Shown here piece after piece: positions 1 to 64,000 of a stretch of 64,000 nucleotides of DNA (position 1 is its first letter; each line of letters begins with the position of its first letter). The notes under the pieces were generated by a model, which was not told the origin of the DNA, made no database searches, and saw nothing but the letters and a program-made list of their open reading frames with translations. The stretch comes from Opitutia bacterium ISCC 52 (GTDB lineage Bacteria; Verrucomicrobiota; Verrucomicrobiia; Opitutales; UBA2995). The translations under genes were made by a program, and so were the position numbers. The DNA is taken from assembly GCA_014529675.2 (NCBI GenBank), contig CP076040.1, positions 4,429,501 to 4,493,500 of the forward strand. Direction: 5' to 3'.

Positions 1-2114
1 TTCATATCCCACTGGAAAGGAATGATTCCATCTATGCTTCCCTCGGCGGCACCTATCACCTTGGGGATCCAATCAAGAATCTCCTCAGTCTGGAGGTTGT
101 TTACCCCGATTTCGGAATCGATATACATTTCCTCCGGATTCATTGAAACATTGGCCAATTCAATCGAACCCCCAAATGCACTAAGCGATGTGCCTGAGAT
201 ATTGATCCGGTTTCCAATTTCAAAGCTGGTGGTGAAATCGGAAGCGGTCCAGCCATTGACCTGAACGGTGGAAACCGTGAAAGGCTTTTCCGATGTCATA
301 TGGAAGGGCTCCAAGCTATGAATCTTTCCAGCATAGGAAACGTTGTCTAAAACAAGATTTCCCCCTGCATAAAGTAGGTTATCCAATTGATAAGAAATAC
401 TCGGGGCAACCGAGTCCGGAGTAACCTTCAATTCAAAATCAGCTGAAAGCAGCCCAGTAACGTCAAACTCCCCCGTGATCCATCGCTCCAGGTAGGGGTA
501 CTCCTCAATCGCATAATCCTCCAAGGCGACCAAGGCTTCCAAGCCAGAAGTAGGATCAAAAGTCATGTCGTACTCCAATTCAAAATTCCCAGGGCTCATC
601 ATAAGCGTTCCCTTTGATTGGCGGAGACTGGATTCTCCTTGAGGCTGAAACGCCAAGGTGGCCGCACCAATTCCATCAAAACCTCCTGAGACCTCGACAG
701 AAGTTTCGGCTCCCGGGGTCCAATTAACGTTTATCCCTTCTCCAATTAAGTCGGAGTAGCGGAAGAGAGTCACGTCGCTCATATTTGCATAATGAACAAA
801 ATCACCGGGATTCATGACCAATTCGGCGAATAAATCACTATCGAGAGTCGTTGTCTCCAACTCAAAATTCAAAAGCCCCTCGCCCACCTCAGACTGGAAC
901 ATAGGAGCCATAAATATCCCATCGCGAAACCACAGATCGACCGAAGCATTCGACAGCAACTGCTCATGCAAATGCCCGTTAAACATGATATCCAGTGTGC
1001 CACTACTCAGCTGATCCTGCATTTCGCTGCTGAGGAGCAGATCCAAACCGAGTACCTGAAAATCGAAACCTTCCTCGGATCCTAATACAGACACCTCTAG
1101 CGGGATCTCGTTACTTAAGGTATGAACCACCTGAACCGCTCCAAAGTCCCAATCGGGTGAGATGGAAGCTTCCATGAGCTCGAAATGGAGATTGGGTCCT
1201 TCTTCGACTGATAAAGTACCGCTCCAATTGAACGGAGCCTCGAGTAATCTGGAAAGCTGACCGTTACCGGTAAACTCGACCGTCATACGCCCAGGCGTCC
1301 AAAGCATAGAAGCAACATGGTCCGATGAAGAAACATCAACTCCTTCAAATCCAACACCGACATTGCTCAAAACCGTATGGACCTGCCCATTTTGGAAATT
1401 AAAATTATCTCCCTCGAAATGAAATGCGGTCTGAAAGCGGCCTTCATTCCAATCAAACATGGGCTCTTCATTGAGGATATCCCATATACCCTGACTAAGG
1501 TCGTGGCTTAGATCCATTTCTCCTGAAAGGTCCATCAGTCCACTATTCCAATCAAAAAATCCACGACCGACGACCGGATGTTCTTCCACATCGATGTCCA
1601 AGCTCCAATCCACTCGCGTTTGAACGACCGATAAATGACCATCCACCAGCCCCTCAATGGCTCGACCACGATTTTCATAGTGAACAATTCCGTCTTTGAA
1701 ATGAATTTCCAACGGCAGCGGGGATTGAAATGGAGTTTTCTCCGGAAGCGCCAGAATAGCGTTGTTTACTGATAACAAGCCCTCAGGTACCTGCGCATTC
1801 ACTCCAGCCCAAAGACCATTCACCGCTATCTTCAAGGGTCGGTCTTCACCATATCCATCAAAAAACGATCCAAACTCAATTGATTCAGCGACAAGATTGA
1901 CCCCGGAAATTCGAAGGCTCAGATCGCGCACCACTGGCCGAGACATGCCCTCAATTCGAAATTCAATGGAATCTGTCTCGATTCCAACCTGCTGCATGCG
2001 TTCTTTGAATTGTTGTTCTGCGTACTCTGGAACATAAAACCAGGCTACACCGAATAACACGGCGAGGAGCACTAGGCTCGCGAGGGGAATCCAAATCCTT
2101 TTTCTTAGGGCCAC
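1..2114 (-). CDS. YdbH-like intermembrane lipid transport protein (AsmA-like), 3' end outside window
   Basis: An open minus-strand frame runs from a GTG at 2114 to the window edge (about 704 codons, no stop). An in-frame TAA lies directly upstream of the GTG, so this is the longest possible start; no clear Shine-Dalgarno is seen. Residues about 5-27 form one hydrophobic anchor, followed by a long beta-rich, low-cysteine region typical of AsmA/TamB/YdbH bridge proteins. Near the window edge the motif EGSIDGIIPFQWD resembles the G-x-(I/V)-x-G-x-(I/L)-P signature at the C-terminus of YdbH/PF11739 proteins. In E. coli YdbH helps carry phospholipid to the outer membrane. The family call is inference from fold-like features and this motif. 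Confidence 0.6.
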   Translation of the reverse strand, partial: MALRKRIWIPLASLVLLAVLFGVAWFYVPEYAEQQFKERMQQVGIETDSIEFRIEGMSRPVVRDLSLRISGVNLVAESIEFGSFFDGYGEDRPLKIAVNGLWAGVNAQVPEGLLSVNNAILALPEKTPFQSPLPLEIHFKDGIVHYENRGRAIEGLVDGHLSVVQTRVDWSLDIDVEEHPVVGRGFFDWNSGLMDLSGEMDLSHDLSQGIWDILNEEPMFDWNEGRFQTAFHFEGDNFNFQNGQVHTVLSNVGVGFEGVDVSSSDHVASMLWTPGRMTVEFTGNGQLSRLLEAPFNWSGTLSVEEGPNLHFELMEASISPDWDFGAVQVVHTLSNEIPLEVSVLGSEEGFDFQVLGLDLLLSSEMQDQLSSGTLDIMFNGHLHEQLLSNASVDLWFRDGIFMAPMFQSEVGEGLLNFELETTTLDSDLFAELVMNPGDFVHYANMSDVTLFRYSDLIGEGINVNWTPGAETSVEVSGGFDGIGAATLAFQPQGESSLRQSKGTLMMSPGNFELEYDMTFDPTSGLEALVALEDYAIEEYPYLERWITGEFDVTGLLSADFELKVTPDSVAPSISYQLDNLLYAGGNLVLDNVSYAGKIHSLEPFHMTSEKPFTVSTVQVNGWTASDFTTSFEIGNRINISGTSLSAFGGSIELANVSMNPEEMYIDSEIGVNNLQTEEILDWIPKVIGAAEGSIDGIIPFQWDM

Positions 2115-2186
2115 TTATACTATCTTTAAAGAGTTTCCGACTTTGACTCTTTAAGTAAGTAGGAGTTTCAGATTCGGGTCAATACA

Positions 2187-3095
2187 TCACAAATCAGGAG
2201 GTACATCTTTTATTCGAGAAGAGCGAAATGCATCGAATAAATAAAATGCGATCCCCGCCCAAATAAAGGCGAAGGTGATCATTCTACCCGAAGAAACTGG
2301 CTCGTCGTACAACCACACGGCCAAGCCAAATTTCATACAAGGGGCAATAAATTGAAGGATCCCAAGCGTGTTGAGCTGAATCCTTCTAGCACCATAAGAA
2401 AATAGAAGTAAGGGAATCGATGTCACAATGCCGGTAAGAAGAATGAGGGCCTGGAGAGACCAGGGTGCATGAAACAAAGCCCCTTGGTTTTGCGAGAACA
2501 GCCATACCAACCCGACCAAAGCGATCGGGAAAATAACCGTGTTTTCGAGAGCCAATCCTGTGACCGTTCCCAAGGAGGACTTCTTCTTTAACAGTCCGTA
2601 CACTCCGAAAGAACCTGCAATGGCCAGGGCTAAACATGGAATTTCATCGACACCGAATACTTCGTTTAAAACACCGACACAGGCGAGCAAGACCGCTAAT
2701 CCACGAAGCCGAGTGAGGCCTTCTTTTAACACAATAAAGCCAAAGCCAAGATTCACCAAAGGCACAATAAAATAGGCCAAACTTGCTTGAAGGATCTGCC
2801 CATTTGTCACTGCGTATATAAAGGCCAACCAGTTGATCGCTAGCATAACGCCGCCAAAAGCATAAATCAAAGCCAGGCGTTTATCTCGGAATACCAGAAA
2901 ATACGCTTTCAGTTTTCCTCTATAACTTAGGATAAGAAGCAAAAAGAAAAACGACCAGGCGATTCGGTGAAGGACCAACTCGTATGCATTCACCGATTCC
3001 AACAACTTCCAGTACATGGGAATCAGTCCCCATATAATAAAGGAGGCCGCGGCAGCTATTCCACCCCTTAGAGAATCTCCAGATTTGTTGTCCAT
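2187..3095 (-). CDS. rarD: EamA/RarD-type permease
   Basis: A roughly 302-residue integral membrane protein with about ten hydrophobic segments. It opens with GGIAAAASFIIWGLIPMYWK and continues with an HRIAWS stretch and the QFIAP...WLYDEP region, all characteristic of RarD (DMT superfamily, EamA repeats). The substrate is unknown; E. coli RarD was named from chloramphenicol sensitivity work. An ATG further out (3140) would add 15 residues rich in Cys and Pro that do not fit the family, so the ATG at 3095 is preferred. It is transcribed toward the YdbH-like gene with a 72-bp gap. No unusual base use is seen. Confidence 0.85.
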   Translation of the reverse strand: MDNKSGDSLRGGIAAAASFIIWGLIPMYWKLLESVNAYELVLHRIAWSFFFLLLILSYRGKLKAYFLVFRDKRLALIYAFGGVMLAINWLAFIYAVTNGQILQASLAYFIVPLVNLGFGFIVLKEGLTRLRGLAVLLACVGVLNEVFGVDEIPCLALAIAGSFGVYGLLKKKSSLGTVTGLALENTVIFPIALVGLVWLFSQNQGALFHAPWSLQALILLTGIVTSIPLLLFSYGARRIQLNTLGILQFIAPCMKFGLAVWLYDEPVSSGRMITFAFIWAGIAFYLFDAFRSSRIKDVPPDL

Positions 3096-3344
3096 TGGTA
3101 TCGAGCAGGGGGAATTTGGGCAAACCAACCCACAAGGCAATGGAAATAGTTTGCCACTAATCCTGGCGATTCATCGTTTTTGTAATCGCAACCCCCATCC
3201 TGTATCAACAACTCTTATACAAGTGAGGAAGCAATCCCTGAGGCTGAGAAAGCCATTGCAAATCTCAAAATCAGGTGATTCACCTTAGAAACCAAAATCT
3301 TTTGCTGCTCGCGTATCCTTACGAGCAATACCAACCCAACTGTA

Positions 3345-4607
3345 ATGAAAAAATCCCTAATCCTGTGTACCTTGTTGGCTGTGTTCGGCCTACAAAATTT
3401 TGCATATGCCGAAATTGAGTTCCTGTATATCCTCAAGGAAGAGGAATACCGGCAAGTTGGCAACGTAGCTCCTACCGTTCCAAGTGGATGGGTCTTCGGA
3501 GCAGGTGTAGCTGGCGATGACCAAATATCGGCCGCTACGCTGACGCATTCCGGTCCTTCAAGTCCGGTGAACCTTAGCGATGGAGAGGGAAATTTTGAAA
3601 TCGATGTCCAGGATTACACAGCTCAATCATTCTTGGATACCGACTACCCGAACGGAAATTTCAGCCTGAACATTACCGATGGAGTAGAAAGTGAAAGCTA
3701 TCCTTTTACCATAACCGGAGACGCATATCCAACCGCCCCTCACTTATTAAATCCAATGGCTCTTCATTCCCATGATCTCGGCCAGGATTTTACACTATTG
3801 TGGGCTCCGTTCACGGGAGCCGACGCTTCCGATGAAGCCTTCGTGCAAATCTGGGATAATGTAAGCGATGATGAGGCGTTCTTTGCATTCGTGGATACCT
3901 CGGCAACCTCCTTTCTCATTCCAGAGGACAGTCTGTCTCCAAACAAGAGCTACGAGATTGGCCTGACTTTTATCAATGAAACCTCTGAACTGCAAAACGT
4001 AGACACAAAAGTTGGCTATTTCTCTTCCACCTATTTTGAATTGGATACCACTCCTCAGAATTTTGAAGATCCAAGTGTTCTGGTTTCCCGTGGCATTTCG
4101 ACCAATCAAACCAGTGCGGCGGCACCCACGCCAAGTAACTACGGATTTCTCGTTGAGGCCAACGGAGTTGAATTTTCATCGGTAACGGCCATTAAGCCCG
4201 ACACGTCCGAGGAGCCCGTGCCTGCAGACGGTTTTGGGGAATTCGATTTGGAAGCGGACTTTGTTTCAGAAGCAGCACGAAATTCCGCGTATCCGGAAGG
4301 CAACTACTCCGTGCGCGTCGTTGAGAATGGCCAAGAGATTGTACTCGGTCCATTCCCCATGGGAGGAGGAACGCTCCCAGTAATCCCTTACATCACAAAC
4401 TGGGATGCGGCTCAGACCATCGATCCCAATCAAGACTTCGACCTTGCATGGAACTCTTTCTCCAATGCAGGGAGCAATGCCTTAATCGAAGTTGAGATCT
4501 GGAATGCAAACGACCAGGACAACGCAGTGGATTTTCTTCTAAGTAGTGGCGAGACAGGCGCATTACTAACTTTTGAGAACGCCAAGCTCCCACAACCCTT
4601 CTTCTAA
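3345..4607 (+). CDS. Secreted protein with two tandem beta-type repeats, C-terminus probably truncated
   Basis: 420 residues beginning with a clear Sec signal peptide (MKKSLILCTLLAVFGLQNFAYA). Two copies of one unit follow: the first holds DYPNGNFSLNITDG, then DLGQDFTLLWAPF and VQIWDN; the second holds AYPEGNYSVRVVENG, then DPNQDFDLAWNSF and VEIWNA. The second copy breaks off at KLPQPFF-stop, where the first continues for about 35 residues, and no PEP-CTERM or other sorting signal is present. The protein is very acidic, as expected of a secreted marine protein. Function is not recognised; loss of a third repeat and sorting tail by deletion is inferred. Confidence 0.7.
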   Translation: MKKSLILCTLLAVFGLQNFAYAEIEFLYILKEEEYRQVGNVAPTVPSGWVFGAGVAGDDQISAATLTHSGPSSPVNLSDGEGNFEIDVQDYTAQSFLDTDYPNGNFSLNITDGVESESYPFTITGDAYPTAPHLLNPMALHSHDLGQDFTLLWAPFTGADASDEAFVQIWDNVSDDEAFFAFVDTSATSFLIPEDSLSPNKSYEIGLTFINETSELQNVDTKVGYFSSTYFELDTTPQNFEDPSVLVSRGISTNQTSAAAPTPSNYGFLVEANGVEFSSVTAIKPDTSEEPVPADGFGEFDLEADFVSEAARNSAYPEGNYSVRVVENGQEIVLGPFPMGGGTLPVIPYITNWDAAQTIDPNQDFDLAWNSFSNAGSNALIEVEIWNANDQDNAVDFLLSSGETGALLTFENAKLPQPFF

Positions 4608-4747
4608 GTCATAGTGGGCAAATTTTGAGAGGCCTTTGTAATTGCAATTTTACAGTGACTTGCTAAATTTTTTTATGAGCGGGGGGCCAATTCTCCATAT
4701 GTAAAATCTAGTTTTACAACTCCCCTGCATTCTTTCGGCCTATAACA

Positions 4748-4780
4748 AAAAAAGCACCACCTCTGCAGGTGGTGCTTTTT
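4748..4780. terminator. Bidirectional intrinsic terminator
   Basis: A perfect 10-bp stem AGCACCACCT / AGGTGGTGCT with loop CTGC (4753-4776) is flanked by A-run and T-run, so it reads as stem plus U-tract on both strands. It sits between the converging secreted-protein gene and the FKBP gene and probably ends both transcripts. Confidence 0.9.
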
Positions 4781-4811
4781 CTAAAGTTGTCTAGCCTATC
4801 AGGCTTTGAAA

Positions 4812-5609
4812 CTAGGGATTGATTTTCAACAATTCCACTTCAAATACGAGCGTAGATCCGGGACCAATAGGACCTCCAGAATCACGATCACCATAGGCAA
4901 TGTCTGCGGGCATGTAGAGGCGGATTTTTCCACCTTCGCCAACGAGAGTAAGCCCTTCGCTGAATCCTTTGATGACTCCGTTCAAAGGAAAAGTCACAGG
5001 TTCGCCTCGATCAACTGAACTATCGAACACCGTACCGTCTACGAGTGTGCCGTGGTAGTGCACATTTACACTATCGCTGGCGGTAGCAAATTTGTCGGAG
5101 CCTTCGGTGAGAATTTCATAGCGTAATCCAGAATCGGTTTTCACAACACCTTCTTTCACATCGATCTTAGCCAAGAAAGCTTCTCCTGCGGCCTTATTGG
5201 CTGAGACGGCGCCTGCGCTTTGCTCTTGAGCCATACGATTTCTCTTCTCGCTGTGAATGCGGAAGGCTTGCTCTTGCAGTCCATCGACAAATTCTGGTTT
5301 ATCTCCATTGGCGCTCAGCTCCAAGCCAGCCAAGATTTGGGCCAGTTCGTCAGCGGAGTAAGAATCCAACATTAAGTCAGTTCCAATGGAATATCCCAAT
5401 GTTTGGTGAATCTTTTGCGTTTCTGTGAGTTCTTCGGACATGGTCGGTTCGTTGGTGGTTGCCTCAGTGGTAGAGGACTCGGTTTCGGTGGTGGCTGCCT
5501 GCGCCGAGGACGGCTCAGTTTCGGATTTAGGGCTACAAGCTACAGACCAAAGAAGGGTTCCGCAGATGGCCATGGATGCCAGTAATCTGGCTACATTTCT
5601 AGTAAACAT
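4812..5609 (-). CDS. FKBP-type peptidyl-prolyl isomerase lipoprotein
   Basis: The protein starts with a hydrophobic signal and a lipobox-like WSVAC, then a low-complexity Ser/Thr/Glu linker of about 45 residues, an FKBP N-terminal dimerisation segment (KIHQTLGYSIGTDL onward) and a C-terminal FKBP domain (VNVHYHGTLVDGTVFDSS, ending PGSTLVFEVELL). This is the FkpA/Mip/FklB architecture, which helps fold proteins in the periplasm. The ATG at 5609 is chosen over an upstream TTG at 5642 because it starts exactly at the signal peptide. The gene ends 32 bp before the shared terminator. Confidence 0.9.
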   Translation of the reverse strand: MFTRNVARLLASMAICGTLLWSVACSPKSETEPSSAQAATTETESSTTEATTNEPTMSEELTETQKIHQTLGYSIGTDLMLDSYSADELAQILAGLELSANGDKPEFVDGLQEQAFRIHSEKRNRMAQEQSAGAVSANKAAGEAFLAKIDVKEGVVKTDSGLRYEILTEGSDKFATASDSVNVHYHGTLVDGTVFDSSVDRGEPVTFPLNGVIKGFSEGLTLVGEGGKIRLYMPADIAYGDRDSGGPIGPGSTLVFEVELLKINP

Positions 5610-5659
5610 GAAAGACGGGTTTAGATATTGATGCTTAAACAAAGGGATGCAGGAAAGAC

Positions 5660-6178
5660 CTAGTCCAGCTCAGCGTAAAGGTATTTCTTCCTCGAGATGT
5701 AATAGAGGCAAAGTCCTCCCTGATAAATCAATACGACCAATATCAACGTGAAATAAGTAACGGGATAAGTAATACGAATCATGGCCTCCACCAAGTAAAC
5801 GTCTGGATTGATAGATAATATCAGGTCCTTAAATTCCGATGAAAACATGGCCCAGGGATCTTCTGAGTCAAAGCGCAGTAATTGGTAAGTAGCATAAGCC
5901 CAAAGAACGGCTATTAAGTAGATTTGGCTCACACCCAACCACAAGAAGGCCTCCGCGTCTTTATTGGTTAGCAGTCGATTTCCTCGAAGTTCCATGACAC
6001 CGGAACTGGATACCGCCACACCGACCACAAAGCCAAACAGGTCGCCCATCAACAAAACTACAATGCTGCAAAGTGCTGCGAAGCTAACAATACTCCATCC
6101 ATTGATACGTGATAAGGCTAGAGCCCGCTGAATTTTTTTCAGAGATTGCTTCCGGATGCATGAAAACCAAGAATCCAT
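5660..6178 (-). CDS. Hypothetical inner-membrane protein
   Basis: About 172 residues with hydrophobic segments near residues 28-52, 83-102 and 138-160, and a basic N-terminus (RKQSLKKIQR). The start at the ATG 6178 is supported by a GGAG motif about seven bases upstream; a TTG at 6190 is the alternative. It lies 50 bp upstream of the FKBP start on the same strand, so the two could be co-transcribed. I do not recognise the family; no catalytic or binding motif is visible. Confidence 0.6.
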   Translation of the reverse strand: MDSWFSCIRKQSLKKIQRALALSRINGWSIVSFAALCSIVVLLMGDLFGFVVGVAVSSSGVMELRGNRLLTNKDAEAFLWLGVSQIYLIAVLWAYATYQLLRFDSEDPWAMFSSEFKDLILSINPDVYLVEAMIRITYPVTYFTLILVVLIYQGGLCLYYISRKKYLYAELD

Positions 6179-6210
6179 CAAGCTCTCCAAATAGCAATTA
6201 AAGATCTTAC

Positions 6211-6468
6211 AATGACTTCTTTCCGAGTACTCATTCTATTTTGTGCTGCCAGTATCGCTCCATTGATGCAGCTCTCGGCAAAGGTATTGGAAGGCAATTG
6301 CTCAAGGAGTCCCTGAAATATGCGGGTCCCCATGCCTGGACCGTTACCTTCGCTGAAAATAAAAGAGCTAGAAAACTCTACGAGAGCGAAGGATTCACAA
6401 TAAAGGCCTCCTTTGCGTCTGATGACGACGGATTCCCCTGCGAAGTATTTAAAATGAGCCTGGATTAA
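6211..6468 (+). pseudogene. Broken GNAT acetyltransferase remnant behind an unrelated signal-peptide start
   Basis: From about 6265 one frame encodes the acetyl-CoA-binding half of a GNAT N-acetyltransferase: GKGIGRQLLKESLKY (motif A, Q/R-x-x-G-x-G) and ENKRARKLYESEGF (motif B), ending at 6468. The N-terminal half of the domain is absent. An ATG at 6211 opens a different frame reading MTSFRVLILFCAASIAPLMQ, a signal-peptide-like start, which hits a stop at about 6315. The two pieces are out of frame, so this looks like a deletion junction rather than a working gene. Its 3' end overlaps the stop of the gene on the other strand by 4 bp. Confidence 0.55.
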
Positions 6469-7352
6469 TCCTCAGGTAATCTCTCAGCGCGAACTCCCAT
6501 AGTACCTGCCAGCATTCGGCGGCCTCTAATTCCGGTCAGTGCCCTTACTCCACTAGCACCACTCCCAATGATCATGTTGGAAGCATCCTGGGTATCAAGC
6601 TGCCCACCTACGATCACGCCTTGTCTGGTAGCGATCGTGTTCATCCCTATTTCAGAAATAGTTTCTCCTACGATGAGCCAGAGCACTTTTTCCACCGGAT
6701 CTACACCGAGGAAAGTACGAGAATCGTAGACAATATTTCTATCCAAGGCGGCCACATTGATCTGCCCATTGTGGATACTTACGCTCTGCACACCGATTCC
6801 CCATTTCAGTTGAGCTAAAAACTCCGGTGAAGGCGGCTTAGAATTCTGGTATATAAAGTTTTCGGCCTCATCCCAACCAAACATATAGGAAAGCGGGTGG
6901 ATGTGACTGACGGTGCCATCGCAAACCAAGGTTTCCAACGAGGTCACTGATCTCAATGGCCAACTTTTCCACCATTCCTCCGGGTAGTACCGGGTAGTAT
7001 TGATCATGATATCCAAGTCTGCCGCCCAACGCAGGTAGTCGGCTGGTAAGAGGGTAAAGTGTCGTCCTTCTATATCGTCCTGACGAAACGGGCTGAAGTA
7101 CAACTCTACTCCTGGCTCGTCCCAATGGATCTCAGCGATCATTACTTTTCCTTTACCGAACGCCTCGGAAATCTCTTCAACCGTAAGAAAGACGCCTCGA
7201 TAAATTTCCAGCTTGGGAAGGTTTTTAGGCGAGAGTATAATGAAAAATACAAGTAATACGCAGAGCCCCAGACAAGCCAAGCCTGCCAAGGAGAAGAGTA
7301 GGAACCTTAATCCTACTCCGCTGAATCTACTTAGTCGGAAACCAATGTTCAT
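6465..7352 (-). CDS. Phosphodiester glycosidase-like (NAGPA/DUF2233-type) membrane-anchored protein
   Basis: 295 residues. A single transmembrane anchor lies at about residues 15-40. The C-terminal half carries RNIVYDSRTFLGVDP, LWLIVGETISEIGMN and GVIVGGQLDTQDASNMI, which follow the layout of the phosphodiester glycosidase / NAGPA family, where a Gly-Gly-x-LD motif ends the fold (here with LDTQDAS in place of the usual LDGGGS). Activity is therefore uncertain. Its ATG overlaps the stop of the DUF72 gene by 4 bp, so the two are translationally coupled. The family assignment is by motif only. Confidence 0.55.
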   Translation of the reverse strand: MNIGFRLSRFSGVGLRFLLFSLAGLACLGLCVLLVFFIILSPKNLPKLEIYRGVFLTVEEISEAFGKGKVMIAEIHWDEPGVELYFSPFRQDDIEGRHFTLLPADYLRWAADLDIMINTTRYYPEEWWKSWPLRSVTSLETLVCDGTVSHIHPLSYMFGWDEAENFIYQNSKPPSPEFLAQLKWGIGVQSVSIHNGQINVAALDRNIVYDSRTFLGVDPVEKVLWLIVGETISEIGMNTIATRQGVIVGGQLDTQDASNMIIGSGASGVRALTGIRGRRMLAGTMGVRAERLPED

Positions 7353-8248
7353 GAGAATAAATCCATTTGTTCAGGTTTTGGAGCCTCCAGTTCATGGGGC
7401 CAATAAGGAGCCTCAAAAGGAGCACCCGCCTCAATGAGTAGCGATTGAAAACGACGAGCAAGTTGAGGGGCGAGCAGGTCATCTGGCATGTGACAAAAGA
7501 AGTGTGGCGTGAGGCCCTGTTCCATCCAATCCATAACCGGTTTCACCCAGTCCAATAAATGTGCCTGGGTTATTTTCTCATTCGGATGGCCCACAAACCT
7601 GATAAAAGGTCGAGATCCAGTGGCGATAAACTTTACAGGTAGGTTGGGTTTACGGCGTTGAGCATTCTCAGTGTCCTCATCGGAAGCATTGCCCTTAAAT
7701 AGAGCTCGTGTATCAAAAATAACACGATCTACACCCTTTTCTGAAAGCAGATGGTTGAAATCAATTTCCTCCTGCCCCGCTTCAAAGAATCTTGGATTAC
7801 GAACTTCGACGGAGTAATGATATTCCTTAGGTAAGCTATCTAAGAAGATACTTAAATTTTCAAGGTGCCTTGGCTCGAAATGAGAAGGTAATTGCAAAAA
7901 AAACTGTCCCAAGTTTTTGCCCAGAGGAGATAAGCGCCCAATAAATTCAACCGTCTCTCGTTCGGCATGTTTTAAAAGCAGATCGTGACTAACGATCCGC
8001 GGAAATTTGAAACAAAACTCAAACCCATCCGGCACTTCGTCCTTCCAGCGCTGAATAGTCGCAATCGAAGGTAACCCATAGAAGGAGGAATTTCCTTCAA
8101 CCGTATTGAAAACGCTTCCGTATTGGGAAAGGAAATCGATTCGCCGCGCATCAGAAGTAAAGAAATTACCTATCCAAGGAGCATGAGCCCATACCGGGCA
8201 ACCCATTCGGAGATTTTCTGGCAAACACGGTTTTAAGTCGGCAACCAT
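7349..8248 (-). CDS. DUF72 domain protein
   Basis: 299 residues with the DUF72 (YecE-like) pattern throughout: MGCPVWAHAPWIGNFF at the N-terminus, FNTVEGNSSFYGLP, FEFCFKFPR, LGQFFLQLPSHF, the YSVEVRNPRFF core and a C-terminal VKPVMDWMEQG stretch. DUF72 proteins adopt a TIM-barrel-like fold of unknown biochemical role. The frame overlaps the downstream glycosidase-like gene by four bases, indicating a two-gene operon. Nothing unusual in length or composition. Confidence 0.9.
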   Translation of the reverse strand: MVADLKPCLPENLRMGCPVWAHAPWIGNFFTSDARRIDFLSQYGSVFNTVEGNSSFYGLPSIATIQRWKDEVPDGFEFCFKFPRIVSHDLLLKHAERETVEFIGRLSPLGKNLGQFFLQLPSHFEPRHLENLSIFLDSLPKEYHYSVEVRNPRFFEAGQEEIDFNHLLSEKGVDRVIFDTRALFKGNASDEDTENAQRRKPNLPVKFIATGSRPFIRFVGHPNEKITQAHLLDWVKPVMDWMEQGLTPHFFCHMPDDLLAPQLARRFQSLLIEAGAPFEAPYWPHELEAPKPEQMDLFS

Positions 8249-8318
8249 GAGTTCGTAAGCTTTAGAGGATCAGAGGTCATTTTCCGCTGACTAAATTTGA
8301 AGGAATCACTGCGTTTAT

Positions 8319-8768
8319 CTATTTTACTAATTCGTCCGAAACCCGGCTTTTTGAAAGTGTGGGAAGAAAGCCCGCTTCAGAGATGCGGACCAAACAAAAA
8401 ATGAAAAATACGAGGTAGACCAAAGCCGTAAGAATCTCTGTAGGCCAACGCATACGGTCGGGTATCCAATGATAATTTTCTAGATGAAAATATAGCACGA
8501 GGCCAGTAGCCACTGAAAGTATCGCCATACAAGAATAGAACAACATGGATTGGTTTCTAGGTAGATAAGCATCCGTCTTTTTATAAACCATCACGAAATA
8601 GACAGCCCCTAAACCACTAAGAACAGTCGATGCTCCAAATCGAATGATGCCTTCTACGACCGGAACCGTGGAAGCAAGGATCGCCCACGTTAAGAAGTAA
8701 AATGTGAGAAGCCCAAATACAAAGCTGAAGAATGCCCGGAAAAATATATGCGAAAGCGGCGTCACCAT
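8319..8768 (-). CDS. Hypothetical four-helix membrane protein
   Basis: About 149 residues beginning MVTPLSHIFFRAFF, with hydrophobic segments near residues 7-32, 41-58, 76-94 and 111-131 and a charged C-terminal tail. An ATG at 8822 would add 18 hydrophilic residues; the inner ATG is preferred since it starts at the first helix and has an AAGG about 11 bases upstream. It sits 70 bp upstream of the DUF72 operon and may lead it. No recognisable domain. Confidence 0.6.
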   Translation of the reverse strand: MVTPLSHIFFRAFFSFVFGLLTFYFLTWAILASTVPVVEGIIRFGASTVLSGLGAVYFVMVYKKTDAYLPRNQSMLFYSCMAILSVATGLVLYFHLENYHWIPDRMRWPTEILTALVYLVFFIFCLVRISEAGFLPTLSKSRVSDELVK

Positions 8769-8904
8769 ACTTAAGACCCTTGGTTGTTTTGAGACACATT
8801 CCAAATCCAAAAATGAAAGCATCGGAAAGTATGAGAAAACTAGGTTTTACAGTGCTGGTCGCTTTCCCCAACACTGCAGCTCGTAACCATAACTTGGATT
8901 CAAA

Positions 8905-9729
8905 ATGTCAGAGCAACCATATCGCGGTCGGATCGCCCCCTCTCCTACAGGTTACCTGCACCTTGGACACGCGAAAACATTCTGGACGGCTTTCGAACGA
9001 TGCCAAAACGCCCATGGTTTTCTTATCTACAGAGACGAGGACATTGATTTTCATCGCTGTAAGGAAAACTTTTCACAAGCCGCGATAGAGGATCTGAAGC
9101 ACTTGGGATTAATTTGGGACGAAGGCCCAATTAAACAGTCACAAAGATCTGCTATCTATATAGAGGCTTTGGAAAAACTAGTTTCACTAGGTCTGGCTTA
9201 TCCGTGCGAGTCTTCTCGGAAGGACATCAGAGAACATCCCGAAACTATTCTATCACCAGAAAGTGAGTCCATCTTTCCAAAAGCACTTCGTCCGCAGCTC
9301 CCATCTGCTAGCTTTCCACTCAACCTGAAGACAAACTGGCGATTCAAAGTACCCGATCACCTCTGTGTTTCTTTCACAGATGGATGCCAGGGAATCAAAT
9401 CTTACAACTGCCAAGCCGATTTTGGTGATTTCCTTCTCTGGCGAAAGGAAGGCATGCCTTCTTATGAACTCGCCGTAGTGGTCGATGATATTGAAATGCG
9501 TATTACGGAGGTAGTCCGCGGTGCAGACTTACTGGCATCTACTGCCAGACAGCTTCTTATATATGAAGCTCTTGAAGCTACGCCGCCTAAATTCTACCAC
9601 GAGGACCTAGTGACCGACAAATCAGGAGAGCGACTTGCTAAGCGAAAAGACTCTTTGGCGCTCAGAACTTTATTTGCCGACGGACATTCCAGAGATTCCA
9701 TAAAAAGGATGTGGATGGCTCGTTCGTAG
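8905..9729 (+). CDS. gluQ: Glutamyl-Q tRNA(Asp) synthetase
   Basis: 274 residues. GluQ-RS activates glutamate and attaches it to queuosine at position 34 of tRNA(Asp). The class I signature is clear: RIAPSPTGYLHLGH (HIGH motif), YRDEDIDFHRCK, ELAVVVDDIEMRITEVVRG and the LAKRKDS version of KMSKS. The anticodon-binding domain of true GltX is absent, as expected. The zinc-ribbon region reads YPCESSRKDI where family members commonly show a C-x-C, so zinc binding is probably lost. Start is ATG 8905; no strong Shine-Dalgarno. The 3' end converges on the structured RNA of the opposite strand. Confidence 0.92.
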   Translation: MSEQPYRGRIAPSPTGYLHLGHAKTFWTAFERCQNAHGFLIYRDEDIDFHRCKENFSQAAIEDLKHLGLIWDEGPIKQSQRSAIYIEALEKLVSLGLAYPCESSRKDIREHPETILSPESESIFPKALRPQLPSASFPLNLKTNWRFKVPDHLCVSFTDGCQGIKSYNCQADFGDFLLWRKEGMPSYELAVVVDDIEMRITEVVRGADLLASTARQLLIYEALEATPPKFYHEDLVTDKSGERLAKRKDSLALRTLFADGHSRDSIKRMWMARS

Positions 9730-9747
9730 GATCCGTACACGAAGAGA

Positions 9748-9769
9748 CCCTCCGGATTTCTCCGGAGGG
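9748..9769. terminator. Strong GC hairpin between gluQ and the minus-strand RNA
   Basis: A perfect 9-bp stem CCCTCCGGA / TCCGGAGGG with a four-base loop. On the minus strand the loop is GAAA (a GNRA tetraloop) and is followed by the T-rich run TCTCTTC, so it may end the large minus-strand RNA. On the plus strand no T-run follows, so it would be a weak terminator for gluQ. Confidence 0.6.
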
Positions 9770-10547
9770 CCTAAAAGATCGGGAGGAGCTCGCAACACTC
9801 TCGTCCTTCACTGACATTTTGCACTCAACTTTCGTAGGTTGTCAGTTCCCCGACGCTATTCTTCCTGGCAGGGAAGCTATCGATCTCGTAGCAGGACCGC
9901 TTAATTGATTTCTCAACTAAGTTATTGAGCAAGGCCTCTCAGCCTAAATTTTGGAATCTGCCGATTCCGCCATTCAGACACGGTTAGGAATTTATCCGCG
10001 ACGGTTTCATTCCTCTCCTTCTCCCTCAGGTCGGCCTCCACTTTTGATGGAGCGTTTGCCCTAGGGTACGGGTCTGGCCTTTTAACTCTCAGATCACTTT
10101 TTTATTCGCAGTCGTCCGCATTTTTACTGCCGACGCTTTGGATTTAGCGACTTGCCATGTCATTCAATCCCTTAGGTGATTTTCCGTTTTTCAGCCTCTA
10201 CTTTATAATCGGCTGGAGCTTCGCTCGACTTCTTTTCACATCCTGACTAATGGTAGTCATCGTGTCCTTTCTCAGGACACCACTTTCCGGATTGGGTCAA
10301 AACGCCCCTCTCCTTCTAACTCGGTCGTCTTCTGTTTCTATGCTTCAGACTCCCGCCTAACTCCGATTCGCATTTACAGTTGGGTGCGAACCCTTCTGCC
10401 GGAGCTGGTGATATATGCCTTAATTCCACTTGCGTTTCCTCAAGGGGCAAGGCCCGTCAGGTTAACCTTACCTTTTTCGAAGTAATCTTCGTTTTTTATC
10501 CCAGAGGTTTGTTTCCTCACCTCTGTTCTATCAAAGAACTGACAACC
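9748..10547 (-). ncRNA. Candidate large structured non-coding RNA (~800 nt)
   Basis: No convincing coding frame exists here. The minus strand is purine-rich with A-rich linkers and many local helices. A 16-bp long-range stem closes it: 10532-10547 (GGTTGTCAGTTCTTTG on the minus strand) with 9837-9852. Its three G.U wobbles are A.C mismatches on the plus strand. Other helices (plus coordinates): 10502-10508/10519-10525, 10478-10482/10487-10491, 10446-10452/10466-10472 (one G.U), 10359-10365/10400-10406 enclosing 10382-10393, 10262-10268/10274-10280, 10244-10249/10254-10259, 10216-10219/10223-10226, 10036-10040/10048-10052, 9986-9991/10009-10014, 9953-9958/9963-9968, 9912-9916/9925-9929 and 9861-9865/9872-9876. 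A GAAA-capped hairpin ends it. I see no RNase P, tmRNA, SRP or group II domain V signature. The 5' end is uncertain: a TTGACG/TACGAT promoter-like pair at 10548-10575 abuts the closing stem too closely. Confidence 0.7.
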
Positions 10548-10555
10548 ATCGTAGA

Positions 10556-10726
10556 GACGGAATAGCATCCGTCAACTAAAATGGTACGTAAATCGTTGAT
10601 TGGCAATACTATGTGAATATCTTGTTAATAAGTGCGTCTCAAAAATAGCAACAGCTTAGATTCATCGATTTTTCGGTCTCCATTTTACTTCTGAATGTGA
10701 ATAACCGCGGTTCGGCAATGTGAATA
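10556..10726. promoter_or_regulatory. Intergenic regulatory stretch with three ATGTGAATA direct repeats
   Basis: The nonamer ATGTGAATA occurs three times in the same orientation at 10611-10619, 10695-10703 and 10718-10726. The last two are 23 bp apart (about two helical turns) and flank an AACCGCGGTT-like palindrome. A small hairpin GACGGA/TCCGTC lies at 10556-10573. The stretch lies between the start of the minus-strand RNA and the peroxiredoxin gene, so the repeats may bind a regulator of either. The sequence up to 10903 is AT-rich, with no further gene. Confidence 0.35.
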
Positions 10727-10903
10727 CCCACCGTTAACAACTCTACAGACAGAAAAAAGTGAAAAATAATTCTACATTTCTTCTATTTTTTAGAGGACAA
10801 TTTCGACAAAACCTTTCCTCAGAATGGCTGTCCAAAGACTAGACCCAGAGAATACGATGGCATTCCTACCCAGCCTTACCTAGTAACTCTATATAACAAC
10901 CGT

Positions 10904-11410
10904 ATGAAATTAAGACTCCTATTCCTATCAGTCAGTATTATGTTATTCAGCCAACAAGCTAATGCAGCACCTCTAGATATCGGTGATAAGGTTCCAGCGA
11001 CTCAAGCCACACTAGATTCAGGCGAAATTGTGGACCTTGCGGATTCTGCATCCACAGGCTACGCACTCATTTATTTCTACCCCAAAGCCAATACCCCAGG
11101 ATGCACTAAACAGGCCTGTAGTCTTCGGGACGCATACGAAGTTCTCCTAGAGGAAAAAGTAACGATCTTTGGAGTGAGCAAAGACAGCATCAAATCACAA
11201 CGTTCCTTCAAAGAGAAATACAACATTCCATTTTCGTTAGTGGCTGACAGAGACTCTGAAGTCATTAACGCATTTAGAGTTCCAAAGAAGGTGGGTTTTG
11301 CGAGTAGACAGGCGTTTCTTTTCAAAAATGGAGTTCTCGTTTGGAGAGACCTGGCAGCGTCCACTTCAAAACAAGCGGAAGATGTTCTGGAGTTTCTCAA
11401 AGAGTCATGA
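10904..11410 (+). CDS. Exported peroxiredoxin (Bcp/PrxQ type)
   Basis: 168 residues with a Sec signal peptide (cleavage after QQANA), then a thioredoxin-fold peroxiredoxin domain. The motif PKANTPGCTKQACSLRD carries the peroxidatic Cys and a second Cys five residues later, the PrxQ/Bcp arrangement; FGVSKDSIKSQRSFKEKYNIPFSLVAD also matches that family. It would reduce peroxides in the periplasm using an external thiol donor. Most Bcp proteins are cytoplasmic, so the signal peptide is a notable variation. A metal-dependent regulator follows 33 bp downstream, fitting a link between oxidative stress and metal control. Confidence 0.9.
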   Translation: MKLRLLFLSVSIMLFSQQANAAPLDIGDKVPATQATLDSGEIVDLADSASTGYALIYFYPKANTPGCTKQACSLRDAYEVLLEEKVTIFGVSKDSIKSQRSFKEKYNIPFSLVADRDSEVINAFRVPKKVGFASRQAFLFKNGVLVWRDLAASTSKQAEDVLEFLKES

Positions 11411-11443
11411 TTCTCCTCTAGCCATACATCTATAAGAATTCTC

Positions 11444-12100
11444 ATGGCAACAAGTACGGTAGAAAATTACATCAAAGCTATTTACCTGGAATGCAGGAAA
11501 ACGAGCGAAGACATGTTGGCAATAGGGAAGCTAGCCCAGTCCTTGAGTGTCGTACCTGGCACGGCCACCACGATGGTCAAATCGCTCCATGCAGCTGGCT
11601 TGGTTGAATATGAGCCCCGAGTAGGAACCAAGCTGACCGAACAAGGAGAAGTACTCGCTCTTCATGTGCTGAGAAGGCACCGCCTGGTTGAGCTCTTTCT
11701 AGTCGAGATACTCAAAATGGATTGGTCGGAAATACACGATGAGGCAGAACAACTGGAGCACGTCATATCCGATCGTGTTCTTGAAAAAATCGACGACCTT
11801 CTCGGTCACCCTCAGTATGACCCCCACGGGGATCCTATTCCATCGCACTCAGGAAAGCTTCACGAACGAAACTTACAAAATCTGGTTAACTGCAGTGCGG
11901 GTCAGGAAACCATTGTCGCTAGAGTCCTTGATCAAGAACCAGAGTTTCTACAATTCGCAGAAAAAAACGGATTGGTGCCAGGCAAAGCTGTAAAAGTGAT
12001 ACAGCACGACGAAATCGCCAATGCCATCGAAGTAGAAACATCCCTTGGAACCAGCCTAACACTGGGGAAACAAGCAGCAGTAAAGATTGAAGTACAATGA
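11444..12100 (+). CDS. DtxR/MntR-family metal-dependent repressor
   Basis: 218 residues in the classic order: winged helix-turn-helix at residues 5-65 (TVENYIKAIY, SVVPGTATTMVKSLHAAGLVEYEP), metal-binding dimerisation domain at about 70-140 (HVLRRHRLVELFLVEIL, EAEQLEHVISD, with HPQYDPHGDPIP) and a FeoA-like SH3 domain at the C-terminus. It should repress metal uptake genes when bound to Mn(II) or Fe(II); which metal cannot be told from sequence. Its stop overlaps the next start by four bases (ATGA), so it is coupled to the GH20-like gene. Confidence 0.92.
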   Translation: MATSTVENYIKAIYLECRKTSEDMLAIGKLAQSLSVVPGTATTMVKSLHAAGLVEYEPRVGTKLTEQGEVLALHVLRRHRLVELFLVEILKMDWSEIHDEAEQLEHVISDRVLEKIDDLLGHPQYDPHGDPIPSHSGKLHERNLQNLVNCSAGQETIVARVLDQEPEFLQFAEKNGLVPGKAVKVIQHDEIANAIEVETSLGTSLTLGKQAAVKIEVQ

Positions 12101-13836
12101 CCCGTCCGAAGCGGGGGATCCCTTTTCTTCCCATGCCCAAATCCATAACGGAATCGGGTACGAGTTCCCAACTTGGAGTAGATGTGTTTAGGAAGCTGAC
12201 TCCTACTCGCGGGCAATTAAACCATCTACCACAGTCGGTATCTTTGATTACACAGGAGGACTTTCAGTCAGATCAGGCATACAGCTTAGAAATCTCATCA
12301 TTGAGTATCAAGATTCAGGCTGCTGGACAGCTGGGTTGGCATTACGGCCTTCTGACGCTAAATCAAATCGCCTTGGCATCCGAAGACTACCTACCGGTAA
12401 TAACGGTAGAAGATCATCCAGATTTTTCGCGACGGGGCATCATGCTCGATGTATCCAGAAATAAAGTTCCTAAGCTAGAAACACTGTTCTACCTGATAGA
12501 CCTTTTCTCGTCCTGGAAGATAAACGAATTGCAGCTATACATCGAACACGCCTTCACCTTTGAAGGGCATGAGGCTGTATGGCGAAATGCATCTCCACTC
12601 ACGCAGGATGATATTAAGCATTTAGATGCCTATTGCCAGGAGCGATTCATCGAGCTCGTCCCAAATCTAAATTGCTTTGGACACATGAGCCGTTGGCTCA
12701 TTCATGAGCCATATAACCAGCTGGCCGAACAACCGGAAGGAGGAGAAACTGATTTTGGCTATAGACCCGAACCACAAGGTCTCTGTCCCATTGATCCAGG
12801 GTCAATTAAGCTGGCACAGGATCTTATCGAGCAAATCACTGCCTGCTTTGAAAGCAAGCAAGTCAATGTAGGCTGCGATGAAACCATAGATCTCGGTTTT
12901 GGAAGAAGCAAACAAGCCGTTAAGGAGAACGGGCGAGGACAAGTTTATTTAGACTATCTACAAAAAGTACATAGCCTTTGTGAAAATCATGGCTACCGGA
13001 TGCAGTTTTGGGCCGACATATTGCTCAAGTATCCTGAGCTGATGGGAGAGGTCCCATCAGACAGCCTGGCTCTCAACTGGGGCTATGAAGCCATCCACCC
13101 GTTTGAAGAAGAGACCGCTCACCTAGGCTCGTCGGATTTACAATACTATGTCTGTCCCGGAACATCCTCATGGAACAGCATTGGCGGACGGACAGAAAAC
13201 ATGCTCGGAAATATTCGCAAGGCAGCTTCAATGGGAAAACGAAATGATGCTGTCGGCCTTTTGACAACAGATTGGGGAGACAATGGCCACCTTCAGCCAT
13301 TAGTCGCTAGCTTTCCTGGTTTCGCATTTGGTTCTGCTTGTGCATGGAATCAGGACAAAGAGATAGATCTTTCTACCACACTCGACTTACACGTTTTCCA
13401 AAACGAAGGATGGGGCCAACTACTTCTAGACATTGGTAATCTGGACCAAGCGTTTGATATCTATATTCATAACCAATCCGTTCTCTTCCAAATTCTAAAT
13501 GAGGATGAATCGTTCATCAGAAAAATCGAGAACCTGAATCTCGAGTCTCTTCAAGTTTCATTAACGAAGGCCATCCATCTGCAACAAGCATTTAAAGCTC
13601 TTAAGAAGGACCACCCAATTGAACGGACAATCATGGAAGAAGTTGGTTGGGTACTGAAAATGTTGATACATGCCTGCCACCGTGGTCAGGCGATTCTTCT
13701 AGGAGATACTCTAGATAATCTGCACAAAGAGGCACTTGAACTGCGCACACAACACAAAGAACTGTGGCACATTCGCAATAGGCCAGGAGAGTATGTGCTA
13801 TCCAGAAAATCCTTTGATTCTATGATCGAATCATAG
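12097..13836 (+). CDS. Glycoside hydrolase family 20-like beta-N-acetylhexosaminidase
   Basis: 579 residues, no signal peptide, so probably cytoplasmic. An N-terminal GH20b-like alpha/beta domain runs to about residue 105 and is followed by a TIM barrel opening FSRRGIMLDVSRNKVPKLETL. The catalytic Asp-Glu pair is seen as VNVGCDETIDLG near residue 257, and the W-rich loops QFWADILLKYPEL and GLLTTDWGDNGH are in the right places. GH20 enzymes remove terminal GlcNAc or GalNAc by substrate-assisted catalysis. The 4-bp overlap with the metal regulator is unexpected for this function. C-terminal residues after about 430 are helical and unassigned. Confidence 0.85.
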   Translation: MTRPKRGIPFLPMPKSITESGTSSQLGVDVFRKLTPTRGQLNHLPQSVSLITQEDFQSDQAYSLEISSLSIKIQAAGQLGWHYGLLTLNQIALASEDYLPVITVEDHPDFSRRGIMLDVSRNKVPKLETLFYLIDLFSSWKINELQLYIEHAFTFEGHEAVWRNASPLTQDDIKHLDAYCQERFIELVPNLNCFGHMSRWLIHEPYNQLAEQPEGGETDFGYRPEPQGLCPIDPGSIKLAQDLIEQITACFESKQVNVGCDETIDLGFGRSKQAVKENGRGQVYLDYLQKVHSLCENHGYRMQFWADILLKYPELMGEVPSDSLALNWGYEAIHPFEEETAHLGSSDLQYYVCPGTSSWNSIGGRTENMLGNIRKAASMGKRNDAVGLLTTDWGDNGHLQPLVASFPGFAFGSACAWNQDKEIDLSTTLDLHVFQNEGWGQLLLDIGNLDQAFDIYIHNQSVLFQILNEDESFIRKIENLNLESLQVSLTKAIHLQQAFKALKKDHPIERTIMEEVGWVLKMLIHACHRGQAILLGDTLDNLHKEALELRTQHKELWHIRNRPGEYVLSRKSFDSMIES

Positions 13837-13841
13837 GAATC
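13816..13841 (+). terminator. Hairpin over the GH20 stop codon
   Basis: GATTCTATGAT (13816-13826) pairs with ATCATAGGAATC (13830-13841) with one bulged base and a three-base loop. The stop codon of the glycosidase gene lies inside the 3' arm. No T-run follows, so it may be a processing or 3'-protection element rather than a standard terminator. Confidence 0.4.
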
Positions 13842-14048
13842 TGCCCACTGGCAGCCGTGGTCTGAATGGTGGGATTCTTAACGCGATTAAATACGTAGAT
13901 TCCTTTGGTGGTAAAAGCGTTAAAATTCTTTGTATAAAAACTATAAAATCCCATAGGAATCAGGGATTAGATGTTCGGAGGAAGTTCTCTGTAAATGCTC
14001 TGAAAGATAGCTATCTGCTACCTTTCAAACTCTTCTTACCAACTCTTC

Positions 14049-16760
14049 ATGCTCAAACGAGTATCGACACGCAATTTATTGATCATGTCCGCATTTTTGA
14101 CGGGCATTGTCATCGTTTCCTTACTATACCTTCTCCACTCGTGGGAGCAGGAGCAGTTTGCACTGAAAATAAAAACTCAAAACGAGTTAAACTATCAGTC
14201 ATTTCAGATAGCTCTCGATTCAGAGTTTCAGAAGAACCAAACACGAGCCCAGATACTTGGGAAAGAGCCAAGTGTGGCAGCGGAACTAGCTAAAATCTAC
14301 GTCGAGTCACTATCAGGACAATCGCCTTCTATTGAACCCCTGCGAAAGCAACTGCTGCCCTATTGGCAAAAAATGGCTGCGAATGAGATTCAGCCTGAAC
14401 TGAGTATCCACTTCCCAGGACAGGTGGATCCGCTGATAGAACTTCGGGAAGGTTGGAGTCACTCCAAGACCGAGGCTCCGGACCCAGCAATCCTAAATCA
14501 AGCTTTCGAAACTGATATGCTAGGCAAAGGGCTGGAGCATACAGTATCTGGCATTACCATTTCTATCGTTGAACCTCTTTACGCTCAACACCCAGAAAAT
14601 AATCAAACATTCTTGGTCGGATTCCTTAGAATTGCTTCTTCGACTTCGCAAATTCTAGCAAGTGTATCGGGAACTCCCGAAAGTGGTGAATCTGCACTCA
14701 TGGTCAAAGCCGATGGATCGATGGGGCATACAGCTGAGGAAATCGATCAGCTTATCCGCGTCCCGGGTCATCAATCATTATTGCAACTCAGTGATTCCAC
14801 GGCTCCCACCATTCGATTTATCCTGAAAAACTTTGACCAAATCAACGATTACGAGGGCCAGGGCTGGCAAGCAGTTAGCTCTCGAAACCACTGGTTCTCT
14901 CTTTCCACATTCATGGTCGAAACCAATGGGACTAAAGACTCTCAATTTATTTACAGCACCTGGAGAGACATTACTCAGGAAGTTGCCAGGTCAAACCAGA
15001 ATTTCCAGCGGATGTTATTTTATTCCATGGGAGGATTCATTATATCCGGAATCCTACTACTTATTCTTTATAACATCTTCAGGAAAAGAGTGGAAGATGC
15101 TGTGGAGATAAAAACACTCGATCTTGAGAATAAGAATAACGAACTCAAACAAGCACGGAAGCGGGCGGAAATTAATGCTCGAGAAGCGGCGTCCGCGAGT
15201 GAGGCCAAGAGTACCTTTCTGGCAACCATGAGTCATGAAATTCGGACACCCATGAATGCGGTTATTGGGATGACGAATATGCTTCTGGAAAGCGACCTCT
15301 CCGCGGAGCAGCGTGACTATGCAGAAACCATGCGTAGCAGCAGTGATTCACTGCTCACTCTAATCAACGATATTCTTGATTACTCCAAAATTGAAGCGGG
15401 AAAGCTCGACCTAGAGCAGCGCCCCTTTGAAATAGGCCAATGTCTTGAAGAGGCATTCGAACAAGTGGCCGGAAAAGCTCATGAGAAAGATCTCGAACTT
15501 GGCTACCTGGTAGATGAATCAGTTCCAGATACCATTCTGGGTGACATCTCACGTTTGAGACAGATTTTAGTAAATCTTCTTAGTAACGCTCTGAAATTTA
15601 CACACGAAGGCGAAGTCCAAATCACGGTTCGAGCAATCAAGCGTGAACACAACCAGTATGAAATTCTATTCGCTGTATCTGATACCGGCATTGGAATTCC
15701 AGAACATCGACTGTACAAACTTTTCAAGTCATTCACCCAAGCAGACAATTCTACCACCCGTCAGTATGGTGACACTGGACTCGGACTAGCCATTTCAAAG
15801 CGATTGGCTGAAATCATGGGTGGGAAAATGACCGTTAGCAGTAAGGTGGATAAAGGTTCCACCTTCCGATTCTCCATTATTGGCAAACCATTCCCGACAC
15901 AGAATCGTATGTATCTTCGGGAAAAGGATCCAAACCTTACCGGGAAACGTGTTCTGATCGTTGACGACAACGACATAAACCGAAAATTGCTTCTGGCTCA
16001 GACGAAGGCCTGGGGAATGGTTCCGGACGTATTTGAATCTGGACCAGACGCCCTTGCAGAAATCATTAAAGGACAAGTCTATGATCTTGCCCTCCTCGAT
16101 TACAAGATGCCGGTCATGGATGGAAAAGAGCTGGCAATGAAGCTGCGCGAATTCCGAACAGAGAAAGAACTTCCTCTCGTTCTGCTGAGCTCAATCGGTG
16201 GCATTCTCGACGAGTCCATAACGCGCTATTTTACGGAGGTACTTTCCAAGCCCATCAAACCGGCCTCCCTACACAATTCCCTACTTTCAGTAGTTGATCA
16301 TCGACCACGGCAAGTGGTTCCTGAGCCAAACCCCAAGACACCCAAGTCTTTTGCCAGTGATCATCCGATTAAAATTCTGATTACCGAGGATAATCCAGTA
16401 AACCAGAAGGTCGTGCTCCTCTTATTGAAAAAGCTTGGATTCACAGACCCAATCACGGTGGCCTGCAATGGCCAGGAGGCTCTGGATAGGCTAGAAGAAG
16501 ACCGTTACGACGCCATCCTTATGGATATCCAAATGCCCGTTATGGACGGACTGGAAGCAACACGCAGAATTTGCGCAAAATACTCGGATGCTGAACGCCC
16601 CTGGATTATTGCTCTCACTGCAGCTGCGATGGGTGGAGATAAGGAACGGGCCTTGAAAACAGGTATGAACGACTTCATTACGAAACCCGTTCGCACTGAA
16701 AGGCTGACTGAGGCACTCTCAAAAGTCCCCATTCGTAGCCATATTCGCAAAAATAGCTAA
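14049..16760 (+). CDS. Membrane hybrid histidine kinase with two receiver domains
   Basis: 903 residues. TM1 lies at about 10-30, followed by a periplasmic sensor of about 290 residues with no recognised fold, TM2 at 321-344 and a coiled linker. HisKA has [15 protein letters not shown] (phospho-acceptor His near 396). HATPase_c carries the N box [16 protein letters not shown] and TGLGLAI. Receiver 1 starts near 635 ([19 protein letters not shown]) and receiver 2 near 775 ([17 protein letters not shown]). No HPt domain is attached, so phosphate must leave through a separate protein. A 12-bp palindrome AGATAGCTATCT lies at 14005-14016 upstream. A TolC-like gene and a SixA-like gene follow on the same strand. 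Confidence 0.93.
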
Positions 16761-16873
16761 ATATAGTGCAACCTCACCGGTCTAGTTGGGGTAACTAAAT
16801 AGACAGTTTGGGTTGATAGAAGGGAAACCTTGCGTTCTCTTCTCCCACGGCTGCTACCTCCATAGTACCTATT

Positions 16874-18373
16874 ATGAGACGCTCTTTTTGCACTATCCTA
16901 CTCTGCCTAAGCGCTATTTGCACAGCATCGAATGCTCAGACTCCTGAGTTTTTGGATGTTAACGAAGCCGTGGTCCGGGCCTTGGGACAAAATCTCTCCC
17001 TCCGTATTCAAGGAGAAGAAGTCATCCTTACCCGCCAAAATGTTATCATCGAGGAAGCTACCTTCGACACCCGGTTTTTTGCATCAGGAACGCAGCGAGG
17101 GAGCCGATCGCCCGGTTATGGAGGTTTTGAAGGTGACAGCGGGCACAGTACTCTAGCTCGGGCCGGTATCGCCAAGCGACTGAATACCGGTGCAGATTTA
17201 CAGGTCAGTTCCAACTACACGCGCAAAAGTAGCAGTGGTTCCACTCAGATCCTAAATCCCTCTCATACGTCCGACCTATCTATGTCATTGAGGCAACCTC
17301 TCTTGAGAGAAGGAGGAACTGAGATGAATCTCCTGATGTTGCAAAACGCCGAGTTGCTTGCCGCGCAAACCGAACTCAATTTGCAGGACCAAGCATTGGT
17401 GCTCATGAGTGACACTGAAGTTGCTTATTGGGATCTCGCTTATGCACACGAAGTGAAGAAGGTCAGAGAAGCCAGTTTAGAGGTGGCTAAAAAACTGCTT
17501 GAAGAGAACGAAGCTCGCGAAGGGGTGGGCCTGGCCACCAACATTGACGTCATCCAATCCCAAGTATTCGTGGCGACCAGCCAAGAAGCAGTCATTACCG
17601 CAAGCGCTCTGATAGAAGACAGCCAGGATCAACTCTATCGGCAAATGGGTTCCAACGAATACCCTGAAGGCCTTGTATCCGTATGCCAACTACCTGATAT
17701 TTCGACCGAAGACGTTGGGTCGCCTACTTCATTACCTGCAATTCTAGCCAACAATCCGAGATATCGGGCTCAGGAAATCAAGGTTACTTGGTTCGAGAAT
17801 TTTGTGAGAGCCGGACGAAACTTGATGCTACCTACCGTTGACCTGGTTGCCGGTATGGGATTTTCAGGTTTGGATGATTCATTGGTCGACAGCTACGGGA
17901 ACACCCTAGAACGGGATGGATACGATTGGACGGCCGGCATAGAATTCAGTATACCCTGGGGACAAAGAGAAGATAAGGCCCAATACCAACGTTCCCTTAG
18001 CCTGCTACGACAGGAAGAGCTCAGACTGGAAGATCAGGAACAGGAAGCGAAGGAAACCAATCGCTTCCTTTGGAGAAGATGGGTTTTAGGTCTCGAACGG
18101 GTCAGGGCCGCAAAATTATCGCTCGAACTCTCCATCGAGCAATTCGATCGCGAGCAATCGAAATACGAAAGCGGCTTGTCTACATTTCGAGAATTACTGG
18201 AAGCCCGGGAAGACCAAGACGATGCCAACCTAAGATACCTCAGCTTTATTCTTGAGGCGATTAAGGCTCAGATTATCAGCAAGGAGTTGGATGCTTCGCT
18301 ACCTCAGCGCTACGGCCTGTCCTGGGATTCCACCAGCAGCCTGATTTATCCGGAGGAGCCCACAGAAGAATAG
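16874..18373 (+). CDS. TolC-family outer-membrane efflux protein
   Basis: 499 residues with a signal peptide (cleavage near CTASNAQ). It contains two outer-membrane-efflux repeats with long alpha-helical hairpins, e.g. VLMSDTEVAYWDLAYAHEVKKV and VREASLEVAKKLLEENEAR in the first half and the DQEQEAKETNRFLWRRW, SKYESGLSTFRELLEAREDQ region in the second. SLRQPLLREGG is the typical beta-strand entry motif. It should form a trimeric channel for type I secretion or RND/MFS efflux, but no inner-membrane partner is encoded nearby. The gap to the hybrid kinase is 113 bp. Confidence 0.9.
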   Translation: MRRSFCTILLCLSAICTASNAQTPEFLDVNEAVVRALGQNLSLRIQGEEVILTRQNVIIEEATFDTRFFASGTQRGSRSPGYGGFEGDSGHSTLARAGIAKRLNTGADLQVSSNYTRKSSSGSTQILNPSHTSDLSMSLRQPLLREGGTEMNLLMLQNAELLAAQTELNLQDQALVLMSDTEVAYWDLAYAHEVKKVREASLEVAKKLLEENEAREGVGLATNIDVIQSQVFVATSQEAVITASALIEDSQDQLYRQMGSNEYPEGLVSVCQLPDISTEDVGSPTSLPAILANNPRYRAQEIKVTWFENFVRAGRNLMLPTVDLVAGMGFSGLDDSLVDSYGNTLERDGYDWTAGIEFSIPWGQREDKAQYQRSLSLLRQEELRLEDQEQEAKETNRFLWRRWVLGLERVRAAKLSLELSIEQFDREQSKYESGLSTFRELLEAREDQDDANLRYLSFILEAIKAQIISKELDASLPQRYGLSWDSTSSLIYPEEPTEE

Positions 18374-18421
18374 CTCGTTTGGATCATTGCCAAATCCTGA
18401 TGAATTCCAAAACTCCGGAAC

Positions 18422-18910
18422 ATGAGGATATTCCTGCTACGCAGTGCTGAAGCAAATCAGAGCAAAAAGGATACACGTCGTAAACTGACGAGTAATGGCA
18501 TCGAATCTCTGGCGGTCTTAGTAGATTTTCTCAAAAAGAAAGAGCTAGGGGACATCCAAGAAATTCGGCACAGCCCTTATGTTCGCACAACGCAAACAGC
18601 CAAACGATTCAAGAAACTCACGGGTATAAAAGCAAAGACACGTGAGACCCCCTTGCTTGAACCTACCGCAGATTTTCGAATCTTGGCTGATTTCATTGAA
18701 TCATCCAACGAAACGCTTCTTTTGGTCGGGCACCAGGCTCAGCTTGCTCACTTAGGCTCTTACCTCCTTACACGCGAATCCGATTTGGCAATTTTGGACT
18801 TAAAACCGGGCGGAATGGCCTGCTTACAAGCCAACACTTCTGAGGAAGAACATGGAGCCTCGGGCTTGGCATGGCAGCTGAGCTGGCAGATTCGCCCTCG
18901 CATGCTTTAG
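18422..18910 (+). CDS. SixA-like phosphohistidine phosphatase homologue without the catalytic histidine
   Basis: 162 residues aligning in layout to E. coli SixA (161 aa), which dephosphorylates HPt domains of phosphorelays. The N-terminal catalytic motif R-H-G/A reads LLRSAEA here: the phospho-accepting His is Ser. Other features remain: SPYVRTTQTAKRF and the second motif LLLVGHQAQLAHL. Loss of the nucleophile predicts no phosphatase activity, or a binding or decoy role. The position between a hybrid kinase without HPt and another receiver-kinase gene supports a phosphorelay connection. The start ATG at 18422 begins directly at the core beta strand. Confidence 0.75.
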   Translation: MRIFLLRSAEANQSKKDTRRKLTSNGIESLAVLVDFLKKKELGDIQEIRHSPYVRTTQTAKRFKKLTGIKAKTRETPLLEPTADFRILADFIESSNETLLLVGHQAQLAHLGSYLLTRESDLAILDLKPGGMACLQANTSEEEHGASGLAWQLSWQIRPRML

Positions 18911-19099
18911 TAAGTATGCACGGCCGGTTATTTAAGATCACATGAGGGAAAAACCGATTCTTCCAACTTTGTGTGGTTCATGACCCATTCGACCTCTGAT
19001 TAAAGGCCTTAATGAATTACTTAAGCTCCTTTAATTTAATAACTTATATAGGTAAAAGGAGTTTCCAATTCGAAGAATCTAGCTAGGGTTAATCCTATA

Positions 19100-19315
19100 G
19101 CTTAACGGGACTTTTCAGGAGACACAAAGGCCCGTTGAGCATAGTTCGTTGAAACTATTGCGCTAATTAAAAAAGCGAACCAGGTAGATCAGTTAATGAT
19201 TAGATCCTAGCATTGCTGTTGAACCGCTGTCGAGGAAGGCGTTGGAGATGATTGAGAAGACAGCAGGGAGATGATCAGCAGTAAGAGAATTTGGGAGCCT
19301 GGTTCGCTGCGCAAT
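19100..19315 (+). ncRNA. Candidate structured small RNA (~215 nt, rod-like)
   Basis: In a 596-bp gap (18911-19506) without genes. Helix A: GCTTAACGGG (19100-19109) with CCCGTTGAGC (19131-19140), one G.U that holds only on the plus strand. Helix B: ATAGTT/AACTAT (19141-19158). Then a rod: TTGCGC (19158-19163) with GCGCAA (19309-19314), AGCGAACCAGG (19174-19184) with CCTGGTTCGCT (19298-19308, 11 bp perfect), ATTGCTG (19212-19218) with CAGCAGT (19276-19282, one G.U) and GCTGTC/GACAGC (19226-19231/19259-19264). The rod (about 160 nt) with an open central bubble resembles the outline of 6S RNA, but no sequence match is claimed. A rival hairpin GCGCA/TGCGC (19309-19313/19338-19342) could open the base of the rod. 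The rest of the gap shows nothing I can name. Confidence 0.55.
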
Positions 19316-19506
19316 GTTTCTGAAAGCCTTCAAAGAATGCGCTATATAAGGTATTTACCCTAATTCCGCTTACACTTAGTAGAAAATCGCAATTTTTTTG
19401 GGGAAAATCCCTCTATTTCGTCGACCTGAGGTATTATCGGTTTACTTATTCACAAACTTGGTGCGTATCCTGCTTTAAAATCCTAATAGTCCTTTAACCT
19501 GCTAAG

Positions 19507-20091
19507 ATGAATCTTTCTGAAGTTCAATCGAAAGACCTTCCGCGTGTACTCGTCATTGAAGATGAACTTGGCCCAAGGGAGAGTCTCCGTTACCTCCTAG
19601 GCGAAGAATTCAAAGTTGATGTGAGTGACCGCGTAGAAGGTGGCTTGGAGAAAATTAGCCAAACTAAATACGATACCATCATCATGGACATTCGACTGCC
19701 ATCGATGAATGGCATCGAAGGCTTGGCCAAAGTACGCGAGATCGACCAAGAGGTCTCCATCATCATGCTTACCGGCTATGGTAATCTTGAAACAGCCCAA
19801 GAAGCTATAAAGCTGGGCGCAAACGAGTACGTTACCAAACCTTTCGATATTCACCGGATGCTGGAGACGGTGAAGAAACATGCCAAGGAGTCGGACCTAC
19901 GCCGCAAGCGCGGCTTCATGCTGAAGGAAGTCCAAAAGATGAACGACATCCTGAAAGGCCAGTTGGAGGAACGTGAATCCATGGCTTCGTGGGGTAAGGC
20001 ATCTGCAAGGCTTGTTCATGACCTCTCCTCCCCACTCACTGCCATACTTGGTTACAGCTCTCTTCTTTTACATGAAGTGCAAAACGCATAA
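19507..20091 (+). CDS. Receiver domain plus HisKA start; 5' part of a gene split by TAA
   Basis: 194 residues. A CheY-like receiver (VLVIEDELGPRESLRYLL, phospho-Asp in IIMDIRLPSMNG near residue 60, IIMLTGYGN, YVTKPFDI) is joined by a coiled helix to the first half of a HisKA domain with the acceptor His in ARLVHDLSSPLTAILGY. The frame ends in TAA at 20089-20091. The next ORF, starting 18 bases later in the same frame, supplies the missing second helix and the ATPase domain, so one nonsense codon divides a receiver-first kinase of about 384 codons. Independent translation of the second part from ATG 20110 is possible. Confidence 0.85.
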   Translation: MNLSEVQSKDLPRVLVIEDELGPRESLRYLLGEEFKVDVSDRVEGGLEKISQTKYDTIIMDIRLPSMNGIEGLAKVREIDQEVSIIMLTGYGNLETAQEAIKLGANEYVTKPFDIHRMLETVKKHAKESDLRRKRGFMLKEVQKMNDILKGQLEERESMASWGKASARLVHDLSSPLTAILGYSSLLLHEVQNA

Positions 20092-20109
20092 GGCTCGGCC
20101 GATGTCTCC

Positions 20110-20661
20110 ATGGACAATGCACTCGCTTATGCAGAGACCCTGGAACGAAATGCCAACTATTGCAGAGAACTGGCTCAATCATGGAAAGAGGTCTGTAAGG
20201 GAAACAACTCCACGGAGGTGTTCTCGGTTTTAGACGCAGTTCAGAAAGTAAAAGCAGATATCTTTTTTGACGACGAGAACATCATCGTTGAAGGAGACAG
20301 CTCTCTCTCCGTCTCTGGAAGCATCACCGAACTACCCCGACTCTTTCAAAACCTTATCCGTAATGGGCTGGAAGCGAAGAATGAGGACTATGTGGAAGAA
20401 GTATCGGTTCATGTGAAAATAGAAGCCGCAGATGGCGAGGCCATTGTTTCAGTTACCGACAACGGCTGCGGAATGAGCCAGGAAGTCTGCCAACAAATGC
20501 AACAAGGCAACTTTACTACGAAGGGCGACAAAGGCACAGGATTAGGATTTATCATTTGCAGACGTATAGTAGAAGCCCACGACGGAACCATATCAGTTAA
20601 TTCGGAGGAAGGAACGGGAACTACGATTACCTTTTCCTTGAAGACATGGACACCCAATTAA
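20110..20661 (+). CDS. HATPase part of the same receiver-kinase gene
   Basis: 183 residues. It begins with the second dimerisation helix (ALAYAETLERNANYCRELAQ) and continues with a HATPase_c domain: N box LIRNGLEAKNED, G1 box VTDNGCGM, F box QQGNFTTKGDKGTGLGF (G2) and a C-terminal GTGTTITFSL strand. All ATP-binding motifs look intact. It is in frame with the upstream receiver/HisKA ORF, separated only by a TAA and seven sense codons. Its own stop overlaps the next start as TAATG at 20659-20663, indicating translational coupling to the chimeric gene downstream. Confidence 0.85.
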   Translation: MDNALAYAETLERNANYCRELAQSWKEVCKGNNSTEVFSVLDAVQKVKADIFFDDENIIVEGDSSLSVSGSITELPRLFQNLIRNGLEAKNEDYVEEVSVHVKIEAADGEAIVSVTDNGCGMSQEVCQQMQQGNFTTKGDKGTGLGFIICRRIVEAHDGTISVNSEEGTGTTITFSLKTWTPN

Positions 20662-21755
20662 TGAGTCAGCTCCACGTTTGGGATAAAGTTGATGATTTAG
20701 AAGTAATCCCAGGAGACCACATCGAGCCGGCCATGAGTAGGACGACTCGTGAAGTCCCGTGCCTTCTGAAACCGGCTACTCGTGAGAGCTTGATTGAGGT
20801 GGTCTCCATCGCCAGGGAACGAAAGATCCGCATCTACCCTGTCAGCTTAGGGAAGAACTGGGGCTATGGTGCTCACTTACCCGTGGAAAACGATTGCGTC
20901 ATCGTTAGCCTGGAAAAGTGGAAAAAGATAGGGCCCTGCGATCCCGAATCCGGAAAGATCTATATAAAACCGGGTGTTTCCCAGATCGAACTCTACAATT
21001 ACCTGGAAGAACACCATCCAGAATTCACTTACAATGTGACGGGTGCAGGAAGCGATACCAGGATCATCGGCGGCTATGAAAACGTTACGGATCGTCTAAA
21101 GTCAGACTATCAGGAACGAGTCGATGAGCTGGACACTATTTTTAATACCCTCGGACTGATTCTCTCCCACGAGCTTCGCAATCCGCTCGTTTCGTTAAAG
21201 ACCTTTGCTCAACTCCTTGGAGTCAAAGACAAGGATGCTCCTCTACCAGCCGACTTTGTTTCCACCATCCAAACGGAAGTGGAACGCCTAGAAGGTGTTG
21301 CCGACGATCTCTTTGGCCTCAACGACATGGGGAAGCAAACCATCGAGTCCACCGACATACGGATGATCATCAATCGTATCGTCCAGGATCTCGACCACAA
21401 CATCGTCACCGTCAAGTTTGGCAAAAACGTAAACCCTTTCCAGGGTGATGCCATCAAGCTGGAAGAGGGACTCAAGGACATGATTCTTCACATGTATGAA
21501 TCGCTCAAGGAGGACGGGAGTTTAGTTATCCTCGTAGAAGGAAAGCAGACCAAAGGCACCCAAATCACCGTACGGGGTGGTGGCATCGAAGAAGAGAAGA
21601 CCTTTCCCAATTCAAAAACCAAATCCCAGCCGGAAGCGATCAGCCTCAAGTTCTTCAAAGCTTGCCAGACCATTAAAAAACACCGCGGTCTCGTTAAAAT
21701 ACGTAAAAGCAAAAACGGCTACGACCTCCAGATCCTCATCCGCGAACCCTCCTAG
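20661..21755 (+). CDS. Chimera: half of an FAD-linked oxidase fused to a degenerate histidine kinase
   Basis: 364 residues. Residues about 15-135 match the first part of a PCMH-type FAD-binding domain as in 4-cresol dehydrogenase-like oxidases (CLLKPATRESLIEVVSIARE, PVSLGKNWGYGAHLPV, KPGVSQIELYNYLEEHHP, TGAGSDTRIIGG). The domain stops there and continues directly into kinase sequence: a coiled helix, the H box LILSHELRNPLVSLKTFAQLLG and an ATPase-like tail. In that tail the N, G1 and G2 boxes are degenerate (LKDMILHMYESL, RGGGIEEEK, AISLKFFKACQ). No complete FAD or ATP site remains. The ATG at 20661 (TAATG overlap) is preferred over ATG 20646. Most likely a deletion fusion; a real two-domain sensor is the alternative. 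Confidence 0.75.
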   Translation: MSQLHVWDKVDDLEVIPGDHIEPAMSRTTREVPCLLKPATRESLIEVVSIARERKIRIYPVSLGKNWGYGAHLPVENDCVIVSLEKWKKIGPCDPESGKIYIKPGVSQIELYNYLEEHHPEFTYNVTGAGSDTRIIGGYENVTDRLKSDYQERVDELDTIFNTLGLILSHELRNPLVSLKTFAQLLGVKDKDAPLPADFVSTIQTEVERLEGVADDLFGLNDMGKQTIESTDIRMIINRIVQDLDHNIVTVKFGKNVNPFQGDAIKLEEGLKDMILHMYESLKEDGSLVILVEGKQTKGTQITVRGGGIEEEKTFPNSKTKSQPEAISLKFFKACQTIKKHRGLVKIRKSKNGYDLQILIREPS

Positions 21756-21825
21756 AGAGCCTTGCCCGCCTATTTTTCTTTGACTCACCGTCGGAACCCC
21801 TTTCGCTAGGCAGGTTTTTCAAATC

Positions 21826-24597
21826 ATGGCAGAAATTTCCAAAGCTTACGATCCTTCCTCCGTCGAATCCAAGTGGTACGAGCGTTGGGAAACGCAAGGA
21901 GCCTTCAAAGGGCAACGCGACGAATCACGCGATCCTTACGCGATCATGATTCCTCCACCCAATGTAACCGGCATGCTGCACATGGGGCATATCCTGAACA
22001 ATACCTTGCAGGATATGCTCATCCGTCGAGCTCGGCTGGAAGGGAAAGCAGCCCTCTGGCAACCAGGCATGGACCACGCCGGAATCGCCACCCAAACCAA
22101 GGTCGAAAAAGAGATTCGCAAAGACGGACTCCATCGTCGCGACCTGGGCCGCGAGAAATTCGTAGAAAAGGTCTGGGAGTGGAAGGACAAACACGGTGGC
22201 ATTATCCTCAACCAGCTACGCAAACTCGGTGCTTCCTGCGATTGGGATAGAACTGCTTTTACCCTCGATGAAGGTTACCAAAAAGCTGTCCTCACCGCTT
22301 TTGTAAAGCTCTACCAAAGAGGTTATATATATAGAGGGCTGAGAATGAGTAACTGGTGTCCTGCCAGTCAGACTGCACTGAGCAATGAAGAGGTCATCAT
22401 GAAGCCTCAGAAGAGTAAGCTCTGGAAAATGCGCTATGAACTGGTGGAACCAGCCACTTCAGCCGACGGCAGCCCACTCACGCACCTAGACATTTCGACC
22501 ACCCGTCCAGAAACAATCATGGGGGACTCAGCCGTCGCCGTTCACCCGGAAGACGACCGTTACAAACACCTCGTCGGCAAGATGATCTACCGGCCGTTTC
22601 CGAAGGAGCCCATTCCCATTGTTGGAGACGAAGCAGTTGAGAGAGAGTTTGGCACAGGTTGCCTGAAGGTGACGCCAGCGCACGACGCCGTCGACTTTGA
22701 GATTGGTAAACGACACGACCTGCCAGTCATCGATGTATTTAATCCCGATGCTACTTTAAACGAGCTGGCCGGAGAACCGTTCGTCGGCATGGATCGATTT
22801 AAGGCACGAAAAGTCGCCATCCAATTGCTCGAGGAGCAGGGACTCTTGGTAGCGACAGAAGACTACGAAAACAACGTAGGCTTTTCAGAACGAGCCGATG
22901 TTCCCATCGAACCGCGCCTGACTGAACAATGGTGGTTACGCTATCCAAAAGTCGACGAAGCCAAGCGAGTCGTTGAAGCAGGTATTATAAAGTTCCACCC
23001 CAAACGCTGGGAGAATGTTTACCTTCACTGGCTGAACCATGGTCAGGACAACAATATCGACTGGTGTCTAAGTCGCCAACTCTGGTGGGGTCACCGTATT
23101 CCTGTATGGTATAAGAAAGGCATCGATCGCAAAGAAATCGACCTCAGTAATCCCGACCACATTCACGTTTCAGTCGAAGGTCCAGAGGATCCGGAAAACT
23201 GGGAACAGGAAGAAGACGTTCTCGATACCTGGGCCTCTTCCTGGCTCTGGCCTTTTGCCACTCTCGGTTGGCCCAATACTTCAGAAGATCTGCAAAAGGA
23301 TCTCGAATTCTTCTATCCGACCAGTGTGCTTTGCACGGGCTTTGATATCATCTTCCTCTGGGTCGCACGCATGATCATGGCGGGCCTCGAGTTTATAGGT
23401 GATGAAGAGAAGACACTCACGGATGAACAGTTGCGTGAGCGTATCCCTTTCAAGGACGTCTACATCACCGGACTGATTCGGGATGAGAAAGGTCGGAAAA
23501 TGTCCAAGTCTCTTGGCAATTCGCCGGACCCACTGGATCTCATTGCCAAGTATGGCGCCGATGGCGTTCGCTTCGGTATCGTAAATATCGCACCGAGTGG
23601 CCAAGACATTCTCTTTAGCGAGCAACGCATTGAGATTGGTCGTAATTTCTGTAATAAGTTGTGGAACGCCTGCCGCTTCCGCCAAATGAGTGGTGAGAGT
23701 TTCGACAACTCCTCCATCGAGGCGATTCTCCAACGAATCGATGGCAGTCTGTTTGATGACTACGATCACTGGATTCTCCATCGACTTCTGGAAACCAATC
23801 AGCGCTTGGCCGATTCTTTTGACGCCTTCGAGTGCAACCAGGTTACTCACCTGCTCTACGAATTCTTCTGGAGTGATTTCTGCGACACCTATGTGGAAGT
23901 CTCCAAGTCGAAGCTCATTCAGGACGGGTTGAAAAACAATGTTCTGGCCATCCAGGACCTGGTTATTCGCCAGCTACTTCTAATGCTGCAGCCACTCACT
24001 CCGCATATCGCCGAAGAGCTGTGGGGGCAACTCGGCTACAGCAAGGAAAGCGCGCTCCTTCAGCACAATCAGATTGAATCGACTGATCAATTGGAAGGTC
24101 TTCTTAAGGACCAGTCTGTTTCTCTAGACAAGGAAGCAGCAGGCAAGGTCGATCGCCTGGCAGAAATCATTTCCAAGACTCGTGCCTTAAAAGCTGAATA
24201 CAACTTGGCTAGCAAAAGGGATGTTTCGTTCTTCTACAAAGCAAGTGAATCAGCAGCTGCTCTGATTGAAGGGCACATGGACTCTCTATTGAAGCAGATC
24301 GGGGCTGAAAAAATGGAAGCCACTGCCGAGGACAAAGACCTCCCGGCCAGCGTCTCCGAGCTTGGAACCGTCTATATCGACTTGAGTAGCAGTATCGATG
24401 CGGATGCCGAAAAAGATCGTTTAAACAAGGAGTTGCAAAAGCTGCAAAAGGCCATCGCTGCAGGTGAAGGCAAGCTGAAGAACGAAAAGTTCATCAGCAA
24501 TGCTCCGCCCAATATTGTGGAAGGTGCCAAAGCACAACTCGCTGAATCTGTTGCCAAGAAAGAAGAACTGGAAAAGCTCTTGGCCCGCCTTGGATAA
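21826..24597 (+). CDS. valS: Valyl-tRNA synthetase
   Basis: 923 residues, the normal length for bacterial ValRS. HIGH motif in PPPNVTGMLHMGHILNN, a connective-peptide editing domain at about residues 190-350 (TTRPETIMGDSAVAVHPEDDR), the NWCLSRQLWWGHRIPVWY-type catalytic stretch (here DWCLSRQLWWGHRIPVWY), KMSKS in GRKMSKSLGNSPDP, an anticodon-binding helix bundle and the C-terminal coiled-coil arm (DRLNKELQKLQKAIAAGEGKL). It charges tRNA(Val) and edits mischarged threonine. It follows the kinase cluster by 70 bp but is probably separately transcribed. Confidence 0.97.
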   Translation: MAEISKAYDPSSVESKWYERWETQGAFKGQRDESRDPYAIMIPPPNVTGMLHMGHILNNTLQDMLIRRARLEGKAALWQPGMDHAGIATQTKVEKEIRKDGLHRRDLGREKFVEKVWEWKDKHGGIILNQLRKLGASCDWDRTAFTLDEGYQKAVLTAFVKLYQRGYIYRGLRMSNWCPASQTALSNEEVIMKPQKSKLWKMRYELVEPATSADGSPLTHLDISTTRPETIMGDSAVAVHPEDDRYKHLVGKMIYRPFPKEPIPIVGDEAVEREFGTGCLKVTPAHDAVDFEIGKRHDLPVIDVFNPDATLNELAGEPFVGMDRFKARKVAIQLLEEQGLLVATEDYENNVGFSERADVPIEPRLTEQWWLRYPKVDEAKRVVEAGIIKFHPKRWENVYLHWLNHGQDNNIDWCLSRQLWWGHRIPVWYKKGIDRKEIDLSNPDHIHVSVEGPEDPENWEQEEDVLDTWASSWLWPFATLGWPNTSEDLQKDLEFFYPTSVLCTGFDIIFLWVARMIMAGLEFIGDEEKTLTDEQLRERIPFKDVYITGLIRDEKGRKMSKSLGNSPDPLDLIAKYGADGVRFGIVNIAPSGQDILFSEQRIEIGRNFCNKLWNACRFRQMSGESFDNSSIEAILQRIDGSLFDDYDHWILHRLLETNQRLADSFDAFECNQVTHLLYEFFWSDFCDTYVEVSKSKLIQDGLKNNVLAIQDLVIRQLLLMLQPLTPHIAEELWGQLGYSKESALLQHNQIESTDQLEGLLKDQSVSLDKEAAGKVDRLAEIISKTRALKAEYNLASKRDVSFFYKASESAAALIEGHMDSLLKQIGAEKMEATAEDKDLPASVSELGTVYIDLSSSIDADAEKDRLNKELQKLQKAIAAGEGKLKNEKFISNAPPNIVEGAKAQLAESVAKKEELEKLLARLG

Positions 24598-24706
24598 TCG
24601 GTCGGACATTCCGCACCCTTGGTAAAGATTACTGGGAATCTCGCTTGCTAAAAAATCCGGAGGCGCGGCTTTACCCTTCAAGCTTCTTTGATCTAGCATC
24701 TTGTAT

Positions 24707-25726
24707 ATGAATAGAAACCGTCTTGGAAGTAGTCCTATTGTGGTGTCTGAACTCTGCCTCGGCACCATGACCTTTGGAGGCAGTTGCGACGAGGCAACCG
24801 CTCATAAGATTATGGATCGAAGTGTGGATGCCGGTATCGACTTCTTCGATACCGCCGAGATGTACCCTGTCCCACCGAAGAAGGAATGGGTCTATCGCAC
24901 CGAGGAAATTATTGGGCGCTGGCTCAAAGGAAAACCCAGAGACTCTCTGATTATCGCCAGTAAGGTAACAGGAGCAGGGCATGCCTGGTTTCGCCCTCCC
25001 GTGCGCAACGGGATGACCGCCCTCGACCGGCGCCATATCCGCACAGCGATAGAAGGTAGTCTTAAGCGCTTACAAACTGACTACATAGATCTCTATCAAA
25101 CCCATTGGCCCGACCACGACGCTGGCTATGAGGAAACGCTCGAAGTACTCACTGAGCTGATCAGGGAAGGAAAAGTCCGAACCATTGGTAGTAGCAACGA
25201 AAACGAGTGGGGAACCATGAAGGCTCTCGAAGTTGCAAAGTCTAAAGGGTTCAATCGCTACCAAACCATCCAAAACAATTTTAGCATCAACAATCGCCGT
25301 TTCGAAGATGCGCTGGCAGATATCTGCACACGGGAAAAGATCGGTCTCTTACCTTACTCCCCACTCGCAGGCGGTGTGCTGAGTGGTAAATACCAGGATG
25401 GAGCTCGTCCGGAAGGGCGCAGGTTCACTTTCTATCTGACGGAAGGAGATGAACGGCAGAAAGTTATGGCTGCACGGTTTGTAAATGACCGCAGTCTAGC
25501 CACCACAGCTGAACTTGTGCACGTAGCACAGAAGGAAGGCATCACCCTTCCGCAACTCGCCTTAACCTGGTCTAAACAACACGATTTTGTTCCATCGACT
25601 ATATTTGGTGTCAATAACCTCGAACAATTAGAAGAGAACCTGAAGACTGCTGAGATGGTCCTATCCGATGACGCTCTCAAAGCAATCGACGAGATCTCAC
25701 ACAAATATCCCTACCCAATGGGCTGA
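24707..25726 (+). CDS. Aldo/keto reductase (Tas-like)
   Basis: 339 residues starting [25 protein letters not shown]. The catalytic tetrad can be seen: Asp and Tyr in [12 protein letters not shown], Lys in LIIASKVTG and His in YQTHWPDHD; the NADP-binding end has [11 protein letters not shown] and ILGVNN-type [13 protein letters not shown]. The spacing and length match the Tas subgroup of NADP(H)-dependent oxidoreductases, whose natural substrates are unclear. The ATG at 24707 is used rather than a TTG six bases upstream. The sulfatase gene begins 25 bp downstream, suggesting co-transcription. Confidence 0.92.
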
Positions 25727-25751
25727 TTTTTCATCGCACTACCCAAAAATT

Positions 25752-27581
25752 ATGAAAGCTCTTTCACTTCTTTTTTGTCTCTGCTTCTGCGCATTAGCGA
25801 TGGGCGCAGACAAACCCAATATTCTCTGGATATCAGCAGAGGACCATGGTCCACACCTCGGCGCCTACGGCGATGAGTATGCAACTACCCTCAATCTGGA
25901 TGCCTTTGCCAAGAAAGCTTACCGTTACAACAAGGCCAGCTCAAATGTCCCTGTATGCGCGCCGGCCCGCACGACCATTATCTCTGGCATGTACCCGCCA
26001 TCCACTGGCAGTCACCACATGCGATCCAGAGTGCCAGCTCCAGAATGGTTAACATTTTACCCTGTTTACCTTCAAGAAGCGGGCTACTACACGAGCAACA
26101 ATTCGAAGGAAGACTACAACCTAGTCACCGACGACAAGGGATGGGATGAATCCTCGAACAAGGCACATTGGAAAAATGCTCCAGAGGGGAAACCGTTTTT
26201 CTCCATTTTCAACTACACGAAAACACACGAGAGCCAGATTCGTAACGACAACGCGAATCCGCACCACGATCCAGCCAAAGCTCCGCTACCACCCTATCAT
26301 CCCGATCGAATCGAAGTCCGGAAGGATTGGGCTCAGTACTACGATCGCCTGACCGAAGCGGACAACTTCTTCGCCATGCGAATGAAGGAATTGGAAGAGG
26401 CCGGCTTGGCCGAGGACACCATTGTCTGGTACTGGGCTGACCATGGCTCCGGAATGCCGCGCAGCAAACGCTATGCGGGCTGGAGCGGACTGCATGTCCC
26501 GCTCATCGTCTATTTCCCTGAAAAATGGAAACACCTCGCCCCCAAAGGTTATGCTAAAGGTGGAGACACAGATCGCTTGGTCGGATTCATCGATTTTCCA
26601 GCCACCCTGCTATCATTGGCTGGGGTAACGATTCCCGATTATTATCACGGCCATGCATTTGCCGGTGATCAACAAACAGCCAACCCAAGATACTCTTATG
26701 GATTTAGAGGCAGGATGGATGAGCGCCCTGACTCCAGTCGGATGATCACCGACGGACGCTACTATCTGATTCGTAACCACTACACCCATATACCTCACGG
26801 ACAGTATGTCCTCTACCAACAACGCACGCCCACTACGGCCGTGTGGAACCAGATGTTTAAGGATGGGCAGTTAAACGAAATTCAATCCCAGTTCTGGAAA
26901 CCGCATCCCCGAGAAGAATTGTTCGACCTGGAAAATGACTACCACGGCATCAACAATCTCGCAGATTCCAAGAAGCACCAGTCCATAAAGAATCGCCTAA
27001 ACAAAGCATTGGATGATCACCTGACTCGAACTGCAGATCTTGGATTCATTCCCGAACCGTTTATTCAAGCACAAGCCAAGGGTGGCGAGGGCGTCTCACC
27101 CGTTTCATCCGGAAGAGAGATGCTGAAGAATGCACCCGGCTTTGGAGTGTCCATTCTAAAAGAGATCAACCTCAGCCAAGATTTTGCCGCAAAGCTCAAA
27201 CATCCCTATTCACCAGTCAGGTATTGGGCTCTCATGCAAATGTTGGGGACAAGCGATCAGCCCGTTTATGCTTATAACGAACACTTGGTGGTGAACGCTT
27301 TGAAGGACCCGGAACCTATCGTAGCCGTTGCAGCTGCTGAATGTTTGGGAACCCATGCTACAAGAAAAGCACACCAAGAATCAGCTGTTAGCACTTTGAT
27401 GCAGTATGCCCAATTTCCCGGCAATGAGCTCTTCCTGACTGTGCACGCTCTAAATGCCTTGGAGCACTTAAGAAACCAGGGAGTAGAACTTCCTAAAGAA
27501 GCTGCTGAGCTCACACAGAAGCATCCGGATATTCCACGGATTTTTGACTACTACCGTCCGCAGATTATTGAGCGTTTCTAG
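25752..27581 (+). CDS. Exported sulfatase, N-sulfoglucosamine sulfohydrolase-like
   Basis: 609 residues after a signal peptide start (MKALSLLFCLCFCALAMGA). PNILWISAEDHGPHLGAYGD supplies the first metal-binding acidic residues; CAPAR in NVPVCAPARTTIISG carries the Cys that must be converted to formylglycine; YWADHGSGMPRSKR supplies the second metal site. The S1-type layout resembles heparan N-sulfatase (SGSH). A C-terminal 130-residue helical HEAT-like extension (PVRYWALMQMLG onward) follows. It likely removes sulfate from algal or animal polysaccharides. The longer frame from 25668 adds 28 residues without signal character and is rejected. Its last bases overlap the stop of the opposite gene by 4 bp. 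Confidence 0.93.
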   Translation: MKALSLLFCLCFCALAMGADKPNILWISAEDHGPHLGAYGDEYATTLNLDAFAKKAYRYNKASSNVPVCAPARTTIISGMYPPSTGSHHMRSRVPAPEWLTFYPVYLQEAGYYTSNNSKEDYNLVTDDKGWDESSNKAHWKNAPEGKPFFSIFNYTKTHESQIRNDNANPHHDPAKAPLPPYHPDRIEVRKDWAQYYDRLTEADNFFAMRMKELEEAGLAEDTIVWYWADHGSGMPRSKRYAGWSGLHVPLIVYFPEKWKHLAPKGYAKGGDTDRLVGFIDFPATLLSLAGVTIPDYYHGHAFAGDQQTANPRYSYGFRGRMDERPDSSRMITDGRYYLIRNHYTHIPHGQYVLYQQRTPTTAVWNQMFKDGQLNEIQSQFWKPHPREELFDLENDYHGINNLADSKKHQSIKNRLNKALDDHLTRTADLGFIPEPFIQAQAKGGEGVSPVSSGREMLKNAPGFGVSILKEINLSQDFAAKLKHPYSPVRYWALMQMLGTSDQPVYAYNEHLVVNALKDPEPIVAVAAAECLGTHATRKAHQESAVSTLMQYAQFPGNELFLTVHALNALEHLRNQGVELPKEAAELTQKHPDIPRIFDYYRPQIIERF

Positions 27582-28318
27582 AAATCACTGTCTCGCCAGT
27601 TTCCGGTGAGCGCCTTCCAGGTGTTAGCCAAGTTTTTCTTCCCGTAGTAGATCCATCGCACCCGGAGTTTTACTTCCAAGTCATCTTTATCAGAGTCAAT
27701 CGGTAAGCGCTCGATGCCATGAGCGAACAACAAACCGAAATCAAAATCCCCTGGGATGTTTCTTAGAAAATTGTTCTTCCGGGGAAACCAACCGATACCC
27801 GGTGAAATGAGAAAGGCATCACTGATCCCTCCGTCAAAGCGGTCTGTCTGATATTCAAACTCCAAGGAGTAACGCCACTCACCTCTGGGCGTATAAACAA
27901 ACGCCGGACTGAAAGAAAACGTTGAGAGCGGTTCGGGAGCCACATCCGCGTCGTGAATGGGATTTTCAGCAATCCAATCATACTTGATCTGATTGATAAA
28001 TTGCCAGCGAGGTAGGGATGGCGGTGAGTAAACCGTTACGAGGAAAGGTTCGACTCTCAGATACTGGTCACGCAAATCATCGGTAGGAATTTCCTCGAGA
28101 GATACTTTTGCTTTCGCCCCAAACGCAAAGGCCCATTGATCATCGATAAAAGAATTCAACCGTTGCTTAAATCCAAGTCCGAGGAATCCCAGACTGCTTT
28201 CCGAAGGCGACTCAAAGGGGTTGGGCAGGAAAGTGGTACTCGATAGGGAGACTTCTGTGGTTGGGGTCAGTCCGTAACGGGCTTCTAAAGGCATCCTCAT
28301 GTAGGACTCATCCAGCAA
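27578..28318 (-). pseudogene. C-terminal part of a beta-barrel outer-membrane lipoprotein gene split by TGA
   Basis: 246 residues rich in amphipathic beta strands with alternating aromatic residues (VEPFLVTVYSPP, WRYSLEFEYQTDRF, VKLRVRWIYYGKK), typical of a small outer-membrane barrel. No good start is available; the frame opens with TTG directly after an in-frame TGA at 28322-28324. The upstream piece in the same frame has the signal peptide. The last strand ends in F, as many barrel proteins do. Family not recognised. Reads as the body of one gene with the 28322-28594 piece. Confidence 0.6.
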
Positions 28319-28321
28319 GTC

Positions 28322-28594
28322 TCACGCTTTGATGTTATAGCGAAATGACCAGCGATTGGGTTTCGCCGTAATAGGGAGCTCACTGTCAAACAGGGTCGTG
28401 AAAAAGCGTGTCGCCTTTTCCTCTTCATAGGTGTGATACAACGCCGGTAATTCGTAGGCCTCCACTTTGTCCCTACCAACCAGGCAGCTTGAAACAAGCA
28501 ACATTCCGGCAAAAAACAAATAGATGGACGAAACTTGCTTCCAAGCGAGTCTCTTCTTTCCCCAAACGCCAAGTGATGTAAATCGAGGTATCAC
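28322..28594 (-). pseudogene. Signal-peptide part of the split outer-membrane lipoprotein gene
   Basis: 90 codons from a GTG at 28594. A basic start and hydrophobic stretch SIYLFFAGMLLVSSC give a lipobox (VSSC), followed by about 50 residues ending NRWSFRYNIKA and then TGA. Without the stop the frame runs straight into DLLDESYMRMPLEARYGLTP, giving one lipoprotein of about 338 residues. A single base change in a Trp or Arg codon would explain the stop. It belongs to a minus-strand run after the serine hydrolase gene. Confidence 0.6.
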
Positions 28595-28678
28595 AGCTTC
28601 GAACTCTTAGAGTCCTATGACTGTAGCTGAACTCGATTGGGAGAATTCAGAGTCTTTTTACAACGCCGCTTAAGAAGG

Positions 28679-29857
28679 CTACCGATCTTCCAAAGCTCTG
28701 AAAGCCGCTTTCTGAAAGGCTTTGCGCACGGGTGAGTTATCTCCATTATTGAATCCACGCCTCTGGATCATCAGGATGTATATCGTTTGGTTTACGGGAT
28801 CAGCCCAGCTCTGTGTACCGTAAGCACCCCCGTGACCAAAGGTGCCAGGCGACAACATAGCAGTGACTCCCTGCGGCTCCTTAACCACCTGAAAAGCTAG
28901 CCCCCAACTCATCCCTTCCGTAAAGCCAGTCTTGATGTCACCGGTCTGAGTACGGGTCAGTTCCGCTACCGATTCTTCAGATAAAATCCGACGTCCTTCA
29001 TAGATGCCTCCATTCAGCATCATTTGATAAAACCGCAGGAGATCATCCGCTGTGGAAAACAATCCACCCCCTGGTTTCACCGTTCGCTGGGTATCCGACA
29101 GATCCCCTTTCACGAAGTGCACCTGGACCTCGGTCAGTTTTGGAACCTCATCATTTTTCAGGTAGGACTTGGCCAGCTGCTTCACCTGGTGCTCTGAAGG
29201 AAAAAAAGTAGAGTTGGCCATGCCCAGTGGATTAAAAAACCGCTCCTGCAAAAAGTCCTCAAACCGCTGGCCTGATACCACTTCAACAACCCGACCTACC
29301 ACATTCGTTCCAGCCGTACTATACTTCCAACGACTACCTGGTTCAAACTCCAGCGGTCGTTGCGAAATCTGAGCCACCAACTCAGCCAGTGAACTCCGGC
29401 TTCTTGGCTCATCTACATTCGGCACTCCCGCAGTATGAGTCAGAATATCCAATAAGGTAATCTGTCTAGCAGGTCTTTTTAGAGTCATCGCATCCTTAGA
29501 TTTCTCATCAATCATCCAAAGGTCTTTAAACTCCGGTAGATTCGTCTCCACCAAATCATCTAAGTTCAACTTACCTTCCTCAACCAACAACATCAGCGCT
29601 GCGCCAGCCATCGGCTTGGTCATGGATGCGATCCAGAACATATCTCCGGTATCCATCGACCTACCCGATGCCAGATCCGCACCCATCGCTTCAAAACTGA
29701 TGACCTCCCCTTCCCTGGCAACCAAAGTGACTGCTCCGGAAATTTCTCCAGACTCGATGAACGGTTCCACCGCCTGCTTGATGGCAGACGAAACCATGTC
29801 TCCTTTGGAGATCAGGCCAGATGCAATAAAGACTAAAATGAATGATAATGTACGCAT
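28679..29857 (-). CDS. Exported serine hydrolase of the beta-lactamase / class C family
   Basis: 392 residues with a signal peptide. The active-site Ser-x-x-Lys is in WIASMTKPMAG, the second motif YST (Tyr-Ser-Thr) is in WKYSTAGTNVVGR, and the third motif is HGG in GTFGHGGAYG, where class C enzymes have K/H-x-G. This is the EstB/LACTB-like group, mostly esterases or peptidases rather than true antibiotic hydrolases. Its start is 2 bp from the stop of the DUF6807 gene, so it is the third gene of an operon with the cytochrome and DUF6807 proteins. Confidence 0.9.
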   Translation of the reverse strand: MRTLSFILVFIASGLISKGDMVSSAIKQAVEPFIESGEISGAVTLVAREGEVISFEAMGADLASGRSMDTGDMFWIASMTKPMAGAALMLLVEEGKLNLDDLVETNLPEFKDLWMIDEKSKDAMTLKRPARQITLLDILTHTAGVPNVDEPRSRSSLAELVAQISQRPLEFEPGSRWKYSTAGTNVVGRVVEVVSGQRFEDFLQERFFNPLGMANSTFFPSEHQVKQLAKSYLKNDEVPKLTEVQVHFVKGDLSDTQRTVKPGGGLFSTADDLLRFYQMMLNGGIYEGRRILSEESVAELTRTQTGDIKTGFTEGMSWGLAFQVVKEPQGVTAMLSPGTFGHGGAYGTQSWADPVNQTIYILMIQRRGFNNGDNSPVRKAFQKAAFRALEDR

Positions 29858-29859
29858 GA

Positions 29860-30801
29860 TTATTTGGAATAGTTGCTCCAGGCTTTTTCGATTCGCTCCT
29901 TCACCGGTTTTCCATCGTGAACGAAGATTCTAAATTTCATCTCTGAAGGAACCCCGGGTTCAAGGCTCCAGGCGTGTTCCTGAACGGGTACCCAATTATA
30001 AAAGATTCTGCCATCGTTGCTCGTCTCGGGCCAAATACGTTGGCGTTGCGGCGCGTCAAGATTGTCGGGATGCCCCATGATAACAATGGTGGCATCTCCG
30101 GAATCTACAGGACCATACATGGCACACCAGCGAGCCCGGGTTTCGTGGCCGTTGTTACGATCTTTGCCTTCAGAGGTCAGATAATTACTATTGGTTTTAT
30201 CCCAATGATAGGGAGCACGGTAAGCAAGCGGTCCACCATAACGGTAAGCAGGCAATTCAAGGGCGTGGTCACTAACATTGGTTTGTACTGTTTTGTGATC
30301 GATGCTATATAAGCGCGGTGTCGCCCTAACCAGGATACTGAAGTCTTCCTCCAGGATGACTTCTTCAGGATGACCATCTTTTGCCAATGCGACGTGGTGC
30401 TGACGAACCGTAAAACCTGCGCGTTTATCATTGTTGAGGATCTTCAACGTTTTGACGTAGCGAATCGTGGCGGTCTCTTCCTTCAAATTCCAGAAGTCTA
30501 GATTGCGTCCATTATGGTAGGTTTCTACCCAGGCATGCCAAAGACCCATATGGTGGATGTGATCAGCTGGATGAATTCCAGTGACCGCTCCACCCGAAGG
30601 AGCATTTATGGGATGGATAAAACCATTGCGTTCAAAGTACTTGGGCTGCCCGTCAGGAGGAGGCATATGCGCTTTATGGTATACCAATACTGTTCCCCCA
30701 TCATTGGTGATTTCAATATGGGTATCCGTTTCCTCAATACTTAGTTCAGCGAGAAGAAAACAGGGGAAACAAAGAAGAATGAGTAAGCTTACTTTTTTCA
30801 T
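29860..30801 (-). CDS. Exported DUF6807 (PmoA-family) protein
   Basis: 313 residues with a short signal peptide (FPCFLLAELS). The conserved pattern PPPDGQPKYFERNGFIHPI, GIHPADHIHHMGLWHAW and GRNLDFWNL and the closing PSEMKFRIFVHDGKP match the DUF6807 family, sometimes annotated PmoA, that is common in Planctomycetota and Verrucomicrobiota. The His cluster (HPADHIHHMGLWHAW) suggests a metal or catalytic site. No function is established; it usually accompanies sugar dehydrogenase or isomerase genes, as here. The gene is 9 bp downstream of the cytochrome c protein gene. Confidence 0.85.
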   Translation of the reverse strand: MKKVSLLILLCFPCFLLAELSIEETDTHIEITNDGGTVLVYHKAHMPPPDGQPKYFERNGFIHPINAPSGGAVTGIHPADHIHHMGLWHAWVETYHNGRNLDFWNLKEETATIRYVKTLKILNNDKRAGFTVRQHHVALAKDGHPEEVILEEDFSILVRATPRLYSIDHKTVQTNVSDHALELPAYRYGGPLAYRAPYHWDKTNSNYLTSEGKDRNNGHETRARWCAMYGPVDSGDATIVIMGHPDNLDAPQRQRIWPETSNDGRIFYNWVPVQEHAWSLEPGVPSEMKFRIFVHDGKPVKERIEKAWSNYSK

Positions 30802-30810
30802 GGGACAATT

Positions 30811-33375
30811 TTAGAGGCGATCTAGTGACCGAATAAATAGCACCAAGGATTCAACATCCTCGTCGGATAAAATACCTTTGTACGGAGGCATGCCTGCTTC
30901 GGTGCCATCGAATCCTTCAAGCATTTTTGCTGTGGGATCTAAAATGGATTCCCGGAGATATTCCTCCATGGCTCTGACTTTCGTTCCATCGATCAGTTTG
31001 CGGTTACTTCGATAAAGTCCCTTCCAAGTAGGGCCGCTTTTACCTTCGGTACTCCCGTCCAATGAGTGACATCCGATACAACCATACAAAGTCGCTAGCT
31101 CTACGCCGCGAGCCTCAGAAACAATGGCCTTCTGCGTCGTGAGATCCCTCGGTGTCGGCTCGCTCGCAAACAGTTGACTGAATGCTACCGGTTTAAAGCT
31201 ATGGTCTCTTAGAGAAACCTGAGGAAGTTCATTCGCAGTAAAGTAAACCGAGGCCCAATCTCCAAATAAGGTGTGCTGAACTTCCAGCTGCATGGTCTTG
31301 GTCATAGCGTCTATAGCTATAAACACGGATTTTCTGTCTTCTGATAAAAGAATCGAATGCACATAGCGCGAGTCTGCACCCGGGGTGCCATCTGCCTTAT
31401 ATTGAGCTGAACCGTAACTTTTTGCCCGCTGATACTCCCAAGAGCTCACATTATAATTGGCGGGATCTTGAGCGACCTGTGGATCCAACTCCTCCGAGAA
31501 CGACAACAAGACGCCTTCCTTAAACAATTCGGCATTCACGGGCAACTCATCGCTTTTCTCTATAACCCGTAATCGGCACAAGCCTTCAAGACGAGCTGCG
31601 AAACTATCCCAGATTTGAAACCCAACCATATAGACCATACCATCGGCCGGGTTTATTGCTCCTTTGAGGAGAGGTACTTCAAATTCAAGATCCAAAGGCA
31701 CGCCTGCTGTTTGAACTACGTCTCCAGACTCCGGGATGAAAATCTTAAAAACACTCGGTTTCTTGTACTCTATATAGAGTATAGAATTTGCCAATGCACC
31801 CATCCGTTCGTCTCCCATCCAAAGGGGATCGATGCCGGATTGGGCCACACGATGAGGAATCCACAAGGCAGCCTCTTCTGGAGGGGTATCGTCAAAAGGA
31901 GCTCCTGGCTGGTAACCTAAGAAACTCCCTTCATTGACTACATGAAACGGGGTCGTCGGAACATAATTGCCTTGCTGGTCGCTAGCCACGATCAAGTTTC
32001 GGCCTGGGATCGAATTTACAAAACCATTCCGAAACCCATAGGCAAAATAATCGACCTTCTTGCCATTGGCAGAGATTCGTAAGACACGACCACTGTGCGG
32101 CGAAGGATACTGAGACTGCTGACCACCTTTACTGATGACCCACCCACCGTCATCCAAAGGAGCCAAGCTATGGGCGTAGTCCCGCGTTTCAGCACTTTGT
32201 AGGAAACGATTGCAGAACATCCGGTAAAAATCCGTCTCCCCATCACCATCGTTGTCTTCCAAGACTGTGATTCCCAAACGACTATAGATGTAGATTTCCT
32301 CTCCCTTTATTCGTACGCTACACGGCTCGTGGAATCCTGCTGCAATTTTCTTCCAGATGACCTCATCATCAGACGACCCCATACCGGATATCCGATACAC
32401 ATCACCGTCATAAGTAACAGCGACCGCATCCCCATTCGGATAAAAATCAATTCCGTAGGGCCGTATACGACGTTCCCAGGGGTTTGGATAAGGAATAGGC
32501 AAATGATCTACCGCGTAAGCCCCTTGTGCATCTCCGAGATCAAATTCGGTAGTTGCCGGTTCAGGCCAGCGAGGATCCGATTTTGTCTGATTGAACAAAA
32601 AAGGTGAAAAAACGGGGTACTCATCGACTATCTGCTCAGTAGGATAAGCAGACATTAACAACTGTAGGGCATCATTACCTGGAGACGATTGTACCAAATG
32701 AGGACCGGCCGATCCTTCAGAGACAACCATACTCACCTGTTGTTTTACACCTTCCAATAGGACGGTTCGAAGAATGACAGGCTCCCCCGCAACCTGCTCC
32801 ACCCTAAAGTGCTCTCTCACGGTTCCACCAAACAAGGAGTAGTGTAAGACGGCGGAGTCACCTAAATCTTCTATCCCTACCCATTCTCCGTATTCCGGAG
32901 GAAGTGGTCCACGCCCCAACTCATTTTCATCCTGCCATCGTGGCCGGGGGTCTTCATAGCGTTCCTCTCCAGTCTTAAACCAACCGGGATAGAGTCCAGT
33001 GGAAGCAATCACTTTGCCTTCCGGCTTGGGCAGCTGCTTTTGTCCTGACCCCATTTTTTTCAATGGCACTGGATAGGAACGTATCGCCAATCCATCGTGA
33101 GTCAGGAAGTCGCCTTTCCAAATTCCAGCCACCCTCAGCAGCTCCGTATCAAAGCACACAAAGAGGTCGTCTTCCAATGGCAGAACCACCGCGCGAGGAC
33201 TTAAATTATCGGAAGTTCCTTCAGGAGCAATCCCACGTAAATCCACCGTCGCTTCCTGAAAAGGAAAATTCTTATCCAGAAATTCCGTGTAGAGAGGACT
33301 GTCATCACGAAGGTGGTAGGTTGTCTGGGCCAAAAGACCCAGAGGAAGAAAACAAATCAGTAATAAGGTGCGCAT
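30811..33375 (-). CDS. Exported DUF6797-type protein with C-terminal cytochrome c
   Basis: 854 residues with a signal peptide. The large N-terminal and middle region holds PFRHEPCS-like propeller strands (YGIDFYPNGDAVAVTYDGDVY, FHEPCSVRIKGEEIYIYSR, DNDGDGETDFY, DQQGNYVPTTP) typical of the membrane-bound dehydrogenase/DUF6797 group of PVC bacteria. A single c-type heme motif CIGCH lies near residue 754 in LYGCIGCHSLDG, with a distal Met likely in AGMPPYKG. It probably oxidises a sugar or alcohol and passes electrons to the respiratory chain; the substrate is unknown. It heads an operon with the DUF6807 and serine hydrolase genes. Confidence 0.85.
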   Translation of the reverse strand: MRTLLLICFLPLGLLAQTTYHLRDDSPLYTEFLDKNFPFQEATVDLRGIAPEGTSDNLSPRAVVLPLEDDLFVCFDTELLRVAGIWKGDFLTHDGLAIRSYPVPLKKMGSGQKQLPKPEGKVIASTGLYPGWFKTGEERYEDPRPRWQDENELGRGPLPPEYGEWVGIEDLGDSAVLHYSLFGGTVREHFRVEQVAGEPVILRTVLLEGVKQQVSMVVSEGSAGPHLVQSSPGNDALQLLMSAYPTEQIVDEYPVFSPFLFNQTKSDPRWPEPATTEFDLGDAQGAYAVDHLPIPYPNPWERRIRPYGIDFYPNGDAVAVTYDGDVYRISGMGSSDDEVIWKKIAAGFHEPCSVRIKGEEIYIYSRLGITVLEDNDGDGETDFYRMFCNRFLQSAETRDYAHSLAPLDDGGWVISKGGQQSQYPSPHSGRVLRISANGKKVDYFAYGFRNGFVNSIPGRNLIVASDQQGNYVPTTPFHVVNEGSFLGYQPGAPFDDTPPEEAALWIPHRVAQSGIDPLWMGDERMGALANSILYIEYKKPSVFKIFIPESGDVVQTAGVPLDLEFEVPLLKGAINPADGMVYMVGFQIWDSFAARLEGLCRLRVIEKSDELPVNAELFKEGVLLSFSEELDPQVAQDPANYNVSSWEYQRAKSYGSAQYKADGTPGADSRYVHSILLSEDRKSVFIAIDAMTKTMQLEVQHTLFGDWASVYFTANELPQVSLRDHSFKPVAFSQLFASEPTPRDLTTQKAIVSEARGVELATLYGCIGCHSLDGSTEGKSGPTWKGLYRSNRKLIDGTKVRAMEEYLRESILDPTAKMLEGFDGTEAGMPPYKGILSDEDVESLVLFIRSLDRL

Positions 33376-33417
33376 CGCCTATAAAGAAATCAGTGCTTTG
33401 ACGGAGTTGTTCCGACA

Positions 33418-33557
33418 AACGAAGTGAGGACAAGACCGGGCTGGGAACCAGAACCGGACCAGTGTCGACATTGACGACGATTGGACGCGGGAGCGCACAT
33501 GCGTGCGTGACCAAGTTCAAGAGGAGGTTCCGAGGAACGAAGTGGCGACAAGACCGG
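33418..33557 (+). repeat. Direct repeat pair in a gene-free stretch (33376-33701)
   Basis: Two 22-bp copies ending in GACAAGACCGG lie at 33418-33439 and 33536-33557 with 20 of 22 bases identical. Between them is a partly palindromic element, GCGCACATGCGTGCGTGAC (33493-33511), which reappears with three changes at 63592-63610. I see no gene in the 326-bp gap. This looks like a dispersed intergenic repeat (REP-like); its copy number in the genome is unknown. Confidence 0.55.
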
Positions 33558-33701
33558 CTGCTCTGCTGACCGGAACACATTCGGCAGATCAGCCCGAGTA
33601 TGTGTGGAATAGGCAAACCCTGGAGTTCGGCCAATTCCATCAATTTGATAGTCGGAATACATTTACGTTCTTATTTCACACATTCGGTCAAAGTGCTGAT
33701 C

Positions 33702-34655
33702 TTAGGATTCAGCGCTTTTCTGCCAAAGATCCTTGAGCACCTGCAGATCTTTCCGAAGCGCTTTATAGACCTGCCTCTTCGAAATCTTGAGCTCTCGCTT
33801 ACCGTGATTGGCACCCCCTAATTCATATTCGGCATGCATCGTTGCGACAGGATGGAGGTTCAATTTTCGAAGTAATTTAAAATAGCCTACAAAATCGACC
33901 ATTCCTTCTCCCAGTGGAGTATTCATAGCGCCCCATTTGCCGGTTTTGGGGTGCTTGGCCCAGGTAAAATCTTTGATGACAATGGTAGACAAATAATCTT
34001 TCAACCACTCAACACCTTGAGGCCATGCTTTCCCGCCTTCAACTGTCGCGTGCCGGATGTCAAACTGGCAGCCAGCCCATTTAGAATCTAATCCCTCCAA
34101 CAAATAAATGATGTCAGGAATGTAGGCTCCTACGTATTTCCCAGCGTGGTTTTGATAAGCACCATGGAGCCCATGCTCTTTATTCAAATCCGCAAGGGCC
34201 TGCATGTCCTCCCGGTGATCATCCAAGTTTTGTTTCCAACCCTTCGTATCATCGAATTTATAATACCCCATTCGGTAAAACTGCATCCCTTGATCCGCCG
34301 CTGTATTTAGCACACGTCGGTTGACTTCATCCGAAGCATTGTTGACTGCCGTCGTCATCATGATGGAAAGCAAGCCAGCATTGGCCATCGCTTCGACTGC
34401 CCGGGGCAAATCGCTTTCCACGTTCTCTGGCTCTACATGGCCACCTGGACGAACAGTAAGATCTAGACCGTCGAATCCCAAATCAGCAGCCACCTTGGCC
34501 ATATTCTTATAGTCAAGAAACTGGAGGTGCTTGGAAAACAGATGAACCGAGAGTGGACGCGTCCAGGTAGGACTTTTATTGGCTGCTGGTAGTTTTTTCG
34601 AGCCGAAGCTTAGCGACGACAAGGCCGCCAGTTTTGCAAAATTTCTTCTATCCAT
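33702..34655 (-). CDS. Tat-exported sugar phosphate isomerase/epimerase family protein
   Basis: 317 residues starting MDRRNFAKLAALSSLSFGSK, a twin-arginine signal. The rest is an AP endonuclease-2/xylose isomerase-like TIM barrel: VAADLGFDGLDLTVRPGGHVEPE, MQFYRMGYYKF, GLHGAYQNHAGKY, AGCQFDIRHATVEGG, IVIKDFTW and VATMHAEYELGG, with Glu, Asp and His residues at the expected metal positions. Such proteins are abundant in PVC bacteria and usually isomerise or epimerise free or keto sugars. An ATG at 34673 adds six residues before the RR motif and is less likely. Confidence 0.9.
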   Translation of the reverse strand: MDRRNFAKLAALSSLSFGSKKLPAANKSPTWTRPLSVHLFSKHLQFLDYKNMAKVAADLGFDGLDLTVRPGGHVEPENVESDLPRAVEAMANAGLLSIMMTTAVNNASDEVNRRVLNTAADQGMQFYRMGYYKFDDTKGWKQNLDDHREDMQALADLNKEHGLHGAYQNHAGKYVGAYIPDIIYLLEGLDSKWAGCQFDIRHATVEGGKAWPQGVEWLKDYLSTIVIKDFTWAKHPKTGKWGAMNTPLGEGMVDFVGYFKLLRKLNLHPVATMHAEYELGGANHGKRELKISKRQVYKALRKDLQVLKDLWQKSAES

Positions 34656-34717
34656 AGGGTAAAGGTGGAGCACTTTATAGAACCCAACAGTTCCCTGTAA
34701 ATGAAGGAAAATCGGGC

Positions 34718-35224
34718 CTATTTCAGCAAATGCTGAGAATATGAAAGGTATCCATAAAATAGATTACTCTCATCTACCAAGCCCTCTTTTTTAAAAAGTG
34801 CATGCACCTTGGGCAGGTTGGCAAAGGAAACGCTGGGAAAATAGTGATGGTATATATGGTAGTTGAAGTTCAACCGCGGAAGTAACATGCGTTCCCACCA
34901 CGACAAAATAATGGTGGCGGTCGATTCCTCCATCTTGTCTGTCATTACATTATACTTGTGCTCACAGATGGCGCTGAAGCGAACAATGACGGGCATTACA
35001 AACAACAAAGGCAAGAGCCATAGAAGCAGTAACAGTTTCCAAAACCCGAGCCAGATCGACAGACACACAATGACTGCGTAATAAAGAAGTTGCACCCACC
35101 CCGGCAACACAGCTGGTCGACTAATCAACTCATCGGTCGGCTCCTTGTTTCCCAGCACCAGGGCGAGGAAGGTTCCACCGAGTGCATCTTTAAAAAACAG
35201 CCATAACAAAAACTTCACCTTCAT
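34718..35224 (-). pseudogene. C-terminal part of a fatty acid desaturase split by TAG
   Basis: 168 codons from ATG 35224. It contains two or three hydrophobic segments and the third histidine box in NFNYHIYHHYFPSVSF. Upstream in the same frame, between 35225 and 35344, the sequence still encodes the second box (HLAHHSYFFTENDPDF) with no stop until TAG at 35345-35347. The full desaturase would be about 328 residues across 34718-35704. Starting at 35224 loses two of three iron-binding boxes, so this piece alone cannot be active. Confidence 0.75.
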
Positions 35225-35344
35225 GGGAAAAGTCCATTCCTTGCCCTTCTTACGGATGAAGTCCGGATCGTTCTCTGTGAAGAAGTAGCTGTGGTGCGCA
35301 AGATGGATTTTCGCATACCCTTCTACGGATACAACGACGATCGG

Positions 35345-35704
35345 CTAGGCAGCAAACAGGTTGGTCAGGGCGTCACCCCAAGACTTTCTCGAGCACATGT
35401 AGTGGGTCTGATCGTGGATGAGCAGCCCAAGCACATTCTGACGCGTGCCGATAAAGAAAATGGCCAGGACATAGCACCATACTTGGTCGACATAGGATGC
35501 CGCCCAGATCGTCCCCATGATGATCAACCAATTCAGTGCGAGTTCAAAAAAAAATCGACCAGGCCGTGGACCGGACAGGCGTTTCAGCTCTCGTTTACCT
35601 TCATCCGTTAAAGCTTCCCGTCCTCCCCTCATAGGATTCGGCAATGGCTCACCTGCTTTAAATTCGGCAGGCAATCCGGGAATGGTATAAGTAGTTTCGC
35701 TCAC
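35345..35704 (-). pseudogene. N-terminal part of the split fatty acid desaturase
   Basis: 119 codons from a GTG at 35704 with an excellent Shine-Dalgarno (GGAGG about seven bases upstream). It has a proline-rich cytoplasmic head, two hydrophobic helices and the first histidine box in LLIHDQTHYMCS, then ends at TAG (35345-35347) after LTNLFAA. The frame resumes immediately with PIVVVSVEGYAKIHLAHHSY. TGG to TAG is a plausible single change. The strong ribosome site suggests that the gene was active recently. A sterol desaturase-family gene lies 102 bp upstream on the same strand. Confidence 0.75.
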
Positions 35705-35806
35705 AGTTGTACCTCCAATAGGGAATCGTGATAGGATGGTTAAATTACCGACTCTTTTCTGCGGCGCGGTTCTCCATGAGTCAAGCCAGTGACAAAAGGC
35801 CCGAGG

Positions 35807-36604
35807 TCATCGTTTCCAAAAAGGATAGATCAGCCGTTTGAGAACTCCTTTGGGATATTTCTTAATGCCTGTAAATCCCAGCCGTTTGGGTTGCTCCTCA
35901 TCTTTCGGCCAGTAGGCCGTTTTGAACAACCAATCCCATACGCTCAAAACCTGCCCGAAATTCTGTCCGCCTTTACCATGCAGCTCATAATCGTGATGCC
36001 ACACATGCATCGCCGAAGAATTGAAAATATACCGTAAAGGGCCCCAACTGAATCGAACGTTCGAGTGGTTCAGATCGAGCATCACTGTCCAGAGCACTGC
36101 AATGATCAGCAACACCGTGCCATCGATTCCCAGAATCACTAATGGAAGATAAGCCAAGGTTTTGTAGATGATGATTTCGCCCCAATGAAAACGAAAATTT
36201 CCCACCCAATCCAGTTCCTCAATACTATGGTGCAATTTATGAAACTCCCACAGCCAGGGAACATTGTGTAGTAAGCGATGGATGTTCCACTCCACAAAAT
36301 CCTTCAGCACCAAGAATACGACAAACTGCACCCACAAAGGAGCACTGGCGAGCAGGCGAATATCCTGTGGCACTGGCCACCCCAGGTTATACAGCGCTCC
36401 ATTCATCCAAAATACCAATTTGCCAGTGATCACTGCCATCATCAGGCCCAAGAAGTGCCCATTAAACGCCAACCAAAACAAGTCCTGCCAGATCCCCTTA
36501 CGCAAGACGCGTTGCTCCTTCCGCCACGGCCGTACCCTTTCTACTAACAGGCACAGCAGTGAAGCTGCGATCAACCAGAAATAGTACTCTAAGTAGATAG
36601 GCAT
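35807..36604 (-). CDS. Sterol desaturase / fatty acid hydroxylase family membrane protein
   Basis: 265 residues with about five hydrophobic segments. The eight-histidine di-iron signature is complete: HRLLH in EWNIHRLLHNVP, HKLHH in WEFHKLHHSIEELDW, and HVWHH in SAMHVWHHDYELHG. These membrane oxygenases hydroxylate or desaturate lipids such as sterols, carotenoids or fatty acids; the substrate cannot be read from sequence. Being next to a broken desaturase, it may have shared a lipid-modifying role. Starts MPIYLEYYFWL at 36604. Confidence 0.9.
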   Translation of the reverse strand: MPIYLEYYFWLIAASLLCLLVERVRPWRKEQRVLRKGIWQDLFWLAFNGHFLGLMMAVITGKLVFWMNGALYNLGWPVPQDIRLLASAPLWVQFVVFLVLKDFVEWNIHRLLHNVPWLWEFHKLHHSIEELDWVGNFRFHWGEIIIYKTLAYLPLVILGIDGTVLLIIAVLWTVMLDLNHSNVRFSWGPLRYIFNSSAMHVWHHDYELHGKGGQNFGQVLSVWDWLFKTAYWPKDEEQPKRLGFTGIKKYPKGVLKRLIYPFWKR

Positions 36605-36656
36605 GAAACTAATAAGAACCAGTTGGCTCCATCATAGTGCCAATCCAAGGTTTAAA

Positions 36657-38117
36657 CTAAAGCGCTTTCACCTTTGCCTGGAATTCCAGTGAGCCGACTT
36701 CAGGGACTACTTTCTTCAGGAGGCCGGTAACCATCTTTTGTTTTTCGGGGCTACCACGGCGTATGGCAATGTAGAGTTTGTAGAGATCCTCTTCGTCCGC
36801 TACCGTGGAAATGACTTTCAAGGCTTCGCGCATTAGAACTGGGTCTTCACCATTGATAAACTTGAATAGCTTGGATTTGGCATTGTCTTGATGACGATGA
36901 AACAACACCTGAAGCCCAAGGAGGATTTCTTCCTCCAATTCAGAGTTGAGTAGACGGTTTACCCGACCTGTCATGTATGAATCCGATGCTCTGGCGATGG
37001 CATATGCTGCCGCCACTTGGAGTTCTTTGTCTTTATGGTTTATGTAATTGAGGACCATGTTCGCTGTTTTGGCGGAGCCAAAAGTTCCTAAGGCACGAAG
37101 ACCCGTTGCACGAACAGAAATGTCGCTGTGCTTCATTGCTTGCTGAGCCAGGTTCTCTGCCACGGCTGGATCAAAGGCGTCTAATTCCGCCAAAACGATC
37201 AGCCAGTCGTTTACGGTGAAGTTCTTTCCCTGACTTTCCACGAGCGCCGGTTTTCCATTTTCGAGAGCCAGACGAATGGCCGTTGAACGTAGCCGGGCAT
37301 CCGCTCCGGTAATCGCTGATTCGAGCAACGTATTCGAGTTTCCATGACCCGATTCCACTAGGCGTGTCAACGCAGCTTGTTTGTTAGCGGAACTCACTCC
37401 TCCAGTTGCAATTTTGAGGAGCGTACTATCGTCCGTCACAACCTGAGCTACCACGGCTCGTTCTAAATCAAGTAAGATCGCTTTGGATGGGTTGCGATTA
37501 TAGGCATCTTGCAAGGCGTGACCCGCCCGGGAAGTGCCTTGGCGTTCCAACGCGTAGACTGATTCTTTTGCCATGATGCCATCACTGGAAGAAAGTCCTT
37601 CAACAAAGTAATTCAGCATTCCCGGATCGTTACGATTAGCCAGAGCACGAATATTGAGTTGGCGTTTAGCGTCGTCTCGAGTGCGATCAACTGCTCGCTT
37701 TATATAGTCCGTTGCCTTTTGGCCTGGAATTTGGCTCAGCGCTTGGCGTGCCAGTTCTGCCATATCTTCATCCCGGGACATCACCAGGCGATACATGCGC
37801 TCCGCTGCTGCTTCGGTCCCGACTCTGGCAAGGTCACGAAGGATATACTTCTTGGCCTCTTGAGGAACTTCACGATCCGTCAAATACCTGAGAAGTTCTT
37901 TGGTTACCTTCTCTGCGCCTCCTTTTTCGGTGGGTGCTGTGGCGCTCGCAACATAAGCGGCCAACTCGCGGCGAGCTTCATACTGCACTGCCGGATCAGA
38001 ATCTTCAAATCGATCAATAATGTCTGACAATCGGTAGTGGTGGTGCATGGACCACACGGGTGTCTGCAATCCAATGGCTAATAATAGAAATAGAAAAAAG
38101 CAATTCGTACGTTTCAT
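36657..38117 (-). CDS. Exported HEAT-repeat protein
   Basis: 486 residues. Signal peptide MKRTNCFFLFLLLAIGLQTP is followed by a His-rich short stretch (MHHHYRLSD) and then repeated pairs of helices of about 30-35 residues (EARRELAAYV, AKKYILRDLARVG, MAELARQALSQI, VRATGLRALGTFGS, LQVAAAYAIARASD) forming a HEAT/ARM solenoid. Such proteins act as binding scaffolds; the partner is unknown. A longer frame from 38267 lacks a signal peptide at its start, so ATG 38117 is used. It follows the Gfo/Idh/MocA gene by 22 bp and is probably co-transcribed with it. Confidence 0.85.
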   Translation of the reverse strand: MKRTNCFFLFLLLAIGLQTPVWSMHHHYRLSDIIDRFEDSDPAVQYEARRELAAYVASATAPTEKGGAEKVTKELLRYLTDREVPQEAKKYILRDLARVGTEAAAERMYRLVMSRDEDMAELARQALSQIPGQKATDYIKRAVDRTRDDAKRQLNIRALANRNDPGMLNYFVEGLSSSDGIMAKESVYALERQGTSRAGHALQDAYNRNPSKAILLDLERAVVAQVVTDDSTLLKIATGGVSSANKQAALTRLVESGHGNSNTLLESAITGADARLRSTAIRLALENGKPALVESQGKNFTVNDWLIVLAELDAFDPAVAENLAQQAMKHSDISVRATGLRALGTFGSAKTANMVLNYINHKDKELQVAAAYAIARASDSYMTGRVNRLLNSELEEEILLGLQVLFHRHQDNAKSKLFKFINGEDPVLMREALKVISTVADEEDLYKLYIAIRRGSPEKQKMVTGLLKKVVPEVGSLEFQAKVKAL

Positions 38118-38139
38118 GATAGAAAACAGGAGCTGAAAG

Positions 38140-39414
38140 TTAAACGAGTTGATCGTAAGGAGCACGACGTGGACGAGATTCCCACATAGCCGCTCGATCA
38201 TCGCCGACAATATGTTCTTCCTTCGGGTCCCAATCGATAGGTCTGCCAAGACGCTCTGAAATGCCACACAGATGACAGATCGTGGCGGTCCGGTGCCCTA
38301 CCCCAACATGACAGAGCGTCTGCTGTCGGCTTCGAATACCATTCAGCCAATCACGGCGGTGATCATTGGATACATAGAGTCTTTGATCGGTAGATTTCAA
38401 AACGAGATTCTTAAGCGTACCTGGAACCGTATCAATTCTTCCTCCGCGGCTCACACGCACTTCACCTTCCTCACCCATGAAGCGTATCATATGCCCCATG
38501 CCTTCGTATCCGCGAATAACCTTGGTGCCATCCTTGTAAGTGTAATACTGATACGGCTCTCCTTTATAACCCTTGGGGACAAAGTGAGTCGGGCCGGAAT
38601 CGTCCTTGCCGAGGGCCCACTGAATGATGTCGTAATGGTGTGCTCCCCAATCGCCGTTCTTTCTGGAACCATAATCCCAGAATCGGCGCCAACCTCCTCC
38701 ATAGTCACCTTTGATACGAAGCTCATTGTAAGGTTCCATAGGTGCAGGCCCCAGCCAACGATCGTAGTTCAGACCGGGAGGAATGGGTGTTGCGGGAAAT
38801 TGAGTTGGTGGAGGAAAATTTCCTAAGCGCGCAGCGATGGTCTTCACTTTTCCGATGTAGCCATTGCGCACTAGCTCGGCTGCCTTGCGGAACGCCCATT
38901 CGGAACGCTGCTGACTTCCCACCTGAAGGATACGTCCATAACGTGCGCAGGTGTCGCGCATGATTTTACCTTCTTCAATCGTCAGGGTCATTGGCTTTTC
39001 CACATAGACATCTTTTCCAGCCTTGAAGGCATCGATGGATATTTTCGCGTGCCAATGATCGGGGGTTCCTACTACGACCGCATCAATATCATCTCTTGCG
39101 AGAAGATCTTCATACATTTCGTAGGTGTCTACCTTGTCGCCCTGGAGTTTTTCTACTTCTCCATTCGCTTCTTCAAGCATCCAAGTCTTTACATCGCTCA
39201 ATGCAACCACTTGGACATCGTCAGCGCCAGAGTGGTAAGCCCGGTGACCTTTCATAATCTTACCATTTCCGATAAGACCTACGTTGATGCGATTGCTGGG
39301 AGCGGTTTGACCATTCAATCCCAACACGGAGGAAGGGAGTATCATGGGGGCCGATATAGCAGCCGCTCCGGCTAAGGATGTTTTAAGGGCGGTCCGACGG
39401 GATATTTTCTTCAT
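38140..39414 (-). CDS. Tat-exported Gfo/Idh/MocA oxidoreductase
   Basis: 424 residues with a twin-arginine signal (KKISRRTALKTSLAGAAAISAP). An N-terminal Rossmann fold follows: INVGLIGNGKIMKG, VVALSDVK, AVVVGTPDHWHAKISIDAFKAG and DVYVEKPMT with the catalytic Lys of the EKP motif. The C-terminal half (GDWGAHHYDIIQWALG) is the substrate-binding domain in the form common to the many Verrucomicrobiota exported paralogues. These proteins carry bound NAD(H) and oxidise or reduce sugars or cyclitols. It is the first gene of a two-gene unit with the HEAT protein. Confidence 0.95.
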   Translation of the reverse strand: MKKISRRTALKTSLAGAAAISAPMILPSSVLGLNGQTAPSNRINVGLIGNGKIMKGHRAYHSGADDVQVVALSDVKTWMLEEANGEVEKLQGDKVDTYEMYEDLLARDDIDAVVVGTPDHWHAKISIDAFKAGKDVYVEKPMTLTIEEGKIMRDTCARYGRILQVGSQQRSEWAFRKAAELVRNGYIGKVKTIAARLGNFPPPTQFPATPIPPGLNYDRWLGPAPMEPYNELRIKGDYGGGWRRFWDYGSRKNGDWGAHHYDIIQWALGKDDSGPTHFVPKGYKGEPYQYYTYKDGTKVIRGYEGMGHMIRFMGEEGEVRVSRGGRIDTVPGTLKNLVLKSTDQRLYVSNDHRRDWLNGIRSRQQTLCHVGVGHRTATICHLCGISERLGRPIDWDPKEEHIVGDDRAAMWESRPRRAPYDQLV

Positions 39415-39586
39415 AATAGGACGGAGTTTGGAAAGGGGGTTGTCTGATTCGATAGATTACTGAGATAGACTCGCCGCAAGGCGAATTTGAGCCCTCCATA
39501 AGCGCAAATTTTGCTCACTTTGTAAAGCACCCAAGCAGAGGATCCTAAACCTTTCCTTTTGCTTTATGGCTCAAGGCTCATCCTTG

Positions 39587-39667
39587 GTACCCTATTAGGC
39601 GTTCCACCTTTTGGCGTATAATTTACCCTTGACTATCTCCCAAAAGGTGGAACGCTAAAAAGGGTAC
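39587..39667. repeat. 81-bp inverted repeat in front of the ATPase gene
   Basis: Left arm 39587-39614 and right arm 39640-39667 (28 bp each) match at 25 positions, including a perfect 16-bp core GCGTTCCACCTTTTGG and a perfect outer GTACCCT/AGGGTAC. The 25-bp spacer holds a consensus TATAAT (39617-39622) and a TTGACT (39629-39634). The right arm ends 14 bp before the ATPase ATG. It may be an operator around a promoter, or a small mobile element (MITE-like); no target duplication is seen. Confidence 0.7.
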
Positions 39668-39681
39668 TAACAGCTTATATC

Positions 39682-40821
39682 ATGAAAAATCCCTTTGCAT
39701 ATGGCCGTGTGGTCGAAGGACAGGAGTTCTGCCCTCGTCCAAAGCTGGAAAAGCTCATTCACAGCATGCTGGAGTCTGGGCAGAATATGGTCCTGCACGG
39801 AGAACGCCGCGTTGGGAAAACCTCATTGGTCGTTCACGCAGCGGGTAAGATGAAGCAAAGCCGTCTCCTCTATGTGGACTTCATGGCGGTGAACACAGCA
39901 GTCGATGTTGCGGAACGCATTGCCCGGGCGGCACTCAAACTCTCCCACAAAGGCAATTTTATAGCCCAGGTGCTGAAGCTTCTCTCATCACTTAGCCCTG
40001 TGATCAGCATGGATCCACAAACGGGCACACCGTCGCTGAGTTTAAACAGAAACAGCATCCAACAAGATGTCATTCGGGTCATTGAAGACGTACTGGAACG
40101 ATTGGCTGACCTACATAAGGAGAAACCCTTGGTCGTTGTATTCGATGAGTTCCAGGAAATCCTCAAAATTGAAAACAGCCAGGAAGCGCTGGCTCGAATG
40201 CGCAGCAAGATTCAGTTTCAGGGAGACCTTCCATATGTATTTTCAGGAAGTTCTCGCAGCAAGATGGAGCACATCTTCTCAGACCCCGAAAGCCCGTTTT
40301 ATAAATCGGCCATTTCCGTACAGGTAGGCTCACTAAGCAGTGACGCATTTAAGAGTTTCCTCTCAGAGAAATTCGCTGAAAGTGATAGAAAGATCAGCAA
40401 TGAACTGTGGGAAGCGATAACAGAGCTTGGGATACATGTAACCGGAGACGTTCAACAAATGTGTTGGGCGCTCTGGCAATCCAGTGAATCAGGAGACGAG
40501 CTCACCGAAGTTTCTTTGACGGAAGGCGTGGAGATCATCTTCGAAATAGAAAGCTCCAAGTATGGAGATACCGTGTCGACCATAGCACCCTCTCAATTGA
40601 AATGTCTCCTGGCATTGGCAAGCGTTGGAGGAAAAGCCGTATACTCGAAAGAGTTTAAACAGGTATCAGGTATCACAACTAACAGCTCCATTACCAAAGC
40701 TCTCGGAAGGCTTGAAGATCTCTGGCATATCAATCACATCGGCAAGGAATACAGCTTTGCAAATCCGTTCTTTGCGATCTGGCTGAAGCAAAAATTCTCA
40801 GGTGCAGTCGTGGTCACCTGA
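39682..40821 (+). CDS. AAA+ ATPase of the archaeal-ATPase/STAND-like family
   Basis: 379 residues. It begins NPFAYGRVVEGQEFCPRPKLEKL, the usual family opening, with Walker A GERRVGKTSL (near residue 41), Walker B LVVVFDEFQE (near 155), sensor-1 VFSGSSRS and a C-terminal winged-helix domain (LLALASVGGKAVYSKEFKQVSG onward), as in ORC/Cdc6-like and PF01637 ATPases. Such genes are often patchily distributed and their functions are mostly unknown; some act in defence or DNA maintenance. It stands alone on the plus strand behind an inverted repeat, between minus-strand genes, which suggests acquisition. Confidence 0.85.
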   Translation: MKNPFAYGRVVEGQEFCPRPKLEKLIHSMLESGQNMVLHGERRVGKTSLVVHAAGKMKQSRLLYVDFMAVNTAVDVAERIARAALKLSHKGNFIAQVLKLLSSLSPVISMDPQTGTPSLSLNRNSIQQDVIRVIEDVLERLADLHKEKPLVVVFDEFQEILKIENSQEALARMRSKIQFQGDLPYVFSGSSRSKMEHIFSDPESPFYKSAISVQVGSLSSDAFKSFLSEKFAESDRKISNELWEAITELGIHVTGDVQQMCWALWQSSESGDELTEVSLTEGVEIIFEIESSKYGDTVSTIAPSQLKCLLALASVGGKAVYSKEFKQVSGITTNSSITKALGRLEDLWHINHIGKEYSFANPFFAIWLKQKFSGAVVVT

Positions 40822-40834
40822 ATCGAGAAGAAGG

Positions 40835-41932
40835 CTACTTCCCGATCCAACCCTTGCGTTTGAAATAGATCAGCAGCGAAACGGTAGTAAGAGAGCAAAC
40901 CCCAAGGAATACCGGATACGAGTATTTCCACCCGAGTTCAGGGATGTGCTCGAAATTCATACCATAGAGACCAGCGAAAAAAGTAATGGGCATGAACAAG
41001 CTGGCCATGATGGTCAGGGCCTTCATCACCTCATTCATTCGGTTGGCATTGGCATTCATTAAGAGGTCCTGCAATCCATTCGAATTGTCCAAATACATTT
41101 CCACCGCGTCTATGGCCTGGATGCAGTGATCATGCACATCGCGAAAGTATGGGACGACTTTCTTAGGTAGCAGCTCAAAGTCATTCTTATAGAGCGAAGC
41201 CGAGATATCGCGCATAGGCCAGAGAGTCTGGCGCAAGTAGGCCAGCTCACGCTTGATCCGATGAATACGCATCTGAGCATCTTTCTTGGGCTGCACCAGA
41301 ATTTCCTGCTCCATTTGGTCAATGATATCGAAGTAGGTGTCGAGGATGGGGAATACATTGTCGATGATGGCATCAATCAAAGCGTAGAGCAGGTAGGGAG
41401 TTCCATGCTCGCGAAGGCGAGAACCTTCACGCTTAATTCGCTCGCGAACCGGATCCCAAATGTCTCCCTCCTTCTCCTGCAGCGTAATCAGGGTATGACC
41501 AAGAAAGAAAAACGAAACCTGCTCATTCACGAGCTGATCCTCTTCGATCCGCAACATTCGCAAGATAATGAAGAGCATGTCCTCGTACTCCTCCATTTTT
41601 TGTCGTTGAGGAATGTTCAAGGCATCTTCAGCGGCCAGGGTATGAAAATTAAATTTTTGCTTTAGCCCGTTAATGGCATAGGGATGAACCCCCTGGATGT
41701 CTATCCAACGACAGGCAGCCCAATCGGGCTTTTCAGATTCGAGGAAATCATCCACGGACTCAAACGTTTGGTGGTCGATACCCTCTTCAGAAAAATCAAG
41801 AGTCTTGACAGAAAGCACCCCTAACTCGGGAGGTGTTTCCAAATCGGTTAACCCTTCCAGTCCTGGGGATGTACCCAGGTTTTCCTTACCCAGCCTAAGG
41901 ATGGAATCGAGAGATGATTTCAAAAACTCCAT
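40835..41932 (-). CDS. corA: CorA-family magnesium/cobalt channel
   Basis: 365 residues with a large N-terminal cytoplasmic domain, a long basic-acidic stalk helix (DAQMRIHRIKRELAYLRQTLWPMRD) and two C-terminal transmembrane helices. The signature YGMNF is present in FAGLYGMNFEHIPELGW, between the helices. Pentameric CorA channels let Mg2+ into the cell down the membrane potential. The C-terminus KRKGWIGK is basic, as usual. The gene starts 7 bp after the stop of the MscS gene, so they form an operon. Confidence 0.95.
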   Translation of the reverse strand: MEFLKSSLDSILRLGKENLGTSPGLEGLTDLETPPELGVLSVKTLDFSEEGIDHQTFESVDDFLESEKPDWAACRWIDIQGVHPYAINGLKQKFNFHTLAAEDALNIPQRQKMEEYEDMLFIILRMLRIEEDQLVNEQVSFFFLGHTLITLQEKEGDIWDPVRERIKREGSRLREHGTPYLLYALIDAIIDNVFPILDTYFDIIDQMEQEILVQPKKDAQMRIHRIKRELAYLRQTLWPMRDISASLYKNDFELLPKKVVPYFRDVHDHCIQAIDAVEMYLDNSNGLQDLLMNANANRMNEVMKALTIMASLFMPITFFAGLYGMNFEHIPELGWKYSYPVFLGVCSLTTVSLLIYFKRKGWIGK

Positions 41933-41939
41933 AGTGGGA

Positions 41940-42872
41940 TTAGCCTTCGCTGGCAGGTGGGGATCCTTTGCTGACTACATTCACTTCAAGGGGAGATAAG
42001 GTATCCAGATGCACATCCCGCTGTGGGAAAGCGATACAGATATCAGCTTCCTTAAAGCTAGCATCGATATGGAAGCGAATCTCGGAATTGATCCTATCAA
42101 TATCTAGTGGGGCATTCACGCGTGCCCAGTAGTAAAGACGAAAGCCAAGCGCATTGTCTCCGAAATCTTCAAACAATGCAAAAGGAGCCGGGTCATCGTG
42201 AATCTTTACATTCGTCTGAGCCGCTTCGAGCATTAAGTCATGTGTTCTCTCGACATCGGATCCGTAGGCCACACCGACCAAGACTTCTCCGCGGATGTCA
42301 TTATCGGACAAAGTCCAATTGATGACTTCCTGTTCTAAAAAATGACTGTTGGGAATGAGGACATCCACTCCGTTACCGCGCCGGATACGGGTGCATCGAT
42401 TTCCAATCTCCTCTACCCGACCTTCTTCGCCGCTTATAAAAACAACGTCGCCGATCCGAATGGGTTTTTCAATCATCAGGATCAACCCGGAAATCAGATT
42501 GTTGAAGAGGTTCTGCATGCCGAACCCGATTCCAATGGCCACTGCGCCTCCCAGGACCGTGAAGATCGTAATCGGAATTCCGGCAATAGGCAAGGCAACG
42601 AGTACGATGACAACTACGAACACCAGGTGGAAAAGACGCTGCAGTGCATGGGTCGTATTTTCGTTGAGCCGGCCCATATTCGACAAGCGTCGACCGATGC
42701 TACTGGATATCCATTTGCTAACAATGAATCCAATCAGGACCACCAAAAGGGCGATCACTACCTGGTTAAAATAGATAGTGCTATCACCACTTTTAAATAG
42801 TTCGAAGTGCCAGACGGTGGTGACAACTTCCCAGATCTTGTCAAAGAGCTCCTGGGTATCTTTAGAAAACAT
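41940..42872 (-). CDS. MscS-family small-conductance mechanosensitive channel
   Basis: 310 residues. Three hydrophobic helices (residues about 25-50, 70-95, 100-120) are followed by the pore helix GAVAIGIGFGMQNLFNNLISGLILMIEKPIRIGD, rich in Gly-Ala packing, and the cytoplasmic beta/alpha-beta vestibule (GRVEEIGNRCTRIRRGNGVDVLIPNSHFLEQEVINWT). It opens on osmotic down-shock to release ions and solutes. It is operonic with corA, and diverges from the DHH/diadenylate cyclase pair 171 bp away, a setting that fits c-di-AMP-linked turgor control. Confidence 0.93.
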   Translation of the reverse strand: MFSKDTQELFDKIWEVVTTVWHFELFKSGDSTIYFNQVVIALLVVLIGFIVSKWISSSIGRRLSNMGRLNENTTHALQRLFHLVFVVVIVLVALPIAGIPITIFTVLGGAVAIGIGFGMQNLFNNLISGLILMIEKPIRIGDVVFISGEEGRVEEIGNRCTRIRRGNGVDVLIPNSHFLEQEVINWTLSDNDIRGEVLVGVAYGSDVERTHDLMLEAAQTNVKIHDDPAPFALFEDFGDNALGFRLYYWARVNAPLDIDRINSEIRFHIDASFKEADICIAFPQRDVHLDTLSPLEVNVVSKGSPPASEG

Positions 42873-43043
42873 AGTAACGGGCTAACCCATCACCAAAATT
42901 TTGGCTATACGAAAATACCCTGAGTAACTCGATCAAGGAAGGATGAGGATAAAACCAACACATGGATGGCTGTTGGGTTGTTTCTTTTCAGAAACCCATG
43001 TTTCAAAGTTTGAAATCTAGATCCGCATACCATTGGATCGGGT

Positions 43044-44093
43044 ATGGTGATGCGTAGTGCACAAGAACTCCTCGAATTTTTAGAATCCCGACAGGGAAAA
43101 ATGTCCCCTCTGCTCATCCTTACCCATGACTATCCAGACCCAGATGCTTTGGGGAGCGCCTACGGTCTAAAGACACTCTTGCAAAAGGGTTTTCATATGT
43201 CCTCCAGGATTGCCTACCAGGGGGTAATAGGTCGCATGGAAAATAGAACCATGGTCAACATCCTCAAGCTACCCGTTTATAAACTGAAGCCTGAGGATTT
43301 ACCCAAATACAAGTACGTGGCATTGGTGGATACTCAGCCCACCTTTGAGAATAACCCCTTCCCGAAAAGACGGAAAGCAACTCTGGTTATCGATCAGCAC
43401 CATTCTGAGGTGCCGCCTTTAGCAGAATGCGCCATTGTTGATACCGAGTGCGGTGCGACGGCAGTCATCGTAGCTCAAGCCCTGTTGTTGAAAAAGATAG
43501 AGATACCGACACGACTGGCAACGGCCCTGGCCTACGGAATCATCTCTGATACGATGAATTTATATCGCGCGAGCCGTCCCGATGTCATCCAAACCTACCT
43601 GCAGATCATTCCCAACGCCGATATGAAGGCCCTGGCGGAGATTCAAAATCCTCCTCGGTCACGTAGGTTCTTTGCCACCTTAGGAAAAGGAATCGAAGAA
43701 GCGGTTGCTCGTTCAGGACTCATCACCGCTCACTTAGGCGAAGTTGAAAACCCTGACCTGGTTTCTCTGGTAGCCGATTTTCTCCTCACGTATAAAACCT
43801 CGAAAAAATCGTTTTGCACCGGACGGTTCAACGGTCGGCTACACGTTTCGTTGAGGTTGGAAAAACCAACCGTGAATGCAGGGAATATTCTGCGCGATAT
43901 ATTCACCAATCGCGGCGAAGCGGGTGGCCACGGAGTGATCGCTGGGGGAAGTTTTAAAGTCGGTGAGGATGCCTCTGAAGAGGAGTGGAAAAATGCTGAA
44001 GAAACTGTAACAAAAAGAATTTTAAAACGTTTTCGTATACGAACGACCGGCGATGCCTATTATCCCTTTAGACAAGTTGTTTCGAAATCGTAA
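43044..44093 (+). CDS. DHH/DHHA1 phosphoesterase (NrnA/c-di-AMP phosphodiesterase-like)
   Basis: 349 residues. DHH-domain motifs: LTHDYPDPDALGSA (metal ligands), VALVDTQPT, the signature DQHHSEVPP (DHH replaced by DQHH with the same spacing) and GIISDTMNLYRAS. The DHHA1 substrate domain ends with GGHGVIAGGSF. Related stand-alone proteins hydrolyse pApA, c-di-AMP or short oligoribonucleotides. Being 39 bp upstream of a diadenylate cyclase on the same strand makes a c-di-AMP or pApA phosphodiesterase role likely, by inference. ATG 43044 or 43050 could serve as start. Confidence 0.85.
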   Translation: MVMRSAQELLEFLESRQGKMSPLLILTHDYPDPDALGSAYGLKTLLQKGFHMSSRIAYQGVIGRMENRTMVNILKLPVYKLKPEDLPKYKYVALVDTQPTFENNPFPKRRKATLVIDQHHSEVPPLAECAIVDTECGATAVIVAQALLLKKIEIPTRLATALAYGIISDTMNLYRASRPDVIQTYLQIIPNADMKALAEIQNPPRSRRFFATLGKGIEEAVARSGLITAHLGEVENPDLVSLVADFLLTYKTSKKSFCTGRFNGRLHVSLRLEKPTVNAGNILRDIFTNRGEAGGHGVIAGGSFKVGEDASEEEWKNAEETVTKRILKRFRIRTTGDAYYPFRQVVSKS

Positions 44094-44132
44094 TTTCTTA
44101 ATAATGCCTTTCTACTGTAGATCACCCTTTTC

Positions 44133-45329
44133 ATGACGATCCAAAGTTTCATCTCACCACTTCAGACCATTGGATTATCCGGACTCCTGGATATACTCTT
44201 CATGGCCGTGCTTATCTATACCTTGATTGTATGGTCGAAACGCACAAAGGCAGCCTCCGTTCTTACAGGTATTTTGATCGTTGCGGGCGTTTACCTGTTA
44301 GCCCGGCAATTCAATCTCAGTCTGACTGCGGCTATCTTTGAGAAGTTCTTTGCCATCATCCTCATAGCCTTGGTGGTTATCTTCCAAGAAGACCTTCGTT
44401 ACTTTTTCGAGCGAGTGGCCACCTGGAGCTTTAGCAGAACCTTTCTTAGAAAAGAAGATTCCCGGTTGGACCGCGAGGAAGTCGAAACTCTGGCTCGAAC
44501 ACTGCATGATCTCGCCAGAGAAAAAGTAGGAGCATTGGTGGTGATTCGGGGTCGAGATCTCATCGTCCGCCACTTGCAAGGTGGTCAGGAGTGCAATGGC
44601 CGGCTGAGCGAAAGCTTACTTCATAGTATTTTTGACACCCATTCCATGGGGCATGATGGCGCTGTGGTCATTGAAGGGCATTTGGTCTCCCAATTTTCAG
44701 TACACCTACCACTTTCTAAAAACCTAAAGAAGTTAGGAGAAGGAGGAACGCGACATGCAGCGGCCCTGGGACTTTCCGAACGCTGTGATGCGCTCTGCCT
44801 AGTCGTATCAGAAGAACGAGGCACTATGTCAGTAGCCAGTAACGGCGAATTAAGGATTGTGCGCGATGCCGACCACCTGACTCGGCTTCTCAGGAGTTTT
44901 TACCACACCGTAAATCCGCAAAGCCAGACCAGGACCTTGGATGACCACATCAAGAAAAATTGGCGCGACAAATTGGTAGCCCTGGCACTGGCGGGAGCTC
45001 TTTGGTTCGTGTTGGTGAATGGATCTAAAACTGCCTATCGCACTTTATCGATCCCCGTTACCTATGGAGATCTACCTGAGACTTGGGCGGTAGAAGAAAT
45101 TACCCCTGAAGAAGTTTCAGTTACTTTCCGGGGCGTCCGCCGGTCTTTTTACTTCGTCAAAAAGAACGATATCGAGCTCAACTTGCCGCTCAGGCTTGAA
45201 TCAGGCACACAACGTTTTCGATTGGGTCCCAGCCAAATGGCGTTCCCAAAAAATTTGGTTTTAGAAACCATAGAACCTAACCTTATTGAAATAAAGGTGA
45301 AGGAAATTGCCGAGACCCCAGAGGAGTAA
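44133..45329 (+). CDS. Diadenylate cyclase fused to a YbbR domain (CdaA-CdaR fusion)
   Basis: 398 residues. Three transmembrane helices (about 16-37, 42-60, 66-88) precede a DAC/DisA_N domain at about 100-255 with the catalytic GHDGAVVIEG (near 173) and RHAAALG (near 206). A fourth helix (about 278-297, LVALALAGALWFVLVNG) and a YbbR-like domain (TLSIPVTYGDLPETWAVEEI, VTFRGVRRSFYFV) complete it. In Firmicutes the cyclase CdaA and its YbbR regulator CdaR are separate neighbouring genes; here they are one polypeptide. It makes c-di-AMP from two ATP, controlling K+ and osmolyte balance. The phosphodiesterase lies just upstream. Confidence 0.9.
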   Translation: MTIQSFISPLQTIGLSGLLDILFMAVLIYTLIVWSKRTKAASVLTGILIVAGVYLLARQFNLSLTAAIFEKFFAIILIALVVIFQEDLRYFFERVATWSFSRTFLRKEDSRLDREEVETLARTLHDLAREKVGALVVIRGRDLIVRHLQGGQECNGRLSESLLHSIFDTHSMGHDGAVVIEGHLVSQFSVHLPLSKNLKKLGEGGTRHAAALGLSERCDALCLVVSEERGTMSVASNGELRIVRDADHLTRLLRSFYHTVNPQSQTRTLDDHIKKNWRDKLVALALAGALWFVLVNGSKTAYRTLSIPVTYGDLPETWAVEEITPEEVSVTFRGVRRSFYFVKKNDIELNLPLRLESGTQRFRLGPSQMAFPKNLVLETIEPNLIEIKVKEIAETPEE

Positions 45330-45336
45330 TCCGATA

Positions 45337-46143
45337 TCAGCCATCGCGGCCGCCGTTATTCTCAGCGAATGAGGAAGGCTTCCAATCGAGCAAACGGGTC
45401 TTGACGGATTCTAACTCCGGATCATCTGCCAGATTATCCCACTCATGTGGATCGTTGTCGTGGTCGTAAAGCTCTTCCGATCCGTCTGGGTACCGGATAT
45501 ATCGATACCGAGCACTTCGAGCCGAGTAAATTTCCTCTCCATACGTCGTGATGGAAGGGCGCTCCCATTGAGCAAACGACTTTTTCTCAAGCCAGCGGAG
45601 ATAATCTGCATACCGTCCTGCCTGTGCTAAGTTGGGTCGCACTCCTTCTCTCAAAGCACGGTAGCACTCTTGGAATTCCTGAATCAGAATCAAACGCGCC
45701 CGCCCGTCGAAAAGACTGTGGTGCGAAGTCCAAACCAATTGGAATTTAGAGGGGCCTAATTGAAGCAGCGTTAAACGACAAAGATACTTCAAGCCTGCAA
45801 ATCCTCGACGAAAGTCCTCTCGCTTGAACGTTTGCAAGAAGGTGGAGCGCTCCGTTCCTGCCTTGGCGCTTAAATCCAGATGTCGAATGTGCACTCGCAG
45901 CTGCTTCCCACTTGAAGCTTCCATCTGCCCGCTCGCAGAAGCGTTAAATTGATGGCGAAAGATATCGTGTCTGTTGAACACCGCCCCCCAGGCTTTCTTG
46001 AACAAACCCACGTCCAAGGGCTCATTAAAACTCCACGTCAGTTGCTGTACATACAAGGGCAACGGCGTTTCACGAATACCTGCAACCAACATGGCTGTTT
46101 GCATGGAGCTTGCCTTTAACGGAGAATGAGAAGTTGGTGGCAT
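45337..46143 (-). CDS. Chimera: condensation-domain N-half joined to a sulfatase C-terminus
   Basis: 268 residues. Residues 1 to about 195 match the first half of an NRPS-type condensation domain: SPLKASSMQTAML, FNRHDIFRHQF, the catalytic H-H-x-x-x-D-G as SHHSLFDG, and YADYLRWLEKKSF. From about residue 198 the sequence turns abruptly into the end of an exported sulfatase: RPSITTYGEEIYSARSARYRYIRY, DGSEELYDHDNDPHEWDNLADDPE. Neither domain is complete and no signal peptide exists. The simplest reading is a deletion that fused two same-strand genes. ATG 46143 directly follows a TTG and is preferred. The sulfatase tail lies 7 bp from the converging cyclase stop. Confidence 0.75.
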   Translation of the reverse strand: MPPTSHSPLKASSMQTAMLVAGIRETPLPLYVQQLTWSFNEPLDVGLFKKAWGAVFNRHDIFRHQFNASASGQMEASSGKQLRVHIRHLDLSAKAGTERSTFLQTFKREDFRRGFAGLKYLCRLTLLQLGPSKFQLVWTSHHSLFDGRARLILIQEFQECYRALREGVRPNLAQAGRYADYLRWLEKKSFAQWERPSITTYGEEIYSARSARYRYIRYPDGSEELYDHDNDPHEWDNLADDPELESVKTRLLDWKPSSFAENNGGRDG

Positions 46144-46485
46144 CAATCAAAAGATAAGAACTTCTGAGAAAGTAGATTGGACCAGAAAACCCGAAACCTA
46201 CAATCTTTCAAAATGAAGATTTCGCATTTAGCTTACGGAAATTCGATTATCAGGCCTCCCAGATGTCATTTTTTGAACAACAATCCAGACTGTTTCTATA
46301 TTGCCATCACTCATACGCTTAGTCTGTGATCTCCATCTCAATCCGTTCAAACACCCTTTTTGGTGATGTTTTACCCTTTAAAATTTGATTCCCAGGACCG
46401 AAACTGGTTATGCATTTCACACACGTGTTAGAAATTAAAGGCGAGGAACAACTGCCAAACACTGCGACTCCACATTTATAGGACC
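46144..46485. other. Gene-free stretch with divergent promoters presumed
   Basis: 342 bp between the chimera and the DUF1080 gene, AT-rich. It must carry the promoter of the plus-strand DUF1080 operon, but I cannot pick a convincing -35/-10 pair. A 38-codon frame from 46213 has no supporting features. No repeats or RNA-like stems stand out. Confidence 0.3.
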
Positions 46486-47850
46486 ATGAAACTAAAATAT
46501 ATAAACCCCACTTCCATCATCACCCTTTTACTACTCAGCCTGAGTGCGATAACCGCTAGGTCAGAGTGGGTCAGCCTCTTTGACGGAAAGTCACTGGATG
46601 GCTGGACCAAGAAGAACGGCTATGCCGAATACCGCATCGCAGATGAAGCGATTGTCGGTAAATCCGTGCCGAAGTCACCCAACACCTTTCTCACAACGGA
46701 TAAGAGTTACGGGGATTTTCTATTAATCCTGGAAGTAAAAGTAGACAATGGGTTGAACTCAGGGATTCAGTTCCGCAGCCAAAGCTTTCCTGAATACAGG
46801 GAAGGTCGTGTGCATGGATATCAATATGAATTAGATACCGCTGAAAGACGCTGGACAGGCGGAATCTATGATGAGGCTCGCCGAGGCTGGCTCTACCCCG
46901 TTGATCTCAATCCAGAGGCTAAATTACTTTATAAACAGAACGATTGGAATGAGGTACGAATTGAATGTATTGGGAATTCTATTCGCACATGGTTAAATGG
47001 AAGCCCCGTATCTCACTTGATTGACGACCTTACTCCAGAGGGCTTTATCGCTCTCCAAGTTCATGGCGTTGGAAAAAATGAAGACATTATCGGAAAGGAA
47101 GTTGCGTGGCGTAACATAAGAATAAATGAAGACGTCAAGAGCCCTACCGAAAACCAGGGCTTATACATTCGTAATATAATTCCCAACAACATGTCTCGAG
47201 ATGAAAGGCGACAAGGCTGGGAGCTCCTTTGGAATGCCAAGAATCTAAATGGCTGGCGCAATGTAGCCTCCGACAAAGCCCCTGAAAAAGGCTGGGAAAT
47301 CAAAGACGGAGTCCTCACCGTTCTTCCAACGCCCAAAGGAGAAGAGAAGCTGGGCGGTGACATCGTAACCTCAAAAAAGTATGGAGCCTTTGAAATGGAT
47401 TTTGAGTTCCTCATGACCAAGGGAGCCAATAGCGGTGTGAAGTATTTTGTGACAGAACCTGGCAAAGCAGCACTCGGCCTAGAGTACCAGGTGCTCGACG
47501 ACAAAGTACACCCCGATGCGAAGATGGGTGCTGCCGGAAACCGCACCTGTGCTTCTCTTTATGATCTGATTCCTGCCTATAGAGAGGTATCCACACGCAA
47601 AGTCCCGGTAAACATCGGTAACTGGAACCATGGACGAATAATCGTTCGCCCCAACGGCCAAGTGGAACACTGGCTCAATGGGTTCAAAGTCGTTTCCTAC
47701 GAACGCGGAAGTAACATTTTCCATGCCTTGGTCGCCCGCAGTAAGTACGCCGAAAAGGAAGGCTTTGGCCTCCACGAATCAGGAGGCATCTCCCTGCAAG
47801 ACCACAATGACAAGGTCAGCTACCGCAGCATTAAGATTCGCGAACTTTAA
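46486..47850 (+). CDS. Exported tandem 3-keto-disaccharide hydrolase (DUF1080) protein
   Basis: 454 residues with a signal peptide, then two copies of the DUF1080/3-keto-disaccharide hydrolase fold. Copy 1: WVSLFDGKSLDGWTKKNG, ...GLNSGIQFRSQSF, DWNEVRIECIGNSIRTWLNG. Copy 2 (from about residue 245): WELLWNAKNLNGWRN, GANSGVKYFV, NWNHGRIIVRPNGQVEHWLNG. These lectin-like jelly-roll proteins cleave or bind 3-keto-sugars or other glycosides. The next gene is a Gfo/Idh/MocA oxidoreductase, a partner that could make or consume keto-sugars. The gene begins ATG 46486 after a weak ribosome site. Confidence 0.92.
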   Translation: MKLKYINPTSIITLLLLSLSAITARSEWVSLFDGKSLDGWTKKNGYAEYRIADEAIVGKSVPKSPNTFLTTDKSYGDFLLILEVKVDNGLNSGIQFRSQSFPEYREGRVHGYQYELDTAERRWTGGIYDEARRGWLYPVDLNPEAKLLYKQNDWNEVRIECIGNSIRTWLNGSPVSHLIDDLTPEGFIALQVHGVGKNEDIIGKEVAWRNIRINEDVKSPTENQGLYIRNIIPNNMSRDERRQGWELLWNAKNLNGWRNVASDKAPEKGWEIKDGVLTVLPTPKGEEKLGGDIVTSKKYGAFEMDFEFLMTKGANSGVKYFVTEPGKAALGLEYQVLDDKVHPDAKMGAAGNRTCASLYDLIPAYREVSTRKVPVNIGNWNHGRIIVRPNGQVEHWLNGFKVVSYERGSNIFHALVARSKYAEKEGFGLHESGGISLQDHNDKVSYRSIKIREL

Positions 47851-47889
47851 GAACCACTTCACTCAGGATTATTTTACCACCCATTACCC

Positions 47890-49272
47890 ATGTCTAAAAT
47901 CTACAATCAGTTAAACCGCCGTTCATTCATCGCATCCTCAGCAGCAGCATCCTCCATGATGTTCCTGCCCAACCTGACAGTCGCCCAATCGAAAGGTTCG
48001 AAGAATGTAGCCGTCGCCCCGAGTGAAAAGTTGAATATGGCCGTAATTGGAATCGGTGGTCGCGGTCGCAACGTGATGGATTCCTTAGATGCCACGGGTG
48101 TTGTAAATATCGTCGCCATTTGCGACATCGATATTGGTTCAGACTGGACGGCAGAAATGCGTCAGAAGTTTCCTCACCCAGCGGCATACCAGGACTACCG
48201 TGAACTCTTCGACAAAGAAGGCGATAACTTCGATGCAGTGGCGGTCGTAGTACCTGACCACGCACACTTCCCCATCACCATGCATGCCATGGCACATGGG
48301 AAGCATGTCTACGTAGAAAAGCCTCTCGCTCACACCTTTGAAGAGTGCGAATTGCTGATGGCTATGGAAAAGAAGACGGACCTCGTGACCCAAATGGGCA
48401 ACCAAGGTCACTCCGGCGGCAATTACTTCCAGTTCAAAGCCTGGTATGAAGCAGGAATCATAAAGGATGTGGATCGCGTCGTTGCCTATATGAACAGCCC
48501 TCGCCGCTGGCATGGCTGGGATATCAAGGGTTACGAAAAGCAGGATGCTCCCGACACCATCGACTGGGATCTCTGGAACATGACTCGCCCGGAAAAACCC
48601 TTTAATGAAAAATTACACCCAGGAAACTGGCGCAGCTGGTTTAATTACGGGAATGGAGCCTTCGGTGATTGGGGTCCCCATATTCTGGATACTTGCCATC
48701 GCTTTCTGAAACTTGGCCTTCCACATACAATCGAAGCCGAAAAAAGGGATGGTCCCAACGACTACATCTTCCCTCAAGCATCGACCATTCGTTTTGATTT
48801 TGCGAAGCGCGAGAAAATGCCTCCGGTTAAAGTCTGGTGGTACGATGGGGTTGAAAACATCCCGGATGCGCCCAAGGAAATGGGACCTAATCCAAAGGTC
48901 GCCAGGAATGGAAAATACATTTATAGTAAGGACCTCACCTTCCTTGGAGGAACCCACAGCGATGTGCTGCGTATCATTCCCGAAGACAAGTATCGTGAGA
49001 TGGCTCCGAGCTTACCCAAGTTCCCATTGAAGAATTCCGATCACTTTAAGAATTTTGCCTTAGCCTGTATGGGAAAAGAAAAGTCCCGTTCGCCTTTCCA
49101 CATATCTGCACCACTGACACAGGTATTTCTCTTGGGCGTAATCGCACAGCACCTAGGTGGAAGCTTGGAATTCGACACGAAGAAAAAGCGGTTCAAAAAC
49201 AACAAAATAGGCAACCAGCTATTGAAGGGCCCACCTGTAAGAAAAGGTTGGGAACAGTACTATAAAGTATAG
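47890..49272 (+). CDS. Tat-exported Gfo/Idh/MocA oxidoreductase
   Basis: 460 residues with a twin-arginine-type signal (QLNRRSFIASSAAASSMMFLP). Rossmann features: MAVIGIGGRGRNVMDSL, IVAICDIDIG, FDAVAVVVPDHAHFPITMHAMAHGKHVYVEKPLAHTF split across the catalytic EKP. The C-domain has GDWGPHILDTCHRFLKLG. It is in the subgroup common in exported Verrucomicrobiota catabolic sets. It is 39 bp downstream of the DUF1080 gene and 11 bp upstream of an SDR gene, so the three probably form one sugar-oxidation operon. Confidence 0.95.
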   Translation: MSKIYNQLNRRSFIASSAAASSMMFLPNLTVAQSKGSKNVAVAPSEKLNMAVIGIGGRGRNVMDSLDATGVVNIVAICDIDIGSDWTAEMRQKFPHPAAYQDYRELFDKEGDNFDAVAVVVPDHAHFPITMHAMAHGKHVYVEKPLAHTFEECELLMAMEKKTDLVTQMGNQGHSGGNYFQFKAWYEAGIIKDVDRVVAYMNSPRRWHGWDIKGYEKQDAPDTIDWDLWNMTRPEKPFNEKLHPGNWRSWFNYGNGAFGDWGPHILDTCHRFLKLGLPHTIEAEKRDGPNDYIFPQASTIRFDFAKREKMPPVKVWWYDGVENIPDAPKEMGPNPKVARNGKYIYSKDLTFLGGTHSDVLRIIPEDKYREMAPSLPKFPLKNSDHFKNFALACMGKEKSRSPFHISAPLTQVFLLGVIAQHLGGSLEFDTKKKRFKNNKIGNQLLKGPPVRKGWEQYYKV

Positions 49273-49283
49273 GCCAGCTTCAT

Positions 49284-49988
49284 ATGCCTACCGTAGTCAT
49301 TACCGGAGCCAACCGAGGACTCGGGTTGGAATTTGCCAGGCAATACCAAGCTGAAGGATGGAAAGTCTTTGCAGGCTGCAGAAATCCGGATGCGGCTGAA
49401 GAACTGCAAAAGCTTGGGGTATCGGTATGCTCCTTGGACCTAGTTGACTCAGGAGCCATTGAAGCATTCGCCAGATCCATCCACCAAGAACCGGTGGACC
49501 TGCTTATAAATAATGCCGGGGTCAACGATGTTTCAAAGTCAGAAGGCTTTTCTGGGATTGAAGAAAATCGATGGCTGGATGCGTTTAAAGTGAATGTGAT
49601 GGCACCGGTTCTTTTGACTATTGCTTTGATCGAAAACCTGGCTGCCTCAAAAAGTCCCGTCGCATCGGTCATCGGGAGCCAACAAGGCTGCCTGGAAACC
49701 TATGAAGGAGGCGGCTACTATTTGTATCGCACAACGAAGGCAGCCGCCCACGCAGCAGCCGTCATTCTGGCGACAGATCTGAAGGAAAGGAAAATTCCTT
49801 ATGTCTGCTTGCGCCCTGGTCATACGAAAACGGACATGGGTGGCGCAGATGCTCCTTATGAAATCGAGGATTCAGTCCGCCTGATGCGAGATGTGTTGGC
49901 AAATGCGACCATGGAACAATCCGGTCAGTTTCTTGATCGCAGCGGTGCGCTAATTCCCTGGAACCTGGATAAAGACCTGAACGAATAG
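49284..49988 (+). CDS. Short-chain dehydrogenase/reductase
   Basis: 234 residues. The NAD(P)-binding motif TGANRGLG lies near residue 6, followed by LINNAGV near residue 75, then the catalytic YLYRTTKAA (Tyr-x-x-x-Lys) near 148-152, with the upstream Ser in VIGSQQGC. The C-terminal RPGHTKTDMGG motif is typical of the classical SDR group that resembles C-factor/sniffer proteins. No signal peptide, so cytoplasmic. As third gene after DUF1080 and Gfo/Idh/MocA it may handle a keto-sugar or aldehyde product, by inference. A terminator follows. Confidence 0.92.
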   Translation: MPTVVITGANRGLGLEFARQYQAEGWKVFAGCRNPDAAEELQKLGVSVCSLDLVDSGAIEAFARSIHQEPVDLLINNAGVNDVSKSEGFSGIEENRWLDAFKVNVMAPVLLTIALIENLAASKSPVASVIGSQQGCLETYEGGGYYLYRTTKAAAHAAAVILATDLKERKIPYVCLRPGHTKTDMGGADAPYEIEDSVRLMRDVLANATMEQSGQFLDRSGALIPWNLDKDLNE

Positions 49989-50001
49989 CTATGGCATAAA
50001 A

Positions 50002-50029
50002 ACCCCGAGACTTTCACCTCGGTCTTTTT
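50002..50029. terminator. Intrinsic terminator between converging genes
   Basis: Stem CCGAG (50005-50009) / CTCGG (50018-50022) with an eight-base loop, followed on the plus strand by a T-run (50023-50029). An A-run lies on the other side, so it also works for the converging phosphofructokinase gene. Confidence 0.8.
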
Positions 50030-50052
50030 GGAAAAATGAATGATCTGTCTGC

Positions 50053-51312
50053 TTACTCAGGCTGATACGGATCCAGCAAACGGAAGATCCGAGTCTTTCC
50101 AAGGGCAGCAAATTTAGGCAGACCATTTTCGAACGGCACATCGATTTCACCTTGTATGAGCGGCAGCGCATACTTCACGAATTGGAAGCTCATGCTCGTG
50201 CCATCTTCGTTGATCCAATCAGCTGGCAACGTCTTCACGCCATTAGCCACTTCACTTAGATCGGTAAGTCCCGTTTCACAAACATACTGATCAGCTTCAC
50301 CACGGATCAAAGTGACCATTTTGTCGGTCACTCCATCGATAGCTGCTTTTACAGCGGCTTCTCCAGCGAGAAACGCTTCATCACTATCTGTTTTAGAAGC
50401 GTGAGTGGCAGCTGTGCGTTGGCTTATACCGAATTTCGCAGTACGAGCTTTAATTCCCAAATTGGATTCAACCAAATCGCGCAAATAATCCCCTGCTCCA
50501 CCGAGCTGGCTATGGCCAAACGCATCAGTAGCGGATGAGCTTGCGTGGACGTAGTTGCCGGCGGCATCCACCAGACCTTCACCCACAACGATCATGCAGT
50601 AACGCTCTTTGGAAAGAGTGCGTCGCACATCGCTTAGAAATTTCTCCGCACTGAATGGCACCTCTGGAAGGTAGATCAAATGGGGCGGGTCATTGGGCTT
50701 GTCCCGGCGTTTTGCCAAGGCAGCGCCTGCGGCTATCCAGCCTGCATTGCGACCCATAACCTCAAGGATGGAGACGAGATCGCCTTGCCCCATCGCTTCA
50801 TGATCGCAGGCCATTTCGCGAACCGTAGTAGAAATATGCTTAATCACGCTGCCGTAACCTGGGCAGTGATCCGTCGCAACGAGGTCATTGTCGATGGTCT
50901 TGGGAATACCAATCACACGAAGCTCGTAGCCTTTTTCCTTGGCCAATTTGGAAATCTTGTTCGCTGTATCCTGGGAATCATTTCCACCCGCGTAAAAGAA
51001 GTAGCGAATGTTATGCGCCTCAAATACTTGAAGCACGCGCTCATAATCTGAATCTTTTTTCAGCTTGTAGCGACAAGTCCCCAATGCTGCTCCCGGAGTA
51101 TGTTGCAAACCACGGATGGCTTGCTGCGATTCTCCGGCTAGATCTATCAAATCCTCATTGAGAATCCCCAAAATCCCGTTCAGACCCCCATAGATCTCCT
51201 CGATACATTCGTGGTTGAGAGCTTCATTTACAACTCCTGCAACACTCGCATTGATCACTGCTGTGGGGCCTCCCGATTGGGCCACCAGACAATTTCCAGT
51301 TAATTCAGACAT
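50053..51312 (-). CDS. 6-phosphofructokinase, PPi-dependent type
   Basis: 419 residues. It phosphorylates fructose-6-phosphate to the 1,6-bisphosphate in glycolysis. LVAQSGGPTAVINASVAG opens the nucleotide/PPi site, YAGGNDSQDTANK contains the Asp that replaces the ATP-type Gly, and GIPKTIDNDL carries the Lys that marks PPi-dependent enzymes. QGDLVSILEVMGRNAGWIAAG and GEGLVDAAG agree with the clade II PFP group. The PPi preference is inferred from these two residues. It is one gene on the minus strand, ending at the shared terminator. Confidence 0.92.
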   Translation of the reverse strand: MSELTGNCLVAQSGGPTAVINASVAGVVNEALNHECIEEIYGGLNGILGILNEDLIDLAGESQQAIRGLQHTPGAALGTCRYKLKKDSDYERVLQVFEAHNIRYFFYAGGNDSQDTANKISKLAKEKGYELRVIGIPKTIDNDLVATDHCPGYGSVIKHISTTVREMACDHEAMGQGDLVSILEVMGRNAGWIAAGAALAKRRDKPNDPPHLIYLPEVPFSAEKFLSDVRRTLSKERYCMIVVGEGLVDAAGNYVHASSSATDAFGHSQLGGAGDYLRDLVESNLGIKARTAKFGISQRTAATHASKTDSDEAFLAGEAAVKAAIDGVTDKMVTLIRGEADQYVCETGLTDLSEVANGVKTLPADWINEDGTSMSFQFVKYALPLIQGEIDVPFENGLPKFAALGKTRIFRLLDPYQPE

Positions 51313-51423
51313 TGGCTATTTCAAAGATTAAACCGGGGAAAGTAGATTTCCCGCTTCACCCTTGGCAATCTTTTAGACGCGCTACTGGAAAATAAACGCT
51401 TAAGGCACTAAATAGGCCCCAAA

Positions 51424-52842
51424 TTAGAGAATCTGACCGGGTTGATATTGTAAGGCCTCTGGATAAACAGAAGCTAACTGCTCTGCCCGTTCAGATAAAG
51501 CCATGACCTGGTGCTTGGCCATGCCAGAGAGACGTGCCTCGTCTTCAAAGATCGCGTCGAGCTGCTCTTGATTTAAGGAGATACGATCATCGTTGGCTAA
51601 ACGGGTAACCAGGTCGTTAGTCTGGATGGCACCGGAACGAATGTCACGGATAGTCGCTACCGCGTGCTCCTTGATTGCTTCGTGAGCCGACTCACGTCCA
51701 GCGCCGGCTTTGACTGCTTCCATCATAATGGTGGTCGTACCAAGGAAGGGGAAATACTTTTCGTTTTCAAGGCGGATGACCTCCGGATACGGTTCCATGT
51801 TACCGAGGACGGTGAGGAAGGTTTCCAATTGTCCATCGAGGCAGTAAACCGCATCGGGCAACGCCACACGGCGCACCACAGAGCAGGATACATCGCCTTC
51901 GTTCCACTGATCGCCGGCCAAACCGGCGGTCATGTTCAAGTAGCCATTGAGAATGGTATGGAAACCGTTGATACGCTCGCAGCTGCGACTATTCATCTTG
52001 TGCGGCATGGCGGAGCTACCCACCTGCCCTTTGGCAAATCCTTCACCGGCCAGTTCGTGACCAGCCATTAAACGGATCTGTTTGGCGAAGTCGCTCATTC
52101 CGGAGCTGATCTGGAAGAAGGTCGAAACCGTTTCAAAGTCCAAGCTGCGTGGATACACCTGCCCTACGTTGGTGAACACTTTGCTGATACCCAAGTGCTT
52201 CACCACCTTTTGCTCCAGCTGGGCAACTTTGTCCTGATCACCTTCGAAGAGGGTCAGGCTATCAAGTTGGGTGCCAACCGCACCCTTCAAGCCACGCACT
52301 GGATAATTGGCAGCCAAGGATTCGAGTCGCTCCAAACCCAGGGTGAGCTCCTCAGCATACATGGCCAGACGTTTGCCGAAAGTTGTAGGCTGAGCAGCTA
52401 CATTGTGAGTGCGACCGGAAATCAAAATGTCCTTGTATTCAACCGCTTTACCAGTCAGCCGGATAACACCTGACGCCACCTTGGTCTGTAAGATTTGAAG
52501 GGAACGAAAGGCCTGAAGCTGTTCAACATTCTCAGTCAGGTCACGGCTAGTCATGCCCTTGTGGATGTGCTCGTGCCCAGCCAGGTCATTGAATTCCTCA
52601 ATGCGGCTCTTCACGTCGTGAAGCAATTTACGCTCACGCTCGTCAATCGACTTCAGGTCGACCTGATCCTTGACCTTCTCGTAGTCGGCGATCGCGTCGG
52701 CCGGAATATCCAGACCAAGATCGGCCTGTGCCTTCATCACGGCAATCCACAGCTCGCGTTCGAGGACGATGCGGCCCTCTCCGGACCAAATATCTTTTAT
52801 GGCCGCAGAAGCGTACCGTTCAGCTAAAACATTGGCGATCAT
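51424..52842 (-). CDS. purB: Adenylosuccinate lyase
   Basis: 472 residues. Catalyses two fumarate-releasing steps in purine synthesis (SAICAR to AICAR and adenylosuccinate to AMP). The fumarase-superfamily signature GSSAMPHKMNSRSCER is present near residue 280, with the usual Arg of KRN replaced by Met (KMN). HIHKGMTSRDLTENV holds the first catalytic region, and GRTHNVAAQPTTFGKR the general acid His. Start ATG 52842 begins MIANVLAERYAS, the normal N-terminus. It lies between ferritin and phosphofructokinase on the same strand with no obvious operon link. Confidence 0.95.
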   Translation of the reverse strand: MIANVLAERYASAAIKDIWSGEGRIVLERELWIAVMKAQADLGLDIPADAIADYEKVKDQVDLKSIDERERKLLHDVKSRIEEFNDLAGHEHIHKGMTSRDLTENVEQLQAFRSLQILQTKVASGVIRLTGKAVEYKDILISGRTHNVAAQPTTFGKRLAMYAEELTLGLERLESLAANYPVRGLKGAVGTQLDSLTLFEGDQDKVAQLEQKVVKHLGISKVFTNVGQVYPRSLDFETVSTFFQISSGMSDFAKQIRLMAGHELAGEGFAKGQVGSSAMPHKMNSRSCERINGFHTILNGYLNMTAGLAGDQWNEGDVSCSVVRRVALPDAVYCLDGQLETFLTVLGNMEPYPEVIRLENEKYFPFLGTTTIMMEAVKAGAGRESAHEAIKEHAVATIRDIRSGAIQTNDLVTRLANDDRISLNQEQLDAIFEDEARLSGMAKHQVMALSERAEQLASVYPEALQYQPGQIL

Positions 52843-52934
52843 GGCAGTTTCAAAAAACGGCGCATTGCAGCCCCTTCATTTCCAAATGGCAATGCCAGAA
52901 ATGATGCTTGGAGAGAATCTCCTCTTGCTCGGGT

Positions 52935-53441
52935 TTAATTCCCGCTGTCCGGCTTTCTGGAAGCCGCAACTTGATCCAGTAGAAGCAAGGTCTCCGGCTT
53001 GTCCCCTGCCCGCTTCAATTTATCGATCATGTCGGACACCGTTTTCTCTTCTTCCACCTGCTCATCGATGAACCACTTCAGAAACGAAACCGTTGCGTAA
53101 TCGTCGGATTCCAGCGCTAGTTTGTAGAGCCGATTGATCGTCGAGGTCACATGCTGCTCCTGATTTAGGCTCGCTTCGAAAACGGATAAAACCGAATCAA
53201 ACTCAACCGTGGGCGCCTTGATCGCCGGAAGGGATACATCCCGGCCCCGGTCGAGCAGGTAGTTGTAAAACTTCATGGCGTGCTCGCGTTCCTCATCGCT
53301 CTGCGTATGCATCCAGCTGGCAAAGCCGTCCCAGGAATTCGCCTCAAAATAGGCTGCCATGGACAGGTAATTATAGAACGACTCAAACTCGATACCGATT
53401 TGATCGTTTAGTGCAGTTTCTAAGGATTCAGAAATGGACAT
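52935..53441 (-). CDS. Ferritin
   Basis: 168 residues of a four-helix bundle with the ferroxidase ligands visible: Glu in IGIEFESFYNYLSMAAYFE (helix A), DEEREHAMKFYNYL (helix B, E-x-x-H) and DEQVEEEKTVSDMIDKL (helix D). The 24-mer stores iron as a ferric mineral. The size and motif spacing fit bacterial FtnA rather than bacterioferritin, since no axial Met for heme is evident. Single gene; start ATG 53441. Confidence 0.95.
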   Translation of the reverse strand: MSISESLETALNDQIGIEFESFYNYLSMAAYFEANSWDGFASWMHTQSDEEREHAMKFYNYLLDRGRDVSLPAIKAPTVEFDSVLSVFEASLNQEQHVTSTINRLYKLALESDDYATVSFLKWFIDEQVEEEKTVSDMIDKLKRAGDKPETLLLLDQVAASRKPDSGN

Positions 53442-53512
53442 GGTAACACTTAATACCCAAGCCCTTGTAATTGTCTAGGCCGTCCTTGGATATTTTCTTG
53501 AGCTTAGCTTAG

Positions 53513-54559
53513 TCAAGGGAGGTTCAAAGCCTCCGCAACATCCTCGAGAGAGAAGGCCGAAGCATTGCCATCATCATGGATGGCGTAGAACATCCCGCCA
53601 GGGAATCGCTCACTGGGAGTCGGATCCAGCCACACACCATCCGTATTCATGGTTACCTCGCCCTGAAAAGTCCCCACGTGTTCCAGCGAGGCGCGATCAA
53701 AGACATGATACAGGTTCAGGCGCTTACCCTGGTCAGTGAAGAACCAGTAACCCGATTTAGGTCCTGTCTTCCACAAGGCAATACCTTCAGGCTGGTTTAT
53801 AAAAGTCCCGCGACCCAGGATCTGCCCGGTAAAACCTCCATCAGGCGAATAGACTTTGATGGCTTGGCCTTCTGAGGAGATCTCTTCGTCACCCACCATC
53901 AAGTGGTTGAATGCCGGATCACCGAAAATACTCTCTACGATATTCAGGATCCCCGGGCCCGACGTATCACCAAACGCATTCAGCCACTCGGCTTCCACGC
54001 TGTCCACTTCGATCGTGGTTACATCGTAGACGTGCACTCGACGATTCAGTTCACTAAGCGGGGGTTTTTCTTCCCGTTCTGTTTCGTAGTTGTCGGTCGC
54101 ATACACCGTCATCTCGTGTTCGTTTTTCGGCCAGACGAACAATCCGTAAGGATGCAGTAGTTGGTCCATGCCAAATGAACCCAGTTGAAAGAAATCGGGT
54201 AAGGTGAGTACCTGAACACGCTGGTTGTCTCGCTCGACCACGAAGACTTTGTCACCCACCACGCTGATTCCGTTCGGTCGATTGAACTGACCCAGCTCAG
54301 GCCCCAATTCCCCTACCCGCTTGATAAAGCTTCCATCGAAGGCGTCATAAATAAGCAGGGCATGCCCTTCCTTCGCCGTAACGATCAGCCAATGCTCACC
54401 ATTCGGGCCATGCCATGATGCCAGAGAATCCACATTGTTAGCTTCATCCCGCTCCGTAAAGAAGGCTTCCTTTAGAGTGACCGTTCCTGGAGGAGCCACG
54501 TGAACACATCCTGAAAAGGCTGCGATGAATATCAGTGCGGATGCTACTTTGCTTTTCAT
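53513..54559 (-). CDS. Phytase-like beta-propeller lipoprotein
   Basis: 348 residues with a lipoprotein signal (IFIAAFSGC). The rest forms a six-bladed propeller of the beta-propeller phytase/3-phytase type: VDSLASWHGPNGEHWLIVTAKEG is split as VDSLASWHGPNG then HWLIVTAKEGHAL, followed by FNRPNGISVVGDKVFVVERDN, LMVGDEEISSEGQAIKVYSPDG and INQPEGIALWKTG, with acidic residues placed for calcium. Phytases of this group release phosphate from inositol phosphates. A TonB-dependent receptor gene lies upstream on the same strand, separated by a terminator, as in known phytase-receptor pairs. Confidence 0.8.
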   Translation of the reverse strand: MKSKVASALIFIAAFSGCVHVAPPGTVTLKEAFFTERDEANNVDSLASWHGPNGEHWLIVTAKEGHALLIYDAFDGSFIKRVGELGPELGQFNRPNGISVVGDKVFVVERDNQRVQVLTLPDFFQLGSFGMDQLLHPYGLFVWPKNEHEMTVYATDNYETEREEKPPLSELNRRVHVYDVTTIEVDSVEAEWLNAFGDTSGPGILNIVESIFGDPAFNHLMVGDEEISSEGQAIKVYSPDGGFTGQILGRGTFINQPEGIALWKTGPKSGYWFFTDQGKRLNLYHVFDRASLEHVGTFQGEVTMNTDGVWLDPTPSERFPGGMFYAIHDDGNASAFSLEDVAEALNLP

Positions 54560-54569
54560 ATCAAAATTT

Positions 54570-54603
54570 AAAAAAGGAGACCGCTAAACTATGAGCGGCC
54601 TCC
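54570..54603 (-). terminator. Intrinsic terminator between the TonB receptor and the phytase-like gene
   Basis: GGAGGCCGCT / AGCGGTCTCC on the minus strand (54594-54603 with 54576-54585, one G.U) with an eight-base loop, then six T (54575-54570). On the plus strand the wobble becomes A.C. Partial read-through would let the receptor transcript supply a lower level of the lipoprotein. Confidence 0.85.
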
Positions 54604-54650
54604 CTAACTATTGCTACCGTTGATTACCCGAACTCCAACTAAACGTTACA

Positions 54651-57464
54651 CTATAAATTCCACTTTACGCCGAAATTTGCGAACCAGGAGTACTCTTCCA
54701 TCTGGCGCATCCGTGAATCGCTTCCGTAGTAGGCTTGAAATGGCTCATCATTGAAATTCACAACTTCGAGGAAAAGAGTCCAATTGTCGTTGAAGGTGTA
54801 GGAGGTAGATAGATCCCACTGAAAGTGATCCCGGATAAACTCATCTTCGGTCGTATCGCCACCGATAGCCTGCAGGTAATCGTCGCGGTAGGTTCCCGCC
54901 ACCCGGATAAAGAATCCGCTCTTTTCATAGGTCAGCGCAAGCGTGCCCAGGGTATCGGAGGTGCCTGGAAACGGAATGGTGAGCGAACCGTCGCGATCCG
55001 CATCGGACCCGAAATCAGCTTCGCTGTCTACGAAGGTCAGGTTGGTATAAACGCTCACCCCATCGATGGCTTGGATAGGCTGAATGTAAGAGAACTCGAC
55101 ACCCAGTACATCGGCCGTTTCACCATTGCGGAAATTAATAAAATCCACTTCCGAACTCGGATCATCCGGATTGGCTATCTCGGACTTGGAGACGTAGACA
55201 AAGTCATCAATTTTCTTGGCGAATCCGGATACTGAGAAGATTCCCAGGTTCGGCAGGTAATGCTCATAACTTAGATCCAGGTTCCACGCCTGGTAGGGAT
55301 CCAGATCAGGATTGCCCTGCACGATTTCTTCACCGTCGGTCAAGTCGACGATCCGGCGGTTCGCAGAATCTGAAAACTTTGGACGCGCGAGACTTTTGTT
55401 AAGTGACAAGCGAATCATACGCTCATCATCCGGCTGAAACTTACCATGAATACCAGGAAGAATGTCGGTGTAGTCTTTGGAAGCAGTGATAGTCTGAGAG
55501 GCTCCTGAATCGTAGTCACCTTCATCGTCGAAAACCGCTTCCAGGCCCGTGGAGGAAAATTCAGTGCGCTCAACCCGAACACCAGCGGTCCAGTCCCAAT
55601 TGCCTTGGGTCACACCCGCCATGAAGTATCCAGCAAGAATATCTTCGTCAGACTGATAGTCCTCGATGTCTGAATCTTCATCATTCAACTCCATCTCAAA
55701 GCCACTGCGGTTAGACTCAAAGAAACGGCGGAATCCAGGTCCGTCGCCCCGCAAATAACCTCCCTGATTTCCGTTGAAATAAGGATAGCGACTGAAGTCG
55801 ACAAAATCGAACAAGGTAAAATCAGACGGCTCGCTGTCGTTTTCGAAGAGTGTTAAATCGCTTTCTTTGGACTTTTCGCGGTACTTCGCACCGAACTTGA
55901 AGAAACCGGGGTTTCCGCCGAAATCCATTTCCTTCCGGGCGTTGTACTGCAGGGCAAACTCCGTCTCGTCTGTGATGTTGTCCTCTACTGCCAATCCATC
56001 GAACAAAAAGGAGGTCGCCTCAAACGGATCTGCTCCGGCATCACCTCCATCGTAAGTCACGATCGGGTTGTATGGATCCCGCAGGTCGTAGGAGTAATTT
56101 TGGCCGAGGTCCTCGTTGCTGCGGAAGTCGGTGTCGAGGCGATTAGGCTCTGCCTCTTCAGCAAATGAATAGGCAATCTGGAAATCGTGTGTCCAATCAC
56201 CGGACTCTACTTCACCTCCAGCAGAGAGAGAGTAAATAGTTTGCTCTTCGTAACGATCTTTGATGTCGCGATCGGTTTCGGCGGTGCCTTCAACTGAGGC
56301 CGTCCGGTCACCCAGCGCAACAATGTCGCCATCTTCGAATTTTACCTCTGAGCGGTAACGATACTCCTGGTCACTAAACTCATTGAAGATTCCGCGGATG
56401 TAAAAGAACTGATCTTCTGAAGGCTGAAACTCCAGAGCGGAAGAGATTCCCAAACGCTCACGAGTCACCAGGTATTCGCGAAACTCAATTTCAGGAGCGA
56501 AGAAAAACTCTCCATTAGGTCCGTCCTCCAGGCTCCAAGGTCCATCGACTTCTCTATTATCAGAACCAAACTCACGCTCCTGATAACTGATCGAGGTGAT
56601 CCAACCAACCGTGCCATCTGAAAATACGTCACCGTAAGTCGCATTCACCTTATAGGAGTACTCGTCGATCAGGTCACTGTATTGGCCTTGCACGGTTCCT
56701 TGTAGCACTTGGTCACCGTAGTCGAAGGCACTTTTGGTTTTAATGTTCACATTTCCACCGATCGTATCGCCATCCATATCAGGCGTTACTGACTTGGTTA
56801 CCTCAAGGGTATCCAGAATGTCAGATGGCACAACGTCCATAGCTACTCGGCGTGTGTTACTCTCTGGAGACGGGAGGGAAACTCCGTTGATTGAGATGTT
56901 GTTCAAATCTGGGTCGATACCGCGAATAATGACGTAGCGTCCCTCACCCTGGTCCAGTTCCACCGACACGCCCGGAAGGCGCCCGAGAATCTCCGCAGCA
57001 TTCTGATCGGGAAACCTTCCGAAGGCATCGGATGCGACTACATTTTTCAAGGTGGCGGATGTCTTTTGTAAATTGATCGCACGGGATTGGCCAATGAGGC
57101 TGCCGTATATCTGCATCTCGGATAAATCAACCACCTCCTGGGCCATATCCAGATTCAGGAAGGTACGGTCACTCGAGCTTACATTTACTGTGCGCGAAAT
57201 TGAATCCAGACCGACATAACTAAAATCTACTGTTTGGTTTCCCACTGGAACATTGCGCAGTGTATACCGTCCCGAACCATCTGTAACATCATCAATGGAT
57301 GTACCAGAGACAGAGACGATCACGCCTTCCAAATTCAGATTTGCGGAACTGTCGCTGACCGTTCCTGAGATAGTACCTGTTTGTTGAGCGAATAGGCCCA
57401 CAGGCATGAGTAAGAGTCCCATCAACAAGGCAGGACGAAGTAGTTTGTTCACGTTAGGTTTCAT
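54651..57464 (-). CDS. TonB-dependent receptor with carboxypeptidase-regulatory N-terminal domain
   Basis: 937 residues. Signal peptide (cleavage after GLFAQQ), a carboxypeptidase-regulatory-like domain (GTISGTVSDSSANLNLEG to about residue 105), a plug domain (NAAEILGRLPGVSVELDQGEGRYVIIRGID, NGVSLPSPESNTRR) and a 22-strand barrel that ends FANFGVKWNL. The sequence resembles the TonB-dependent receptors that take up oligosaccharides or organic phosphates in Opitutae. With the phytase-like gene next to it, uptake of inositol phosphate or its products is one guess. The upstream region to 57624 has no clear regulator. Confidence 0.93.
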   Translation of the reverse strand: MKPNVNKLLRPALLMGLLLMPVGLFAQQTGTISGTVSDSSANLNLEGVIVSVSGTSIDDVTDGSGRYTLRNVPVGNQTVDFSYVGLDSISRTVNVSSSDRTFLNLDMAQEVVDLSEMQIYGSLIGQSRAINLQKTSATLKNVVASDAFGRFPDQNAAEILGRLPGVSVELDQGEGRYVIIRGIDPDLNNISINGVSLPSPESNTRRVAMDVVPSDILDTLEVTKSVTPDMDGDTIGGNVNIKTKSAFDYGDQVLQGTVQGQYSDLIDEYSYKVNATYGDVFSDGTVGWITSISYQEREFGSDNREVDGPWSLEDGPNGEFFFAPEIEFREYLVTRERLGISSALEFQPSEDQFFYIRGIFNEFSDQEYRYRSEVKFEDGDIVALGDRTASVEGTAETDRDIKDRYEEQTIYSLSAGGEVESGDWTHDFQIAYSFAEEAEPNRLDTDFRSNEDLGQNYSYDLRDPYNPIVTYDGGDAGADPFEATSFLFDGLAVEDNITDETEFALQYNARKEMDFGGNPGFFKFGAKYREKSKESDLTLFENDSEPSDFTLFDFVDFSRYPYFNGNQGGYLRGDGPGFRRFFESNRSGFEMELNDEDSDIEDYQSDEDILAGYFMAGVTQGNWDWTAGVRVERTEFSSTGLEAVFDDEGDYDSGASQTITASKDYTDILPGIHGKFQPDDERMIRLSLNKSLARPKFSDSANRRIVDLTDGEEIVQGNPDLDPYQAWNLDLSYEHYLPNLGIFSVSGFAKKIDDFVYVSKSEIANPDDPSSEVDFINFRNGETADVLGVEFSYIQPIQAIDGVSVYTNLTFVDSEADFGSDADRDGSLTIPFPGTSDTLGTLALTYEKSGFFIRVAGTYRDDYLQAIGGDTTEDEFIRDHFQWDLSTSYTFNDNWTLFLEVVNFNDEPFQAYYGSDSRMRQMEEYSWFANFGVKWNL

Positions 57465-57624
57465 AGATCCAATGAGTAAGTTTCAAAGTGACCCTTAAAC
57501 GCGTCCGTCACACCCCAAGTCAACTAGCCAAACGGCCTGTCACAGCATTATCACACGCCCGTCACGGAGTCGACACGTCGTCACCTCAATGACATCCCAT
57601 TTAGGGGAAACTCACATCCAAAAC

Positions 57625-58734
57625 TTACCGACTCAGGCAGCGCACCATCATCTCACGCATCACTTCCTGCTGCTCTGTCGGTCTCGCCAGGATATCGCGG
57701 AATCCGCGGAGAAATTCCTTTTGGAAATCGACTAGATTCTTGAGGGACAGTTTGCCTAGTGGCGCAGCGAGACGTCCTAGATACCAAGGATTTTGAGTAA
57801 AGACATTGAAAGCGGATTTACCGTTCTCACCAGCGAAGGCTTGGGTATGCATGGCAGCCGCTCGCTCCAAGCTGCCTTTATCGATGCCACGAGGTCCCTG
57901 ACGAAGTTGACCTGACATAAGCAGGGCCTTCATCTGAATCATCAGGCGATTTCGATTTTGCAGACTGGTGAGCAATGGGCGCGAATCTTTCGCGATAAAG
58001 AAATAGCGACGCAGCGAATCGAGTGTCCACTCCAGGTTCATTGAGTAGAAGGCTTCCACGGGTTCGAAGAAATCACCTTCACCAAAATTCGGCACGAGCT
58101 CGTTGAGCAGCTCCTCGGTAACGTTTTTCTCAGTTTCACCAATATACGTGGCAATCTTGCGAACCTCTATCATGGCCAGGCGTGCGTTGCCGTTGAGTTT
58201 ACCCAATAAGATGGTGACCAGATTGAATGGAATTTCGATGCCCATGGCCTGGGCCTCTTTCTGTACGAGCTCTCGGAGGTGGGCTTCCTGCTCAGCTGGT
58301 TTGCCCGAGTCAGCCAAGGTATAATTAGAGTTTTTCTCACACCACTTTTGAAACGCCCGACGACGATCAATGGGTGAGGCAGACATGATGACGGTAACAG
58401 CACTTGGGTCCAATGTGCTGAGCAAATCCTTTAAGCGCTCGACCTGGGTGATGGTGCCTTCGGCTCTTCCTGTCACCGAGTCAGCCAGAAAGGTGATGTC
58501 TTTAAACCATACTACTTTTTTGTCACCGAATAAGGATAAGGTCTGCACCGCAGAGGCAAAGCGATTCACCGCATCCTCAACTTCAGAGACATTGCCAGCA
58601 GCCCCATTGACGATTTCCAATCCGAACTCCGGATCGGCCACATCTTTAGAGGCATCTTCGAACACAGCCTTTGCCTCCCGAGTGACCCAAAAGTCATCGG
58701 CGCCGCAAATGAAGGTGAAGTTGAAATCTGCCAT
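57625..58734 (-). CDS. holA: DNA polymerase III subunit delta
   Basis: 369 residues. Delta opens the sliding clamp as part of the clamp-loader. The N-terminal AAA+-like domain contains FTFICGADDFWVTREAKAVFE, SLFGDKKVVWFKDITFLAD and VTVIMSASPIDRRRAFQKW, then a helical lid (LRELVQKEAQAMGIEIPFNLV, KLNGNARLAMIEVRKIATY) and the C-terminal collar domain. No Walker A is expected in delta. It follows cinA by 25 bp in an operon. Length fits the family. Confidence 0.9.
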   Translation of the reverse strand: MADFNFTFICGADDFWVTREAKAVFEDASKDVADPEFGLEIVNGAAGNVSEVEDAVNRFASAVQTLSLFGDKKVVWFKDITFLADSVTGRAEGTITQVERLKDLLSTLDPSAVTVIMSASPIDRRRAFQKWCEKNSNYTLADSGKPAEQEAHLRELVQKEAQAMGIEIPFNLVTILLGKLNGNARLAMIEVRKIATYIGETEKNVTEELLNELVPNFGEGDFFEPVEAFYSMNLEWTLDSLRRYFFIAKDSRPLLTSLQNRNRLMIQMKALLMSGQLRQGPRGIDKGSLERAAAMHTQAFAGENGKSAFNVFTQNPWYLGRLAAPLGKLSLKNLVDFQKEFLRGFRDILARPTEQQEVMREMMVRCLSR

Positions 58735-58759
58735 AGTGATACGAAGTACTAACTAGGGA

Positions 58760-60016
58760 TTAGTTGCCCACCCTTTTCAATAACCGTCTACGCAAAATAT
58801 CCTGAGCAACGCTCACGGTTCGTTCACGAACGATGCCACGGTTGCCACGTAAGTCCAACTGCTTGGCAAAAGATCCATCCGGACCAGCCATACCGACGAA
58901 AACCATGCCAACGGGTTTTTCGGGAGTTCCACCTCCCGGCCCAGCGATGCCCGTGGTGGAAAGTGCCCAGGTGCTGTGGAGTTTTTCGCGAACGCCTTCA
59001 GCCATGGCCCGGGCAACCTGTTCACTGACAGCTCCGTATTCATCAAGATCAGATTGAGACACGCCAAGGATTTCGTGTTTTGCCTGATTGGTATAAGTTA
59101 ATATGCCGCCTTGAAAGACGTCGGAGGATCCAGCGACGGAAGTAAGGGCCGCTCCGAGCAATCCGCCTGTGCAAGACTCGGCCACCGAAATGGTTTCGTT
59201 GCGATCACGCAGCAAATCAAGAATCACCGGCGTAATGCCGCGGATACCATGGGTTAAAAAATGGGTGCCTAGTTTCTGAATGCAGGTCTGTGCGAGCTCC
59301 TGAACAACTTCCAATGGCGTGTTACCCGAGATGGATGAGAGTCGCACATCAACCGTTCCGTAATGAGCGCAAAAGGCCACATTGATATCTTCATGCGGGT
59401 TGAAAATCGGATCTAATTCAAGTTCGAGGGAGGACTCCCCTATTCCTGAAGTTTGGAAGCTGATGATCTGTGCGGCATCGGCCAACCGACCTTCTTCACT
59501 CAAGCGCGGAAGGATTTGGTTTTCAAACATAGGATTCAGCTCTCGCGGCGGACCAGGCAACATGATCAGAAGCTTCCCATCTTTTTCCAGCCAGAGGCCA
59601 GGAGCTGTTCCCTGGGCATTCATGATAATGTCAGCTCCTTCAGGATAATAGGCCTGCTTCTTGTTGTTTACCCCCATAGTGCTGTTGAAGGAGCGGAAGC
59701 GCTCGCGAATCGCATCTTCCACAGCCTGGCTGTAAAGAAGCTCGAGCCCCAACACTTCGGCAATAATGTCGCGAGTGCGGTCGTCCGAGGTCGGGCCTAA
59801 ACCACCCGTGGTGACGACGATGTCGGATTCGTTCCAAGCCAGCTCGAAGTTTGCTCGGATCTCGCCCGCTTCGTCGCGGCAGACGATGTTGCGATTGGGT
59901 GGAGCTCCACGAAAAGCAAGCTGTTCACCTAAGTAGGTAAGATGGCCATTTCGAGTGAGCCCCAGGAGTAGCTCGTCTCCGATGGTTATAAGATCAATAG
60001 TAGGTGCCGTTTTCAA
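58760..60016 (-). CDS. cinA: CinA-family protein (molybdopterin-like domain plus NMN deamidase)
   Basis: 418 residues. N-terminal MoCF/MogA-like domain: DLITIGDELLLGLTRNGHLTYL, VTTGGLGPTSDDRTRD, MLPGPPRELNPMFEN. C-terminal CinA domain: SVAESCTGGLLGAALTSVAGSSDVFQGG is present in pieces, along with STTGIAGPGGGTPEKPVGMVFVG. The full-length form combines ADP-ribose pyrophosphatase-like and nicotinamide mononucleotide deamidase activities in NAD recycling. It is in an operon with holA and diverges from uvrC with a 64-bp gap. Confidence 0.95.
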   Translation of the reverse strand: MKTAPTIDLITIGDELLLGLTRNGHLTYLGEQLAFRGAPPNRNIVCRDEAGEIRANFELAWNESDIVVTTGGLGPTSDDRTRDIIAEVLGLELLYSQAVEDAIRERFRSFNSTMGVNNKKQAYYPEGADIIMNAQGTAPGLWLEKDGKLLIMLPGPPRELNPMFENQILPRLSEEGRLADAAQIISFQTSGIGESSLELELDPIFNPHEDINVAFCAHYGTVDVRLSSISGNTPLEVVQELAQTCIQKLGTHFLTHGIRGITPVILDLLRDRNETISVAESCTGGLLGAALTSVAGSSDVFQGGILTYTNQAKHEILGVSQSDLDEYGAVSEQVARAMAEGVREKLHSTWALSTTGIAGPGGGTPEKPVGMVFVGMAGPDGSFAKQLDLRGNRGIVRERTVSVAQDILRRRLLKRVGN

Positions 60017-60080
60017 AGTATGGTCTGGTCTTGTAAATTATAGGAACGTCGCGGACATTGATGAGAAGCTCTATTCCTCT

Positions 60081-61580
60081 ATGGCCACGCCGGACCAGTC
60101 AAAGTTAAAGGAGATGGTGCGGCAACTTCCGCACAAGCCGGGTGTGTACATGATGAAAGACCGTTTGGGCACCATCATTTATGTGGGGAAAGCCAAGGAC
60201 CTGAAGAAACGGGTATCGACTTATTTCCAAGCATCTCGGAAACGGATTACACACCCCAAGATTCGCAGTCTGGTCAAAGTGATCCACGATTTTGAAGTGC
60301 TCCAAGTGAAATCGGAGACCGAAGCGCTCTTGTTGGAAGGAAAGCTGATCAAGCAGTGGCGCCCTAAATACAACACGGACTTCATCGACGATAAACGCTT
60401 CCTGCTTATACGGCTGGATGGAAAGGCGAAGTTTCCAAAATTCCAGTTGGTACGAAATCAACGCGATGACACGGCTCGCTATTTTGGTCCTTTCGCTTAC
60501 TCGGGTCTTCTACGAAAGACGCTGGCGGAAATGAGGTTGAAATTCGGGATACTCCTCAATGATACCACGCCGCAGCTGCAGGAGGATGGAAGCTATCGCC
60601 TCTATGACGATGTGCGGGGTGAAATTTACGGACACTCAAACTTCGTAACAACGGAGAGTTATGCGGAGCGGGTGGAGGAAGCCTGCCAATTCCTCGAAGG
60701 GAAGGCAAAGGAATGGTTGGGTGAACTGAAAGAGGCCATGCAGAAGGCGGCCGAGAATCAGCAATACGAAAAGGCGGCAGAGCTGAGGGACGTGGTAGCT
60801 GCTTTGGAAAAAACAATCACCAAAGACCGGCGGTTTAAACGAGCCCCTGTAATCGTATCCGATAGTGGGTACGGGATGAAGCAATTGAAGAAAGCGCTAG
60901 AACTCCCTACCCTGCCCCGTCGCATGGAGTCCTTCGATATTTCACATATCTCCGGGACGTTCGTTGTGGCATCCATGGTACACTTCGTCGATGGCAAGCC
61001 GGCGAACAACCAATATCGGAGATTCAAAATAAAGAGCTTTGTGGGGAATGATGACTTTCGGGCCATGGAAGAAGTGGTGGGTCGACGCTACCGCCGATTG
61101 CACGAAAAGAAAAAACCGTTTCCCGACTTGGTCGTAATCGATGGAGGAGCCGGCCAGGTAGGAGCAGCCATCAAGGCATTCATGATTCTGGGGATCGAAC
61201 CTCCACCGCTCATAGGTCTGGCCAAACGAAAGGAAACGATCATATTTCCGGACGAGCGGAAGCCAATGAACCTGATGCCCCAATCCCCGGCCCTCAAACT
61301 CCTGCAGCGCATTCGTGATGAAGCTCACCGTTTTGCCAATACTTTCAATGCCAACCTTCGCTCGAAAAAAATTAAGGAATCCATCCTGGATGAATTTCCA
61401 GGACTCGGAAAAGTCAGGCGAGCTGATCTGATGAAACACTTTCGTTCCTTGGACCGATTGCGTAAGGCCTCGGTGGAGGATATTCAAGGAGTCGATGGGT
61501 TTGGCCCCAAGCTTTCGCAACGGCTTTGGGAATTCTTGCAACGGTCGTTTGAACACAGAAAAGGCGGTGAGGGAGAGTAG
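60081..61580 (+). CDS. uvrC: UvrABC system protein C, lacking the Fe-S cysteines
   Basis: 499 residues from ATG 60081 (a longer frame from 59955 has no family match before MATPDQSK). Domains: GIY-YIG nuclease (PGVYMMKDRLGTIIYVGKA), a linker, UVR (ELKEAMQKAAENQQYEKAAELRD is split as AMQKAAENQQYEKAAEL), RNase H-like C-nuclease (ESFDISHISGTFVV, DLVVIDGGAGQVGAA) and a C-terminal helix-hairpin-helix pair. It makes both cuts in nucleotide excision repair. Between the GIY-YIG and UVR domains, where E. coli UvrC has four Cys for a 4Fe-4S cluster, this protein has none; its only Cys is in VEEACQFLEG. The rest is intact. Confidence 0.95.
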   Translation: MATPDQSKLKEMVRQLPHKPGVYMMKDRLGTIIYVGKAKDLKKRVSTYFQASRKRITHPKIRSLVKVIHDFEVLQVKSETEALLLEGKLIKQWRPKYNTDFIDDKRFLLIRLDGKAKFPKFQLVRNQRDDTARYFGPFAYSGLLRKTLAEMRLKFGILLNDTTPQLQEDGSYRLYDDVRGEIYGHSNFVTTESYAERVEEACQFLEGKAKEWLGELKEAMQKAAENQQYEKAAELRDVVAALEKTITKDRRFKRAPVIVSDSGYGMKQLKKALELPTLPRRMESFDISHISGTFVVASMVHFVDGKPANNQYRRFKIKSFVGNDDFRAMEEVVGRRYRRLHEKKKPFPDLVVIDGGAGQVGAAIKAFMILGIEPPPLIGLAKRKETIIFPDERKPMNLMPQSPALKLLQRIRDEAHRFANTFNANLRSKKIKESILDEFPGLGKVRRADLMKHFRSLDRLRKASVEDIQGVDGFGPKLSQRLWEFLQRSFEHRKGGEGE

Positions 61581-61706
61581 CACTTTACGGTAGCTGAATT
61601 TATAATCCTAGAAGATTGCTCTCCAAGAATTAGAGGCTCACAGTGCAGCTTTTGAATAACATGCTGCCATCGAGTTCAGCCGAAGAGGTTGAATTCTTAT
61701 TATTGG

Positions 61707-63515
61707 ATGCAAAGCCACAAACGAACAAAATTAGCCAGAAGGGCATGGGTCGCCAGCAACGCCGTTAAGGACAGTTTTAAGCGCAATGCCCTGGATCTGT
61801 TTCCCATTCGCAAAGAGCTAAAGGGGTACACTGCCGGAACTGGCTTGGCAGATCTGAGAGCAGGTTTTAATGCAGCCCTACTCGCCTTTCCGCAAGGCAT
61901 GGCCTACGCTTTGATTGGTGGTCTGCCGGTACAATACGGTATCTATTGTGCAGCGTTAGCCAGTATTTTCGGGCCTTTGTTTTCAGGAAGTCGCTTTATC
62001 GCACTCGGTCCTACTAATGCGACCTCCGTTATGCTGATGAGTACCATCGGTGGCATGGTCCTGGTGTCGGAGAAGCTCGCTGCGATGCCTACTCTACTCT
62101 TGTTGGTAGCGCTGTTTTTGATCCTGGGGGCTATTCTCGGAGTTGCGAATCTGATCCAATACATTTCGCGAAGCGTGGTGACAGGCTATATCTCCGCTGC
62201 GGCCATCCTGATCATTGCCAATCAATTGGACAGTGTCATGGGATTTGAGATTCAGGGGGCCAGCACGTTTATCGCCGTACTGGAACGAACGTTCTCCTCT
62301 CTCGATCAAGTGCACTGGCCTTCGCTTGGCCTGGGAGTCATGACCTTGGTGGTCTATTTTGGACTGATCAAAAAACTGCCGATGTTACCCAATGTGGCGC
62401 TGACTCTGGTCGTAATGTCTGTGGTTGGAATTTTCTTCAACCGCAATGGTTACGAGCTAGTGATGTTGGATGAAGTACCATTGGGTATGTTGCCAGCAAG
62501 TTTGCCGATCCCGGATTTTGGACTGATCAATCAATTGGCTCCGGGAGCTCTGGCCATTGCATTCCTGGCGATTCTTGAAGGCTCGTCTATTGGAAAATCT
62601 CTGGCCGCTCGAACAGGTGCACGCATCAACAGCAATCAGGAAATGCTTGGTATGGGGGCAGCCAACTTGGCGAGTGCTTTCGTATCGGGAATGCCAGCGT
62701 CGGGATCTCTCACGAGGTCTGTGCTTAATTTCACCAGCGGAAGCCGGACTGCGATGTCGCATCTCTTTGCCGGGTTGTTGTGTTTGACCGGAGTGCTTAC
62801 ACTTGGCCCCTTTATTGGATACATTCCTCGGGCCGCATTGGCGGTAGTTGTTATCGGAGTGGGTATCTCGCTCATCAATCGGCATCAGATCCGTATTGTT
62901 TCCAAATCAACAACCACGGACGCTATAGTATTCTACCTCACCCTCATTGCTGGGCTGCTTTTCAAATTGGACTTCGCGATCTACCTAGGGACAGGGACTT
63001 CGATTGTGCTGTTTCTTAGGAAGGCGAGCACCCCTGAGTTAATCGAATACACCTTCAATGAGCAAGGTGACCTGACCGAGCTGAAGAAAAAGCAGGACCG
63101 GACAGATGAACATATATCGATTGTTCACGTGGAAGGCGAATTATTCTTTGGTGCGGCAGAACTGTTTCGTGACCAAATTCGCATCGTGAGTGAAGAGCCA
63201 AACTTGAAGGTGATCATTCTGAAGATGCGAAATGCACACCATTTGGACGCCACCACCATGATGGCTTTGGAGGAGTTAATTCTATATATCCGTGAACGGG
63301 GTCGGCGATTGATCGTAAGCGGAGCAAGAAGGGACGTCTATAAAGTCTTTAAAGGCTCAGGCATCCTGGCCGCAGTTGGGCGTCGAAATTTCTTCATGGA
63401 TACGCCCTCAAACCCGAACCTCTCAACCGCTAAAGCGCTCAAGCGTGCACAGGAGATTCTTGGCAAGAAGTCTGCAAAAGTAAGAATTTACGTGGATCCT
63501 AAAAACGAACCATAA
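61707..63515 (+). CDS. SulP-family anion transporter with C-terminal STAS domain
   Basis: 602 residues. After a basic N-terminus (SHKRTKLARRAWVAS) come about 12-14 hydrophobic segments with SulP landmarks: AGFNAALLAFPQGMAYALIGG, GSRFIALGPTNATSVML, RTGARINSNQEMLGMGAANLASA and SGSLTRSVLNF. A STAS domain at about 470-590 (VHVEGELFFGAAELF, LKMRNAHHLDATTMMALEEL) ends it. SulP proteins carry sulfate, bicarbonate or other anions, often as Na+ or H+ symporters; the substrate is unknown here. ATG 61707 is used, although TTG 61689 is possible. Confidence 0.93.
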   Translation: MQSHKRTKLARRAWVASNAVKDSFKRNALDLFPIRKELKGYTAGTGLADLRAGFNAALLAFPQGMAYALIGGLPVQYGIYCAALASIFGPLFSGSRFIALGPTNATSVMLMSTIGGMVLVSEKLAAMPTLLLLVALFLILGAILGVANLIQYISRSVVTGYISAAAILIIANQLDSVMGFEIQGASTFIAVLERTFSSLDQVHWPSLGLGVMTLVVYFGLIKKLPMLPNVALTLVVMSVVGIFFNRNGYELVMLDEVPLGMLPASLPIPDFGLINQLAPGALAIAFLAILEGSSIGKSLAARTGARINSNQEMLGMGAANLASAFVSGMPASGSLTRSVLNFTSGSRTAMSHLFAGLLCLTGVLTLGPFIGYIPRAALAVVVIGVGISLINRHQIRIVSKSTTTDAIVFYLTLIAGLLFKLDFAIYLGTGTSIVLFLRKASTPELIEYTFNEQGDLTELKKKQDRTDEHISIVHVEGELFFGAAELFRDQIRIVSEEPNLKVIILKMRNAHHLDATTMMALEELILYIRERGRRLIVSGARRDVYKVFKGSGILAAVGRRNFFMDTPSNPNLSTAKALKRAQEILGKKSAKVRIYVDPKNEP

Positions 63516-63591
63516 ATGTAATTTCACCTCAGACTAAATCAGGAATTTCACAGAGTTTAGATGTCGAGCTTGACGAGGACAGAATGATGAA

Positions 63592-63610
63592 GCGCATGTG
63601 GGTGCGTGAC
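63592..63610 (+). repeat. Second copy of the palindromic intergenic element
   Basis: GCGCATGTGGGTGCGTGAC matches 33493-33511 at 16 of 19 bases, in a similar purine-rich setting (GACGA upstream in both). It lies in the 235-bp gap between the SulP and MazG genes, where no other feature is evident. Confidence 0.4.
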
Positions 63611-63750
63611 TGAATGATAGACGACGGAACACTCGGCCTGTCAGTCGGAGGATGGATGCAATCATCAATCCAAGAGTATAATACACATGAAAAAGCTGAA
63701 CTTCTGACCATACTACTCGCCCCAAGCATCCATCCGCGGAAATTTCTCAT

Positions 63751-64000
63751 CTAGAGCTCAGTATACTTGTCTGCCCTACCCTTGGCTTTCTCAACCGGGT
63801 ATTTTTCAGCATTGGCCTTCATTTTTGCCTGAATGATGGTAGCAACATCCAACTTGGTGATGTTCGCAAATTCGAGGGCGTAGATGATGATATCAGCAAG
63901 CTCTTCCGCTATTGCCTGGTGTTTTTTCGGATTATCAAGCGCATCAAAGGATTGTTGGCCATCATGCCAAAGAAAATGCTCCATCAATTCCGCAGCTTCA
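63751..64000 (-). CDS. MazG-like nucleotide pyrophosphohydrolase, 5' end outside window
   Basis: 83 visible C-terminal codons, open to the right edge. EAAELMEHFLWH gives the first E-x-x-E pair, and EELADIIIYALEFAN gives the E-x-x-D pair of the all-alpha NTP-pyrophosphatase (MazG/dCTPP1-like) fold, which binds Mg2+ and hydrolyses dNTPs or NTPs to monophosphates. The tail KYPVEKAKGRADKYTEL is the common end of the dCTP pyrophosphatase-type members. Single-domain size suggests a house-cleaning enzyme. Confidence 0.85.
   Translation of the reverse strand, partial: EAAELMEHFLWHDGQQSFDALDNPKKHQAIAEELADIIIYALEFANITKLDVATIIQAKMKANAEKYPVEKAKGRADKYTEL

What the first reader, a model, noticed from the sequence alone, without database searches (positions are those of the whole stretch)
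9748..10547. Large structured non-coding RNA candidate on the minus strand, closed by a 16-bp long-range helix
Seen in the sequence: the 5' segment 10532-10547 and the 3' segment 9837-9852, about 690 bases apart, pair perfectly over 12 bp and over 16 bp with three G.U wobbles. Those wobbles become A.C on the other strand, as do wobbles in helices 10446-10472 and 10359-10406, so all point to a minus-strand transcript. At least a dozen local hairpins lie in order inside it, the linkers are A- and G-rich, and a GAAA-capped 9-bp hairpin ends it. No protein-coding frame fits. Size and layout recall the class of ornate large bacterial RNAs (OLE, GOLLD, ROOL), but I recognise no signature of these or of RNase P, tmRNA, SRP RNA or group I/II introns. 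It may be an undescribed RNA.
Basis: partly seen in the sequence, partly recalled or inferred. Interest (0 to 1): 0.88.

Follow-up and report, generated by a model that had tools for sequence, protein, structure and literature searches.

The report
MISL RNA with DnaA-box promoter
The candidate is not an undescribed RNA but a clear copy of the known, function-unknown MISL RNA family; across its relatives the gene's promoter carries binding sites of the chromosome-replication initiator DnaA, and the RNA has an extra conserved 5' end that the family model leaves out, which gives the first concrete clue to what this large RNA may be tied to.

Summary
The structured minus-strand RNA is real, but it is Rfam MISL (RF03079; 373 bits, gathering cut-off 274.6, E 2.5e-111; window 10498-9785), so "undescribed" is wrong. 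Its headline 16-bp long-range helix does not hold: it is not conserved, its 3' arm belongs to a covarying local helix, and about half of its 5' arm lies upstream of the predicted transcription start. The GAAA-capped hairpin sits where relatives have an intrinsic terminator.

Relatives show three things outside the Rfam model. (1) A near-invariant 5'-terminal motif, GUUC[U/C/A]UUGA, resembling rRNA boxA antitermination elements, followed by an unmodelled covarying 5' stem. (2) A promoter just upstream. (3) Above the promoter, clusters of TTATTCACA, the DnaA box that also precedes dnaA in these genomes: 111 sites within 250 nt of the 5' motif and none elsewhere in 3 kb around 80 loci. Tandem boxes occur 18 times in 25 genomes, 14 at MISL; in this genome only there. 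Neighbours are not conserved, so it is probably a trans-acting RNA whose transcription is DnaA-linked. What the RNA itself does remains inferred. GC skew argues against oriC.

The parts
9785..10498 (-). MISL RNA core, full-length match to Rfam RF03079 (model 1-751)
   Evidence: cmscan 373.3 bits, E 2.5e-111, gathering score 274.6; the only copy in the genome
10525..10539 (-). 5'-terminal motif GTTCTTTGATAGAAC, boxA-like (core TTCTTTGA), at or next to the predicted transcription start
   Evidence: boxA-type core [TA]TC[TC]TTGA within 110 nt upstream of the Rfam start in 73 of 81 relatives; 0.6% in shuffles, 11 of 801 other upstream windows. rRNA leaders of relatives carry GTTCTTTGAAA 126-172 nt before 16S. 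Exact 15-mer unique in the genome
10502..10525 (-). 5' stem (P0), CAGAGGU 10525-10519 / ACCUCUG 10508-10502, between the boxA-like motif and the Rfam start; not in the Rfam model
   Evidence: >=5 bp in 66 of 78 relatives vs 10% of shuffles, 24 distinct arm pairs, many compensatory
10548..10575 (-). predicted promoter: -35 TTGACG 10575-10570, spacer 16, -10 TACGAT 10553-10548; start predicted near 10540
   Evidence: scan (four promoter-like sites found vs 1.4 expected, so weak alone); TTGACA/TTGACG at the matching place in most non-Opitutaceae relatives
10696..10704 (-). DnaA box TTATTCACA
   Evidence: 111 TTATTCAC[AC] sites in 80 MISL loci all 50-250 nt upstream of the 5' motif, none elsewhere in about 3 kb
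10719..10726 (-). second DnaA-box-like TATTCACA, tandem with 10696-10704 (the only such tandem in the genome)
10612..10619 (-). third DnaA-box-like TATTCACA, 73 nt upstream of the 5' motif
9748..9769 (-). GAAA-capped 9-bp hairpin, probable intrinsic terminator (weak T run here)
   Evidence: sequence; hairpin plus T run at the same place in relatives of most families
   Evidence: 46 distinct arm pairs, compensatory changes; also in the Rfam consensus

Best explanation
The element is a single-copy MISL RNA gene (Rfam RF03079), transcribed on its own from about 10540 to about 9745 as a roughly 795-nt RNA. Shown: membership of MISL; an unmodelled 5' extension (boxA-like motif plus covarying stem P0); a cluster of DnaA boxes upstream of the promoter, conserved across several lineages of Verrucomicrobiota; no conserved neighbour genes. 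Inferred: DnaA binds these boxes and regulates MISL transcription (upstream placement, about 70-115 nt before the start and often 11 nt apart, suggests activation or modulation rather than steric block), so that RNA output follows replication initiation or growth; RNA polymerase is then modified at the 5' motif by NusB/S10-type antitermination so that the long, untranslated, highly structured RNA is completed; the folded RNA acts in trans, probably as a scaffold or ribonucleoprotein in growth or replication control.
For: Rfam match. 84 of 373 sampled genomes of the order carry it. DnaA boxes: 111 sites, all in -250..-50, none elsewhere; second set, drawn by a 3'-end pattern in genome contigs and partly overlapping the first, 57 of 70 loci vs 8 of 1587 control windows, including 13 of 14 of the lineage with GTTCATTGA (three of these Rfam-confirmed). 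Tandem boxes in 25 MISL genomes: 18 places, 14 at MISL; in 25 MISL-less genomes 5 places in 3 genomes. The same TTATTCACA lies about 60 nt (in some also or instead 120-375 nt) upstream of dnaA in 17 of 24 genomes; background 3 per 1.2 Mb. Readable rRNA upstream regions lack it. The 5' motif and rRNA boxA share TCTTT in seven genomes with both. P0 covariation. No neighbour shared by more than two families. DnaA is a known activator and repressor (PMC8203912); boxA sites outside rRNA are known (PMC5725501).
Against: No transcript, DnaA-binding or Nus-binding data. The boxA-like motif departs from known boxA at one core position in Opitutaceae (GTTCCTTGA) and Pedosphaera-type lineages (GTTCATTGA), and GUUC...GAAC could be a small hairpin instead. 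13 of 70 loci and some duplicate copies lack strict DnaA boxes. MISL is absent from many close relatives, so it is not essential to the clade. What the RNA does in the cell is not shown by any evidence here.
Confidence: 0.6

Rival explanations
1. The DnaA-box cluster is a DnaA titration or reactivation site (datA- or DARS-like) that happens to lie next to MISL; MISL expression is incidental or repressed by it.
For: Tandem boxes of this kind are nearly unique in these genomes, as expected of a strong DnaA-binding locus. Boxes vary in number, orientation and exact spacing.
Against: The boxes stay with MISL while the neighbourhood changes completely; MISL-less relatives mostly lack the cluster; box positions are fixed relative to the 5' end of the RNA, with preferred offsets near -80, -91, -102 and -113.
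Confidence: 0.15
2. The MISL upstream region is the replication origin oriC and MISL is an origin-linked transcript, as for CcnA in Caulobacter.
For: Strongest tandem DnaA-box cluster in the genome. In the window's genome MISL lies within about 7% of the genome length of the GC-skew origin.
Against: In the other four complete genomes sampled MISL lies 0.15, 0.25, 0.42 and 0.49 of the genome length from the fitted GC-skew origin; MISL is missing from many relatives; inside the window cumulative skew keeps falling past MISL to about 60 kb.
Confidence: 0.07
3. The TTATTCACA sites are bound by a dedicated regulator other than DnaA.
For: No binding data; readable rRNA promoters lack the sites.
Against: The same 9-mer stands at a fixed place upstream of dnaA in most of 24 genomes and fits the general DnaA box TTATNCACA (general form from memory); the published E. 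coli consensus is TTATCCACA (PMC8203912).
Confidence: 0.15
4. The 5' motif is not a boxA but a conserved 5' hairpin or initially transcribed element of MISL.
For: GUUC...GAAC can pair in Opitutaceae, Pedosphaera-type and window-family members; core position 5 varies U/C/A between lineages.
Against: The pairing is broken in several families (GATCTTTGACAGAA, GTTCTTTGACAGTAC) while the letters stay boxA-like; rRNA leaders of the same genomes carry the same core.
Confidence: 0.4
5. An undescribed RNA class closed by a long-range helix.
For: The complementarity exists in this one sequence and, shorter, in G410.
Against: Rfam RF03079 match; helix not conserved; 3' arm used by a covarying local helix.
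Confidence: 0.01

Closest known systems
MISL RNA (Rfam RF03079)
   Same: Full-length match, the same helices, mostly single-copy chromosomal gene in Verrucomicrobiota.
   Different: The Rfam model starts at GGAUAAU; the conserved 5' motif and stem P0 and the DnaA-box promoter are not part of it. The window copy is shorter (714 nt matched against 751 model positions).
OLE, ROOL and GOLLD ornate RNAs
   Same: Similar size and dense local structure, unknown or partly known function (PMC12286853).
   Different: No Rfam match to them; ROOL and GOLLD are prophage/phage RNAs often near tRNA islands, whereas MISL here is chromosomal with no tRNA in the window. No oligomer data for MISL.
rRNA operon leaders with boxA
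   Same: TTCTTTGA-type element at the start of a long structured untranslated transcript.
   Different: MISL's motif is at the predicted 5' end, not 126-172 nt upstream of the mature RNA, and has one variable core position; no leader-trailer helix was found.
CcnA, origin-linked cell-cycle ncRNA of Caulobacter
   Same: Bacterial ncRNA associated with DnaA boxes (PMC8959179).
   Different: CcnA is 182 nt, lies in the origin and is presumed CtrA-activated; MISL is about 800 nt and not at the GC-skew origin in most genomes tested.

Membership tests
MISL RNA (RF03079) | Covariance-model score above the curated gathering score | tested here: met
   373.3 vs 274.6 bits, model 1-751 without truncation
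MISL RNA (RF03079) | Conserved helices with compensatory changes in homologues | tested here: met
   Local 3' helix: 46 distinct arm pairs in 82 sequences, all 7 paired in 49 vs 1.7% shuffled
MISL RNA (RF03079) | Expressed as an RNA | not testable with these tools
   No transcriptome; promoter and terminator-type signals only
DnaA-regulated promoter | DnaA boxes (TTATNCACA) near the promoter, conserved in relatives | tested here: met
DnaA-regulated promoter | DnaA binds and changes transcription | not testable with these tools
   Needs gel shift/ChIP and reporter assays
boxA antitermination element | Match to the boxA of the same organism's rRNA leader | tested here: inconclusive
   Core TCTTT shared in seven genomes with both; Opitutaceae and Pedosphaera-type copies differ at one core position and their rRNA leaders could not be read
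boxA antitermination element | NusB/S10 binding | not testable with these tools
   Needs a binding assay
Replication origin oriC | Position at the GC-skew origin in relatives | tested here: not met
   Distances 0.07, 0.15, 0.25, 0.42, 0.49 of genome length in five genomes, coarse samples
OLE/ROOL/GOLLD | Match to their Rfam models | tested here: not met
   Only MISL reported in the 64-kb window at gathering thresholds

The most novel reading that the evidence does not exclude
MISL is the RNA output of a DnaA-controlled circuit in Verrucomicrobiota: a large structured RNA made in step with replication initiation, with an rRNA-type boxA at its 5' end, acting in trans on replication, cell-cycle or ribosome control. 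I know of no large ornate bacterial RNA that has been placed under DnaA.
Probability: 0.4. Interest if true: 0.85.

Novelty: new member of a known kind. Interest (0 to 1): 0.55.

Why it matters
MISL is an orphan: only its structure is described, and the searches of the held papers found no statement of function. The conserved DnaA boxes and 5' extension give it a first testable biological link, to replication initiation, and show that the Rfam model is cut short at the 5' end. If DnaA really controls MISL, it would connect a large structured RNA with the bacterial cell cycle in a phylum where both are poorly known.

Tried and rejected
MISL as oriC: GC skew does not agree across genomes. MISL as a leader of a neighbouring gene: no neighbour family recurs in more than two of 12 taxon families. 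Viral MISL: one pattern match in viral contigs (L374) is not MISL by Rfam; likewise the three out-of-phylum matches tested, L268 (Caulobacterales), L271 (Anaerolineae) and L292 (Solirubrobacterales). 16S genes could not be found in the window's genome or in most complete relatives, so the boxA comparison rests on nine leaders from eight genomes, one of them too short to read.

Full report
What was claimed.

What it is. Infernal against all 4227 Rfam families gives one hit in the whole window: MISL RNA, RF03079, at 10498-9785 on the minus strand, 373.3 bits against a gathering score of 274.6, E 2.5e-111, model positions 1-751 without truncation. It is the only copy in the 4.8-Mb genome. MISL is found in 84 of 373 sampled genomes of the same order, 31 of 388 of the phylum sample and 6 of 8 of the family. 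It is really absent from many relatives: 25 MISL-negative genomes searched again with laxer settings stay negative. That Rfam's MISL comes from the comparative-genomics work of the Weinberg and Breaker groups is from memory; the searches of the held papers returned only the Ribonanza chemical-mapping paper as mentioning it (PMC10925082), and no paper on its function.

The local hairpins listed (10446-10472, 10359-10406) are the Rfam helices. The long-range helix is not. In 80 relatives the two regions pair no better than shuffled sequence (13.8 vs 13.2). Its 3' arm ACUGACA pairs with UGUCAGU about 30-50 nt downstream in a helix that is kept through compensatory changes (GCUGGCA, GCCGGCA, GACGACA, GCACAC and others; 46 distinct arm pairs, all seven pairs formed in 49 of 82 sequences, shuffled arms 1.7%). 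The best promoter match, TTGACG-16-TACGAT at 10575-10548 (weak on its own, four promoter-like sites against 1.4 expected), would place transcription start near 10540, so nearly half of the 5' arm would not be in the RNA. The GAAA-capped hairpin at 9769-9748 stands where relatives have a hairpin followed by a T run.

What Rfam's model leaves out. All but a few relatives carry GTTC[T/C/A]TTGA-type sequence 40-160 nt before the Rfam start. With the stricter core [TA]TC[TC]TTGA it is present in 73 of 81 within 110 nt, against 0.6% of shuffles and 11 of 801 control windows. Between this motif and the Rfam start lies a stem (P0; CAGAGGU/ACCUCUG here, CAGUCGC/GCGACUG in Opitutaceae, GGAAAC/GUUUCC, UGAAGUG/CACUUCA and others): at least 5 bp in 66 of 78 sequences, 10% of shuffles, 24 distinct arm pairs. 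The functional RNA therefore probably begins about 40 nt upstream of the Rfam model in this genome.

The 5' motif looks like boxA. rRNA leaders that could be read in relatives have GTTCTTTGAAA 126-172 nt before 16S (G410 of the window's genus, G444, G211, G551); G320 has GATCTTTCACAG and G059 GATCTTTGATAA; G023 has GTTCTTTTAAA. MISL in the same genomes has GTTCTTTGATAG (G410), GTTCTTTGAAAG (G444), GATCTTTGACAG (G211), GTTCTTTGATAG (G551), GATCTTTGACAG (G320), GTTCTTTGAAAG (G059) and GTTCTTTGAGAT (G023). The TCTTT core is shared in all seven. The gammaproteobacterial boxA consensus is GYTCTTTAANA (PMC5725501), and that study states that its own search did not consider non-coding RNAs. Against the reading, Opitutaceae have GTTCCTTGA and Pedosphaera-type lineages GTTCATTGA, and GUUC...GAAC could be a small hairpin. 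I put boxA at about 0.55-0.6.

DnaA boxes. Upstream of the promoter the relatives carry TTATTCACA/TTATTCACC, often two to four, in either orientation, with preferred offsets near -80, -91, -102 and -113 from the 5' motif. In 80 loci, TTATTCAC[AC] occurs 111 times between -250 and -50 and not once in the rest of about 3 kb per locus. In a second set taken from genome contigs by a 3'-end pattern (it includes some of the same organisms as the first set, and also Pedosphaera and subdivision 3), 57 of 70 loci have at least one box of the form TTATNCAC[AC] against 8 of 1587 control windows, and 13 of 14 in the GTTCATTGA group (L258, L302 and L341 confirmed as MISL). Over 25 whole MISL-bearing genomes the tandem TATTCACA-N1-16-TATTCACA occurs at 18 places, 14 of them directly upstream of MISL, and in the window's genome only there (10696-10726); 25 MISL-less genomes have five places in three genomes. 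The identity of the box is supported by dnaA itself: TTATTCACA stands upstream of dnaA in 17 of 24 genomes, mostly about 60 nt before it, and three of the seven negatives had almost no upstream sequence. The 9-mer is rare elsewhere (3 in 1.2 Mb sampled), and readable rRNA upstream regions have none.

Is it an origin? In five complete genomes MISL lies 0.07 (window), 0.15, 0.25, 0.42 and 0.49 of the genome length from the GC-skew origin fitted to samples, so it is not the origin in general. The samples are coarse.

Autonomy. Neighbouring genes are conserved only within families (peroxiredoxin, DtxR-type regulator and glutamyl-Q tRNA synthetase-like gene in the window's family); no neighbour cluster spans more than two of the 12 taxon families. 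Together with its own promoter and terminator-type hairpin this points to a trans-acting RNA.

Mechanism proposed. DnaA occupies the upstream boxes and sets MISL transcription (inferred; DnaA is known to activate or repress promoters, PMC8203912). The nascent 5' end recruits Nus factors (inferred). The finished, densely folded RNA works in trans (inferred), and nothing here shows on what. I give 0.6 to the combined statement, most of the doubt being about the boxA step and the RNA's target.

Verdict. The finding as written is an already described RNA family; the long-range helix is a coincidence. The promoter architecture and 5' extension, found by following the relatives, appear to be new and make a long-standing orphan testable.

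Noticed in passing
G155 (C5 and C33) and G331 (C44 and C5): Two MISL copies in each of two genomes of one family; in each genome one copy has DnaA boxes upstream and the other has none.
   Followed up: partly
G420 C96:737 (L168) and G431 C2:19368 (L169): In two relatives from the window's genus a second tandem TATTCACA pair lies about 8.7 kb from MISL on the same contig; the window has a single TTATTCACA at 19446.
   Followed up: partly
L170 (G320) and L171 (G278): Tandem DnaA-like boxes away from MISL in two genomes of another family, L171 with at least four boxes; possibly a further DnaA-bound locus.
   Followed up: no
upstream of dnaA, L130-L153: A TTATTCACA box on the strand opposite dnaA, at about -60 and in several also about -350, is conserved across these genomes; probably dnaA autoregulation.
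   Followed up: partly
G048 C35:14795-14824: Three near-tandem DnaA boxes in a genome without MISL; the locus was not read.
   Followed up: no
window 8905-9729 and 10904-11410: Glutamyl-Q tRNA(Asp) synthetase-like gene converging on MISL, and a peroxiredoxin-like gene divergent from it, so the DnaA boxes lie between two divergent genes; names from the translations, not tested by family search.
   Followed up: no
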